37,159 bases of DNA from Sphingomonadales bacterium. Its GTDB lineage: Bacteria; Pseudomonadota; Alphaproteobacteria; Rhodobacterales; Rhodobacteraceae. The notes below the pieces were generated by a model that was given only the letters and a program-made list of their open reading frames with translations, made no database searches and was not told the DNA's origin. Positions 1 to 37,159 of the stretch are shown here, one piece after another (position 1 is the first letter of the stretch; the number at the start of each line of letters is the position of its first letter). Position numbers and translations under genes: made by a program. Location: assembly GCA_014763785.1 (NCBI GenBank), contig JACXUS010000006.1, positions 1 to 37,159 of the forward strand, in the 5' to 3' direction.

Positions 1-492
1 GTGCTGGAGAGTGGCGTGACGGTGGGCGCGCTGGTGGCGGTCAATGCGCTCGGCTCCGCCACGGTGGGCGAGGGCGCGCAGTTCTGGGCCGCGCCCTGGG
101 AGATCGGCGACGAGTTCGGCGGGCTCGGGCCCGCGCCCATCTATCCCGCGACCGCAGAGCCGAAACCGATGAAACGCATGGGCGAGGCCACGACCATCGC
201 CGTTGTCGCGACCGATGCCGCGCTCACTCAGGCGCAGGCGCAACGCATGGCGATTGCCGCGCATGACGGGATGGCGCGCGCGCTAGTGCCGAGCCATACG
301 CCCTTGGACGGCGATCTCGTCTTTGCCGCGGCGACCGGCGCGCGCCCGTTGACCGACCCGCTGGCCGAGACCTTCGCGCTGGGCCATGCCGCGGCGAGCT
401 GCCTTGCCCGCGCCATCGCCCGCGCCATCTATTGCGCGAGCCCCCTGCCCGGCGATCTGCAACCGGCCTGGGCCAGCCGCTTCGGTGGCTGA
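1..492 (+). CDS. P1 family peptidase (DmpA/L-aminopeptidase-D-esterase-like), 5' end truncated by window
   Basis: ORF open from base 1; GVTVGALVAVNALGSATVG and the conserved C-terminal DGDLVFAAATG / YCASPLPGDLQPAW resemble P1 (S58) peptidases. Confidence 0.8.
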   Translation: MLESGVTVGALVAVNALGSATVGEGAQFWAAPWEIGDEFGGLGPAPIYPATAEPKPMKRMGEATTIAVVATDAALTQAQAQRMAIAAHDGMARALVPSHTPLDGDLVFAAATGARPLTDPLAETFALGHAAASCLARAIARAIYCASPLPGDLQPAWASRFGG

Positions 493-603
493 GCCCCGGC
501 ATTTTGGCAAATCGGGGGGCTGCGATGACCATTCGGGCGGATGGACAGGGGCGCGCGCGCGTGCTTCCTTGGCCCAATGCCCAGACCCTCGGGAGGATGC
601 CCC

Positions 604-2082
604 ATGCTCGACACGAAAACCGACCTCAAATCGCTTCTGAAAGACCCCAGCCTGCTGGAAACCCGCGCCTATGTGGCGGGCGAATGGATCCAGGCCGATG
701 ACGGCGCGACCTTTGACGTGATCAACCCCGCCCGCGGCGATGTGATCTGCTCGGTCCCCGATCTGGGCCGCGCCGAGACCGCCCGCGCCATCGAGGCCGC
801 CCGCGTCGCGATGAAGGACTGGGCCGCGCGCACCGGCAAGGAACGCGCGCAGGTCCTGCGCAAGTGGTTCGAGCAGATGATGGCGAACCAGGATGACCTC
901 GGCGCGATCCTGACCGCCGAGATGGGCAAACCCCTGCCCGAGGCCAAGGGCGAGATCGCCTATGGCGCGAGCTTCATCGAATGGTTCGGCGAAGAGGCGA
1001 AACGCATCTATGGCGAAACCATCCCCGGCCATATGCGCGACAAGCGCATCCAGGTGATCAAGCAGCCGATCGGCGTGGTGGGCTCGATCACGCCGTGGAA
1101 CTTCCCCAATGCGATGATCACCCGCAAATGCGGCCCGGCGCTGGCGGTGGGCTGCGGCTTTGTCGCGCGGCCCTCGGAGCTGACGCCGCTGTCGGCGCTG
1201 GCGCTGGCGGTGCTGGGCGAACGCGCGGGCCTGCCCAAGGGCATCTTCTCGGTCGTGACCTCGACCAAGGCCGCCGATATCGGCAAGGAATTCTGCGAAA
1301 ACCACACCGTGCGCAAGCTGACCTTCACCGGCTCGACCGAGGTCGGGCGCATCCTGATGCGGCAGGCGGCCGATCAGGTGATGAAATGCAGCATGGAGCT
1401 GGGCGGCAACGCGCCCTTCATCGTCTTTGACGACGCCGATCTGGATGCGGCGGTCGAGGGCGCGATGATGTCCAAGTTCCGCAACAACGGGCAGACCTGC
1501 GTCTGCGCGAACCGGATCTATGTGCAGGCCGGCGTCTATGACGCCTTCGCCGCTAAGCTCGCCGCGGCGGTCGCCAAGCTGAACATCGGCGACGGGCTCG
1601 AGGCCGGGACCACCACCGGCCCGCTGATCTCGGACAAGGCGGTCGCCAAGGTCGAGGACCACATCGCCGACGTGCTGGCGGGCGGCGGCCATGTCGTCAC
1701 CGGCGGCAAACGCCATGCGCTTGGCGGCACCTTCTTCGAGCCGACCGTTCTGACCGGCGTCACGCAAGAGATGAAAATCTCGACCGAGGAAACCTTCGGG
1801 CCCGTCGCGCCGCTCTTCAAGTTCGAGACCGAGGAAGAGGTGATCGAAAAGGCAAACGCCACGATCTTCGGTCTGGCGAGCTATTTCTATGCCCGCGATA
1901 TCGGCCGCATCACCCGCGTGCAGGAGGGGCTGGAATACGGCATCGTCGGCGTCAACACGGGGATCATCTCGACCGAGGTCGCGCCCTTTGGCGGGGTCAA
2001 GCAATCGGGCCTGGGGCGCGAGGGCAGCCACCACGGCACCGAAGACTATCTGGAGCTGAAATACATCTGCCTGTCGATCTGA
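604..2082 (+). CDS. gabD: NAD(P)-dependent succinate-semialdehyde dehydrogenase
   Basis: Aldehyde dehydrogenase motifs (TPWNFPNAMITRK, FTGSTEVGR, MELGGNAPFIVF, NNGQTCVCANR); start chosen at ATG 604 (MLDTKTDLKSLL). Confidence 0.9.
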   Translation: MLDTKTDLKSLLKDPSLLETRAYVAGEWIQADDGATFDVINPARGDVICSVPDLGRAETARAIEAARVAMKDWAARTGKERAQVLRKWFEQMMANQDDLGAILTAEMGKPLPEAKGEIAYGASFIEWFGEEAKRIYGETIPGHMRDKRIQVIKQPIGVVGSITPWNFPNAMITRKCGPALAVGCGFVARPSELTPLSALALAVLGERAGLPKGIFSVVTSTKAADIGKEFCENHTVRKLTFTGSTEVGRILMRQAADQVMKCSMELGGNAPFIVFDDADLDAAVEGAMMSKFRNNGQTCVCANRIYVQAGVYDAFAAKLAAAVAKLNIGDGLEAGTTTGPLISDKAVAKVEDHIADVLAGGGHVVTGGKRHALGGTFFEPTVLTGVTQEMKISTEETFGPVAPLFKFETEEEVIEKANATIFGLASYFYARDIGRITRVQEGLEYGIVGVNTGIISTEVAPFGGVKQSGLGREGSHHGTEDYLELKYICLSI

Positions 2083-2131
2083 CGCGACAGCCCGGCATCC
2101 GGTCCAGCGGGCCGGACCAGTTCCGAACCAC

Positions 2132-2161
2132 TCGGCCGGGGCCCCTCCCCGGCCGTTTCAT
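2132..2161 (+). terminator. Candidate rho-independent terminator after gabD
   Basis: cggccggggcccctccccggccgtttcatt: GC-rich hairpin followed by short T-rich tail. Confidence 0.55.
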
Positions 2162-2302
2162 TAAGTTGATTTGTCAGGATTGCGGCTTTGGCCGCAGCCT
2201 TCGCATCTGATATGAATCAGAGCCGATCCGGAAGTTATCCCGCTATCTGTCCACAGATCTGTTTCACGCCCCGGGGGAGGGGCCGACATTTGGGGAAGTG
2301 CG

Positions 2303-2491
2303 ATGAATGACGACGGCAACGGCGTGCATGACGCGCCGCGGGAGGAGCAAGATCTGGTCGAGACGCCACCGCGCCCACGGCTCGAACTGAGCGAGGTGGT
2401 GATCGGTCTGCCCGGGGCAAGCCGGGTCTATGCGCGGCGCAAGCGCCAACATCTGACCAATATTCTGGGCTCGCTCGCCGCGCGCCCCTGA
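2303..2491 (+). CDS. Small hypothetical protein (62 aa)
   Basis: ORF MNDDGNGVHDAPREEQDLVET...RRKRQHLTNILGSLAARP with upstream purine-rich ggggaag; convergent with the DUF1013 gene; no family recognised. Confidence 0.4.
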   Translation: MNDDGNGVHDAPREEQDLVETPPRPRLELSEVVIGLPGASRVYARRKRQHLTNILGSLAARP

Positions 2492-2554
2492 CCCGCGCCA
2501 CAATGCAAAGGGCCGCCCCGAAGGACGGCCCTGCAACAGATGCGGCGGCGCCGA

Positions 2555-3340
2555 TCAGGCGTCGTCATCCTCGTCGTCGTCATCACCATGCGGCAGGTTG
2601 AAGAAGCTGTCCGCATCGGAGAAGTCCTTGGGATCGGCCTTGGAGAAGTCCTTGGGATCGGCCTTTTCCTCGTCGCCGCCGCCAAGGGTGAAATTCTCGA
2701 GCCCGGCAATCGAGGAGGGCAGCCGCGGCTCGGTGCCCATGCCCAGCGATTGCTCGGTCGAGACCAGCTTGCGCCGCTCGTCATCGCTCATCACGCCTTC
2801 GGCGGCACGTTTCTTCGCGGCCTTCTGCACTTCGCTGTCCAGTTCCGACTGACGACACAGGCCCAGCGCCACCGGGTCGATGGCGGTCATCGACTGGATG
2901 TTCCAATGGGTGCGCTCGCGGATCGAGGCGATCGTGGGCTTCGTCGTGCCGACAAGGCGGGCGATCTGCGCATCGGCCAGCTCGGGGTGGAATTTCACCA
3001 GCCACAGGATCGCGTTCGGGCGATCCTGACGCTTCGAGAGCGGCGTATAGCGCGGCCCGCGGCGCTTGTCCTCACCCACGGCGGCGGCGTTATACTTCAG
3101 GCGCAGCTTATAGCTGGCATCGGCCTCGCCCTTGTCGATTTCCTTCTGGTCGAGCTGGTTCGAGGCGATCGGATCGAAGCCCTTCACCCCCACGGCCACG
3201 TCGCCGTCGGCAATGCCCTGAACCTCCAGCTCGTGCATCCCGCAGAAATCGGCGATCTGCTTGAAGGTCAGCGTCGTATTGTCCACCAGCCACACGGCGG
3301 TCGCCTTGGCCATCAGGGGCTTGTTCGTCATCGGAGCCAT
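2555..3340 (-). CDS. DUF1013 family protein, TrcR-like cell-cycle transcriptional regulator
   Basis: MAPMTNKPLMAKATAVWLVDNTTLTFKQIADFCGMHELEVQGIADGDVA...; matches the remembered DUF1013/TrcR sequence; acidic C-terminal tail. Confidence 0.8.
   Translation of the reverse strand: MAPMTNKPLMAKATAVWLVDNTTLTFKQIADFCGMHELEVQGIADGDVAVGVKGFDPIASNQLDQKEIDKGEADASYKLRLKYNAAAVGEDKRRGPRYTPLSKRQDRPNAILWLVKFHPELADAQIARLVGTTKPTIASIRERTHWNIQSMTAIDPVALGLCRQSELDSEVQKAAKKRAAEGVMSDDERRKLVSTEQSLGMGTEPRLPSSIAGLENFTLGGGDEEKADPKDFSKADPKDFSDADSFFNLPHGDDDDEDDDA
2618..2665. repeat. Perfect 24-bp tandem duplication (2 units) inside the DUF1013 gene
   Basis: ggagaagtccttgggatcggcctt at 2618-2641 and again at 2642-2665; encodes (KADPKDFS)x2. 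Confidence 0.95.
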
Positions 3341-3465
3341 CCTTTACACATATCTCTCCCGGGCCGAGAAATCGGTTGCGGCCTGGGCTCCCCCCGGCCG
3401 CGGTCCATTTCTGGTGGGGAATTGGTCGTCTATATAGGCCCGAATGCCTGCGAGGGGAAGAGAAA

Positions 3466-4113
3466 ATGAGAGTTGTAGCGATTGCGGCCTTTGTGGCGCT
3501 GGCCCTGACGGCCGGTGCGGCGGCGCAGGCCGAGGGCGAGCGCGCGGGCGACTTCGATTACTATGTTCTGTCGCTTAGCTGGTCGCCCGGCTGGTGCGCG
3601 ACCGATGGCGCGGGCCGTGGCGCCAGCCAATGCGACCCGCGCATGGACGCGCATTTCGTGCTGCACGGGCTTTGGCCGCAATATGAAAAGGGCTATCCCA
3701 GCTATTGCCGCACCACCGCGCGCGACCCCTCGCGGGCGCAATCGGCGGCGATGGAGGATATCATGGGCTCGGATGGCGCAGCCTGGTATCAGTGGAAGAA
3801 ACACGGCCGCTGCGCCGGTCTTGCCGCCGCCGATTACTATGCCACCGCCAGCGCGGCCTATGGCGCGATCACCATTCCCGATGTGTTCAAACGGCTGAAC
3901 AAGGATGTGAAGCTGCCCGCCCGCGTGGTCGAAGAGGCGTTTCTCGAAGCCAATCCGGGCCTTGCGCGCGAGGAAATCACCATCACCTGCGCCGATGGCC
4001 GCATCCAAGAGGCGCGGATCTGCCTGACCAAGGATCTGACCCCGCGCAAATGCGGGCCCGATGTGATCCGCGACTGCACGATGAGCGATGCGCTGATGGA
4101 AAAGGTGCGCTGA
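3466..4113 (+). CDS. Ribonuclease T2 family protein, secreted/periplasmic
   Basis: N-terminal signal peptide (MRVVAIAAFVALALTAGAAAQA); CAS I FVLHGLWPQY and CAS II-like WYQWKKHGRCAG motifs; multiple Cys. Confidence 0.85.
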   Translation: MRVVAIAAFVALALTAGAAAQAEGERAGDFDYYVLSLSWSPGWCATDGAGRGASQCDPRMDAHFVLHGLWPQYEKGYPSYCRTTARDPSRAQSAAMEDIMGSDGAAWYQWKKHGRCAGLAAADYYATASAAYGAITIPDVFKRLNKDVKLPARVVEEAFLEANPGLAREEITITCADGRIQEARICLTKDLTPRKCGPDVIRDCTMSDALMEKVR

Positions 4114-4122
4114 GGCGGCGGA

Positions 4123-5112
4123 TCAGCCCGCCACCTCGAGCACGATCTTGCCGATATGGGCGCTGGTTTCCATCCGCGCATGGGCCTCGGCCGCCCGGTC
4201 GAGGGGAAATGTCGAATCGTGAACGACCCGCAGCTTGCCCGCCGCAATCATCGGCCAGACCTGCGCGCGCAGCTCGGCGGCGATGGCGGCCTTGGCGACG
4301 TCGGATTGCGGGCGCAGCGTCGAGCCGGTCACCGTCAGGCGGCGCAGCATGACTTGCGCGAAGTTGATCTCGGCCTTGGGGCTTTCGAGGAAAGCGATGA
4401 ACACCAGCCGCCCGTCATCGGCCAAGGCCTTGAGATCGCGGGCGATATAGCTGCCTCCGACCATGTCGAGGATGAGGTTCGCCCCGCCCACGGCGCGCAG
4501 AACCTCGGTGAAATCCTCGGTGCGATAGTTGATCGCGGTGGCGCCGAGGCCCGCGCAGGCCGCGCATTTCTCGGGGCTGCCCGCGGTCGCCCAGACCCGC
4601 GCGCCGAGCGCGGTCGCGATCTGGATCGCGGTCGTGCCGATGCCCGACGAGCCGCCATGGACCAGAAACCGCTCGCCCGCCTTGAGCCCGCCGCGCATCA
4701 CCACATTGGACCAGACCGTGAAACAGGTCTCGGGCAGGCAGGCCGCATCGCGCAGGCTGACGCCCGCGGGCACCGGCAGCGCATGGGCCGCGGGGCAGGT
4801 CGCATATTGCGCGTAACCGCCGCCGGGCAAAAGCGCGCAGACCGGATCGCCGACCGCCCAGCCCGCCACATCCGGCCCCAGCGCCGCGACATGGCCCGAA
4901 CATTCCAGCCCCGGCAGGTCGGAGGCCCCGGGCGGCGCCTTGTAGGCGCCCGCGCGTTGCAGCGCATCGGGGCGGTTCACCCCCGCATAGGCCACCTCGA
5001 TCAGGATCTCGCCCGGGCCCGGCACCGGCACCGGTCGGGTGACCGGGGTCAGCACCTCGGGGCCGCCCGGCTGGGCAATCTCGATCGCGCGCATCATCAA
5101 GGGCAGGCTCAT
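4123..5112 (-). CDS. NAD(P)H-quinone oxidoreductase / zinc-type alcohol dehydrogenase-like protein (MDR superfamily)
   Basis: AYAGVNRPDALQRAGAY, GGSSGIGTTAIQIATALGARVWATAGS Rossmann motif; start at ATG 5112 overlaps upstream COQ9 stop. Confidence 0.85.
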   Translation of the reverse strand: MSLPLMMRAIEIAQPGGPEVLTPVTRPVPVPGPGEILIEVAYAGVNRPDALQRAGAYKAPPGASDLPGLECSGHVAALGPDVAGWAVGDPVCALLPGGGYAQYATCPAAHALPVPAGVSLRDAACLPETCFTVWSNVVMRGGLKAGERFLVHGGSSGIGTTAIQIATALGARVWATAGSPEKCAACAGLGATAINYRTEDFTEVLRAVGGANLILDMVGGSYIARDLKALADDGRLVFIAFLESPKAEINFAQVMLRRLTVTGSTLRPQSDVAKAAIAAELRAQVWPMIAAGKLRVVHDSTFPLDRAAEAHARMETSAHIGKIVLEVAG

Positions 5113-5783
5113 TGCGACGCCCCCCCGCTGCGGCCCGGCATCGGCGCCGGTTCGGGCGCGCGGATGCCGGAGAGAAGCGATTTCACGAAGGGCACCTTCA
5201 TCACGCCCCCCTTGATTTTCTCGAACTGCATCACATCGCCGATACGGGCCTCGAGGAAGGCCCAGCTTGCGGCGTGCCCCTCGCTCTCGTCGCCCATCCA
5301 ATAGAGCACCACCGCGGAATAGACCCCCGCCAGCGTCATCCGCTTGGAGTAATAATTATAGTCGCGACTGGTGTCGCCCAAGGCCAACCAGATCGCATCC
5401 GCCGTGCCCCAGATCAGCCCCGCCCCGGTCGCGGCATTCTGCGGCAGCGCAAAGACCGCGGCGCCGCGGCGCACCAGCTCGGGGTCGACCGCCTCAAGGC
5501 GCAGCCGCACCGCCCGCGCCACGCGGTCACGGAATTTCAGCCCCGACAGGTCCTCGGCCGCCAGCGCCGCCACCATCGCCCGGTCGCCCGCGCGGTGATA
5601 TTCGACCGCCAGATCGAGCGCGCCGCGCGGGCAGACGACCTTGGCAAGCCCGGGATCGACGCCCAGATCGGCCACCGCCGCGGCAAAGGCCGGCGCCGAC
5701 CAGCCATCGAAGGGCACATGCGGCAGCACCGCCGCCATGAGCTCGGCGCGCAGCCGATCCACGTCCAGATGGTCATTTTTCAT
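5109..5783 (-). CDS. COQ9 family protein (ubiquinone biosynthesis accessory)
   Basis: RDYNYYSKRMTLAGVYSAVVLYWMGDESEGHAASWAFLEARIGDVMQFEKIKG is characteristic of COQ9; start at MKNDHLDV. Confidence 0.85.
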   Translation of the reverse strand: MKNDHLDVDRLRAELMAAVLPHVPFDGWSAPAFAAAVADLGVDPGLAKVVCPRGALDLAVEYHRAGDRAMVAALAAEDLSGLKFRDRVARAVRLRLEAVDPELVRRGAAVFALPQNAATGAGLIWGTADAIWLALGDTSRDYNYYSKRMTLAGVYSAVVLYWMGDESEGHAASWAFLEARIGDVMQFEKIKGGVMKVPFVKSLLSGIRAPEPAPMPGRSGGASQ

Positions 5784-5807
5784 GGTGTTTTCCCTTCCCG
5801 GCACAGG

Positions 5808-5836
5808 TAGACAAGCGGGGGCTTCCCTGCTATATG
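5808..5836 (+). promoter_or_regulatory. Candidate sigma70 promoter for rpsU
   Basis: TAGACA (5808-5813), 17-bp spacer, TATATG (5831-5836), upstream of rpsU. Confidence 0.55.
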
Positions 5837-5888
5837 GCCGCTTCCTGCAATCGCATGCAACTCTAACTTAGGAAGGTGGTGACACCAC

Positions 5889-6095
5889 ATGCAGGTCAGC
5901 GTTCGCGACAACAACGTCGAACAGGCGCTTCGTGCTCTGAAGAAAAAACTTCAGCGCGAGGGGGTTTTCCGTGAAATGAAGCTCAAGCAGCATTTCGAAA
6001 AGCCTTCGGTCAAGAAAGCGCGCGAGAAAGCTGAAGCCGTTCGCCGTGCCCGTAAACTGGCGCGGAAGAAAGCTCAGCGCGAAGGCGCTCTCTAA
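5889..6095 (+). CDS. rpsU: 30S ribosomal protein S21
   Basis: [61 protein letters not shown]. Confidence 0.97.
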
Positions 6096-6135
6096 GAGGC
6101 GTTTGAAAACGCTGGCGGGTTCGCCCGCACCGATC

Positions 6136-6167
6136 AACCCCCGTGGCCCGGCCATCGGGGGTTTTTT
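6136..6167 (+). terminator. Rho-independent terminator of rpsU
   Basis: aacccccg...cgggggtt hairpin followed by tttttt. Confidence 0.85.
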
Positions 6168-6270
6168 GGTGTCTGGACGCCAAAACGACATCGCTATCCA
6201 CTTAGCGTCAGGACGCCTCCTCGCGGCGGAGCGCCGGCGCCCCCTGACGCGCGGCGCGGCGCCGCGCCCG

Positions 6271-7977
6271 TCAGCCCGCCTTGCGCCAGACGGGTTGCGC
6301 CTCGAGGTCTGTCTGAAAGATGCCCATCGCGGCGCGCAGCTCGTTGGACATTTCTGCCAGCGCCCGGTTCGCCGCCGTGGTCTCCTCGAACATTGCCACA
6401 TTCTGCTGGGTCACAGAGTCGAGTTGCTCGACAGAGCCGTTGATCTCTCCAAGCGCGCGGGATTGCTCTTCTGCCGAACGAGAGATTTCCGCCACGCGTC
6501 CCGCGATCTCCTCGACCGACTCGACGATGCGCGCCAGAGCCTGCACCGTCCTGTTCACCAGCTCGACGCCGGTCTTCACCTGCTGCTCAGAGCTCGCGAT
6601 CAGGGTGCTGATCTCTCGCGCCGACGCCGAGGAGCGTTGCGCGAGATCGCGCACCTCGGAGGCGACCACCGCGAAGCCGCGCCCCGCCTCGCCAGCGCGC
6701 GCCGCCTCAACCCCCGCATTGAGCGCCAGAAGGTTGGTCTGGAAGGCGATATCATCGATCACGCTGGTGATCCGGGCGATCTGGCTGGAGCTTTGTTCGA
6801 TCGCGCCGATCGCCTCGAGCGATTCTCCAACCACCGAACTGCTTTCGCGGGCGACCTGCTCGGCCCGCGATGCCGCGGCGGCCGCTGCGGCGGTCACAAC
6901 CAAGGCCGAGCGCACCGAACTCGTGAGTTCACTGATCGCTGCAGCCGTGGTCGCAAGGGCGTGGGCCTGACGCTCGGTACGCAGCGAGAGGCTTTCGGCG
7001 GCAGAGTTGATTTCTCCGATCTGACCCGAGATGTCGACCGAGCAGCCAATGGCTGCGGTCACCGCTTGTGCAAGCTGGCCAACCGCCGCATTGAAATCGC
7101 GCGCGATTTCATCATATTCTGGATTGTCGGAATGGTTCAGATGGACGGAGAGGTCGCCTTGGGCGAGCTGTGCGAGTGCCGTCTGGAGTCCCTTGACCAC
7201 CGCCTCCTGCCGGGCGGCATTTTCGGCCCGCTCGGCAGCCAGAACGCGCTCGGCCTCGAGCGCCGCTTCACCCGCCTGACTTGCGAGTTGTGCCGCTGTT
7301 TCAGCCTCCTGACGCATCTTAAGCGCCTCTGCCGCGGCCTGATCGGCAATCTCCCGCTGCGCACGCGCTTCCTGCGCCACCTCCTCCGCGCGCTGCAATG
7401 CGGCCTCGGACTGGGCGCTTGCCGCCATCACCTGAGCAAGCTGGTTCTGAATTTCCTGGCGCATCTTCAATCGGTTGCGCACCGCATAGATCAGAGCAGC
7501 CGTCTCGAGAGCCACGACAGCGCCATGCAGCAGCGTGCGCTGCACATTCAGGCCGAGCTCGAGGCTGGGATAGATCAGCGACGGCATGACCAAGGTCAGG
7601 CTGAGGTGATGCACGACGATCGTCGCCGCGGCGAACAGAAGCGCGCGCTGATCGGCCAGCACGACAAGCGCCGCCATCAGGGCAAAAAACACCATGTGAC
7701 TGTCGATCTGCCACGGATGGCCCGAAAAGGCCGCGGTCAGCGCGATCGCCTGCCCCACCAACCCCTGCGCGATCAGCGCGCGCCCGCTCGGCGTGTCGCC
7801 GATGCGTAGTCCCAGAACGGCAAGGCCGGTGAATCCTAGCGACAGCACCGCCGAGATGACCGGCGCCGTCCCGACGATCACACCCACGCCGAGGACCGGC
7901 AAGAAGCAGAGCCCGCAGGCCGCTACCAGCCAGATCAATATCCGTTGCTGCTCGTTCCGAACAGGCATGTCCCGCAT
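6271..7977 (-). CDS. Methyl-accepting chemotaxis protein with multi-TM N-terminus, HAMP-like region and MA domain
   Basis: Signalling hairpin [43 protein letters not shown]; hydrophobic N-terminus with [17 protein letters not shown]...VHHLSL. Confidence 0.9.
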
Positions 7978-8005
7978 CTTTTCCTTCGATTCGTGCGCCG
8001 CAGCG

Positions 8006-8332
8006 TCACTGTGTCCCCGGCGCTGCACGGTTCGCCCCACACAGCCAATCCAACGCATCCGGTCCCGTCACGAGCCAAGCCCCTGCGGCGCGAAACCGCT
8101 GCGGGACATCGGCGCCCTCCGCATCGGCCAAAATGCCGATCGGCGCCTCGCCGATGCCGACGGGCCAGGCGCCAGCCTCTTCCAGCACCTGCGTCAAGGA
8201 CCGCCACGGCGGCGCCACGACCAGCCAGGGCCCCCGGTCGGGTGGGCGCTGTGCCTCCACTGCGGCAAGCGGCCCGGCCAACACGGCGACCCCCAAGGCA
8301 AGCCATTCGGGTCTTCTCCTGAACCAAGTCAT
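8006..8332 (-). CDS. Hypothetical exported/membrane-anchored protein (about 108 aa)
   Basis: [31 protein letters not shown]... with an N-terminal hydrophobic signal; upstream of and same strand as the MCP gene. Confidence 0.5.
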
Positions 8333-8443
8333 GGCCCAAGATTGCACAGTCGGATTAACGCGGGCTTACTCCCGGTCGGGAGCCCTTCACCTGCCGCGCG
8401 CAAACCCCTATGCTGGGGCCTCGACCCTCGGCACAGGCGCGCA

Positions 8444-9892
8444 ATGCCCGATTTCGGCCCCGTCTTTCATCACCTCGGCCTGATCATCATGGCGCTCGGC
8501 GTGGCGATGCTGGCGCCCGTGGCGCTGGATCTGGTGCTGGCCGATCCGAACTGGGAAGAGGTCTTCGAGGCCTGTATCGAGACGCTGCTGTTTGGCGCGC
8601 TGCTGGCGCTGGCCTCGGCGCATCACCAATCCGAGGGGCTGAGCCTGCGGCAGGCCTATCTGCTGACCGCGGGGATCTGGATCGTCGTGCCGGTCTTTGC
8701 CGCGCTGCCCTTCGTGCATGGCAAGCCCGATGTCACCCTGACGGACGCCTATTTCGAGGCGGTCTCGGGCATCACCACCACCGGCTATTCGGTCTTTACC
8801 GGGCTCGAGGACCTGCCGAAATCGGTGGTGCTGTGGCGCGGCATGCTGAACTGGATGGGCGGGCTGGGGATCGCCTTCGTGGCGATGATCTTCCTGCCGG
8901 TGATGCGGATCGGCGGCATGCGCTATTTCCAGACCGAGGGCTTTGATACTTTGGGCAAGATCCTGCCGCGGGCGCGCGATATCGCGGTGTCGCTGTTGCA
9001 GGTCTATGCAGGGCTGACGCTGGCGGCGATGGTGGTCTTTGGCATCTGCGGGATGGGCCCGCTGGATGCGCTGGTGCATGCGATGGCGGCGATCGCCACG
9101 GGTGGCTTCTCGACGCAGGATGCGGGGTTCGCCGCCTATTCGACGCCCGCGCAATATTTCGGCACGCTCTTCATGATCCTCGGCGCGGTGCCCTATATCC
9201 GCTTCTTCCAGCTGATGCAGGGCCACCCGCGCGCGCTGTTTGCCGACAGTCAGGTGCGCGCCTATCTGCGCTGGTATCTCTATGCCTGCGCGGCGGTGGT
9301 GATGGCGCGCGCGCTGACCGAGGACCTGCCGTTCGAGCAGATCCTGCGCGAGAGCACCTTCAACATCGCCTCGCTGCTGACCGGCACCGGCTTTGGCGTG
9401 CATGCGATCGAGCCCTGGGGCGCCTTCGTCATGGTGGTGGCGTTTCTCGTCGGCATGATCGGCGGCTGCACCGGCTCGAGTTCCGGGGCGCTGTCGGTCT
9501 TTCGGCTGCAGGTGGTCTTCGCCGCGATTGCGGCCGCGATCCGCCAGCAATATTCGCCCCACCGGGTGGTGCGCGCGCGCTATGACGGCAAGGCGCTGGA
9601 CGAGCAGGTGATGGGGCCGCTGATGCTGCATGTCAGCGCCTATATCCTGACGCTGGGCGTGCTCTCGGTGGCGCTGTCGATGACCGGGGTCGATTTCACC
9701 TCGGCGCTGTTCGCGATCTGGGGCTGCCTTGGCAATATCGGCTTTGCGGTCGGGCCGATGACCGCGCGCACCGGCACGATGGTCGATTTCAACGATGCCG
9801 CGACCTGGATCATGACGCTGACCATGCTGCTTGGGCGGCTGGGGCTGCTGGCGATTCTGGTGATCGCCCTGCCCCGGTTCTGGCGCGGCTGA
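8444..9892 (+). CDS. trkH: TrkH family potassium uptake protein
   Basis: ISGITTTGYSVF, GGLGIAFVAMIFLPVMRIGG, TGTGFGVHAIEPWG, GGCTGSSSGALSVFRLQ selectivity/pore motifs; start chosen at ATG 8444. Confidence 0.92.
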   Translation: MPDFGPVFHHLGLIIMALGVAMLAPVALDLVLADPNWEEVFEACIETLLFGALLALASAHHQSEGLSLRQAYLLTAGIWIVVPVFAALPFVHGKPDVTLTDAYFEAVSGITTTGYSVFTGLEDLPKSVVLWRGMLNWMGGLGIAFVAMIFLPVMRIGGMRYFQTEGFDTLGKILPRARDIAVSLLQVYAGLTLAAMVVFGICGMGPLDALVHAMAAIATGGFSTQDAGFAAYSTPAQYFGTLFMILGAVPYIRFFQLMQGHPRALFADSQVRAYLRWYLYACAAVVMARALTEDLPFEQILRESTFNIASLLTGTGFGVHAIEPWGAFVMVVAFLVGMIGGCTGSSSGALSVFRLQVVFAAIAAAIRQQYSPHRVVRARYDGKALDEQVMGPLMLHVSAYILTLGVLSVALSMTGVDFTSALFAIWGCLGNIGFAVGPMTARTGTMVDFNDAATWIMTLTMLLGRLGLLAILVIALPRFWRG

Positions 9893-10351
9893 TCAGACCG
9901 GCAAGGCCGTGGTCTTGAACACCGTGCGCAGCGCGAAACTGGACTGCATCCCCTGCACGCCGGGCAGCCGCGCCAGCTTCGCCCGGTGGATGCGCGCGAA
10001 ATCCTCGGTATCCTCGGCCACGACCTTCAGCAGGTAATCGGCCGAGCCCGCCATCAGATGGCATTCCAGCACATCGGGGATCTTCTTGACCTCGCGCTCG
10101 AAGGCCTCGAGCACCTCATCGGCCTGTCCCGACAGCGTGATCTCGACAAAGACGGTCGTCGGCCGCCCCAGCTTGCGCGCATCGAGCAGCGCTACATAAT
10201 CGCGGATATAGCCTTCCTCCTCCAGCCGCTGCACCCGGCGATGACAGGCCGAGGCCGACAGGTTCACCCGCTCGGACAATTCGGCATTGGAAATCCGGCC
10301 CTGCTTTTGCAGCACGGTCAGGATGCGGCGATCTGTGGCGTCAAGGGTCAT
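9893..10351 (-). CDS. Lrp/AsnC family transcriptional regulator (probable regulator of divergent ald)
   Basis: MTLDATDRRILTVLQKQGRISNAELSERVNLSASACHRRVQRLEEEGYI; divergent from alanine dehydrogenase. Confidence 0.92.
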   Translation of the reverse strand: MTLDATDRRILTVLQKQGRISNAELSERVNLSASACHRRVQRLEEEGYIRDYVALLDARKLGRPTTVFVEITLSGQADEVLEAFEREVKKIPDVLECHLMAGSADYLLKVVAEDTEDFARIHRAKLARLPGVQGMQSSFALRTVFKTTALPV

Positions 10352-10423
10352 TCTGGCGCAAATTTCTTCGGTTAGGGGCGGGTCAGGCCGAAGATATGAG
10401 CGCAGCGATGTGAAAAAGGCAAT

Positions 10424-10445
10424 GCGAATTCAACGCAATTTCAAC
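10424..10445. promoter_or_regulatory. Candidate Lrp-type operator: tandem 11-bp direct repeat between lrp and ald
   Basis: gcgaattcaac (10424-10434) followed directly by gcaatttcaac (10435-10445). Confidence 0.45.
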
Positions 10446-10510
10446 CGAACAGGCGCAGACTGATCCCCGAGAGGCTCGGGGAGGAGCTTCACCTTCGTGG
10501 AGGACACAGG

Positions 10511-11629
10511 ATGAAAATCGGTTGCGTGCGCGAAATCAAGGCGCAGGAATTCCGGGTCGGCATGACGCCCGGCGCGGTGCAGGAGGCCGTGGCCCATGGC
10601 CATGAGGTGCTGATCGAGGCGGGCGCGGGCGTCGGCTCGGGCTATGCCGACGAAGATTACTATGCCGCGGGCGCGCGGCTGATGCCCGATGCGGCGGCGG
10701 TCTTTGCCGAGGCCGCGATGATCGTCAAGGTGAAGGAGCCGCAGGCGGTCGAGCGCGCGATGCTGCGCCCGGGGCAGATCCTGTTCACCTATCTGCACCT
10801 CGCGCCCGATCCGGATCAGACCCGCGATCTGATCGCCTCGGGGGCGACCTGCATCGCCTATGAAACGGTCACCGCGCCGGGCGGCGGGCTGCCGCTTCTG
10901 GCGCCGATGTCCGAGGTGGCGGGCAAGCTCGCACCGCAGATGGGCGCCTGGACGCTGCAAAAGGCCAATGGCGGGCGCGGCGTGCTTCTGGGCGGGGTGC
11001 CGGGCGTGGCGCCGGCGCGCGTGGTGGTGATCGGCGGCGGTGTCGTAGGCACCCATGCCGCGCGGGTCGCGGCCGGGATGGGCGCGGATGTCACTGTGCT
11101 CGACCGCTCGCTGCCGCGGCTGCGCCAGCTCGACGATCTCTATGGCGGGCAGTTCCGCACCGCCTATGCCAGCAAGGCCACGACCGAGGATCTGGTCTAT
11201 GCCGCCGACATGGTGATCGGCGCCGTGCTCATCCCGGGCGCCGCGGCGCCCAAGCTGATCACCCGGTCGATGCTGGGGCATATGAAGGCGGGCTCGGTCA
11301 TCGTCGATGTGGCGATCGATCAGGGCGGCTGCACCGAGACCTCCTGTGCGACGACGCATCAGGACCCGATCTATGAGGTTGACGGGGTGCTGCATTACTG
11401 CGTGGCGAATATGCCCGGCGCCGTGGCGCGCACCTCGACCCAGGCGCTTGGCAATGCGACGCTGCCCTTCTTGCTGGCCTTGGCGGGCAAGGGCTGGAAG
11501 CGCGCCTGCGCCGAGGACCCGCATTTGCTCAACGGCCTCAACGTGCATGCCGGGCAGATCACCTATCCGGCGGTGGGCGAGGCGCTCGGCCTGCCCTATA
11601 TCACCGGCGCCGACGCGCTGGCGATGTAA
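10511..11629 (+). CDS. ald: Alanine dehydrogenase
   Basis: MKIGCVREIKAQEFRVGMTPGAVQEAVAHGHEVLIEAGAG...; VVIGGGVVGTHAARVAAGMGADVTVLD; full-length 372 aa. Confidence 0.96.
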   Translation: MKIGCVREIKAQEFRVGMTPGAVQEAVAHGHEVLIEAGAGVGSGYADEDYYAAGARLMPDAAAVFAEAAMIVKVKEPQAVERAMLRPGQILFTYLHLAPDPDQTRDLIASGATCIAYETVTAPGGGLPLLAPMSEVAGKLAPQMGAWTLQKANGGRGVLLGGVPGVAPARVVVIGGGVVGTHAARVAAGMGADVTVLDRSLPRLRQLDDLYGGQFRTAYASKATTEDLVYAADMVIGAVLIPGAAAPKLITRSMLGHMKAGSVIVDVAIDQGGCTETSCATTHQDPIYEVDGVLHYCVANMPGAVARTSTQALGNATLPFLLALAGKGWKRACAEDPHLLNGLNVHAGQITYPAVGEALGLPYITGADALAM

Positions 11630-11631
11630 GC

Positions 11632-11667
11632 GAAACGGCCCGGCTGATCGCCGGGCCGCTTCCGTTT
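11632..11667. terminator. Hairpin terminator between convergent ald and mscL
   Basis: CGGCCCGG (11636-11643) / CCGGGCCG (11651-11658) stem. Confidence 0.6.
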
Positions 11668-11689
11668 GGCACGCAGGATGAAGCTGCGC

Positions 11690-12106
11690 TTATTTCTTCA
11701 GCGCGTCGCGGATCTCCAGCAGCACGTCGAGCTCGCTCGGGCCGGCGGGCGCCGCGGGCGCCGGCGCGGGCGCGGCCGCATCCTTGATCCGGTTCACCGC
11801 CTTGACCAGCAGGAACACGACGAAGGCGATGATCAGGAAGTTGATCACCGCGGTGATGAACGAGCCATAGGCGAAGACCGGGGCCCCCGCCTCGCGCGCC
11901 GCGGCCAGCGAAGCGAATTCCCCCGCGCCGAGGTTCACGAACAGGTTCGAGAAATCGAGCCCGCCGGTGATCACACCGATGATCGGGTTGATCAGATCGG
12001 ACACCAGCGAGGTGACGATCGCGGTGAAGGCCGCGCCGATGATGATGCCGACGGCCATGTCCATGACATTGCCCTTGGCGATGAAGTTCTTGAATTCCTG
12101 AATCAT
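11690..12106 (-). CDS. mscL: Large-conductance mechanosensitive channel
   Basis: [44 protein letters not shown]...[21 protein letters not shown]-type sequence. Confidence 0.95.
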
Positions 12107-12242
12107 GGTCTGCCCCTTGTTACCAAAGCGTGAACGCACACGCTTCGCGCGAGAATTAACATATTCTTTCTGCACCCGCATCTTCTGCCTGAGGGAATTT
12201 TCTGCAACCCTGCCCCCCAGAAGTCCCCCTGACGCCCCGAGG

Positions 12243-12944
12243 ATGCCGATGACCGATCTTGCCGCTTTCGCGATCACCCGCCGCTGGCCCGCCGCCGATC
12301 CCTCGGTGATCCAGCTCTATTCGCTGCCCACCCCGAACGGGGTCAAGGTGTCGATCATGCTCGAGGAAACCGGCCTGCCCTACGAGCCGCATCTGGTGCG
12401 ATTCGATACCAATGACCAGATGACGCCGGAATTCCTGTCGCTCAACCCGAACAACAAGATCCCCGCGATCCTCGACCCGAACGGGCCGAATGGTGCGCCG
12501 CTGGCTTTGTTCGAGAGCGGGGCGATCCTGATCTATCTGGCGGAGAAATCGGGGCAGCTTTTGCCGCAGGCCAACCGCTACGAGGTGCTGCAATGGCTGA
12601 TGTGGCAGATGGGCGGCCTCGGGCCGATGCTGGGGCAGCTTGGGTTCTTCCATACTTTCGCGGGCAAGGAGATCGAGGACCCGCGCCCCAAGGAACGCTA
12701 TCGCGCCGAGGCCGAGCGGCTGCTGAAGGTGCTGGATGGCGCGCTGGCTGGCCGGGACTGGATCGCGGGCGACTATTCCATCGCCGATATAGCCATCGCG
12801 CCCTGGCTGCGCACGCTGCGCGATTTCTACAAGGCGGCGGACCTCACCGGATGGGACCGGCTGACCCATGTGCCCGCCTATCTCGAGCGCTTTCTGGCGC
12901 GTCCCGCGGTGATCCGCGGCCTGACGATCCCGAAACGCGACTGA
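12243..12944 (+). CDS. Glutathione S-transferase family protein
   Basis: [55 protein letters not shown]. Confidence 0.9.
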
Positions 12945-13152
12945 TCCGGCCCGCGCGGGTCAGCATCTGCCCCATCGCGCGCGACCGGAACCGGGGCGCG
13001 GCGCCATGCGGGCACCAAGCGACCGCCCCGATGCAACACCCGGAACGATGCGCGGGAGAGCGGGCGGCGGCGGGGTTCACCCGGCCGACGCCCGCCCCGT
13101 TTCAGCCGCGCGCCTCAGCTTGTGGCGCGCGATCCCGCGCAGCCCGGCAGGG

Positions 13153-13812
13153 TCAATGCGCCCGGCCACGCGCCTGCATCGTGCCAAGACCGCGGCCGGT
13201 CGTCTCGGCCAGCCGCGTGGCCAGCCATGCGGTCCAGCCCTCGGGTTGGGTGAAATGGTAATTCGCCCCCTCGGGCATCGGGATCGGCGCGCCGTTCACG
13301 CGGGCAATCGCCTCGGCGCGGGCGGCGGCGACAATCTCGCCGGGGCTGCGCGCCAGCGCCGTCTGCGCCAGCGCCAGCACCTCTTCGCGGCTCTGCGCGG
13401 GGTCGAACAGCTCGGGGCGATGCCCCTCGACCGCGACGAAACAGGCCAGCCGGTCCTGCGCCGCGGTGATCCGGGCCACCGCCTCGTCGCGCTGATCATC
13501 GCGGAAGGCGCTTTCCAACGGCGCGGTTTCAAGGAAGCTCGCCAGCTCCTCGCGCAGCCCTTCGGAGGCCGATTGCAGCTCGGCCGCGATCTCGTCATCC
13601 TGCAACATGATCTCGGCCTCGCAAGCGGCGATCATGCCGCGCAGCGCCTCGATCCGGCTTTGCGCGATTGCCTCGCCCGCCTCGAGAAAGGCGATGTCGC
13701 GCGCCGCGCGGCCGATCTCGTCCATCGCCGATTCGATCGGGAACAGCGCACCGACCGGCCGCGCCATCGCGTAAAGACGACCCGCCCGGGTCCAGTTCGT
13801 ATCTTGCATCAT
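13153..13812 (-). CDS. Hypothetical protein (219 aa), helical, no family recognised
   Basis: Long ORF with plausible composition; the opposite-strand ORF is low-complexity and less protein-like. Confidence 0.5.
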   Translation of the reverse strand: MMQDTNWTRAGRLYAMARPVGALFPIESAMDEIGRAARDIAFLEAGEAIAQSRIEALRGMIAACEAEIMLQDDEIAAELQSASEGLREELASFLETAPLESAFRDDQRDEAVARITAAQDRLACFVAVEGHRPELFDPAQSREEVLALAQTALARSPGEIVAAARAEAIARVNGAPIPMPEGANYHFTQPEGWTAWLATRLAETTGRGLGTMQARGRAH

Positions 13813-13928
13813 GTGAGCACCCCGTTATGAATGGCCCGCTATTCGTGATGCGGTAACCATGTCACGACGAAGTGAACAAGTGGTGAACGACGCGGGCCAA
13901 TGTTCCGCCTTCGTTCACCTCCGACAGA

Positions 13929-14720
13929 TCACGCCGGCTGGCGGATCACCTTGCAGAGCAGCTCGAACAGCTCGGCATTGCCCGCGATCACGGCGCCCTG
14001 CTCAAAGATATCGCGGCCCTCGCGCACCGGGCCACAGAAACCGCCCGCCTCTTTCACCAGAATCAGCCCCGCGGCGATATCCCAGGCGTTGATCCCGCGT
14101 TCCCAATAGCCCTCGTAGCGGCCCGCCGCCACATAGGCCAGATCGAGCGCGGCCGAGCCAAAGCGCCGCACCCCCGCGCAGACCGGCATCAGCCGCGCCA
14201 GATCCTGCAGCGTCGCGGGCAGGGTCGATTTGCCGCCGAAGGGCACGCCGGTGGCAAAAATCGCCTCGATCATGCTGCGCCGCCCGGACACGCGCAGGCG
14301 CGTTTCGTTCATGAAGGCGCCAAGGCCCTTCTCGGCGTAATAAAGCTCATCCTTGGCCGCGTCGAAGACCACCCCGGCGACCACCTCGCCCTTGTGCTCC
14401 AGCGCGATCGACACCGCCCAATGCGGCAGGCCATGCAGGAAGTTCGTCGTGCCATCTAGCGGATCGACGATCCAGCGCCGGGTCGGGTCCTCGCCCGCCT
14501 CTTCGCCGGTTTCCTCGCCCAGCCAGCCATAGGAGGGACGCGCGCCGCGCAGCTCTTCCTTGATGATCCGCTCGGCCTCGCGGTCGGCTTTCGACACGAA
14601 GTCCCCCGGCCCCTTGGACGAGACCTGCAGGTTCTCGACCTCGCGGAAATCCTTGACCAGGGCCCGGCCCGCCTTGCGCGCGGCCTTGATCATCAGGTTG
14701 AGGTTGGCACTGCCTTGCAT
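13929..14720 (-). CDS. suhB: Inositol monophosphatase family protein
   Basis: WIVDPLDGTTNFLHGLPHWAVSIAL and INAWDIAAGLILVKEAGG signatures. Confidence 0.9.
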   Translation of the reverse strand: MQGSANLNLMIKAARKAGRALVKDFREVENLQVSSKGPGDFVSKADREAERIIKEELRGARPSYGWLGEETGEEAGEDPTRRWIVDPLDGTTNFLHGLPHWAVSIALEHKGEVVAGVVFDAAKDELYYAEKGLGAFMNETRLRVSGRRSMIEAIFATGVPFGGKSTLPATLQDLARLMPVCAGVRRFGSAALDLAYVAAGRYEGYWERGINAWDIAAGLILVKEAGGFCGPVREGRDIFEQGAVIAGNAELFELLCKVIRQPA

Positions 14721-14801
14721 CGGGGGCTCCTTCGGGTATCAGGCGCCTGCCTTACACGGCCGGAACTAGGAATCCAAGGGTTTTGGCGTATCCCGCGCGG
14801 C

Positions 14802-15707
14802 TCAGGCGCGTTGCAGCTTGACCGGCTCGGTCCGCGCGAGCCGCAGGAAATGCGCCATGAAGGGCTGGGTCACATCCTCTGTCCGCGTCGCGGCATAGAG
14901 CCGCTTGGTCAGACCGGCCTCGGTCACCGGGCGGGTGATGTAATCGGGCTGATATTTCACCTCGCGCAGCACCCAGTCGGGCAGCACCGCCACCCCGCGC
15001 CCCGAGGCCACCAGCATCAGGATGACCGTGGTCAGCTCGACCTGCCGATGCGCCTTGGGCTCGACCCGCGCCGGGCTCAGCACCAGCGAGAACACATCCG
15101 AGCGCGCCCGGTCGATCGGATAGGTGATCAGCGTCTGATCGGCGAAATCCTCGGCCACCACGAAGGGCTTCGCCGCCAGCGGCGAAGTCGAGGCTGCGAT
15201 GAAGGTCGGCGCATAATCGAAGAGCGGGTTGAAGGTGATGCCCTCGAGCACCTCGGGATCGGAGGAGATCACCAGATCGACCTCTTCACGCGCCAGCGCC
15301 GGCAGTGCGTTGAACGCCAGCCCCGCGCGGATGTCGATGTCGATATCGGGCCAGGCCCGGCGAAAGGCCTCGAGCACCGGAAAGAGCCAGTCGAAGCACG
15401 CGTGACATTCGATGGCGATATGCAACCGCCCCGCACGGCCCTGCCGCAGCGCCTCGAATTCGGCGCCCACGGCGTCAATCTCGGGCAGGATGCGTTCGGC
15501 CAGCCGCAACAATTTCATCCCCGCCGCCGACAGCCGCAGCGGTTTCGCGCGGCGCACGAACAGCTCGACCCCCGCCTGATCCTCCAGCCCCTTGATCTGA
15601 TGGCTCAGCGCCGATTGCGTGATGTGCAGCATGTCCGCGGCACGGGCCAGACCGCCCGCCTCATGGATCGCATGGATCGTTTTCAGATGGCGCAGCTCAA
15701 GGTGCAT
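14802..15707 (-). CDS. metR: LysR family transcriptional regulator, MetR-like
   Basis: MHLELRHLKTIHAIHEAGGLARAADMLHITQSALSHQIKGLEDQAGVELFVRR; divergent from metF. Confidence 0.87.
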   Translation of the reverse strand: MHLELRHLKTIHAIHEAGGLARAADMLHITQSALSHQIKGLEDQAGVELFVRRAKPLRLSAAGMKLLRLAERILPEIDAVGAEFEALRQGRAGRLHIAIECHACFDWLFPVLEAFRRAWPDIDIDIRAGLAFNALPALAREEVDLVISSDPEVLEGITFNPLFDYAPTFIAASTSPLAAKPFVVAEDFADQTLITYPIDRARSDVFSLVLSPARVEPKAHRQVELTTVILMLVASGRGVAVLPDWVLREVKYQPDYITRPVTEAGLTKRLYAATRTEDVTQPFMAHFLRLARTEPVKLQRA

Positions 15708-15716
15708 CTTGCTGTG

Positions 15717-15748
15717 AAACTCATAACCTTGTTGAAGTTTATGAGTTT
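15717..15748. promoter_or_regulatory. Perfect 10-bp inverted repeat, candidate MetR operator
   Basis: AAACTCATAA (15717-15726), 12-bp spacer, TTATGAGTTT (15739-15748), between divergent metR and metF. Confidence 0.7.
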
Positions 15749-15798
15749 GTCTCACATCGCGATTCGTGACACAAGGGGGGCAAGCAAAGGATACCGCC

Positions 15799-16671
15799 AT
15801 GACCCGTAAAGTGCCGAACATCAGCTTTGAATTCTTCCCGCCGCAAACGCTGGATGCGTCCTTTCGTCTGTGGGAAACCGTGCAGGTGCTGGCTCCGCTG
15901 CAGCCAAATTTCGTTTCGGTGACCTATGGCGCGGGCGGCACCACCCGCAAGCTGACGCATGAGGCGGTGGGCGCGATCCACAAGAACTATGGGCTGAACG
16001 TGGCCGCGCATCTGACCTGCGTCGATGCGACCCGCGCCGAGACGAAAGAGATCATCGACGCCTATGCCGAGGCGGGCGTAACCGAGATCGTCGCGCTGCG
16101 GGGCGACCCGCCGAAGGGCGCCGCGCGCTTCACGCCCCACCCCGAGGGCTTCGCCAGCTCGGTCGAGCTGATCGAATGGCTGGCCGAGGATGGCCGCTTC
16201 ACGATCCGCTGCGGCGCCTATCCCGAACCGCACCCCGAGGCGACCGATCCGCTGGCCGATGTGCGCTGGCTGAAACGCAAGGTCGAGGCCGGCGCCACCA
16301 GCGCGATCACCCAGTTCTTCTTCGAGGCCGAGACCTTCTTCCGCTTCCGCGATGCCTGCGAGAAGGAAGGGATCACCGCGAAGATCATCCCCGGCATCCT
16401 GCCGATCCAGTCGTGGAAGGGCGCGCGCGGGTTTGCCCAGCGCTGCGGCACCTCTATCCCGCAGTGGGTCGAGGAGGCCTTCGAGGCGGCAACCCGCGAC
16501 GGGCGCGAGCAGCTTTTGGCCACCGCGCTCTGCACCGAACTTTGCGACGATCTGATCGCGGGCGGGGTCGAGGATCTGCAATTCTACACGCTGAACCGGC
16601 CGCAAATGACCCGCGATGTGTGCCACGCGCTTGGCGTGACGCCCGAGGTGGCGCTGGAAAACGTCGCCTGA
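15799..16671 (+). CDS. metF: Methylenetetrahydrofolate reductase
   Basis: MTRKVPNISFEFFPPQT...FVSVTYGAGGTTR, EIVALRGDPPKG, AITQFFFEAETFFRFRD, IIPGILPI. Confidence 0.95.
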   Translation: MTRKVPNISFEFFPPQTLDASFRLWETVQVLAPLQPNFVSVTYGAGGTTRKLTHEAVGAIHKNYGLNVAAHLTCVDATRAETKEIIDAYAEAGVTEIVALRGDPPKGAARFTPHPEGFASSVELIEWLAEDGRFTIRCGAYPEPHPEATDPLADVRWLKRKVEAGATSAITQFFFEAETFFRFRDACEKEGITAKIIPGILPIQSWKGARGFAQRCGTSIPQWVEEAFEAATRDGREQLLATALCTELCDDLIAGGVEDLQFYTLNRPQMTRDVCHALGVTPEVALENVA

Positions 16672-16685
16672 GGGCAGACCGGACG

Positions 16686-16709
16686 AAAGGGGCCCCCCGG
16701 GCCCCTTTT
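16686..16709 (+). terminator. Terminator after metF
   Basis: aaaggggccc / gggccccttt stem (16686-16695, 16699-16708) followed by T-rich tract. Confidence 0.75.
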
Positions 16710-16752
16710 CCTTTTCGCCCCGCTCGTTAGTCTGGCGCGAAAAGGAGAGACC

Positions 16753-17244
16753 ATGACCGAGCCGATCTTCGCCGAAAGCCCCGCGGATTTCCTGCCACTC
16801 GCGGCGCTGCGCCAGATGAGCGGTCTTGACTACATGCAGCGCATGCTGGCGGGCGAGGTGCCCACGACCACCCTTGCGCGCGACATGAACTATCGCGTCA
16901 CCCGCGCCGAGGCGGGGCTGGTCGAGGTCACCGGCACGCCGGAATTCCGGCATACCAACGCCTTTGGCGGGGTGCATGGCGGTTGGTATGGGGTGATTCT
17001 GGATACCTGCCTGACCTGTGCGGTGATCAGCGGCCTGCCCCGCGGGCAATATCAGACGACGCTGGAATACAAGGTCAACATGCTGCGCGCGATCCCGGTC
17101 GGCACCGAGGTAATCGGCACCGGGCGCGTCGAGCATCTGGGCCGCTCAACCGGCGTCGCGCGCGGCGAGATCCGCGGCGCGGCGGATGGCACGCTTTATG
17201 CCATTGGCACCGCCACCTGTTTCGTCATGGGCGAGGCGCTTTGA
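16753..17244 (+). CDS. PaaI family thioesterase (hotdog fold)
   Basis: TNAFGGVHGGWYGVILDTCLTCAVISGLPRGQYQTTLEYKVNMLRAIPVGTEV. Confidence 0.88.
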   Translation: MTEPIFAESPADFLPLAALRQMSGLDYMQRMLAGEVPTTTLARDMNYRVTRAEAGLVEVTGTPEFRHTNAFGGVHGGWYGVILDTCLTCAVISGLPRGQYQTTLEYKVNMLRAIPVGTEVIGTGRVEHLGRSTGVARGEIRGAADGTLYAIGTATCFVMGEAL

Positions 17245-18315
17245 CAGGCTCAGCCGCAGCCGCGACCGGATGAGCAACCGCCAGTCGCGCGCCGCCGCAA
17301 GCGCCGTGACATGCAGCCGTTCCGACGGCTCGCGCCCGATCACGCGGGGCGCGCGGAACAGATAGAACTTGCCCCAGCCGCGCCACGAGCCGACCATCGG
17401 CGCCGCCGCATCGCGGGGAAAGTCATCGGCCCAGCCCGCGGGCAGGGCCACGCCCAGCGCCTCCATCCGCTCGATCATCCAGACCAGCGGGATATTGGCC
17501 AGCGGGCGGGCTGCCTCGAACCCGCCCAGCTGCCCGCCGATATCGGCATGGCAGCCGCGGAACCACAGCTGCTCGACCCGCGCATCCGATTCGGCCGCGG
17601 TCCAGATCAGCGGCTCGAGCACCGAGCGCGTCTCATTCAGCGCCAGCGCCTGAAACCCGTGCCGCACCGAAGGGCCAAGGCGGTGATCGTGGAACCGGTA
17701 ATGCGGCTCGCTCAGCATCCACAGCACGGGCAGCTGCCAGCCCAGCGCCATCACCGTATCAAAGGCCCCCACCATCTCGATCGGCGTGGTCGGATGACAG
17801 AAGCGGTTGCGGAAAACGGTCGCGACCGCGGGCAACTCGCGCGCCTCGTAATAGCGCCAGACAAGGCTCAGGTTGCGCTCGGTCGCGGCCTCGGCCCGCA
17901 ACAGGCCCACCCGGTCGATCAACCCGGCCAGCGAGCGCGCGGCAAAGGCCCCCCGCGAATAGCCGATCAGGAAGATCCGATCCCCCGGCCGATAGCGCAT
18001 CGCCAGCCAGCCATAGGCCCGCAGGATCTGCGCATGCACGCCCCAGCCGAACCACAGATCGGTCAGCTCGCGCCATTCGCGCCATTCGAGCCCCTTGCCA
18101 TAATAGACCGAGGCCCGCGGATTGGCCCGGTGCAGGAAGTGGTACAGCAACCCGATCGAGGTGATCCGCGCCGGATCAAGCGCGCCCATCGTGCCATCGA
18201 GCAACACGATGTGATCGACCGGACCCCGCGTCTTGCGGCCCGCCGGGCTTGCCTCGGGGGCGCGCCCGATCCGGCGCAGCAGCGCCGAACGCAGATGGCT
18301 TAGCAGACTGCGCAT
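17146..18315 (-). CDS. DUF2235 domain protein (alpha/beta-hydrolase-like)
   Basis: DHIVLLDGTMG, IFLIGYSRGAFAARSLAGLI (GxSxG nucleophile elbow), VGAFDTVMALG, LWFRGCHADIGGQ; start could also be ATG 18375. Confidence 0.82.
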   Translation of the reverse strand: MRSLLSHLRSALLRRIGRAPEASPAGRKTRGPVDHIVLLDGTMGALDPARITSIGLLYHFLHRANPRASVYYGKGLEWREWRELTDLWFGWGVHAQILRAYGWLAMRYRPGDRIFLIGYSRGAFAARSLAGLIDRVGLLRAEAATERNLSLVWRYYEARELPAVATVFRNRFCHPTTPIEMVGAFDTVMALGWQLPVLWMLSEPHYRFHDHRLGPSVRHGFQALALNETRSVLEPLIWTAAESDARVEQLWFRGCHADIGGQLGGFEAARPLANIPLVWMIERMEALGVALPAGWADDFPRDAAAPMVGSWRGWGKFYLFRAPRVIGREPSERLHVTALAAARDWRLLIRSRLRLSLSKRLAHDETGGGANGIKRAIRRAADLAARDAG

Positions 18316-18447
18316 GATACGCAGCCGGGCGCGGAACGGCGCATCTCCGGTCTCCCTGAACGAATACGGCCTCATCCTTAATCTAGGACGAGGCCGTTAC
18401 TTTTTCATGGGGATCAGCGCACGCAGTTTCCGCCGCGCGCCTGCGGC

Positions 18448-19593
18448 TCAGCCCTTGAGGCTGAGCGCGGTGACGATTTCCATCTGGCCAAAGCCGTTGA
18501 AGCGCGTGTTGGTGGCCGAGGAATAGGCCCCCATGCCCTGAAACACGAGGAAATCGCCCTCGGCCAGATCGGCAGGCAGCATCAATTCGCCCGGCAGACG
18601 GTCCACCGAATCGCAGGTCGGGCCAAAGACGATGCGGCCGATGGCCTCGCCGTCGCGGCGGATGCCTTCGGGCGAATAGACCTCGATCCGGTCGATATTG
18701 CCGATCATCGGCAGCTCGGTCAGCCCGCCATAGACGCCATCGTTCAGGAACACATGCGTGTCGTCGCGCAGCGCCTTGACGCGGGTGATATGGGTGAAGG
18801 CATCGCCCACCAGACCGCGGCCCGGCTCGCAGACAAGGATCGGACGGTTCGCACCGAAGGCTTCGGTCGCGACCCGGTCGATCAGCGCGAAGATCTCTTC
18901 CAGCACCGGCGCCGGACCCTGCTGGCGGTGGTTCGGGAACCCGCCCCCCACGTTCAGCCGATGCGCCTGCACGCCGGCCTCGGCGCAGATCGTCGCCGCG
19001 GCGCGGATATAGGCGTCCCAAGCCATCGGATCGGTGCATTGCGTGCCCGGATGGAAGGTCAGCGAGGGGATGAACCCCGCCTCGGCCGCGCGTTTGAGCA
19101 GCGCCGCCGCCAGTTCGACCGTCGCGCCGAATTTCGCGCCGAAGTTATAGGCCGCGCCCGACACCGGCAGCTTGTAGCGCACCGAGATTTCGCAGTTTTC
19201 GGTCGGCACCAGCTCGATCAGCTTTTCCAGCTCGGACACCGAATCGACCGACCAGGTCTTGACCCCGGCCTTGACCGCATGGGCGATCTCGTCGCGGCCG
19301 CGCACCGGGTTGTGGTAATGCAGCGCCGCACCGGGGGCGAGGCGGCGGATCAGGTCGATCTCGAAGGGCGAAGCCACATCGAAGCCCTTGACCCCCGCGG
19401 CGACGAGGTTCTCGATCACCATTTCATCGGGGTTCGACTTGACCGCATAGGTGACGATCCCGGGAAACCCCTTGAGGAAGCGCCGCGCGGTCGCTTGCAG
19501 CACGGTCGGCGCGAACACCAGAACGGGGTGATCGGGCTGCTTGGTGCGGATGATTTCGGACGGTTGCGCCCAGATAGTCTTCGACAGTCCCAT
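18448..19593 (-). CDS. Type III PLP-dependent decarboxylase, probable ornithine decarboxylase
   Basis: IVTYAVKSNPDE PLP-lysine motif, LHYHNPVRG, SLTFHPGTQC, LNVGGGFP, FGPTCDSVDRL. Confidence 0.88.
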   Translation of the reverse strand: MGLSKTIWAQPSEIIRTKQPDHPVLVFAPTVLQATARRFLKGFPGIVTYAVKSNPDEMVIENLVAAGVKGFDVASPFEIDLIRRLAPGAALHYHNPVRGRDEIAHAVKAGVKTWSVDSVSELEKLIELVPTENCEISVRYKLPVSGAAYNFGAKFGATVELAAALLKRAAEAGFIPSLTFHPGTQCTDPMAWDAYIRAAATICAEAGVQAHRLNVGGGFPNHRQQGPAPVLEEIFALIDRVATEAFGANRPILVCEPGRGLVGDAFTHITRVKALRDDTHVFLNDGVYGGLTELPMIGNIDRIEVYSPEGIRRDGEAIGRIVFGPTCDSVDRLPGELMLPADLAEGDFLVFQGMGAYSSATNTRFNGFGQMEIVTALSLKG

Positions 19594-19819
19594 CGGCTTC
19601 TCCTCGCCAACAGATTGCAGCCACCTCTTGCCCCGGCTTGACGGGTCGGGAGACGCTTGCGCGTTTCAACCATACCCAGGCCAGGTGCGTATGAGCCGCC
19701 CTTTTCCTGTCATTTCATGTTGCGCTACATGGGGCACAATTTCACCGATCAAAAGAGTAGAATTGCTGCGATCTATCGTTATAATGACGAAACTTCCGGT
19801 CAAAATGCGGGTGGCTGCG

Positions 19820-20251
19820 ATGGATGAACTGGACAAGGCGATCGTCGGGCTGCTGTCGGGGGATGCGCGCATCTCGGTGGCGACGCTGTCGCGGCGGCTG
19901 AAGGTCGCGCGCTCGACGATTCAGGCGCGGCTGGAGCGGCTGGAGACCGGCGGCGTGATCGCGGGCTATACCGTGAAGCTGGGCGAGGCGGCGCGCGCCG
20001 GGCGGCTGCGCACCACCGTTTTGCTGACGATCGAGCCGCGCGCGCAGGCCGCGATCCTGACCCGGCTGAAGTCGATCCCCGAGGTCGAGCGGATCTCGAC
20101 CACCTCGGGGCGCGTCGATCTGCTGTTGCAGGTGGCGGCGAATTCCACCGCGCAGCTGGATGCGGTTCTGGATCAGATCGGCGAGATGCAGGGGATCAAA
20201 AGCTCGGAAAGCCTGATCCATCTGAGCACGAAACTCGACCGGGCGGTCTGA
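19820..20251 (+). CDS. Lrp/AsnC family transcriptional regulator
   Basis: MDELDKAIVGLLSGDARISVATLSRRLKVARSTIQARLERLETGGVIAGY; start at 19820 preferred because a TATAAT lies at 19780-19785 over the alternative ATG 19784. Confidence 0.87.
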   Translation: MDELDKAIVGLLSGDARISVATLSRRLKVARSTIQARLERLETGGVIAGYTVKLGEAARAGRLRTTVLLTIEPRAQAAILTRLKSIPEVERISTTSGRVDLLLQVAANSTAQLDAVLDQIGEMQGIKSSESLIHLSTKLDRAV

Positions 20252-20278
20252 CACCGCCCGCGGGGGTTTTACCCCCGC
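20240..20278 (+). terminator. Two back-to-back hairpins at the 3' end of the lrp gene
   Basis: CGGGCGGT/ACCGCCCG (20240-20247/20253-20260) and GCGGGGGT/ACCCCCGC (20260-20267/20271-20278). Confidence 0.65.
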
Positions 20279-20284
20279 ACCCCC

Positions 20285-20309
20285 AGGATATTTGTGGCAA
20301 GATGAAAGC
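20285..20309 (+). repeat. Copy A of a dispersed extragenic motif
   Basis: aggatatttgtggcaagatgaaagc; similar to motifs at 24270-24290 and 24309-24330. Confidence 0.6.
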
Positions 20310-20355
20310 AGGTCGACTCGGTTCGGGGGCGGCTGGGTCCATAGGGGGAAGGTTG

Positions 20356-21126
20356 ATGTCGTTTCATGGTCTGCCGATCTGGTTCGAGCTGTCGATCAGC
20401 GATCCCGATGCCGCGCAGGGGTTTTATTCCGGGCTGATGGGCTGGGACTTCGTTGACAGCGGGATGCCCGATTTCGACTATCGGCTGGGCAAGATGGGCG
20501 CGGCGATGGTTGCCGGGGTGATGCCGCTGGCGCTGTCCCCGCCCGGCACGCCGCCGAACTGGATGATCTATATCGGCGTCGAGGATTGCGATGCGGTGGC
20601 CGCACGGGTCGAGGGGCTGGGCGGCAAGGTCTGGGCCGACCCGGCCGACATCCCCGGCACCGGGCGCTTTGCGGTGCTGGGCGATCCTCAGGGCGCGGTG
20701 TTCGGGGTGTTGCAGCCCCTGCCGATGGAGACCCCGCCCGAGGTCGGCGCCTATGACCAGACCCTGAACGGGCACGCGCAGTGGATCGAGTTGATGAGCC
20801 CCGATCCCGCCGCGGCGATGGGCTTCTATGCCACGCTCTTTGGCTGGACCGCCGATTGCGCGGTCGAGATGGGGCCGATGGGGACCTATCACCTGTTCGC
20901 CAATCAGGGCTGCCAGATCGGCGGCATGATGGGGCTGGCGGGGGCGCCGGTTCCCTATTGGCTGCCCTATTTCGGGGTCGCCGATGTCGCCGCCGCACTG
21001 GCGCAGGCCAGCGCAACCGGCGGCGCGCTGGTCATCGGCCCGAACGAGGTGCCCGGCCCCGCCCTTGTCGCGGTGCTGCGTGACCCGCAGGGCGCGCATT
21101 TCGCAGTGGTCGGCCCGAAACCCTGA
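20356..21126 (+). CDS. VOC family protein (duplicated glyoxalase/bleomycin-resistance fold)
   Basis: Two tandem VOC modules: WFELSISDPDAAQGFYSGLMGW... and WIELMSPDPAAAMGFYATLFGW... Confidence 0.9.
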   Translation: MSFHGLPIWFELSISDPDAAQGFYSGLMGWDFVDSGMPDFDYRLGKMGAAMVAGVMPLALSPPGTPPNWMIYIGVEDCDAVAARVEGLGGKVWADPADIPGTGRFAVLGDPQGAVFGVLQPLPMETPPEVGAYDQTLNGHAQWIELMSPDPAAAMGFYATLFGWTADCAVEMGPMGTYHLFANQGCQIGGMMGLAGAPVPYWLPYFGVADVAAALAQASATGGALVIGPNEVPGPALVAVLRDPQGAHFAVVGPKP

Positions 21127-21201
21127 TCGCCCGGCGTCAAAGGCTTTTCCTTGGCAGGCCTGCGCGCTAAACAGCGTCAAGCCCGAAAAAGGACGTGACC
21201 G

Positions 21202-24200
21202 ATGACGATGGAAACCAAGTTCGACGCGCGCGAAGCCGAGCCGCGGCTTTATGCGATGTGGGAAGAGGCCGGCGCCTTCAAGGCCGGGGCGAATGCCAGC
21301 CGCCCCGAGACCTTCTGCATCATGATCCCGCCGCCCAACGTCACCGGCGCGCTGCATGTCGGCCATGCCTTCAACAACACGATTCAGGACATTCTGATCC
21401 GCTGGCACCGGATGCGCGGCTATGACACGCTCTGGCAGCCCGGGCAGGACCATGCGGGCATCGCGACCCAGCTGATGGTGGAACGCGAGCTGGCGAAATC
21501 GGGCCAGAAGCGCACCGATTTCAGCCGCGACGAGTTCCTCGGCAAGGTCTGGGAATGGAAGGGCAAATACGGCCAGACGATCATCAATCAGCTGAAACGG
21601 CTGGGCAGTTCCTGTGACTGGTCGCGCAACGCCTTCACCATGTCGGGCGCCCCGAATGCGCCCGAAGGCGAAGAGGGCAACTTCCACGACGCGGTGATCA
21701 AGGTCTTCGTCGAGATGTATAACAAGGGCCTCATCTACCGCGGCAAGCGGCTGGTGAACTGGGACCCGCATTTCGAGACCGCGATTTCCGACCTTGAGGT
21801 CGAGAATATCGAGGTGGCGGGCCATATGTGGCACTTCAAATACCCGCTCGCCGGGGGGGCCACCTATGAATATGTCGAGAAGGACGCAGACGGTAACGTG
21901 ACCCTGCGCGAAACGCGCGATTACATTTCCATCGCGACGACCCGCCCCGAAACCATGCTGGGCGATGGCGCGGTGGCGGTGCATCCCAGTGACGAACGCT
22001 ATGCGCCGATTGTGGGGATGCTGTGTGAAATTCCGGTGGGGCCGAAAGAGCACCGCCGCCTGATCCCGATCATCACCGACGAATACCCCGATCCGACCTT
22101 TGGGTCCGGCGCGGTGAAGATCACCGGCGCGCATGATTTCAACGACTATCAGGTCGCCAAACGCGCGGGCCTGCCGATGTATCGGCTGATGGACACGCGG
22201 GGCGCGATGCGCGCGGATGGCGCAAGTTACGAGGATTGCGCCAAGCGCGCGATGGAAATCTCGCGCGGTGCACCCTTTACCGAGGCCGAGATCGACACTC
22301 TGAACCTGATCCCGGAAGAGCTGCGCGGCCTTGACCGGATGGAGGCCCGCAAGGCCGTGGTCGCCCAGATCAACGCCGAAGGTCTGGCCGTGATGGTCAA
22401 AGCCACGCTCAAGGACGACGAGGGCAACGAGGTCGAAACCCTTGTGCCCTATGTCGAGTCGAAGCCGATCATGCAGCCCTTCGGTGACCGCTCCAAGGTG
22501 GTGATCGAGCCGATGCTGACCGATCAATGGTATGTCGATGCCGAGAAGATCGTCGGCCGCGCACTGGATGCGGTGCGCAATGGCGAGACCGTGATCCTGC
22601 CCGAGGCGGGCGAGAAGACCTATTACCACTGGCTGGAGAATATCGAGCCCTGGTGCATTTCCCGCCAGCTGTGGTGGGGGCACCAGATCCCGGTGTGGTA
22701 TGGGCCGAAGCTTAAGGAAGGTAAGTCGGTCAAATTCGATGGGCCTGACGCCCTCGATTTTGATGAACTTCATCCGTTCTGTGCCGCCTCTTTCTCTGAC
22801 GTCGTGCGCAAAGCGAAATCCTACTATCGCGATGCTGAGGAAGTGTTGGAAAGCAACTCAATCTTCTTCGGCGATGGGAAAGGGCAGCGTTTCTACGGTC
22901 CAAACAAATGCTCCGGCGGTGGCGATCTCAATAGCGTGCAAGTCGGCCTTCGCCGTGACCCCGACGTGCTTGACACATGGTTCAGCTCGGGCCTTTGGCC
23001 GATCGGCACGCTGGGCTGGCCGAACTGGAACGAGTCGACCTCGAAATACTTCCCGACCGATGTGCTGGTGACCGGCTTCGACATCCTCTTCTTCTGGGTC
23101 GCCCGGATGATGATGATGCAGCTGGCCGTGGTCGATCAGATCCCCTTCCACACCGTCTACCTGCACCAGCTCGTGCGCGACGAGAAGGGCAAGAAGATGT
23201 CGAAGACCGCGGGCAATGTGATCGACCCGCTGGAGATCATCGACGAATACGGCGCCGACGCGTTGCGCTTCACCAATGCCTCGATGGCGGCGATTGGCGG
23301 GGTGCTGAAACTGTCGAAAGACCGGATCGCGGGTTATCGCAACTTCGGCACGAAAATCTGGAACGCCACCCGGTTCGCCGAGATGAACGGCGTCTTCGAA
23401 GGGCCCGCGGGCGCGATGCCCACGCCCGAGCATACCGTGAACCGCTGGATCATCGGCGAAACCGCCAAGGTCCGCGAAACCGTCGATGCGGCGCTGGCGG
23501 CCTATCGCTTCAACGAGGCGGCGCAGGCGCTTTATGGCTTCGTCTGGGGCAAGGTCTGCGACTGGTATGTCGAATTCGCCAAACCCCTCTTCGATGGCGC
23601 CGAGGCCGAGGAAACCCGCGCCACCATGCGCTGGGTGCTGGATCAATGCTATATCCTGCTGCACCCGATGATGCCCTTCATCACCGAGGAGCTCTGGGGC
23701 CTGAGCGGCACCCGCGCCAAGATGCTCGTCCACGCCGACTGGCCGACCTATGGCGCCGAGCTGATCGACGCGGATGCCGACCGCGAGATGAACTGGGTGA
23801 TCGAGCTGATCGAAACGATCCGCTCGGCGCGCACCCAGATGGGCGTGCCGGTGGGGCTGAAACTGCCGATGGTGCTGGCCGAGGCCGATGAGGCCGCGCG
23901 CGCCGCCATCGCGCGCAATCAGGCGCTGATCGAGCGGCTGGCGCGGATCGACAGCATCACCGAAACCGCGATCCCCAAGGGCGCGATCTCGATCCCGGTT
24001 GCGGGCGCGCTGTTTGGCCTGCCGCTGGACGGGGTGATCGACGTCAAGGCGGAAAAGGCGCGGCTGGAAAAATCGCTCGCCAAGCTCGAGAAAGAGGCCG
24101 CGGGCCTGCGCGCGAAGCTCGACAACCCGCGCTTCATCGCCAATGCCGCCGAAGAGGTGATCGAGGAAAGCCGCGAGAACCTCGCCGCGCGCGAGGACGA

Positions 24201-24249
24201 GGCCGCCAAGGTCGCAAGCGCCGTCAAGCGGCTGGCGGAACTGGGCTGA
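21202..24249 (+). CDS. valS: Valine--tRNA ligase
   Basis: [18 protein letters not shown] (HIGH), [11 protein letters not shown] editing domain, [44 protein letters not shown] (KMSKS), C-terminal coiled coil. Confidence 0.97.
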
Positions 24250-24269
24250 CTCTGCGGGGCCTTCGGCAA

Positions 24270-24330
24270 GAGTATTTGGACCAAGAAGAAGCCGCGAGTT
24301 TTCGCTGTTTCTTCTTGGCCATAAATACTC
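24270..24330. repeat. Large imperfect inverted repeat made of two head-to-head copies of the dispersed motif
   Basis: gagtatttggaccaagaagaa (24270-24290) versus ttcttcttggccataaatactc (24309-24330), between valS and the aminotransferase. Confidence 0.85.
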
Positions 24331-24379
24331 CCAGCGGAGCGTCCGGCCCCAGCCAGACAAGCAACTGAAAGGCACGCCG

Positions 24380-25498
24380 ATGACCGGACCCCGCTTCACG
24401 CCCCTGATCGCCGCCCTGCCCTCCTCGGTGCCCTTCGTCGGCCCCGAAACGCAGGAGCGCGCGATGGGCCATGCCTTTGCCGCGCGGCTGGGCGCGAATG
24501 AAAACGGCTTCGGCCCCAGCCCCCGTGCGATTGCCGCGATGGCGGCCGCGGCGGGCGAGGTCTGGAAATACGGCGATCCGGAGAATTTCGAGCTGAAATC
24601 CGCGCTCGCCCGCCTGCATGGCTGCCGCCCCGAGAACATCGTGGTGGGCGAGGGGATCGACGGCCTTCTGGGCTATCTGGCGCGGCTGGTGCTGGCGCCG
24701 GGCGATGCGGTGGTGACCTCGGAGGGGGCCTATCCGACCTTCAATTTCCATGTCGCGGGCTGCGGCGGGGTGCTGCACAAGGTGCCCTATGCCGGCGATT
24801 TCGAGGACCCCGAGGCGCTGATCGCGCGTGCCCGCGCGGTCGCACCGAAGCTGATCTATATCGCCAACCCCGACAACCCGATGGGCAGCGCGCATTCCGG
24901 CGCGCGGCTGGCGGCGATGGTCGATCAGGTGCCGGACGGCAGCCTGCTGATCCTCGACGAGGCCTATGTCGAGCTCGCGCCCGAGGGCACCGCGGCGCCC
25001 GTGGACCCCGACGACCGGCGGGTGATCCGGATGCGCACCTTTTCCAAGGCGCATGGCATGGCGGGGGCGCGGGTGGGCTATGCGATCGGCGCCGCGCCGC
25101 TGATCGCGGCCTTCGACAAGATCCGCAACCATTTCGGCATGGGCCGGATCGCGCAGGCGGGCGCCCTGGCCGCGCTGGCCGATACCACATGGCTGGCCTA
25201 TATGCGCCGCCTGATCGGCGCCTCGCGCGACCGGATCGGGCAGATCGCGCGCGACAACGGGCTGGTGCCGCTGCCCTCTGCCACCAATTTCGTCGCCGTG
25301 GACTGCGGCGCGGACGGCGCCTTTGCGCGCGCCGTGCTGCAGGCGCTGGCGGCGGAAGGGATCTTCGTGCGGATGCCGGGCGTCGCCCCGCTCGACCGCT
25401 GCATCCGCATCTCTTGCGGCCCCGAGCCCGAGATGGCGGCCCTGGCCGCGGCCCTGCCGCGTGCAGTGGCAGCCGCCCGCGACCTGCCGCCGCGTTGA
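24380..25498 (+). CDS. PLP-dependent aminotransferase class I/II, histidinol-phosphate aminotransferase-like
   Basis: LGANENGFGPSPRA, YGDPENFELKSALA, IYIANPDNPMGS, LLILDEAYVEL, RMRTFSKAHGMAGARVGYAIG. Confidence 0.88.
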   Translation: MTGPRFTPLIAALPSSVPFVGPETQERAMGHAFAARLGANENGFGPSPRAIAAMAAAAGEVWKYGDPENFELKSALARLHGCRPENIVVGEGIDGLLGYLARLVLAPGDAVVTSEGAYPTFNFHVAGCGGVLHKVPYAGDFEDPEALIARARAVAPKLIYIANPDNPMGSAHSGARLAAMVDQVPDGSLLILDEAYVELAPEGTAAPVDPDDRRVIRMRTFSKAHGMAGARVGYAIGAAPLIAAFDKIRNHFGMGRIAQAGALAALADTTWLAYMRRLIGASRDRIGQIARDNGLVPLPSATNFVAVDCGADGAFARAVLQALAAEGIFVRMPGVAPLDRCIRISCGPEPEMAALAAALPRAVAAARDLPPR

Positions 25499-25567
25499 CC
25501 GGCAGCCCCGCGCGGGGCACGACGGGGCGGTATCGCAAAGATACATTCCAGATCAAGGAAACGCCCG

Positions 25568-25960
25568 ATGAAACAATCCCTCCTGATGGAGAAATACCCG
25601 GTCTTCGCCCTCGACCTGCCCAAGGCCGAGACCAGCTGCACCAGCGTCGATGAGATCCTCGCCGCGCTCAAGGCCCGGATCGACGCCCATCCGAAGGTCG
25701 CCTATATCGCCACCTTCGACCATTTCAGCCATACCAAGGCCATCGGCGGCACCGTGGCCGAGGGCATCCTCGACGCCAAGAACATCGTCTTCTGCTTTGG
25801 CGTGATGATCCCCAACCCGCAGGTTCTGGCGGTGCGCCCGCGCGCCATCGGCGTGTCGGACATGGGCAGCCATTTCCACATCACCTTCCTTGAGCCGCCG
25901 ATGGAAGTGGCGACGAAGGAGATGGAAGCCTGGTGCAAGGCGCTGGCCGACAAGGCCTGA
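25568..25960 (+). CDS. Conserved hypothetical protein (possibly the DUF6858 family)
   Basis: MKQSLLMEKYPVFALDLPKAETSCTSVDEILAALKARIDAHPKVAYIATFDHFSHTKAIGG...; family assignment from memory only. Confidence 0.65.
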   Translation: MKQSLLMEKYPVFALDLPKAETSCTSVDEILAALKARIDAHPKVAYIATFDHFSHTKAIGGTVAEGILDAKNIVFCFGVMIPNPQVLAVRPRAIGVSDMGSHFHITFLEPPMEVATKEMEAWCKALADKA

Positions 25961-26066
25961 GCCCCAAGACCCGGCGGCGGGCGGGGATCACGCCCCCCTC
26001 GCCGCTTGGTGATTTGCCTCGCACGGCCGTCTGTCGCACCCTGCCCCCATCGAACAGGAGAGCGAC

Positions 26067-26465
26067 ATGACCCCCACCGCCCGCACCCTTGCCCTGCTCA
26101 GCCCGATTGCCTTCGCGCTGGCCTTTGGCGCCTATGCGCAAAGCGCGGATCACGCGACGATGGATCATTCGGCCCATGCGGCGACGCCTTCGGCCACCGC
26201 CGAGGCCGCGCCGTCCACTCAGGCATTCATCGCGGTGAATGCCAAGATGCACGAGGCAATGGCCGTGCCGATGACGGGTGATGCCGATATCGACTTCATC
26301 CGCGGCATGATCCCGCATCATCAGGGCGCGATCGAGATGGCGCAGGTGGTGCGCGATTATGGCGATGATCCCGAGGTGCGCCGCCTTGCTGACGAGATCA
26401 TCGCAGCGCAACAGGCCGAGATCGACTGGATGGTGGACTGGCTGGAAAAACACGGCCAGCCCTGA
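26067..26465 (+). CDS. DUF305 family exported protein
   Basis: Signal peptide; DIDFIRGMIPHHQGAIEMAQVVRDYGDDPEVRRLADEIIAAQQAEIDWMVDWL. Confidence 0.9.
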   Translation: MTPTARTLALLSPIAFALAFGAYAQSADHATMDHSAHAATPSATAEAAPSTQAFIAVNAKMHEAMAVPMTGDADIDFIRGMIPHHQGAIEMAQVVRDYGDDPEVRRLADEIIAAQQAEIDWMVDWLEKHGQP

Positions 26466-26559
26466 GGTCTCAGGTGACACCCCCGGCCCTCCGTCCCTCA
26501 GCCGGGGGTCGTTGCGGGCGGCGCGCACATGTCCCCCAGGCCGCGCCGCCCGTCTTGTC

Positions 26560-27759
26560 CTATCGCCCCGCGATGGCCGCCGCGGCCGCCGCAATGCCCC
26601 CCGCGCCGTGCGGAATGCCCAGCGCCTGCATCCCGGCCTCCATCACGCCCAGAACGCCCAGCGTCATATGCGCATTGACATGCCCCATATGCGCAACCCG
26701 CAGGAAATCATCCGCCGCGGCCGAGCCCGGCGCGGCCATGCCAAGGCCAATGCCAAGGGTCACGCCCGCCTCGGCCTCGCACCAGGCGCGCAGGCGGCTC
26801 GCCCCGCCGCCCCCGATCCGTGCCGCCGTCACCGAATGACCCCGGAACACCGGATCGGCCACATTGAGCGCGATATCCCCGCCCTGCCCCCAAGCCTCGA
26901 ACGCCGCCCAGACCGTGCGTGCCAGCGTCGCATGACGGGCCCAGACCTGCGGCAGCCCCTCTTCATCGAGGATCATCTTCAGCGACTCGGCCAGACCGAA
27001 CAGGTGATGCGTGGGCGCCGTGCCGCCGAAATGCATGTAATGCTGTTCGGCGAAGAAGCGCGGATGCCAGTTCCAGTAGGGCGTCGCCAGATCCGCCCCC
27101 TTGCAGCGCGTCAGCGCCGTGTCCGAGGCCCAGACGAAGCCCAGCCCCGGCGGCACCATCAGCCCCTTCTGGCTGGCCGCGACCATCACATCGACACCCC
27201 AGTCGTCGAACCGGAATTCATCGCAGCCCAGCGAGGCGATGCAATCCACCGCCAGCAACGCCGGATGTCCGGCCGCGTCGATCGCCGCGCGCATCGCCGG
27301 GATATTGTTGCGGATCGAGGTCGCGGTATCCAGATGCGTGACCAGAACCGCCTTGATCTTATGCCCGGTATCGGCGCGCAACGCGGCCTCGAGCTGCGCC
27401 GGATCGGCCGGGCTGTTCAGCCCGAAATCGAGCAGATCAACCTCGATCCCCATGGCGCGGGCATGCTCGGCCCAGCCAATGCCAAAGCGCCCGGTCGCCA
27501 TCACCAGCGCCCGATCCCCGCGCGAGAACATATTGGCGATCGCCGCCTCCCAGGCGCCGTGGCCGTTGGCGATATAGATCGCGACGTGACCGCTCGACAG
27601 CGCGACACGGCGCAGATCGGTCAGGATGCCCGCGGTCTGGGTGACGATCTCGCCCTCATAGATATTGGGCGCGGCGCGGTGCATGGCGCGCAGCACCCGG
27701 TCGGGCATCGCCGAGGGGCCGGGAATGGCAAGATAGGGGCGGCCGTGGGCAAGGCTCAT
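26560..27759 (-). CDS. Class V PLP-dependent aminotransferase (alanine/serine--glyoxylate aminotransferase-like)
   Basis: YLAIPGPSAMPDRVLRAMHRAAPNIYEGE, VDCIASLGCDEFRFDDWGVDVMVAASQKGLMVPPGLGFVWAS. Confidence 0.88.
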   Translation of the reverse strand: MSLAHGRPYLAIPGPSAMPDRVLRAMHRAAPNIYEGEIVTQTAGILTDLRRVALSSGHVAIYIANGHGAWEAAIANMFSRGDRALVMATGRFGIGWAEHARAMGIEVDLLDFGLNSPADPAQLEAALRADTGHKIKAVLVTHLDTATSIRNNIPAMRAAIDAAGHPALLAVDCIASLGCDEFRFDDWGVDVMVAASQKGLMVPPGLGFVWASDTALTRCKGADLATPYWNWHPRFFAEQHYMHFGGTAPTHHLFGLAESLKMILDEEGLPQVWARHATLARTVWAAFEAWGQGGDIALNVADPVFRGHSVTAARIGGGGASRLRAWCEAEAGVTLGIGLGMAAPGSAAADDFLRVAHMGHVNAHMTLGVLGVMEAGMQALGIPHGAGGIAAAAAAIAGR

Positions 27760-27902
27760 GCGGGTCTCCTTCGTCGCTGGACCAATCGGTAAAGAAGCGC
27801 GGCGGGGCGGTCAATCGCGCGCGCAGGGCACCGGGCGCAAAGCCGCCCTGCAGGGATGGCGCGGGCCGCCCCGCCGCCCTATATCGGGCACAGGAGGCGC
27901 TT

Positions 27903-28640
27903 ATGGGAAACGACAGGGCACTTTACGAGATCACCGGCGCGGATCGGGAACACTTCCTGCAGGGGCTGGTCAGCAATGATGTGCGGCACCTGGCCAAGGG
28001 CCCGGTCTATGCCGCGCTGCTCAGTCCGCAGGGCAAATATCTGGCCGATTTCCTGCTGGTGCCGCGCGGCGAGGCGATCGTGCTTGATATCGCAGCCGGC
28101 ATTGCCGAGGCGACGGTGAAGCGGCTCAACATGTATCGGCTGCGCGCCGATGTGGCGATTGCCCCCTCGGCGCTGAAGGTGTCGCGCGGCACCGGCCCCG
28201 CGCCCGAAGGGGCCGTGGCCGATCCGCGTCACCCCGCGCTCGGCTGGCGGCTCTATGGGACCGAGGCGGGCGAGGATGGCAGCGATTGGGACGCGATCCG
28301 CGTCGCGCATCTGATCCCGGAAACCGGGATCGAGCTGACCCCCGAGACCTATATCCTCGAGGCCGGTTTCGAGCGGCTTCACGGCGTCGATTTCCGCAAG
28401 GGCTGCTATGTCGGGCAGGAGGTCACCGCGCGGATGAAGCACAAGACCGAGCTGCGCAAGGGTCTGGTGCGGCTGCGGATCGAGGGCGCGGCCCCGGTCG
28501 GCACCGAGATCGTGACCGGGGAGGGGCGCGCGGCGGGCACGCTCTTCACCCAAGCGGGTGGGCGCGCGCTGGCACATCTGCGGCTCGACCGGGCCGAGGG
28601 CACGCTGGCAGCGGGGGCGGCGCGGCTCTGGCAGGAGTGA
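27903..28640 (+). CDS. ygfZ: YgfZ/GcvT-domain folate-binding protein
   Basis: GADREHFLQGLVSNDV and signature KGCYVGQEVTARMKHK. Confidence 0.9.
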   Translation: MGNDRALYEITGADREHFLQGLVSNDVRHLAKGPVYAALLSPQGKYLADFLLVPRGEAIVLDIAAGIAEATVKRLNMYRLRADVAIAPSALKVSRGTGPAPEGAVADPRHPALGWRLYGTEAGEDGSDWDAIRVAHLIPETGIELTPETYILEAGFERLHGVDFRKGCYVGQEVTARMKHKTELRKGLVRLRIEGAAPVGTEIVTGEGRAAGTLFTQAGGRALAHLRLDRAEGTLAAGAARLWQE

Positions 28641-28926
28641 CGCGGCGGATCGGGACCGCCCCGGGCTTTTGGACTTGCGTCACGGCGCCGCGCAAGAGAT
28701 CGTGATCAGGGCCGATTCCGCGGGCCATGTCCCGCCGTCAGCCTTGATTCAGGACCATAGCTTCATATATGTCGCGGGCTTCTTTGCGGACGGAAAACTA
28801 GATACAGTGCGAGCCATGACCTAATCGCATAGCTGCCATACCTTTGCCACCGTATCGAATCGGGGCCCAAGCGCCCTAGATGACCCGCACGCCAGGAAAC
28901 GCAAGAGCAATAAAAAGGACGGAATA

Positions 28927-29247
28927 ATGCGCGATTTCGTTGACGGCTCCGCATTCAACTATGAGCAAGGCCAACGCGCCCGCAAGCTGTTCGCGGCTGT
29001 GGTGCTGGCGGCGCTCGATGATGCGATTGCCGATGACAAGAAATACGGCAACGGCCCCGAACAGATCGCCCGCTGGGCGCGCTCGCGCGATGGACGCGAG
29101 GTGCTGTCCTGCGCCGGGATCGACCCGAATGAACGGGTGGTCAAAGGTCTGATGGAATTCGTCTCCAAGGGTGTGCGCACCTCGGTCGCGCTGTCGCGCG
29201 AAGAGAGCGAACGCCGGATGGCAGCGGAAGAGGCCGAAGCGGCCTGA
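28927..29247 (+). CDS. Conserved hypothetical protein (possibly the DUF6280 family)
   Basis: MRDFVDGSAFNYEQGQRARKLFAAVVLAALDDAIADDKKYGNGPEQIARWARSRDGREVLSCAGIDPNERVV; strong terminator follows; family number from memory. Confidence 0.75.
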   Translation: MRDFVDGSAFNYEQGQRARKLFAAVVLAALDDAIADDKKYGNGPEQIARWARSRDGREVLSCAGIDPNERVVKGLMEFVSKGVRTSVALSREESERRMAAEEAEAA

Positions 29248-29262
29248 TCCGAGACCGGCCCG

Positions 29263-29304
29263 AAAGACGAAAGGCGCGCCCCCGGCGCGCCTTTCGTCTT
29301 TTGA
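29263..29304 (+). terminator. Strong rho-independent terminator
   Basis: Perfect 18-bp stem aaagacgaaaggcgcgcc (29263-29280) / ggcgcgcctttcgtcttt (29284-29301), ccc loop. Confidence 0.9.
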
Positions 29305-29408
29305 TCTCGGGGGCTTCGGGCCGTTCACGCTGTGGCGCGTTATGACCCGAGCCCTGCCCCGCGGCGCCGGCCCGCTCCAAAGACCGACCGCATGACCGCC
29401 GCACCCGG

Positions 29409-29475
29409 CATCGCGCCCCTGACCAGACATCGCAGCCCGGCCCGGCGTCGCGCCCCTGACCGGAGATCGCAGCCG
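29409..29475. repeat. Imperfect direct repeat, period 37 bp
   Basis: catcgcgcccctgaccagacatcgcagccc (29409-29438) and cgtcgcgcccctgaccggagatcgcagccg (29446-29475). Confidence 0.8.
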
Positions 29476-29495
29476 TCCACGGCATCGTCCACCCA

Positions 29496-29571
29496 GCGCC
29501 GCATCGCAAGCCCCGCGCCACATCGCAAGCCCGGCGCCGCATCGCAAGCCCTGCGCGGCATCGTATTCAGG
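29496..29571. repeat. 19-bp tandem repeat, three near-identical units plus a degenerate fourth
   Basis: gcgccgcatcgcaagcccc / gcgccacatcgcaagcccg / gcgccgcatcgcaagccct / gcgcggcatcgtattcagg at 29496, 29515, 29534, 29553. Confidence 0.9.
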
Positions 29572-29866
29572 ATGTGGACCGGTCTGCCCGGCGCGGCCCT
29601 GCGCGCAAGGTTTGGCGCTCCCCCTTTGGCACAAAGTCCTCTGGGGGCGACACGGACCGAAGCGATGCGTTTGCCCAGTTGATGAATGTGGCGGCGACCC
29701 CAATGCCGCAGTGGCCCTGGGGCCGCCGTCAGGGTCTCCTGCAGCGCAGGCCTCGCTGCTTTCGCCCGGACAGGGCGCCCATGGCAGCATGACGACGCGG
29801 CCCTGAATGCCGCTCCTTGCGGAACGAGACGCGCCGCCCCGGGTCAGCGGGGGCGGCGCAGCCAGA

Positions 29867-31411
29867 TCACTCGTAATCGCGGTTCATCAGCGCGCGCTGA
29901 ATCTCGCGACGCACCAGTTTGCGGACATTCTGGGTGATCCGCTCGCCCAGCGCCCCACGCAGCTCGCGCCGGATCAGGTCCGCCACCAGAGCCTGCAGCG
30001 CCTCTTCATCGACGATCGCACCGTAACCGGCCTCTCCCGAGCCCCATCCGTCCTCGGCGCCGATATCCGCGGGTCCATATCCGCCCGCCGCATAGTCGTC
30101 GCGCAGGCTGTCATAGCTCGACCGAAGGACCTCCGGATCCGGACGCTCCGCCATCGCGTCGGAGAGATGGGCGCGGCGCAATTCGGCGGCAGCCTCCTGC
30201 GTCGCAGCATCCATCAGGTCTGTCTCAAGGTCCGGCAGCTCCACCTCGCCGTCAATCTCGGGCAGGTCCTCGTCCTCACCCTCGACGGCCCAATCGGCGG
30301 TTTCGGCCTCATCCCAGGCCGCATCCTGCAGATCGGGGTCATGATCGGCGGGCATCTGCTCCTCGGCCAGCGCCTCCTCAGCCAACGCGTCTTCGACCAG
30401 CGCCTCTTCGGCAGGGACCGTCGCGAGGGTCGGCTCTTCCACCTCTTCGGCCTGCTCAATCTCACCAGCCATGTCGAAATCGCCGGACACCTCGGCCAGC
30501 TCTTCTGCCACGGTCACATCCGCGTCCTCTGCGGTACCCATTTCTTCCGGATCACCCTCGGGCAGAGCGTCACCGAAGGCCTCCTCCGAGACAGCCTCCA
30601 GCGCCTCGGGGCTCATCACCTCCAGCGCCTCGGCGGCAACGGGGTCTTCGCTGGGCAGGTCCTGAAGGATCTCGGCCTCGAGGATCAGATCCTCCTCGGC
30701 GCGGTGCGCGGCGGTGAACACCGATCTCCCGCCCTCCGCCACAAGCTGCACCGCCTGCGGCGCCTCCTCGGGGATCTCGGCGATGACCGCTTCCGTCGCG
30801 ACCTCAGGATGCGGCTCGGCAATCGGGCGCGCCCCCGCCCGGGCCGAGAGCGCGCGGGTCCAGATGAACGCCTCGGCGGCCTCCAGAGTCTGCGTCGCCG
30901 CGGCGACCTCTTCCGTCGTCGCGACCTCGGGCGTGTCGATCGCGGCCTCCTCGGCCACCTCCAGCGCGGGCAGGCCATCTGCTTCGAAATGATCCCCAAG
31001 CTCGGGCTCGAAGGCGATCCCGCTCTCGGCCACGGCGGCTTCCATCTCGGCAATCGTGCTCTCGAGGCGGCTCAGCTCATCTCCGAGATCTTCGGCCTCT
31101 TCGGGAATCTCGTCGGCAGTCTCGGCGATGGCCTCAACCATAGGCGCCGCTGCGGGCGCATCGCCTTCCGCGCCAGGCTCCTCGACGCGCAGCGCCGGGG
31201 TCAATACCAGACATTCGTCAACGGGGTCTTCGGCGATCTCGACCACCTCGGGCAGCGCCTCGGCGACCGGAACGGCAGCTGCGACCGGCTCGGGGCGACG
31301 GGCCAGGGCAGCCCGCGCGGGATGATGCGTCACCGCAGCATCCTGCGACACGAGCCGACGGATCGACGACAACACGTCCTCAATTTCGATCTTGGTTTTC
31401 GCCTCAGACAT
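29867..31411 (-). CDS. Long acidic, largely disordered protein with PopZ/DUF2497-like termini (candidate polar organizing protein)
   Basis: N-terminal IEDVLSSIRRLVSQD, about 370 aa of Glu/Ala-rich low complexity, C-terminal EEALQALVADLIRRELRGALGERITQNVRKLVRREIQRAL; downstream of tolC and pcm on the same strand. Confidence 0.75.
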   Translation of the reverse strand: MSEAKTKIEIEDVLSSIRRLVSQDAAVTHHPARAALARRPEPVAAAVPVAEALPEVVEIAEDPVDECLVLTPALRVEEPGAEGDAPAAAPMVEAIAETADEIPEEAEDLGDELSRLESTIAEMEAAVAESGIAFEPELGDHFEADGLPALEVAEEAAIDTPEVATTEEVAAATQTLEAAEAFIWTRALSARAGARPIAEPHPEVATEAVIAEIPEEAPQAVQLVAEGGRSVFTAAHRAEEDLILEAEILQDLPSEDPVAAEALEVMSPEALEAVSEEAFGDALPEGDPEEMGTAEDADVTVAEELAEVSGDFDMAGEIEQAEEVEEPTLATVPAEEALVEDALAEEALAEEQMPADHDPDLQDAAWDEAETADWAVEGEDEDLPEIDGEVELPDLETDLMDAATQEAAAELRRAHLSDAMAERPDPEVLRSSYDSLRDDYAAGGYGPADIGAEDGWGSGEAGYGAIVDEEALQALVADLIRRELRGALGERITQNVRKLVRREIQRALMNRDYE

Positions 31412-31553
31412 TTTGTCCCGGTCCTCTCGATTTCTTCAAAATGGGGCCGCCACCGATTCGCGGTCAAGACTAGACCAGAAAGGCGCCAGACCGAAACCGG
31501 CGGCGCCTTTCATCGGATGCGAATCTCTCGAACGGCCAAAGACCGTAGCAGCC

Positions 31554-32929
31554 TCAGGGTTTTCCGATCGCGCGCAGGACCCGGTCCAGGCTTTCGCCCT
31601 GAACGCTGGTCGAGGGTGCATTGCGCACCGCATTGTAATAGGCCGCCGGATCATAGGTCGGGATCCCGAGTTTGAGGTCTTCTACCGTCAACAAACCCAT
31701 AGCGGACAATAGTTGATAATATGCTACCTGCAGATCGGCCTCGGCATTGATCCGCGAAGCGCGGGCATCGAGCAGGTTCTGCTCGGCATCGAGCACGTCA
31801 AGCGTGGTGCGCGCGCCCAGCGTGGCCTCTTCCTTGACCCCGTCATAGGCGATCTGCGCGGCCTGAATCTGCTCGGAATAGGCGCGAATCTGGGCGCGAT
31901 AGACGTCGATCTGGGCCCAGGCCTGCGCCGTCCCTTCGGCCACCGACAGACCCGCCTGCGACAGGGCCGCACGCGTCCCGTCACGATTCGCGATCGCCCT
32001 GCGATGCGCCGCCGACAAGGCGCCACCGGAATAGAGCGTCTGGCTCATCTCGATGCCCGCCGTGCGGGTGGTATAGCCACCCTCCTGCTGCGACAACCCG
32101 ACCGAGCCGGTGACCTGCGGCAGCCGCTCCGCCGCCGCGGCACGGATCCCCAGTTCGCTCAGCGTCACGTTATGCTGCAGCTGCTTGACGTTGGGGTGAT
32201 TGCGCTGCGCGGTTGCGCGCGCGGCATCCAGCGATTTGGGCAGCGCCGGTGCTTTGGGCAGACCGGCAAGCGCCCCGGGATAATGGCCGACGGCCGCCTT
32301 GTACGCCTCGCGCGCGACCTGATATTCGCCGCGCGCCGCCGCCAGCGAGGCCCGCGCCGCCGCCAGCGAGGCTTCGGCCTGCGACACATCGGTCTTGGTC
32401 ACTTCGCCCACTTCAAAGCGGTCCTGAGCCGCCTTCAGCTCTTCGGCGATGACGCGCACCGAATTCTCGTTGATCGCGACCCGCTCGGCCGAGCTTTTGA
32501 CCGCCGTATAGGCCGAAACCGCCGACAGCAGCACATCCTGTTCGACCGCGCGCAGCGCCTCGCGCGTGGCCAGCACGGTTTCCTTCTGCATGTCGATCGC
32601 CAGCCTGTTGCGGCCGAAATCAAACAGCGTCATCGACGCCGCCAGCGTCAGCGAGGCGGTGCGGTGGTCGGCATTCGGATTGGCGTCGAGACGCGAATAT
32701 TTGTAATCGGCAGCCCATTGCAGCACCGGGCGCAGCGCCGCAACCGCCCCTGCGACATCCTCGTCGGCGGCCCGCAGCGTGGCACGGTTCTGCTCCAGCA
32801 GGTTGGAATTGCGATAGGCCGAGACCAGCGCATCCGCCAGGGTCTCTGCCTGCGCCGCCAGCGGCGCCGCGACAATCGCCAAGGCCGTCATGGCAGCCTT
32901 GATCAAGGGTTTCAGGGTCTTGCGCGTCA
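31554..32929 (-). CDS. tolC: TolC family outer membrane efflux/secretion protein
   Basis: Signal peptide MTRKTLKPLIKAAMTALAIVAAPLAAQA; ETLADALVSAYRNSNLLEQNRATLRAADEDV, GARTTLDVLDAEQNLLDARASRINAEADLQVAYYQLLSAMG. Confidence 0.92.
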
Positions 32930-33064
32930 TGGCTCGTTCCTCATCTTGGCGCACAGGGCGCGCGTCGCTTCCGCTTCTAACGGCGGTCCTGTGTGCGACC
33001 GTCGCTCGCCCGGCTACAAATTCAATTTCCCCAATATGATCCCCGGCGCAACCACAAGCCACGC

Positions 33065-33715
33065 TCAGAGAACGAAACCTCGCGCAGCGGTGAAACCGGG
33101 CAACACCGGAGCGGCCGCATTGAACGCATAGCGCCAGGCAATATCGCGGTCGATCTTGCGGCCGATCCGCACCGTGCCAAGCGCCCCTTCCATGAAGAGC
33201 GCGCCGATCCGCCCGCCCTCCTTGAGCTGCGCAAGGATCGCCTCGGGGACCGTTTCGACGCCGCCCTCGATCAGGATCACATCATAGGGGCCGTGCTTGA
33301 CCGCACCGGCCCCAAGCTCACCCGCGACCACGGCCGCATTGTCGGCCCCCAGCTGCGCCAGCACCGCCTCGGCCTGCGCCGCCATCGGCTCTTCTTCCAG
33401 CGCCACGACCGCCTCGGCCATCCGCGCGATCACCGCCGCCGAATAGCCCAGCCCGCAGCCGATATCGAGCACCAGATCGCTCGGCTGAATATCAAGGAAA
33501 TCCAGCAGCTTGGCAAAGTTGCGCGGCTCCATCAGCACACGGCCCGGTGCGATCTCGACATTCTCGCCGATATAGGCGGCCTCGCGGCGCGCGGGCGGCA
33601 CGAACTCTTCGCGCGGCACATGCAGCATCGCCTCGATGATCGGGAATTTCGTCACGTCGTTGGGGCGAACCTGCGTATCCACCATCATGGTGCGGCGCGT
33701 GGCGAAATCTTGCAT
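33065..33715 (-). CDS. pcm: Protein-L-isoaspartate O-methyltransferase family protein
   Basis: [80 protein letters not shown] motif; start at [15 protein letters not shown]. Confidence 0.85.
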
Positions 33716-33923
33716 CTTCTGAACTCTTCGGTCTGGATTGCCTATGGCAGGTTTTGCCACAGAAATCTGAACGGGGCAATAAGATGCGCTTGCAGCGAGC
33801 CGCCCGGGCTGCACAGGCCCCCTCCGCACCCGCGCACCGTTCCGCGCTGCCCGCAGGCCCTTCCCCTTACCCCCCGTTTCCCCTATCACCGGGGAAACCC
33901 GAATTCCCCGAAAGGTGCGCGAA

Positions 33924-35579
33924 ATGGCCTCGTATCAGTATGTCTATCACATGGATGGCGTCTCGAAGACCTATCCCGGCGGCAAGAAATGCTTCGAGAA
34001 CATCCGGCTGAACTTCCTGCCGGGTGTCAAGATCGGTGTCGTGGGCGTCAACGGCGCCGGTAAATCGACGCTGCTGCGGATCATGGCCGGCTGGGACAAG
34101 GATTTTCAGGGCGAGGCCTGGGCCGCCAAGGGCGCCAAGGTCGGCTATCTGCCGCAGGAGCCGCAGCTCGACGACGCCAAGACCGTGCGCGAGAACGTGA
34201 TGGAAGGCGTGGCCGAGAAAACCGCCAAGCTGGAGCGCTACAATGAGCTGGCGATGAACTATTCGGACGAGACCGCCGAGGAAATGGCGCGTCTGCAGGA
34301 TGAAATCGACAGCGAGAACCTGTGGGATCTCGACAGTCAGGTCGATATCGCGATGGAGGCCCTGCGCTGCCCGCCGGACGATGCCGATGTCTCGACCCTC
34401 TCGGGCGGGGAACGCCGCCGCGTGGCGCTGTGCAAGCTGCTGCTGGAAGCGCCCGACATGCTGCTGCTGGACGAACCGACCAACCACCTCGACGCCGAGA
34501 CCATCGCCTGGCTGCAAAAGCACCTGATCGAATACAAGGGCACGATCCTCTGCGTCACGCATGACCGTTACTTCCTTGACGATATCACCAGCTGGATTCT
34601 GGAACTGGAGCGCGGCCGCGGCATCCCCTACGAGGGCAACTATTCCGCCTGGCTCGAACAGAAGGCCAAGCGCCTCGAGCAGGAGGCCCGCGAGGACAAG
34701 GCCAAGCAGAAGGTCATGGAGAAGGAACTGGAATGGATCCGCGCCGGGGCCAAGGCTCGTCAGGCGAAATCCAAGGCCCGGATCGCCGCCTATGAAAAGA
34801 TGGCCGACGAAGGCGTCAAGGACCGGGTGGGCAAGGCTCAGATCATCATCCCGAACGGCCCGCGTCTGGGCGGCAAGGTGATCGAGGCCGAGAACATCAC
34901 CAAGCACATGGGCGACAAGCTGTTGATCGAGAACCTCAGCTTCAGCCTGCCGCCGGGCGGCATCATGGGCGTGATCGGCCCGAACGGCGCCGGGAAATCG
35001 ACGCTGATGAAGATGATCATCGGTCTGGAAAAGCCCGACAGCGGCACGGTCACCATCGGCGATACCGTGAAGCTGGCCTATGTCGACCAGTCGCGCGACG
35101 CGCTCGACCCGGAAAAGAACGTCTGGGAGGAAATCTCGGGCGGCTCCGAGCTGATCCAGCTGGGCGATGCCTCGGTCGCCTCGCGCAGCTATGTCGGCGC
35201 GTTCAACTTCAAGGGCGCGGATCAGCAGAAGAAAGTGGGCCTGCTCTCGGGCGGGGAACGCAACCGCGTGCATATGGCGAAACTGCTGAAATCGGGCGGC
35301 AACGTGCTGCTCCTCGACGAACCGACCAACGATCTGGACGTCGAGACCCTGCAGGCGCTGGAAGCCGCGATCGAGGATTTCGCGGGCTGCGCGGTGATCA
35401 TCTCGCACGACCGCTTCTTCCTTGACCGCCTCTGCACCCATATCCTCGCCTTCGAGGGCGAGGCCCATGTCGAATTCTTCGAGGGCAACTTCGAGGATTA
35501 CGAGCAAGACAAGATCCGCCGCCTGGGCGCCGATGCCGCCGAGCCGAAGCGGGTGAAGTACAAGAAGTTCACGCGGTAA
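33924..35579 (+). CDS. ettA: Energy-dependent translational throttle protein EttA (ABC-F ATPase)
   Basis: Two ABC cassettes ([63 protein letters not shown]); N-terminal [24 protein letters not shown]. Confidence 0.95.
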
Positions 35580-35824
35580 CAGGTTCAGCGCCCGTTCCCG
35601 ATGTGTTCTTGACGAATCGGGGCGGGCACTCCATCGTGTGTGTATGTTGGTCGAGGAACCCATCATTTGGGCAATCTAAGACAAACCTAGCCCTTAGCGG
35701 GGCTGTGTGGTCCCTTAGCCAGGGGCTGCTAAGGCGGTCCACATTGTGGGCACCCGTCTCGCTGGACAGCTCGAGTGATCATAGGGTCGTTCAAACCGCC
35801 GATTTAAGGGCGGTCTATAAATAC

Positions 35825-35855
35825 TGAGCGTTGTTCAACGCTCACCCGGGTGAGC
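35825..35855 (+). promoter_or_regulatory. Two overlapping palindromes/mutually exclusive hairpins upstream of a small ORF
   Basis: TGAGCGTTG-TT-CAACGCTCA (35825-35844) overlapping GCTCACCCGGGTGAGC (35840-35855). Confidence 0.75.
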
Positions 35856-35873
35856 ACCGCTAGGAACAAAGCC

Positions 35874-35969
35874 ATGCGGATCTCATTCAAATGGGAAGGC
35901 TCGGTGAGCTACGCTGATATCATCAGCACGGTCTCTCTGATCCTCACGATTATTGCGTTCATCGTATGA
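35874..35969 (+). CDS. Candidate 31-aa small membrane protein (not in the supplied ORF track)
   Basis: ATG 35874 to TGA 35967-35969: MRISFKWEGSVSYADIISTVSLILTIIAFIV; hydrophobic C-terminal half; aggaa upstream; hairpin directly downstream. Confidence 0.5.
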   Translation: MRISFKWEGSVSYADIISTVSLILTIIAFIV

Positions 35970-35973
35970 TCGG

Positions 35974-35996
35974 CGGGCGGCTTCGGCCGCCCGTTC
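35974..35996 (+). terminator. UUCG-tetraloop hairpin directly after the small ORF
   Basis: CGGGCGGC-TTCG-GCCGCCCG (35974-35993) then ttcc. Confidence 0.65.
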
Positions 35997-36125
35997 CAAT
36001 TCCTTCCCCAGCTCCACCCAACCTCACCCCAGATCCCCCAGAATGCCCAACCCAGCAGGCATGGCGAACAGGGGCTGGCCGGCCTCGGGCAGTGCTCAGC
36101 CCCCTGCGTGGTCCACAAAAGCAAA

Positions 36126-36149
36126 CGGCCCGGCACAGGGGCCGGGCCG
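36126..36149 (-). terminator. Terminator downstream of bioY
   Basis: CGGCCCGGC / GCCGGGCCG stem (36126-36134, 36141-36149); minus-strand read-out followed by tttgctttt. Confidence 0.7.
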
Positions 36150-36169
36150 CTTTCTCTGTTCCCTGCCGC

Positions 36170-36715
36170 TCAGGCGCGCGACAGCAGCGCCCCGGGGCGA
36201 TAGCGCGCCACGATCTGCGCGATCCAGCCCGCCAGCACCGCCTTGACGATATCGCCCGGCACGAAGGCCACCGAGAGCAGCAGCGCCTCGAGCGGGCCCT
36301 TGTCCAGCACCGCCATCAGCCCCAGCGTGCCAAAGGCATAGAGCACGACGATCCCGCCGATCACCGAGCCGATGCCCGCCGCCCAGACCACGCTCAGCCC
36401 GCGCAGCCGCTCGACCACAAGGCCGGTCACGAAGGCCGCCGGCAGCCAGCCGATCAGGAAGCCCCCCGTGGGCGAGGTGAAGACCCCAAGCCCGCCGCGG
36501 CCGCCCGCCAGAATCGGCAGGCCGAGCGCCACAACGCCCTGCACCACCAGCACCGCCGCCGCGCCGCGCCAGCTGCCCAGCACCGCGCCCGCCAGCATCA
36601 CCCCCAGCGACTGCGCCGAGATCGGCACGCCGAACCCCAGCGCGATCGGCGGCACCATGCCCAGCACCGCGATCAAGGCGGCAAACAGGATCACAAGCGT
36701 GAAATTCCGTTCCAA
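36170..36715 (-). CDS. bioY: Biotin transporter BioY (ECF S component)
   Basis: GFGVPISAQSLGVMLAGAVLGSWRGAAAVLVVQGVVALGLPILAGGRGGLGVFTSPTGGFLIGWLPAAFVTG; TTG start at 36715 preceded by gggagaa. Confidence 0.92.
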   Translation of the reverse strand: MERNFTLVILFAALIAVLGMVPPIALGFGVPISAQSLGVMLAGAVLGSWRGAAAVLVVQGVVALGLPILAGGRGGLGVFTSPTGGFLIGWLPAAFVTGLVVERLRGLSVVWAAGIGSVIGGIVVLYAFGTLGLMAVLDKGPLEALLLSVAFVPGDIVKAVLAGWIAQIVARYRPGALLSRA

Positions 36716-36716
36716 A

Positions 36717-37159
36717 TCAGTTTCTCCCTTTTTGCCGCGGCGCCAGCCCGCCACGCGCGCGCAAGGCCTCGGCCAAATGATCGGCGTCGTCAAGTAGCGA
36801 TAGGGCCAACGGCGCGATCAGGCGCGGCCCGGGACGGCGGCGCGACCGCGCCCGCCACGCCAGAGCCAGCTGGGCAAAGCGCCCTTGCAACACCGGGATG
36901 AACCGCAGCATCAGCGCCACCGCCAGGGCCGGAAGCCGTGGCGACAGGCCAAGCCGGGCCAAGGGCTGCGCCAGTCGCTCGATCAGCGCGATCAGTTCGG
37001 GCAGTGGCGTGGTCAGCGTGACGAAATTCGCAAGCCCCACCATCAGCAGAACCCGCAACCCCAGCGCCACGCCCAGCCATGCCTGCCCAGTGACGACATG
37101 CCAGAGCAGGATCACCGCAACGATCCACGCCAGCGGACGCAGCGCCCGCAGCCCCGCCC
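36717..37159 (-). CDS. bioN: ECF transporter transmembrane (T) component, BioN-like; 5' end beyond window
   Basis: [54 protein letters not shown] (T-component coupling motif); frame stays open to the window edge. Confidence 0.85.

Follow-up and report, generated by a model that had tools for sequence, protein, structure and literature searches.

In Caulobacter crescentus, the polar organizer PopZ binds clients through its N-terminal helix; oligomerisation and condensation depend on its C-terminal helices, and its linker tunes the fluidity of the condensate (PMC9512792). Client binding is abolished by the substitutions E12K/R19E/S22P (PMC5182065). One partner is ZitP, composed of a zinc ribbon and DUF3426, which contacts PopZ through W35 and a basic patch to which R24 and R27 belong; the ZitP of R. 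sphaeroides carries Q27 and is a poor binder of Caulobacter PopZ, a defect repaired by the substitution Q27R (PMC5182065). The PopZ proteins of Agrobacterium and Magnetospirillum are members of the same orthologous group and contain DUF2497 (PMC6414705). DivIVA, TipN, PodJ and other polar scaffolds resemble PopZ in general concept, as polar hubs built on coiled coils or disordered regions.

Many Rhodobacterales were reported to encode no conspicuous PopZ (PMC5182065), and R. sphaeroides was listed without one (PMC6414705), posing the question of how origins and polar proteins are anchored in Rhodobacteraceae. A literature search, in which subscription journals were scarcely covered, found no description of a Rhodobacteraceae PopZ. 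The gene analyzed here, encoding a protein of 514 aa, is very probably the popZ orthologue of this family, which diverged while keeping its position in the pcm-tolC-popZ locus. It is best filed as a Rhodobacteraceae-wide diverged popZ in a group where PopZ was considered inconspicuous or missing.

Gene and locus

The window is the whole stretch of DNA that was analyzed (37,159 nucleotides); it belongs to a source genome of 3.4 Mb that is 84% complete (G000). The genes of the locus are as follows.

29867..31411, minus strand: probable popZ orthologue, 514 aa, with ATG at 31411, stop codon at 29867-29869 and a start conserved among homologues
31554..32930, minus strand: tolC (outer membrane efflux protein), assigned by Pfam OEP (201.6 bits) and synteny, adjoining the popZ orthologue upstream
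33065..33715, minus strand: pcm (protein-L-isoaspartate O-methyltransferase family), assigned by Pfam PCMT (103 bits) and synteny, likely start at 33715, upstream of tolC
21202..24249, plus strand: valS, inverted and 5.6 kb from the popZ orthologue; elsewhere in alphaproteobacteria it lies directly downstream of popZ

The original prediction had proposed a highly diverged PopZ orthologue for this open reading frame, which was found to be real and conserved; its minus-strand orientation had not been given there, and the N- and C-terminal motifs quoted were both present in the protein. In the alignment, the start MSEAKTKIEIEDVLSSIRRLVSQD lined up with the starts of the homologues (MSEPGTQIEIEDVL...). 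A GAGAGGA stretch is located 5' of the ATG.

The coordinates confirmed that the genes immediately preceding the popZ orthologue on its strand are tolC and pcm. The nearby valS that had also been cited in support is present, but at a distance of 5.6 kb and in the opposite orientation. The gene order described for other alphaproteobacteria proved correct: among 20 canonical popZ loci, all from families other than Rhodobacteraceae, pcm and tolC were upstream of popZ on its strand in 20/20, and valS followed downstream in 19/20. In Rhodobacteraceae, tolC was directly upstream in all 32 loci compared, preceded by pcm in each except L088, whose contig starts inside tolC. A further 80 named genome loci were found via the C-terminal signature, with tolC upstream in 77 and pcm upstream in 78. 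By a strict pattern, the N-terminal motif was found within the same ORF in 77 of these 80; the remaining three comprised two with a slightly different motif and one cut by the contig end. Named carriers included Rhodobacter capsulatus SP108, Rhodobacter viridis, Sinirhodobacter ferrireducens, Phaeobacter italicus, Ruegeria, Roseobacter and Rhodovulum. The 514-aa gene thus occupies the popZ position in the pcm-tolC-popZ(-valS) locus. Adjacency to valS was kept in the early-branching Rhodobacteraceae G021, G025 and G034 and lost at the source locus.

Two neighbouring genes were also noted. A DUF6280 protein (28927-29247, plus strand), convergent with the popZ orthologue, was 87-100% identical in nearly all Rhodobacteraceae loci examined, an unusually high conservation. 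A predicted aminotransferase of the serine-glyoxylate type (26560-27759, minus strand) was found near the locus in many relatives.

Sequence similarity to PopZ

The sole Pfam match of the 514-aa protein was DUF2497 (PF10691), covering aa 468-507 and profile positions 34-73 of 75 with 17.6 bits (E=0.0056). As this value falls short of the curated cut-off of 27 bits, the protein is filed as a diverged orthologue and not as a canonical DUF2497 member, whereas the PopZ proteins of Agrobacterium and Magnetospirillum match DUF2497 conspicuously. No match was obtained when the protein alone was searched against PDB with phmmer, against NCBIfam or against PHROGs. Foldseek returned no PDB match at E<=0.001 for the predicted model, which is mostly disordered. 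The Pfam scan revealed no sequence relation to DivIVA, TipN, PodJ or other polar scaffolds, and no relation of locus to them was found.

For 33 Rhodobacteraceae proteins and 20 canonical PopZ, separate profiles of the first 50 and the last 75 residues were constructed and searched against these proteins, with 5,360 unrelated ORFs of their loci as decoys. With the canonical C-terminal profile, all 33 Rhodobacteraceae proteins outranked the best decoy; with the canonical N-terminal profile, 28 of 33 did. This ranking excludes chance similarity. In the reciprocal direction, the Rhodobacteraceae C- and N-terminal profiles retrieved 16 and 18 of the 20 canonical PopZ, respectively, against the same decoys.

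Direct comparison of the two groups by hhalign, as single comparisons, yielded a probability of 96% (E=3.8e-9) for the N-terminus and 93% (E=2.8e-7) for the C-terminus. When the full Rhodobacteraceae profile was searched against 177,635 distinct PDB sequences, the top match was Caulobacter PopZ (6xry, E=0.0086), aligned residue 1 to residue 1, followed by a next match at E=1.3. When the 33 members were scanned singly with Pfam at E<=0.1, DUF2497 was matched by 27 of them and any other Pfam family by one at most. Profile similarity of both termini to PopZ, which had been suggested as a check, was therefore present. A second check concerned a bona fide PopZ elsewhere: no other DUF2497 was detected at E<=0.001 in the 84%-complete genome, consistent with a single popZ per genome. 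Taken with the locus, the profiles of both ends support the proposed diverged orthology, though not canonical DUF2497 membership.

Architecture of the protein

The following features were assigned within the 514-aa protein.

31340..31390, minus strand: N-terminal motif, aa 8-24 (IEIEDVLSSIRRLVSQD), from the 6xry alignment, hhalign (96%) and a predicted helix at aa 4-28
30011..31336, minus strand: acidic Glu/Asp/Ala-rich linker, aa 26-467, from composition, mostly of low confidence in the model
31187..31210, minus strand: linker motif LVLTPALR, aa 68-75, from its occurrence relative to shuffled sequences
31025..31096, minus strand: Rhodobacteraceae-specific predicted helix, aa 106-129 (LSRLESTIAEMEAAVAES), from the alignment and a pLDDT of about 92
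29873..30010, minus strand: putative C-terminal helix-turn-helix, aa 468-513, from DUF2497 (17.6 bits), hhalign (93%), predicted helices and charge

With Caulobacter PopZ (DUF2497, 6xry), the Rhodobacteraceae form has in common the locus, the N-terminal helix and its register, the C-terminal helix-turn-helix and an acidic disordered middle with an xLxLT motif. It differs from the canonical form in a longer linker with less proline, an unrecognisable helix 2, a Gly-containing turn in place of WLD, a basic last helix, an additional helix (LExxIAELEAAV) and, at the source locus, a displaced valS.

AlphaFold2, run with the Rhodobacteraceae alignment, placed an N-terminal helix at residues 4-28 and two further helices, both confident, at 106-129 and 166-191. 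The C-terminus was modelled as a helix-turn-helix (469-485/487-513), and long stretches of the protein were of low confidence. For canonical PopZ, helices were predicted at 2-17, 141-160 and 168-207, and the layout of N-terminal helix, disordered middle and C-terminal helix-turn-helix was comparable. The canonical helix at 141-160 had no aligned counterpart, and DUF2497 positions 1-33 remained unmatched; helix 2 therefore appears to be absent from the 514-aa protein.

The motif at aa 8-24 is the predicted counterpart of the PopZ client-binding helix (EEILASIRRIISED type), recovered both by hhalign and by the 6xry alignment, with the Caulobacter register kept from Met1. Residues D12, R19 and S22 occupy the same register as E12, R19 and S22 of Caulobacter PopZ. 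In the Rhodobacteraceae alignment, S16, I17 and R18 were invariant, and this helix was among the best-conserved parts.

The linker (aa 27-466, 440 aa) contains 28% D/E, 3% K/R and 21% Ala, and most of it is predicted to be disordered (pLDDT mostly below 50-70). Its proline content was 7.5%, compared to 22% in canonical PopZ linkers. Median linker lengths were about 295 aa in Rhodobacteraceae and about 104 aa in canonical PopZ, so that the linker of the 514-aa protein has about four times the canonical length. The unusual length noted in the original prediction thus holds relative to canonical PopZ, but it is a trait of the whole family and not a peculiarity of this protein. Similarly, the middle region is acidic as described, but it is not featureless, since conserved short motifs occur within it.

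In the first part of the linker, the pattern [VLIMF]xL[TSN] was present in 30 of 33 Rhodobacteraceae proteins (4.2 expected from shuffling) and in 14 of 20 canonical PopZ (0.9 expected). Canonical linkers, too, contain the shorter form xLxLT (DVLELT). This element, DVLELT in the canonical and LVLTPALRV in the Rhodobacteraceae form, is a third motif common to both. The helix at aa 106-129 (block LExxIAELEAAV...EPE) is followed by an (E/W)EP(E/D) motif. As a separate observation, the ORF located after tolC in one genome (L246, G032) contains many repeats of (D/E)xPLIL(S/T/E/G)D, suggestive of an amplified linker motif.

Residues 468-513 are the apparent counterpart of PopZ helices 3-4, the oligomerisation region. 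The Trp and Asp invariant at the canonical helix 3-4 turn (W183 and D185 in L094) were not conserved; in Rhodobacteraceae, the WLD of this turn is replaced by Gly/Ala positions in a Gly-containing turn. The charge of the region was also reversed. Over 38 C-terminal helix residues, the mean net charge was -2.05 (-5 to 0) in canonical PopZ and +4.2 (+1 to +6) in Rhodobacteraceae, and for the last helix the corresponding values were -1.15 (-4 to +1) and +4.8 (+3 to +5), respectively. The last helix of the early-branching G021 had a net charge of +2.

Distribution and intermediate forms

DUF2497 above the cut-off was found in 189 of 240 alphaproteobacterial genomes, compared to only 4 of 150 Rhodobacteraceae genomes. 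The new Rhodobacteraceae profile matched 129 of these 150, leaving about 14% without a match.

Several Rhodobacteraceae retained older features. In G021, the order pcm-tolC-popZ-valS was retained, and the protein joins a canonical-type start (MDDVLASIRRIVIEEE) to a Rhodobacteraceae-type end (DEEALTEKVRDIIRQELTGNFGATLSRNIQKLVQDEVRKAL), the latter being matched by the 514-aa protein itself (E=1.6e-5). A full DUF2497 (69 bits) was present in G309, while G025 and G034 gave 40 and 30 bits, respectively, with valS still adjacent. In a Pcm tree with several weakly supported inner branches, G021 and G309 were placed at the base of Rhodobacteraceae; G025 and G034 branched soon after them, outside the group with the diverged form. 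The early-branching Rhodobacteraceae are bridges between the canonical and diverged forms.

The pcm locus was also inspected in 18 genomes, nearly all of which the Rhodobacteraceae profile matched weakly or not at all. Most encoded a PopZ-like product just after tolC, often short or eroded, and in some nothing recognisable was found. The short and eroded proteins in several non-matching genomes suggest relaxed constraint, and with it erosion of popZ, in some lineages. Short proteins of about 100-210 aa occupied the slot at L233, L236, L238, L239 and L242, some with partial PopZ features.

ZitP and the charge change

ZitP, identified by its zinc ribbon alone (Zn_ribbon_4; loci L251-L338), was detected in 58 of 61 sampled Rhodobacteraceae genomes. 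The 84%-complete source genome yielded no ZitP-type zinc ribbon; its genus relatives have one. In Rhodobacteraceae, ZitP keeps W35 (32/32 sequences examined) and differs at positions 25 and 27 and in charge. Position 25 is D/E, and position 27 is Q/E in 45 of 49 sequences, compared to R/K in 33 of 34 sequences from outside the family. Three of the exceptions carry R27 and come from G309, G021 and G034, genomes in which PopZ is still recognisable or the ancestral gene order persists; the remaining exception, from G025, is a weak match with V27. The net charge of the zinc ribbon was +3.4 (2 to 5) outside and about -3 (-5 to +1) within Rhodobacteraceae, so that this charge, together with positions 25 and 27, separates the family from other alphaproteobacteria.

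As the charge of the ZitP-binding surface of PopZ and that of the zinc ribbon changed in opposite directions, this surface has apparently been re-tuned. TolC, Pcm and ValS shifted by approximately 1-2 charges per 100 residues. The zinc ribbon and the PopZ helices shifted roughly ten times as much, which makes a general drift of proteome charge unlikely as the sole cause. The co-variation of PopZ and ZitP charges corresponds to one or a few evolutionary events and is, statistically, non-independent evidence. It is conceivable, and proposed here tentatively, that both proteins swapped charges together at the base of Rhodobacteraceae, the C-terminal helix of PopZ turning from acidic to basic and the zinc ribbon of ZitP from basic to acidic, giving a re-wired and possibly orthogonal polarity module. 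Such a swap would account for the failure of R. sphaeroides ZitP with Caulobacter PopZ and for its rescue by Q27R.

Proposed function and alternative explanations

The gene descends from the popZ locus, with the client-binding helix and the last helix-turn-helix conserved and the acidic linker much longer. By analogy with Caulobacter, the Rhodobacteraceae protein probably acts as a polar scaffold. Its C-terminal helices would self-associate and assemble a condensate at the cell pole or poles, which the long acidic linker may keep fluid. The N-terminal helix and the linker motifs would recruit clients, e.g., ParB and proteins of the CtrA phosphorelay; the client homologues ChpT and ParB are present in the source genome. 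A charge-adapted ZitP could help, as membrane anchor, to place the condensate. The longer linker would be expected to raise the fluidity of the condensate; speculatively, pairing of the acidic linker with the basic last helix could offset this effect.

With a defined gene at a constant position in the majority of genomes, pole organisation becomes directly testable in Rhodobacteraceae, a large family that includes Rhodobacter, Roseobacter, Phaeobacter and Ruegeria. The family also represents a natural experiment, in which a condensate-forming scaffold changed its linker length and binding charge, and offers a candidate orthogonal PopZ-ZitP pair.

Against this reading stand the DUF2497 score below the cut-off, the unrecognisable helix 2, the replaced WLD, the roughly 14% of Rhodobacteraceae genomes that the new profile does not match, several with eroded proteins in the slot, and the zinc ribbon missing from the source genome. 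One alternative accepts descent from popZ and assumes that the protein no longer organises the poles, serving instead as a scaffold for the envelope, the nucleoid or TolC. The loss of helix 2 and of the invariant Trp, the reversed C-terminal charge, the eroded copies in some lineages and the poor binding of R. sphaeroides ZitP to Caulobacter PopZ (PMC5182065) are compatible with such a change. However, the client-binding helix, with its invariant S16, I17 and R18, is among the best-conserved parts, and ZitP keeps W35 while the zinc-ribbon charge follows the change in PopZ, as expected of a maintained pair. This alternative is considered rather improbable.

Replacement of popZ in its slot by an unrelated acidic coiled-coil protein, with convergent similarity of short helices, is far less probable still. 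The matching blocks are indeed short (about 15-40 aa each) and the Pfam alignment is weak, but each end aligns on its own and right out to the terminal residues, the reciprocal profile searches scored both well clear of the decoys, and the linker motif is common to both forms. Replacement was rejected on account of the reciprocal profile matches and of the intermediates, which join a canonical N-terminus to the new C-terminus at the ancestral locus.

That the ORF itself is an artefact of codon bias at high GC, with the antisense frame likewise open (622 aa, 29807-31675, plus strand), is refuted by the conservation of the minus-strand protein in at least 129 of 150 Rhodobacteraceae genomes, with invariant residues at both ends. 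The antisense frame most likely results from GC-rich codon use.

Divergence of popZ in place thus remains the preferred reading of the locus. Between tolC and the popZ orthologue, an inverted repeat (AAAGGCGCC...GGCGCCTTT) was noted at 31479-31510; it is possibly a terminator or attenuator, in which case the popZ orthologue may have its own promoter.
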